Origin: Pedobacter sp.
GTDB taxonomy: Bacteria > Bacteroidota > Bacteroidia > Sphingobacteriales > Sphingobacteriaceae
DNA: 9,199 nt
Reading direction: 5' to 3'
Assembly (NCBI GenBank): GCA_028287885.1
Contig: JAQBOT010000039.1
Location: forward strand, 1 to 9,199
Position numbers and translations under genes: made by a program
Notes under the pieces: model-generated
Told to the model about the DNA's origin: nothing
Seen by the model: the letters and a program-made list of their open reading frames with translations, nothing else
Database searches by the model: none
Shown: in pieces, positions 1 through 9,199 of the stretch
Layout of the letters: every line of letters begins with the position of its first letter
Numbering within the stretch: the stretch's first letter is position 1

Positions 1-509
1 TTAAGCTGGACATCCGCTACGCCACTAAAAATAACTTCATGAAGCAGGTCATGTACAAACAAGCCCGTGCTTTTGCGCGCAGGCCCGTTGTACAGCAGCT
101 GAGGATTATTCAGGCAGAATTGAAGAAGAAGGGTTATGGATTGAAGATCTTCGATGCCTACCGCCCTTATGCGATAACCGTGGATTTTTATAAACGTGCC
201 AGTGACAAAAACTTTGTGGCCAATCCCGCAGAAGGATCCAAGCACAACCGTGGCTGTGCAGTAGATTTAACGCTCATTGATTTGAAAACCGGGAAGGATA
301 TCCCAATGCCCACACCTTACGACAGCTTTGAGCCCGCTGCAGCTCCGCACTACAACAAGCTACCAGAGCAAATCATTAAAAACCGCGACTTTCTTATCCA
401 GACTATGCAGGCACATGGATTTAAAGTGATGTACAATGAATGGTGGCACTTTGATTTTACTGGTTGGCCAAGCTATGAGCTGATGGATATCCCCTTCGAA
501 AGCCTGTAA
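1..509 (+). CDS. ddpX: D-alanyl-D-alanine dipeptidase (VanX/DdpX type, peptidase M15D), 5'-truncated
   Basis: Zinc dipeptidase expected to cleave free D-Ala-D-Ala, outside vancomycin-resistance clusters usually for recycling peptidoglycan-derived dipeptide. The reading frame is already open at base 3 and begins with the family-typical stretch LDIRYATKNNFM, so the real start lies left of the window; 168 residues are visible of the roughly 200 or more usual. Counting from the internal Met at base 39, the motifs are DAYRP (39-43, with the Arg that corresponds to VanX Arg71), SKHNRGCAVD (67-76, zinc ligands His69 and Asp76) and EWWH (134-137, catalytic Glu134 and zinc ligand His137). All catalytic residues are therefore present. 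The gene ends in TAA and converges on dacB 32 bp away. Whether it carries a signal peptide cannot be seen. The family is clear; the exact substrate in this organism is inferred. Confidence 0.9.
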   Translation, partial: KLDIRYATKNNFMKQVMYKQARAFARRPVVQQLRIIQAELKKKGYGLKIFDAYRPYAITVDFYKRASDKNFVANPAEGSKHNRGCAVDLTLIDLKTGKDIPMPTPYDSFEPAAAPHYNKLPEQIIKNRDFLIQTMQAHGFKVMYNEWWHFDFTGWPSYELMDIPFESL

Positions 510-519
510 TCTGGCGTTT

Positions 520-560
520 TAAAACTCTTCATGAATGCGTTCTAAAATTTTTCATGAATG
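520..560. repeat. Imperfect 18-bp direct repeat at the 3' end of dacB
   Basis: The copies at 520-537 and 543-560 match at 16 of 18 positions (TAAAA...TTCATGAATG) and are offset by 23 bp. The right copy encodes the last residues of DacB (IHEKF-stop on the minus strand). The left copy lies just past the stop and, read in its own frame, would give IHEEF-stop. This looks like a small tandem duplication of the gene end. Confidence 0.7.
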
Positions 561-1867
561 TAGGTTACAATCCTTGCAATTTCTGCACGCACTTCAGATG
601 TGGGCAGAACAAAGTTGTTGTTCATGAAAGAATAGATGTAAACTTTCCCTTTTTTGCTGACCACATAGCCACTTTGATTGTGGTTGTTGGAGAGACTTCC
701 TGTTTTACCAAATACGAAGGGATACTCGGTCTTCGGATATGCATTCTTCAACGTGCCTGTCTTTCCTCCCGCAGGAAGCATTCCGAACAGCCTCTTGTTG
801 TCGTGAACGGTCACATAAATAGAATCCAGCACGGAAACAATTTCCCTGGGCGTAAACAGGTTCCCTCTGGAAAGGCCAGAACCATCTACCCAGGTGGGCT
901 TACCGGGCAAATTGCTCAGGTAGTTCTGTAATATATACGCGATGGCCTTGGAGCTGCTTAAATCAGTAGAAATCTGATTCGAATAAACCAGCAACAGCTG
1001 TTCAGCAATAAAATTATCACTCGGAAGCAGCATCGCTTTGAATACGGAATCACTCTTCATGTTGTGGATTGTCTTTGCTGTTGCCGGCATTTGCATAGGT
1101 ATAACGCCAACGCGTTTTCTCAGGGTATCGCCAAGCAAATTGAGCGTCAGCAGCGTGCTTGTTTTATACGGAATTTGCTGTCGGAAGTCTGGTGCCCGGG
1201 TTGCATTTGGATAGGTGAAAACATTCTGATCTAATGCTCTGGTCACCTTGAATGTTCCTGATCTATTTGCTTTATCCATCACTACACAATTGCTTAAAGA
1301 AGCCGGACTAACCTTCAGCTTGTTTTTGTCAGTGGTAACAGCAAGCAGGTTGTCCATCAAGGGCAATTCGGTGATCTCCGCCTGGTAGTAATCATTATAA
1401 TCATCCCATGACCATCCCTGTCCATAGATTGTTCCTGAATAGCGATTTGGCGAAAAAAACAGCTTCTTTTTACTGCTCTTTAGGAATTCAAAGGCCTTCA
1501 TGCCCTTTAGTTCTGTTTGTAGAAATGAAGGATCACCCGTTCCCCAGAATATAAGTGAGTCTCCTTGCTCCACATAACGTAAAGAAGGAATGGAGTCGGG
1601 GATCATTTTTAAGCCTGCATAAAACGTAAGTAATTTGGTATTGGAGGCCGGGGTAAAATAGGTATCGGCATTCTTTCCATAGATCATTTCCTTTTTTACG
1701 GGGTCGTATAGGGCGAATCCAACATGGTATTGATCAACTATTTTCGAAGCTTTAAATTGTCGACTCACCTTATGCGCCATGCGCTGATTAAGCGAGCATG
1801 CAGAGAGAAAGATGCTGCCGGATAAGACAAAAACGCAGGCTTTTAAGTAATTCAATTTAGTTGTCAT
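542..1867 (-). CDS. dacB: D-alanyl-D-alanine carboxypeptidase/endopeptidase, PBP4 (DacB) family lipoprotein
   Basis: Low-molecular-mass penicillin-binding protein of peptidase family S13, which removes the terminal D-Ala of peptidoglycan stems and/or cuts cross-links in the periplasm. I chose the Met at 1867 (441 aa) because it gives a lipoprotein signal: KLNYLKA, a hydrophobic stretch, then lipobox LSAC with Cys24. An in-frame ATG at 1957 would add 30 unhelpful residues and run into the divergent gene. Active-site motifs: S75-N-T-K78 (nucleophile Ser75), S283-D-N285 followed by FIAEQLLL, and K388-T-G390-S. VDGSGLSRGNLFTPREIV (328-345) is also typical of the family. A second KTG (369-371) sits where family members have the GxxGTL segment and is probably not the catalytic triad. 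Length is a little below E. coli DacB (477 aa). It converges with the dipeptidase gene and diverges from the aspartyl protease gene. Confidence 0.93.
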   Translation of the reverse strand: MTTKLNYLKACVFVLSGSIFLSACSLNQRMAHKVSRQFKASKIVDQYHVGFALYDPVKKEMIYGKNADTYFTPASNTKLLTFYAGLKMIPDSIPSLRYVEQGDSLIFWGTGDPSFLQTELKGMKAFEFLKSSKKKLFFSPNRYSGTIYGQGWSWDDYNDYYQAEITELPLMDNLLAVTTDKNKLKVSPASLSNCVVMDKANRSGTFKVTRALDQNVFTYPNATRAPDFRQQIPYKTSTLLTLNLLGDTLRKRVGVIPMQMPATAKTIHNMKSDSVFKAMLLPSDNFIAEQLLLVYSNQISTDLSSSKAIAYILQNYLSNLPGKPTWVDGSGLSRGNLFTPREIVSVLDSIYVTVHDNKRLFGMLPAGGKTGTLKNAYPKTEYPFVFGKTGSLSNNHNQSGYVVSKKGKVYIYSFMNNNFVLPTSEVRAEIARIVTYIHEKF

Positions 1868-1884
1868 CTGTTGAAATAATTGTA

Positions 1885-1900
1885 TCGGAATTATTTCCGA
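1885..1900. promoter_or_regulatory. Perfect inverted repeat in the dacB/protease divergent gap (candidate operator)
   Basis: TCGGAA-TTAT-TTCCGA forms 6-bp arms around a 4-bp spacer. It lies in the 50-bp gap between the dacB start (1867) and the aspartyl protease start (1918), 17 bp from each. This central position fits a shared operator, but it could also be a leader hairpin or chance in AT-rich DNA. No full TTTG/TAnnTTTG promoter is visible for either gene; TAAATTCG on the minus strand (one mismatch to TAnnTTTG) overlaps the repeat. Confidence 0.35.
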
Positions 1901-1917
1901 ATTTATTAAATTACTTA

Positions 1918-3168
1918 ATGAAATCCTGGTTATTGAAAGCGTTTTGGTTAAACACATGGGTTAGTTTACTCTTGATAACCGTCATATGCCAGCCAGAAAC
2001 CTCTTCAGCACAAGGTTTTGAATTTAGGGGCAATCGTAAAAAAGATGCACTAGAATTCAAACTGGTTAAAAACCTGATCATCATTCCGATTTACATTAAC
2101 AAAAAAGGTCCATTTAACTTTATTCTGGATACCGGCGTAAGTCCCATGCTGGTCACAGATCCAACTATCTTAGAGGCCAGCGACTTAAAACAGGTTCGAA
2201 CCATCAAGCTCACCGGCCTAGGAAAGGGAAACGATGTAGAAGCTTTTGCTTCCAACTCACTTCAGGTTGATATCGGCAAATCCAATATGCAGAATATCCC
2301 CGCCGCCATACTCAAGAAAGATATTTTCAACCTGTCTAATTTCCTGGGTATCCATGTTCATGGAATCATCGGGTACTACTTCATCAACAGCTTCCTGGTT
2401 AAGATCAAGTATTCAAACCAGCGCCTGATTTTTTACAAACCGGGTGAGAAGGTGAAGATCAAGGGAGAACCCATTGACATCAAGTTAATATTGAATAAAC
2501 CTTATATAACTGCAGGCATTCTGGCTCCAACTGTTGGAGAGATCAATGCCAAACTGCTTATGGATAGTGGTGCCAGCAACGGCCTATCCTTAGAGTCGTA
2601 TGATGGTAAGCTCTTCCCTGAACCTAAAAAAAAGATTCCTGCAAACCTGGGCATGGGCTTTAGTGGGCTCATCAGTGGGAACATCGGTCGTGTACAAAAA
2701 GTGAAAATTGGCCCGTTTACACTTACCGACGTGATCGCGAGCTATCCGGATTATAACGACGGCGGAGCGAAAGCCACAGAAACAGGAAGAAATGGAAGTG
2801 TTGGCGCTGACTTACTGCGGCATTTTGATCTAACGATTGATTATGCCAACAACAAAGTTTACCTCAAGCCAAATAGCAATTATAAATTACCGTTTGAACA
2901 CGATATGTCAGGCTTAGAAGTATACATTGAAGAAGGAAAGTCAAACCGCTTTTACGTGGAAAGAATAGAGCCCAACTCGCCTGGAATTACAGCCGGAATT
3001 TTAGTTGGTGATGAAATTGTAAGTGTGAATTTCAATCCCGTGAAGACCATGGATCTTGAAAACATCGGCAACATATTCAAGTCCGGAGACGGTAGGACGG
3101 TTATTGTCGAAGTTTTCAGAAAGTCAGAAAACATATATAAAGTCCTAACTTTGAAAAAAAGAATATGA
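1918..3168 (+). CDS. Secreted two-half aspartyl protease with C-terminal PDZ domain
   Basis: Predicted retropepsin-like aspartic peptidase. The 416-aa product starts at ATG 1918; an in-frame TTG at 1861 would reach into dacB and bury the signal peptide. Residues 1-31 form a Sec signal (MKSWLLKAFW, hydrophobic LLLITVI, cleavage likely after SSA31). Cys24 is preceded by Ile, so it is not a good lipobox. The first half carries ILDTG (Asp71) and a later GIIGYYF segment (149-155). The second half carries LMDSG (Asp216) and GSVGADLLRHFDLTIDY (293-309). Residues about 333-415 form a PDZ domain (VERIEPNSPGITAGILVGDEIVSVN). Both catalytic Asp motifs are present, so one chain could form the active site from its two halves. 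It is transcribed divergently from dacB; the lipoprotein gene follows 53 bp later, possibly in the same transcript. The substrate is unknown; a periplasmic or secreted protein is inferred. Confidence 0.85.
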   Translation: MKSWLLKAFWLNTWVSLLLITVICQPETSSAQGFEFRGNRKKDALEFKLVKNLIIIPIYINKKGPFNFILDTGVSPMLVTDPTILEASDLKQVRTIKLTGLGKGNDVEAFASNSLQVDIGKSNMQNIPAAILKKDIFNLSNFLGIHVHGIIGYYFINSFLVKIKYSNQRLIFYKPGEKVKIKGEPIDIKLILNKPYITAGILAPTVGEINAKLLMDSGASNGLSLESYDGKLFPEPKKKIPANLGMGFSGLISGNIGRVQKVKIGPFTLTDVIASYPDYNDGGAKATETGRNGSVGADLLRHFDLTIDYANNKVYLKPNSNYKLPFEHDMSGLEVYIEEGKSNRFYVERIEPNSPGITAGILVGDEIVSVNFNPVKTMDLENIGNIFKSGDGRTVIVEVFRKSENIYKVLTLKKRI

Positions 3169-3221
3169 GGTACCGCCAATCTGAAAGGTTCATTACCTTA
3201 CTTTTACACTTTTGATTGCGT

Positions 3222-4169
3222 ATGGGGAAATTTAACCGTCTGGCTACAGTAGTCGTAGCTGGCTTGATAATAAGTGGCTGTAATTCCAAGCCACAGGATA
3301 AGGTTGTTCATCAGAAAAAGGACCCTCCTACCAGGCTGTCTTTTCTTCCAATAAAAGGAATAAAATTCTACGAAGTAAAGCGGCGTTTCAGCAGCGGTTT
3401 GTCTTTTAATGAGATGGGCTTTCAACAGGTGCCCAGCTGGACCATGCAGTTTGTCTCAAATGATTCTGTGTTGGTTTACAGTCCGCAACGCAACAAAATG
3501 CAGGGTTTTCACCTCCTGTATGACCACGCGGATGTTTATAATTTCGCTGGTGAGTGGTTTAGGATCAAAAAGGTCGAGAAAGACAGCATGCAAATGCAGC
3601 GCCTGAGTTTGAAAGGTCAAATCATCGCGCATGACATCCGTTCAGATGTGCGAATGACTTTTTATTCCGAAGACTACATCCAAAATGTCCTACATACCAA
3701 TGTACAAACACTGCAACGACCTTCCTCTGCTGACACCGCTTTTATCAGAAAGTTGGTTGCCAAGTCCGAGCAAAATCCAACCAATGCAACGGCTGCTTTT
3801 GGAGGAACATCGCCGGTAGAATTCAGGCCCATTAGCCCGGCTATTCGCGTAGAGAAACTCAGCTCTGTCGATAAACTATCGGGGAAAAGTGAGTCATACG
3901 ATTATCTATACCCCGAATACAGCATTAAAATTCATAATGCCTATCAGGACTTTGGCTATGCGTTTACATGTGTGGTCGACAAGAACGGCAAAATCCATCT
4001 GGATACCTTCAGAAATGACATGCCTGAATATTACGAAAAGCGGAAGAAAGTTCTTGAAGGTATCATTTCAGTTTATCTGCAAAATTTGTTGAAAGTAAAA
4101 CCCGCAACAACCTTAGGCATACCACATTCCAGTCAGATTACCTTAAATGTCTCCGGCACAATCAAATAG
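3222..4169 (+). CDS. Uncharacterised lipoprotein, possible TonB C-terminal-like tail
   Basis: I do not recognise a named family. The 315-aa product begins at ATG 3222; an in-frame TTG at 3216 adds only two residues. It has a lipoprotein signal: GKFNR, a hydrophobic core, and lipobox ISGC with Cys20. The residues after the Cys (NSKPQDK) are not strongly acidic, so a surface-export signal is not obvious. Residues 40-165 look like mixed beta structure without a motif I know. The C-terminus contains FTCVVDKNGKI (248-258), a helix-like stretch (270-291) and KPATTLGIPHSSQITLNV (293-310). The order 'VxxxGKI strand - helix - KPA..G.P....ITLxV strand' resembles the TonB C-terminal fold; this is inference. 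Upstream, the gap contains TACTTTTA (3199-3206), a weak -7-like match that could serve as a promoter, though readthrough from the protease gene is equally possible. Confidence 0.72.
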   Translation: MGKFNRLATVVVAGLIISGCNSKPQDKVVHQKKDPPTRLSFLPIKGIKFYEVKRRFSSGLSFNEMGFQQVPSWTMQFVSNDSVLVYSPQRNKMQGFHLLYDHADVYNFAGEWFRIKKVEKDSMQMQRLSLKGQIIAHDIRSDVRMTFYSEDYIQNVLHTNVQTLQRPSSADTAFIRKLVAKSEQNPTNATAAFGGTSPVEFRPISPAIRVEKLSSVDKLSGKSESYDYLYPEYSIKIHNAYQDFGYAFTCVVDKNGKIHLDTFRNDMPEYYEKRKKVLEGIISVYLQNLLKVKPATTLGIPHSSQITLNVSGTIK

Positions 4170-4205
4170 CTCCAGGCTACTTTATTCGGAGGTCATTTTC
4201 AAAAA

Positions 4206-4223
4206 AAAAAGCATTTGCTTTTT
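4206..4223 (+). terminator. Weak AT-rich hairpin with T-run after the lipoprotein gene
   Basis: AAAAAGC-ATTT-GCTTTTT forms a 7-bp stem with a 4-nt loop, preceded by an A10 run that starts at 4201. It lies 37 bp beyond the stop of the lipoprotein gene and could end transcription in either direction. The stem has only two G-C pairs and overlaps the candidate -33 element of cspA, so this call is tentative. Confidence 0.35.
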
Positions 4224-4245
4224 ATTATAAAAATTTCCTACCTTG
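4214..4245 (+). promoter_or_regulatory. Candidate Bacteroidota-type promoter of the cold shock gene
   Basis: TTTG (4214-4217) is followed after 21 bp by TACCTTG (4239-4245). The Bacteroidota primary sigma factor consensus is TTTG, about 17-23 bp, then TAnnTTTG. The -7 element here is one T short of TACCTTTG. It would give a leader of only about 20 nt before the ATG at 4273, not the long leader of the E. coli cspA mRNA. Confidence 0.45.
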
Positions 4246-4272
4246 CACACTTAATTTTTTAATATTAATACA

Positions 4273-4464
4273 ATGCAAGAAGGAACAGTAAAATTTTTCA
4301 ATGTAACTAAAGGATTCGGATTCATCGTACCAGCTAATGGCGATAGCGAAATTTTTGTACATTCAACAGGCCTAATCGATGAAATTCGTGAAAATGACAA
4401 AGTAGAATACGATGTTGAAAGCGGAAAAAAAGGTTTGAATGCGATCAATGTTAAAGTAATCTAG
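4273..4464 (+). CDS. cspA: Cold shock domain protein, CspA family
   Basis: Small single-stranded nucleic-acid-binding beta-barrel protein (63 aa), in the usual size range for bacterial Csp proteins. The sequence opens with QEGTVKFFN, contains RNP1-like KGFGFI (residues 13-18), RNP2-like IFVHS (27-31) and ends in GLNAINVKVI, so the whole cold shock domain is present. Its role as RNA chaperone or transcription antiterminator is established for the family; whether this copy is cold-induced cannot be read from the sequence. The gene is a stand-alone unit, with a promoter-like element upstream and a strong intrinsic terminator 23 bp downstream. The leader is AT-rich (TTAATTTTTTAATATTAATACA) with no Shine-Dalgarno sequence. 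The symbol is used in the family sense, since genomes of this phylum often carry several copies. Confidence 0.93.
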   Translation: MQEGTVKFFNVTKGFGFIVPANGDSEIFVHSTGLIDEIRENDKVEYDVESGKKGLNAINVKVI

Positions 4465-4487
4465 ATTATTATAAACAATATTCGTAC

Positions 4488-4517
4488 AAGCTTCCCGAGG
4501 ATCTCGGGAAGCTTTTT
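4488..4517 (+). terminator. Strong Rho-independent terminator of cspA
   Basis: AAGCTTCCCGAG (4488-4499) pairs perfectly with CTCGGGAAGCTT (4503-4514) around a GAT loop. The 12-bp stem is followed directly by Ts to 4517. Located 23 bp after the cspA stop codon, it isolates that gene from ybeY. It is the clearest terminator in the window. Confidence 0.93.
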
Positions 4518-4583
4518 CGTTTAACAGGCTTTTAAAATTTATTTACAAGCACCTAGGATCAAGGGCGCAATGGTATAAATCAC

Positions 4584-4591
4584 TAAATTTG
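4584..4591 (+). promoter_or_regulatory. -7 promoter element upstream of ybeY
   Basis: TAAATTTG matches the Bacteroidota -7 consensus TAnnTTTG exactly, 20 bp before the ybeY ATG. No TTTG lies at the expected -33 distance, so the promoter is only half supported. The strong cspA terminator upstream means ybeY needs a promoter in this gap. Confidence 0.5.
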
Positions 4592-4611
4592 CAGTCGATA
4601 ATCAAACTTGA

Positions 4612-5049
4612 ATGCCAAAATCTGCAATACATTTTTTCACAGAAGACATCAGCTTTACCTTAAAGCATAAGACAATCATCAAGAACTGGTTGAAAGAGGC
4701 CGTTGCTGCAGAAGGATACGTATTAGCGGAGTTAAACTTCATCTTCTGCTCAGACGAATATTTACTGGGCATGAACCAACAATATCTAAATCACGACACG
4801 TATACTGATGTAATCACTTTTGATAACTCAGAAGCGCCCAAAACGATTGTAGGAGACATTTTTATCAGTGTTGACCGGATAAAGGAAAATGCAGGCCAGT
4901 TTTCACGTGATTTCATTGACGAAATGTGTCGGGTCATGGTCCATGGAACCCTGCACCTGCTGGGCTACAAGGATAAAACGAAAGCGGCGAAGTTGTTGAT
5001 GACAGAGAAAGAAGATCTTTACCTTTCAAAACTCGTCCTGAAATCATAG
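4612..5049 (+). CDS. ybeY: Endoribonuclease YbeY, 16S rRNA maturation and ribosome quality control
   Basis: Metal-dependent RNase needed for 16S rRNA 3'-end processing and late 30S quality control in the cytoplasm. The 145-aa product has the usual length and the family blocks LNHDTYTDVITFDN (59-72), IVGDIFISVDRI (79-90) and HGTLHLLGYKD (111-121). The classical ligand pattern is HxxxHxxxxxH; here the first two histidines are His111 and His115, while the third position is Asp121. From memory, Bacteroidota YbeY proteins often read GYxDK here, so this is probably a lineage trait and Asp can still bind the metal. Start ATG 4612 has no Shine-Dalgarno sequence, as is normal in this phylum. It is preceded by an exact -7 element and followed by a 441-bp gap, so it seems to be transcribed alone. 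Confidence 0.95.
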   Translation: MPKSAIHFFTEDISFTLKHKTIIKNWLKEAVAAEGYVLAELNFIFCSDEYLLGMNQQYLNHDTYTDVITFDNSEAPKTIVGDIFISVDRIKENAGQFSRDFIDEMCRVMVHGTLHLLGYKDKTKAAKLLMTEKEDLYLSKLVLKS

Positions 5050-5141
5050 CTAGCGGCCCAAGCGTCTTTTTAAATTACCTTAACATACACGAACACCTTA
5101 CTTCTACCCTGCCCAAGGAAACCGTATGAACTGGCACTTAT

Positions 5142-5333
5142 GTGTCCCGGATAACCTATGCTGAAGCTGTGGGTTTGCTTCGCCTTGAGCTAAGGCATAG
5201 GCATAGACTAGGCATAGCTTTGCCGGAGCAATTGCACAGTGAAAAACAGCCTTTTGAAATGCAAAAGGCTTCATGGCTCCAAGGCTTCTTTAAGGTATTG
5301 AATCGGGCCTTGATGAAAGATTATTTACACTAA
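5142..5333 (+). CDS. Doubtful small ORF, 63 codons, GTG start
   Basis: This is the only ORF of note in the ybeY-uup gap and does not shadow another gene. It starts at GTG 5142 (the frame is open from 5130) and ends at TAA 5333. The predicted 63-residue product is basic, with no signal peptide, membrane helix or motif that I recognise. Against it: a GTG start, AGG/AGA/CGG arginine codons unlike neighbouring genes, and overlap with a strong hairpin and short direct repeats. It could be an orphan gene, a gene remnant or chance. The non-coding reading is more likely. Confidence 0.15.
   Translation: MSRITYAEAVGLLRLELRHRHRLGIALPEQLHSEKQPFEMQKASWLQGFFKVLNRALMKDYLH
5248..5270 (-). repeat. 9-bp perfect inverted repeat, possible minus-strand terminator
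   Basis: AGCCTTTTG and CAAAAGGCT flank a 5-nt loop. Read on the minus strand the hairpin is followed by GTTTTTC, a short T-run, so it could stop minus-strand transcription. No minus-strand gene is visible nearby, and there is no T-run on the plus strand. It may instead be the stem of an unknown transcript. Confidence 0.4.
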
Positions 5334-5445
5334 GTACCTTGATCGCTGTTGAAAATACTTCATCAAAACTCACTATGGCCAAGAAACAGGCGTTAAATTT
5401 ACACTCCGCTTAAATGCCGCAATCTCACAGCAAAATTTTAATGCT

Positions 5446-5453
5446 TACTTTTG
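5446..5453 (+). promoter_or_regulatory. -7 promoter element upstream of uup
   Basis: TACTTTTG matches TAnnTTTG exactly, 37 bp before the TTG start of uup. No TTTG is found at -33 spacing. It would start a transcript covering uup and the small membrane protein gene, perhaps also mnmG. Confidence 0.5.
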
Positions 5454-5490
5454 TACAAATTTCTCATACTAATATCGTTAACAACACACA

Positions 5491-7353
5491 TTGAGCACAT
5501 TAATTGCAGCTGAAGGCTTAGGTCATGCTTACCATGATGAATGGCTATTTAAAAAATTAACTCTAGGAATTCAAGCCGGACAACGCGTTGCGCTGGTTGG
5601 AATAAATGGAGCGGGAAAGAGTACGCTTTTGAAGCTTTTGGCCGAACGTTTCAACCCACTTGAAGGCAAGATCGTTAAGAACAAATCAGTTAAGATTGGT
5701 TTTTTGGATCAGGAACCTACTTTCCCTGATGGCTATTCTATAAGCGACTTTATATTTTCACTAGAAAACAAGCAGCAGCAGTTGATCAAGGAATACGAAG
5801 AATTGATCGAGCAGCCACACCCAGACGAAGATAAACTCAACCATCTTTATGGAGAATTGAGCGAACACAATGCCTGGGAATACGAACATGAAATCAAGAC
5901 TATTTTAAGTCGCATGGGTATTACCCACCTGCAGCAACAGATTTCAACTTTGTCTGGCGGTCAGAAAAAAAGACTTGCATTGGCTAAATTGCTTATTGAA
6001 GATCCAGAGATCTACATCCTCGATGAGCCAACAAATCACCTGGATATCGATACGATTGAATGGTTGGAAAAACTGCTTACTTCTGGAAATAAGACCATCC
6101 TCCTTGTTACGCATGATCGATACTTTTTAGATAATGTTTGTAATACCATTGTGGAGTTGGATCGTGGAAAGACCTATACGTACAATGGAAACTATGCTTA
6201 CTTTCTGGAGAAAAAATCAGAACGTGAAGCTTCTGACGAGAGTACTTTCCAGAAGAACAAGAACCTGCTTAAGAAGGAGTTGGAATGGATGAGAAGGATG
6301 CCTCAGGCACGTGGAACAAAATCTCAGGCCAGGATCGATGCATTCTATGATTTAGACAGCAGAACTAAACAAAATACTGATAATCAAAGCATTACGTTAA
6401 ATGTCAAGATGGCTAGACAGGGTAATAAAATCCTTGAACTGGAACATATTGGTCAGAGCTTTGACGAGAAAGAAATCATTAGTGATTTTTCCTATACGTT
6501 CAAACGTGCAGACCGGATAGGTCTTGCGGGAAAAAACGGTACAGGTAAATCTACTTTACTGAATATCATAACAGGATATCTTCAGCCGAAACAAGGTAAA
6601 GTAAACGTTGGCGAAACCACAGTGTATGGTTATTACAAACAAGGTGGATTGGCGTTTAACGAAAAGGAACGTGTCATTGATATCGTGAAATCTGATGCAG
6701 AATACATCAAGATGGCAGACGGTCAAACGATCTCCGCTTCACAGTTGCTGACCTTGTTTTTATTCCCACCGAAGAAGCAGCATGGGATGGTTGAAAAGCT
6801 GAGTGGTGGTGAGAAAAAGCGTTTACACCTGATGAAGGTATTGATGCAAAATCCAAACTTCCTGATCCTGGATGAGCCTACCAATGATCTTGATATTGAC
6901 ACTTTAAACGTGCTGGAAGAATTCCTTGAAAACTTTCCAGGCGTATTGATCCTCGTGTCCCACGATAGATATTTACTCGACAAAATGAGTGAGCAATTGT
7001 TTATTATGGAAGGGAATGGTGAGGTGAATATTTATAATGGAAACTATTCAGAATACCGGACCAGTTTAGATCTTTTAAAAGAAAAAGCAGAAAAGAAAGC
7101 CCTTAATCCTACTCCTGTCGTTAAGGAAGCAAGCAAGAAGCTTTCTTATAAGGAGCAGAAAGAATTAGACGATGCCGAACAGGAAGTTTCCAGACTTGAG
7201 AATGAAATCGAAACACTAACTGCATCTCTTGGACAGATCAATAGTTCAAACTACCAGGAAATTCAGAATGTAACTAAGAATATAGAAGGCATAACGAGCA
7301 CATTAGATTTAGTAATGGCAAGATGGTTGGAGCTCTCAGAAAAGAACAATTAA
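5491..7353 (+). CDS. uup: ABC-F ATPase, Uup-like, with C-terminal coiled coil
   Basis: Soluble ABC-F ATPase (620 aa) with two nucleotide-binding domains and no membrane segment; ABC-F proteins act on ribosomes, and E. coli Uup also affects transposon precise excision. First domain: Walker A GINGAGKST (37-45), signature LSGGQ (154-158), ILDEPTNHLD (176-185) and H-loop His208. The inter-domain linker has ELEWMRRMPQARGTKSQARI (263-282), typical of Uup. Second domain: GKNGTGKST (347-355), LSGGE (437-441), LILDEPTNDLD (458-468) and His491. Residues 552-617 form a charged coiled coil like the Uup C-terminal domain. Both catalytic Glu residues (179 and 462) are present. The start is TTG 5491: an in-frame stop lies at 5479-5481, no ATG occurs in between, and the next Met (142) is past Walker A. 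The next gene follows after one base. Confidence 0.92.
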   Translation: MSTLIAAEGLGHAYHDEWLFKKLTLGIQAGQRVALVGINGAGKSTLLKLLAERFNPLEGKIVKNKSVKIGFLDQEPTFPDGYSISDFIFSLENKQQQLIKEYEELIEQPHPDEDKLNHLYGELSEHNAWEYEHEIKTILSRMGITHLQQQISTLSGGQKKRLALAKLLIEDPEIYILDEPTNHLDIDTIEWLEKLLTSGNKTILLVTHDRYFLDNVCNTIVELDRGKTYTYNGNYAYFLEKKSEREASDESTFQKNKNLLKKELEWMRRMPQARGTKSQARIDAFYDLDSRTKQNTDNQSITLNVKMARQGNKILELEHIGQSFDEKEIISDFSYTFKRADRIGLAGKNGTGKSTLLNIITGYLQPKQGKVNVGETTVYGYYKQGGLAFNEKERVIDIVKSDAEYIKMADGQTISASQLLTLFLFPPKKQHGMVEKLSGGEKKRLHLMKVLMQNPNFLILDEPTNDLDIDTLNVLEEFLENFPGVLILVSHDRYLLDKMSEQLFIMEGNGEVNIYNGNYSEYRTSLDLLKEKAEKKALNPTPVVKEASKKLSYKEQKELDDAEQEVSRLENEIETLTASLGQINSSNYQEIQNVTKNIEGITSTLDLVMARWLELSEKNN

Positions 7354-7354
7354 T

Positions 7355-7603
7355 ATGACACAAGCAGATATTACTGGAACACTCGGTGTGTCCCTCTTAC
7401 TTCTTGCCTTCTTGTTGCAGATCCTAAAAATAGTAAAAACGGAAAGCGCAGCTTATAGTATTTTAAATATTGCAGGCGCCGGCTTAGCTGGATATTCTTC
7501 CTTCTTGCTGCAGTTTAAACCTTTCATTGTTCTTGAAAGTTTCTGGGCGTTGGTGTCGGTATTTAGCTTGTACAAAAATTTAACAGTAAAATCTTCCACG
7601 TGA
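7355..7603 (+). CDS. Small three-helix membrane protein, CBU_0592-like
   Basis: An 82-aa inner membrane protein with three hydrophobic segments, about 6-26, 33-52 and 56-73. The pattern (GTLGVSLLLLAFLL; SILNIAGAGLAGYSSF; VLESFWALVSVFSLYK) resembles the uncharacterised CBU_0592 family of small membrane proteins; that assignment is from memory of the pattern. No function is known. Its ATG follows the uup stop after one base (TAA-T-ATG), so the two are almost surely co-transcribed and may be translationally coupled. The last codons, Ser-Ser-Thr-stop, lie within a parS site, so the 3' end of this gene is shared with a chromosome-segregation element. Confidence 0.8.
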   Translation: MTQADITGTLGVSLLLLAFLLQILKIVKTESAAYSILNIAGAGLAGYSSFLLQFKPFIVLESFWALVSVFSLYKNLTVKSST

Positions 7604-7607
7604 AACA
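7592..7607. other. parS: parS centromere site 1 (ParB binding site)
   Basis: TCTTCCACGTGAAACA matches the parS consensus TGTTCCACGTGAAACA at 15 of 16 positions; only the second base differs. The first 12 bases are the codons Ser-Ser-Thr-stop of the small membrane protein gene. parS sites load ParB, which spreads along DNA and recruits SMC and ParA for origin segregation. Confidence 0.85.
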
Positions 7608-7636
7608 TTCAATAATTAAGGTGTTATTTACATCTT

Positions 7637-7652
7637 CGTTCCACGTGAAACA
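7637..7652. other. parS: parS centromere site 2 (ParB binding site)
   Basis: CGTTCCACGTGAAACA matches TGTTCCACGTGAAACA at 15 of 16 positions; only the first base differs. It has the same orientation as site 1, offset by 45 bp, and shares the 15-mer TTCCACGTGAAACAT with it. It ends 14 bp before the mnmG ATG, so bound ParB could affect mnmG expression. Confidence 0.88.
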
Positions 7653-7666
7653 TAACCCAAAATATC

Positions 7667-9199
7667 ATGTTTAAAGCGTATGATGTAATCGTTGTAGGGG
7701 CTGGACACGCAGGCTGTGAGGCCGCGGCCGCAGCTGCAAATTTAGGGTCTTCAGTCCTCTTAATTACGATGAATATGGAGACGATTGCTCAAATGAGTTG
7801 CAACCCGGCAATGGGCGGAGTGGCCAAAGGGCAAATAGTAAGAGAGATTGATGCCATGGGCGGATACTCCGGAATCATTGCAGATAAAACCACTTTACAG
7901 TTTCGTATGCTAAACCTTTCCAAAGGTCCGGCAATGTGGAGCCCAAGAGCACAGAACGATCGCAAGCGTTTTGCGGAAGAGTGGCGCGTTGCCTTAGAGC
8001 GCACGCCAAATGTCGACTTTTGGCAAGACATGGTGAGCAGTCTAATAATAAAGGACAATGTAGTGTGTGGTGTAAAAACTTCACTAGGGGTAGAGATTCG
8101 AGCCAAGTCGGTTGTTCTTACAAATGGAACCTTCTTGAACGGCTTGATCCATATTGGAGAAAAAAAATTTGGTGGCGGCCGTACCGCAGAACGTTCTGCC
8201 ACTGGATTGACAGAACAATTGGTTGAACTCGGTTTTGAGGCCGGGAGAATGAAGACTGGTACTCCCCCACGTGTGGATGGCCGATCTCTAAATTATTCCT
8301 TAATGGAGGAACAATGGGGAGATGAAAACCCGGGTCGTTTCTCTTACACCAATGTAGAACGTCCAACAGAACAACGTTGTTGCTGGATTACCTACACGAA
8401 CAGCAATGTTCACGAAACCCTAAAAGAAGGGTTTGAAAAATCGCCAATGTTCACCGGAAGAATCAAAGGCCTCGGTCCGAGGTATTGCCCATCTATCGAA
8501 GACAAGATCAATCGCTTTGCAGAACGCGAACGCCACCAAATCTTTGTTGAACCGGAAGGCTGGAACACCTGCGAGATTTATGTAAATGGATTTTCAACTT
8601 CCCTACCGGAAGATGTACAGTACCGTGCGTTGATCCAAATACCGGGATTTGAAAATGCTAAGATGTTCAGACCTGGATATGCGATCGAGTATGATTTTTT
8701 TCCGCCTACCCAGCTGGGATTAACCCTTGAAACTAAGAAAATAGCAAATCTGTTCTTTGCAGGCCAAATTAATGGAACTACAGGATACGAAGAAGCTGCA
8801 AGTCAAGGATTTATAGCTGGAATAAACGCCCACCAAAAGGTTTATGACAAACATGAGCTTATTATGAAGCGATCTGAGTCTTATATAGGTGTGTTGATCG
8901 ACGATCTTGTAACCAAAGGTACCGAAGAGCCTTATCGGATGTTTACCTCCAGGGCGGAGCATCGCCTACTATTAAGACAAGACAATGCAGATATTAGACT
9001 CTCCCCTATTGGACATGAGCTTGGATTGATCAGTGATGAAAGACTCGCCATCGTAAAAAGGAAAGTAGAAAACTCAGACGCAATTGTTAACTTCACCAAG
9101 AAGCAAGGTATAGACATGAGTCAAGCGAATGACATGCTTGAAGTGTTGGGAACAGCTGCCATCAACCAAAATGTAAAAATATTTAGTTTATTGAGCAGA
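7667..9199 (+). CDS. mnmG: tRNA uridine-5-carboxymethylaminomethyl(34) synthesis enzyme MnmG (GidA), 3'-truncated
   Basis: FAD-dependent tRNA-modifying enzyme which, with the GTPase MnmE, installs the 5-carboxymethylaminomethyl group on wobble U34. The frame runs without stop from ATG 7667 to the last base (511 codons); the family is about 620-630 aa, so roughly 110-120 residues lie outside. Visible features: FAD-binding GAGHAGCE (11-18), SCNPAMGG with Cys45, GGGRTAERSATG (169-180), the GidA signature GPRYCPSIEDKINRF (270-284) with Cys274, and a second signature starting AGQINGTTGYEEAASQG (365-381). The two cysteines correspond to E. coli Cys47 and Cys277, which are important for catalysis. 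EPYRMFTSRAEHRLLLRQDN (421-440) is also well conserved. It follows the small membrane protein gene by 63 bp, a gap containing the parS sites. No Shine-Dalgarno sequence is visible (CCCAAAATATC before ATG). No frameshift is seen. Confidence 0.97.
   Translation, partial: MFKAYDVIVVGAGHAGCEAAAAAANLGSSVLLITMNMETIAQMSCNPAMGGVAKGQIVREIDAMGGYSGIIADKTTLQFRMLNLSKGPAMWSPRAQNDRKRFAEEWRVALERTPNVDFWQDMVSSLIIKDNVVCGVKTSLGVEIRAKSVVLTNGTFLNGLIHIGEKKFGGGRTAERSATGLTEQLVELGFEAGRMKTGTPPRVDGRSLNYSLMEEQWGDENPGRFSYTNVERPTEQRCCWITYTNSNVHETLKEGFEKSPMFTGRIKGLGPRYCPSIEDKINRFAERERHQIFVEPEGWNTCEIYVNGFSTSLPEDVQYRALIQIPGFENAKMFRPGYAIEYDFFPPTQLGLTLETKKIANLFFAGQINGTTGYEEAASQGFIAGINAHQKVYDKHELIMKRSESYIGVLIDDLVTKGTEEPYRMFTSRAEHRLLLRQDNADIRLSPIGHELGLISDERLAIVKRKVENSDAIVNFTKKQGIDMSQANDMLEVLGTAAINQNVKIFSLLSR

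Follow-up and report, generated by a model that had tools for sequence, protein, structure and literature searches.

A parS-like site pair beside mnmG as the probable chromosomal centromere of a Pedobacter genome

Do two 16-mers that resemble parS and lie immediately 5' of mnmG (gidA) in a Pedobacter draft genome form the chromosomal centromere of this bacterium, and how close do they lie to the place where its replication starts? The stretch of DNA analysed, referred to throughout as the window, is 9,199 nucleotides long and corresponds to contig C388 of a draft assembly (G000) that comprises 3.42 Mb in 498 contigs and is 92% complete. Its mnmG product shows up to 92% identity to homologs from Pedobacter, the nearest named relatives (family Sphingobacteriaceae). 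The features that matter for the argument are collected in Table 1; the 82-aa ORF upstream of the sites gave no match in Pfam, and its identity came from NCBIfam. As argued below, it is highly likely that the two sites are the chromosomal centromere (parS), that is, predicted ParB-loading sites that are origin-proximal and adjoin mnmG.

Table 1. Coordinates of the parS-like sites and their neighbouring genes in the window
Feature	Position	Strand	Remarks
CBU_0592-family membrane protein ORF, 82 aa	7355..7603	+	NCBIfam NF047864, 43.8 bits against a cut-off of 25
Distal parS-like 16-mer TCTTCCACGTGAAACA	7592..7607	+	15/16 match; C at position 2; overlaps stop codon of upstream ORF
Proximal parS-like 16-mer CGTTCCACGTGAAACA	7637..7652	+	15/16 match; sole deviation at position 1, which is variable; 14 bp separate its end from the mnmG start codon
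mnmG (gidA)	7667..9199	+	Truncated by contig end; TIGR00136, 725.8 bits against a cut-off of 524.85

The site pair and its place beside mnmG

When the window was rescanned, the coordinates of the pair in the preliminary description proved correct, as did its account of two sites in the same orientation, spaced 45 bp from start to start and sharing a common 15-mer; each 16-mer is one mismatch away from the consensus TGTTCCACGTGAAACA. With up to three mismatches allowed, the consensus scan of the window returned four matches (the two sites, each read on both strands) against 0.08 expected, and none of 200 shuffled windows reached four, in agreement with the earlier statement that the pair is not due to chance. 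A genome-wide parS scan, set beforehand as a check on that description, revealed no scattered copies of equal quality in the draft: the 14-base core occurs in these two places only (3.4 Mb searched), the other 18 parS matches each carry two mismatches, and a reversed control pattern gave 35 matches in total. Both sites thus fall within 61 bp and the draft contains no further exact core, which is the clustering looked for in a chromosomal parS.

Conservation in near relatives was assessed in the best 80 of 590 mnmG stretches, mostly from Pedobacter and Mucilaginibacter, of which 79 hold upstream DNA (L222, with 1 bp upstream, was left out); a site was counted when it had the centre CACGTG and no more than two mismatches. 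In all 79 of these loci parS is present within 400 bp upstream of mnmG, with at least two sites in 77 of them (one site in 2 loci, two in 63, three in 13 and four in 1), and the other 958 kb of fetched DNA yielded five more matches, three just past the 400-bp limit and two elsewhere, the latter with two mismatches each. Around the required centre, the flanks GTT and AA are fixed in all 174 sites, which read GTT[CT] before it and [AG]AA after it; position 15 is C in 173 and position 16 is A in 161, while position 1 is variable (T in 114, C in 31). The parS core is likewise present in 41 of 41 near relatives, the draft counted in.

Against this pattern, the proximal site of the window has C for T at position 1, as do the 31 sites just mentioned, and in the distal site G is replaced by C at position 2, a place taken by G in 174 of 174 relatives' sites and also in 54 of 54 sites in a second tally of relatives' loci. 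Because this C breaks a base that is fixed in relatives, the distal site is probably weaker as a ParB site, or the C may be an assembly error; the proximal site, judged from its bases, would probably be the main, stronger site of ParB nucleation. The term "near-perfect" that had been applied to both sites is therefore borne out as far as 15 of 16 bases are concerned, and is generous for the distal one. Their placement between a membrane protein gene and mnmG likewise stands in part: they do adjoin mnmG, but only part of the distal site is intergenic, since it takes in the TGA stop codon (7601-7603) at the end of the 82-aa ORF and is hence partly coding. A homolog of this ORF was recognized in 45 of the 80 loci, and since parS overlaps its 3' end in all 45, lying wholly inside it in 40, the same stretch doubles as a centromere-like site and as coding sequence.

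The placement beside mnmG, which had been singled out for comparison across Bacteroidota, was found to be phylum-wide in an evenly drawn sample of 118 genomes, 111 of which carry an exact parS core. Distances to mnmG were available for 59 genomes with both coordinates, the other 52 of the 111 parS-bearing genomes not being among them; outside the class, 31 of the 83 parS-bearing genomes were hand-picked so as to be spread over families, several many-site genomes being omitted. With the limits of the mnmG model match, and not the start codon, taken as the boundary of the gene, and with five G064 sites on another contig omitted, the distance between parS and mnmG is no more than 510 bp in 55 of these 59 genomes (at most 500 bp in 54, and 508 bp in G150), and in the other four (G102, G076, G147 and G053) parS and mnmG are on separate contigs. 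Five of the seven core-less genomes (G072, G086, G093, G115 and G120) have a site with one or two mismatches about 70 bp or less from mnmG; no such site was found near mnmG in G129 and G154, the latter also being without an mnmG match above the cut-off. Two-mismatch matches are frequent by chance in some core-less genomes (in G072, 13 against 13 for the control), and the weight of two-mismatch sites comes from their position beside mnmG, not from their number.

Two further observations were made at mnmG loci of the phylum sample. Sites with CATGTG or CACATG as their centre stand beside mnmG at G115:C4:90130-90299, G086:C175:2653-2668 and G120:C16:9005-9020, and could represent a variant parS in some lineages. 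In addition, G056:C1:1086926-1086939 is a parS core located within the mnmG coding region, with three more upstream.

A position so close to a gene start would also suit an operator, at which ParB or another factor bound 5' of the start codon would regulate mnmG, with segregation as a secondary matter. In Sphingobacteriaceae-type loci the centre of the proximal site mostly lies 14-46 bp before the mnmG start codon, and Pseudomonas aeruginosa ParB represses promoters adjoining the intergenic sites parS3 and parS4, according to the available portion of PMC5521831. However, sites flank mnmG in 25 of the 54 linked genomes and are confined to its downstream side in 8 (upstream only in 21), and it is because regulation from the 5' side leaves downstream-only or two-sided placement unexplained that this reading is disfavoured. 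Moreover, the sites follow the parS consensus in their base pattern, and in the aligned relatives' loci the spacer between the sites lacks conservation comparable to that of the sites themselves, on which ground a promoter or operator within the spacer was also rejected. Regulation of mnmG as the main role of the sites is therefore considered unlikely.

Partition proteins and the predicted action of ParB

That parAB is not visible at the locus, as had been remarked at the outset, agrees with the situation in closed genomes. Among the 19 with coordinates for parS, dnaA and parB, none has parB within 50 kb of parS, the nearest lying about 300 kb away and the median distance corresponding to 0.23 of the genome length; by the same 50-kb measure, 5 of the 19 have dnaA near parS. 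Genome lengths were rounded for 14 of them, so that small distances (e.g., 55 kb in G144) may be too large.

In the draft, two ParB domain models detected no ParB, and the search for ParA gave weak ParA-like matches alone, at 25-29% identity. ParB_N is present in 39 of 41 relatives (the draft counted in), being absent from the draft and from G006, a single contig rated 84% complete; among the relatives that are at least 90% complete it is found in 38 of 39, with the draft as the sole exception, and no relative with a match has more than one ParB_N gene. In both relatives that were read (n = 2), parB encodes a ParB with GERRxRA and is preceded by an adjoining gene for a ParA-type ATPase, which among the 25 matches listed falls below every model's curated cut-off. 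The Pedobacter ParB matches structures of Noc, Spo0J and ParB, with Noc at the top by a small margin, and the Noc model gives it 238 bits, under the cut-off of 315.

Since neither parA nor parB was found in the draft, the sites could be seen as relics of an old origin cluster that joined mnmG to parAB, no longer bound by ParB in a genome that may have lost parAB altogether. An ancestral origin cluster of this kind, containing gidA together with parAB, is a published proposal (PMC2099444, in the part of the text available), and the distal site, with its break at a fixed base, would be in keeping with decay. On the other hand, the proximal site is intact save for a variable base, and the nearly complete relatives retain ParB_N almost without exception. 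Besides, the draft is incomplete and fragmented, and because the two genes adjoin in the relatives read, one gap could hide both; the absence of parAB from the draft may reflect a single assembly gap at this operon or, less probably, a true loss, and we infer that the genome does have parAB. The relic reading is accordingly held to be very improbable. As for a chance CACGTG palindrome, the hexamer alone is common, but the excess over expectation in the window and the conservation of both sequence and position in relatives make this explanation practically negligible.

The two sites are thus a real and conserved pair, and very probably work as a centromere of an established type. At such a centromere ParB would load as a CTP-dependent clamp, the clamps would spread onto the flanking DNA, ParA would move the ParB-bound region, and ParB would likely recruit SMC, steps that are reviewed in PMC7333895 as far as its available text goes. 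By analogy with model species, both clamp sliding and SMC loading would be expected here. Separation of the chromosomes would then begin with the origin region, with the parAB operon acting in trans, far from parS.

The replication origin

The suggestion in the preliminary description that the locus lies near the origin is supported by GC skew in closed relatives, which puts the origin nearer to parS than to dnaA. A skew model with two arms was fitted to 20 stretches sampled round the chromosome in each of four closed relatives, and in all four the fit is better with the origin placed at parS than at dnaA, with residuals of 0.0099 versus 0.0283 (G133), 0.0099 versus 0.0448 (G045), 0.0414 versus 0.0699 (G019) and 0.0389 versus 0.0624 (G008). 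The resolution of the skew is low, the share of positions that fit as well as parS being 0.198 in G133, 0.048 in G045, 0.100 in G019 and 0.040 in G008; free fits come to lie near parS in G045 and G008, and are off by 0.16 and 0.27 of the genome in G133 and G019, respectively. At the local scale, G009 has its skew minimum at a distance of 6.5 kb from parS and G019 at 16.7 kb, and G008 has no clear minimum at parS. A large distance between oriC and dnaA is common in Bacteroidetes, as stated in the accessible part of PMC4755523.

As a separate observation, additional matches to the DnaA C-terminal domain occur in G019 (C1:2430686 and 2852858), at a great distance from its dnaA, which stands where the contig begins, and two such matches occur in G006 (C1:2216207 and 2801190); these might be DnaA paralogs.

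A candidate for the origin itself is the gap between nadB and nadA. These two genes, named in L179, were found in 58 of the 80 loci, are divergent, and enclose a gap of 398-622 bp with an AT content of 0.71-0.81, whose distance downstream from the mnmG start is about 5.6-6.7 kb (L176-L253). The 58 gaps contain 16 exact TTATCCACA boxes against 0.35 expected, and 63 boxes within one mismatch against 8.35 expected, while 19 of them are without any such box, exact or one-mismatch. A relaxed box, TGTKRRTAA, was picked once 19 of the gaps had been aligned and inspected, and with this pattern there are 131 boxes against 7.5 expected and at least one in each of the 58 gaps; the 430 bp upstream of mnmG, 33 kb in total, hold 2 boxes. 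Because the pattern had been chosen from that 19-gap alignment, boxes were recounted in the 39 gaps not used for its choice, which contain 89 against 5.5 expected, with 7 in the reversed sequences. A block of the form TAAT(A)AACAATA is also partly conserved in the gaps, and its exact form occurs in 27 of the 58 loci. The gaps of G008, G009 and G019 have 2, 1 and 2 TGTKRRTAA boxes, respectively, and in G009, the only genome where this is so, the skew minimum falls inside the gap.

Other signals were considered and set aside. Boxes seemed to be enriched in the fetched loci at 5.0-6.5 kb past mnmG, but this is partly an artefact, as the plus-strand matches of L179 at +5265 and +5607 lie in nadB coding DNA, and for this reason counting was then limited to the nadB-nadA gap. 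Within the window, DnaA boxes show no excess over chance (two one-mismatch matches versus 2.48 expected), and in the 400 kb round parS in three closed genomes there are at most two boxes per 300-400 bp, which does not amount to a cluster.

The nadB-nadA gap, which is some 6 kb from mnmG in the relatives, is regarded as a candidate oriC only. The contig of the window ends within mnmG, before any such gap; ParB would be expected to bind at the two sites, and replication would begin in the nadB-nadA interval, at a distance of about 6 kb.

Relation to known systems

It is already in print that parS can mark the origin apart from dnaA. In a set of 12 mouse-gut bacteria, Bacteroides caecimuris being one of them, the origin is marked by clusters of parS and is not always at dnaA (PMC10197239, in the text available); the likeness to the present locus resides in this marking of the origin apart from dnaA, and the difference in that the same portion of that text does not mention gidA or mnmG. 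A link between parS and mnmG in Bacteroidota was not found in a search of the open literature at the level of titles and abstract openings, and the 2007 parS survey by Livny and others may contain it.

The interest of the locus lies in the constancy of the mnmG address and the remoteness of parB, which together raise the question of why a segregation site should be kept by a tRNA-modification gene phylum-wide while its own partition genes are remote. A tentative answer, which we put forward as a possibility somewhat more doubtful than not, is that mnmG is the fixed address of the centromere throughout Bacteroidota, and that a parS-mnmG unit (in Sphingobacteriaceae with the nadB/nadA origin about 6 kb off) has been kept while dnaA and parAB sit hundreds of kb away. 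The centromere's own partition genes would then serve it entirely in trans, and mnmG would be retained beside parS by selection on the surrounding ParB-loading zone and not on tRNA modification. For Bacteroidota drafts, in which dnaA can be a misleading guide, this suggests a one-gene rule, namely that the centromere, and probably the region of the origin with it, is to be sought beside mnmG; such a rule would aid the annotation of origins and estimates of replication rate from metagenomes.

Two known systems remain to be compared with the pair. Noc is a relative of ParB, and its structure is the top match of the Pedobacter ParB. The centre of Noc sites, nevertheless, differs from the parS centre CACGTG, and it is the latter that the window carries, which speaks against a Noc-binding site; in addition, relatives with a match have a single ParB_N gene.

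The closest counterpart is the chromosomal ParA-ParB-parS system, represented by Spo0J/Soj of Bacillus subtilis and by those of Caulobacter and Pseudomonas. The present locus is like it in the sequence of the sites, in their clustering and in their proximity to the inferred origin, as well as in the lone ParB_N gene of the relatives and the ParA-type ATPase next door where this was read. In Bacillus subtilis, Caulobacter and Pseudomonas parAB is close to the origin, whereas the sites described here are tied to mnmG and, in the 19 closed genomes, lie 0.3 to 1.3 Mb from parB.
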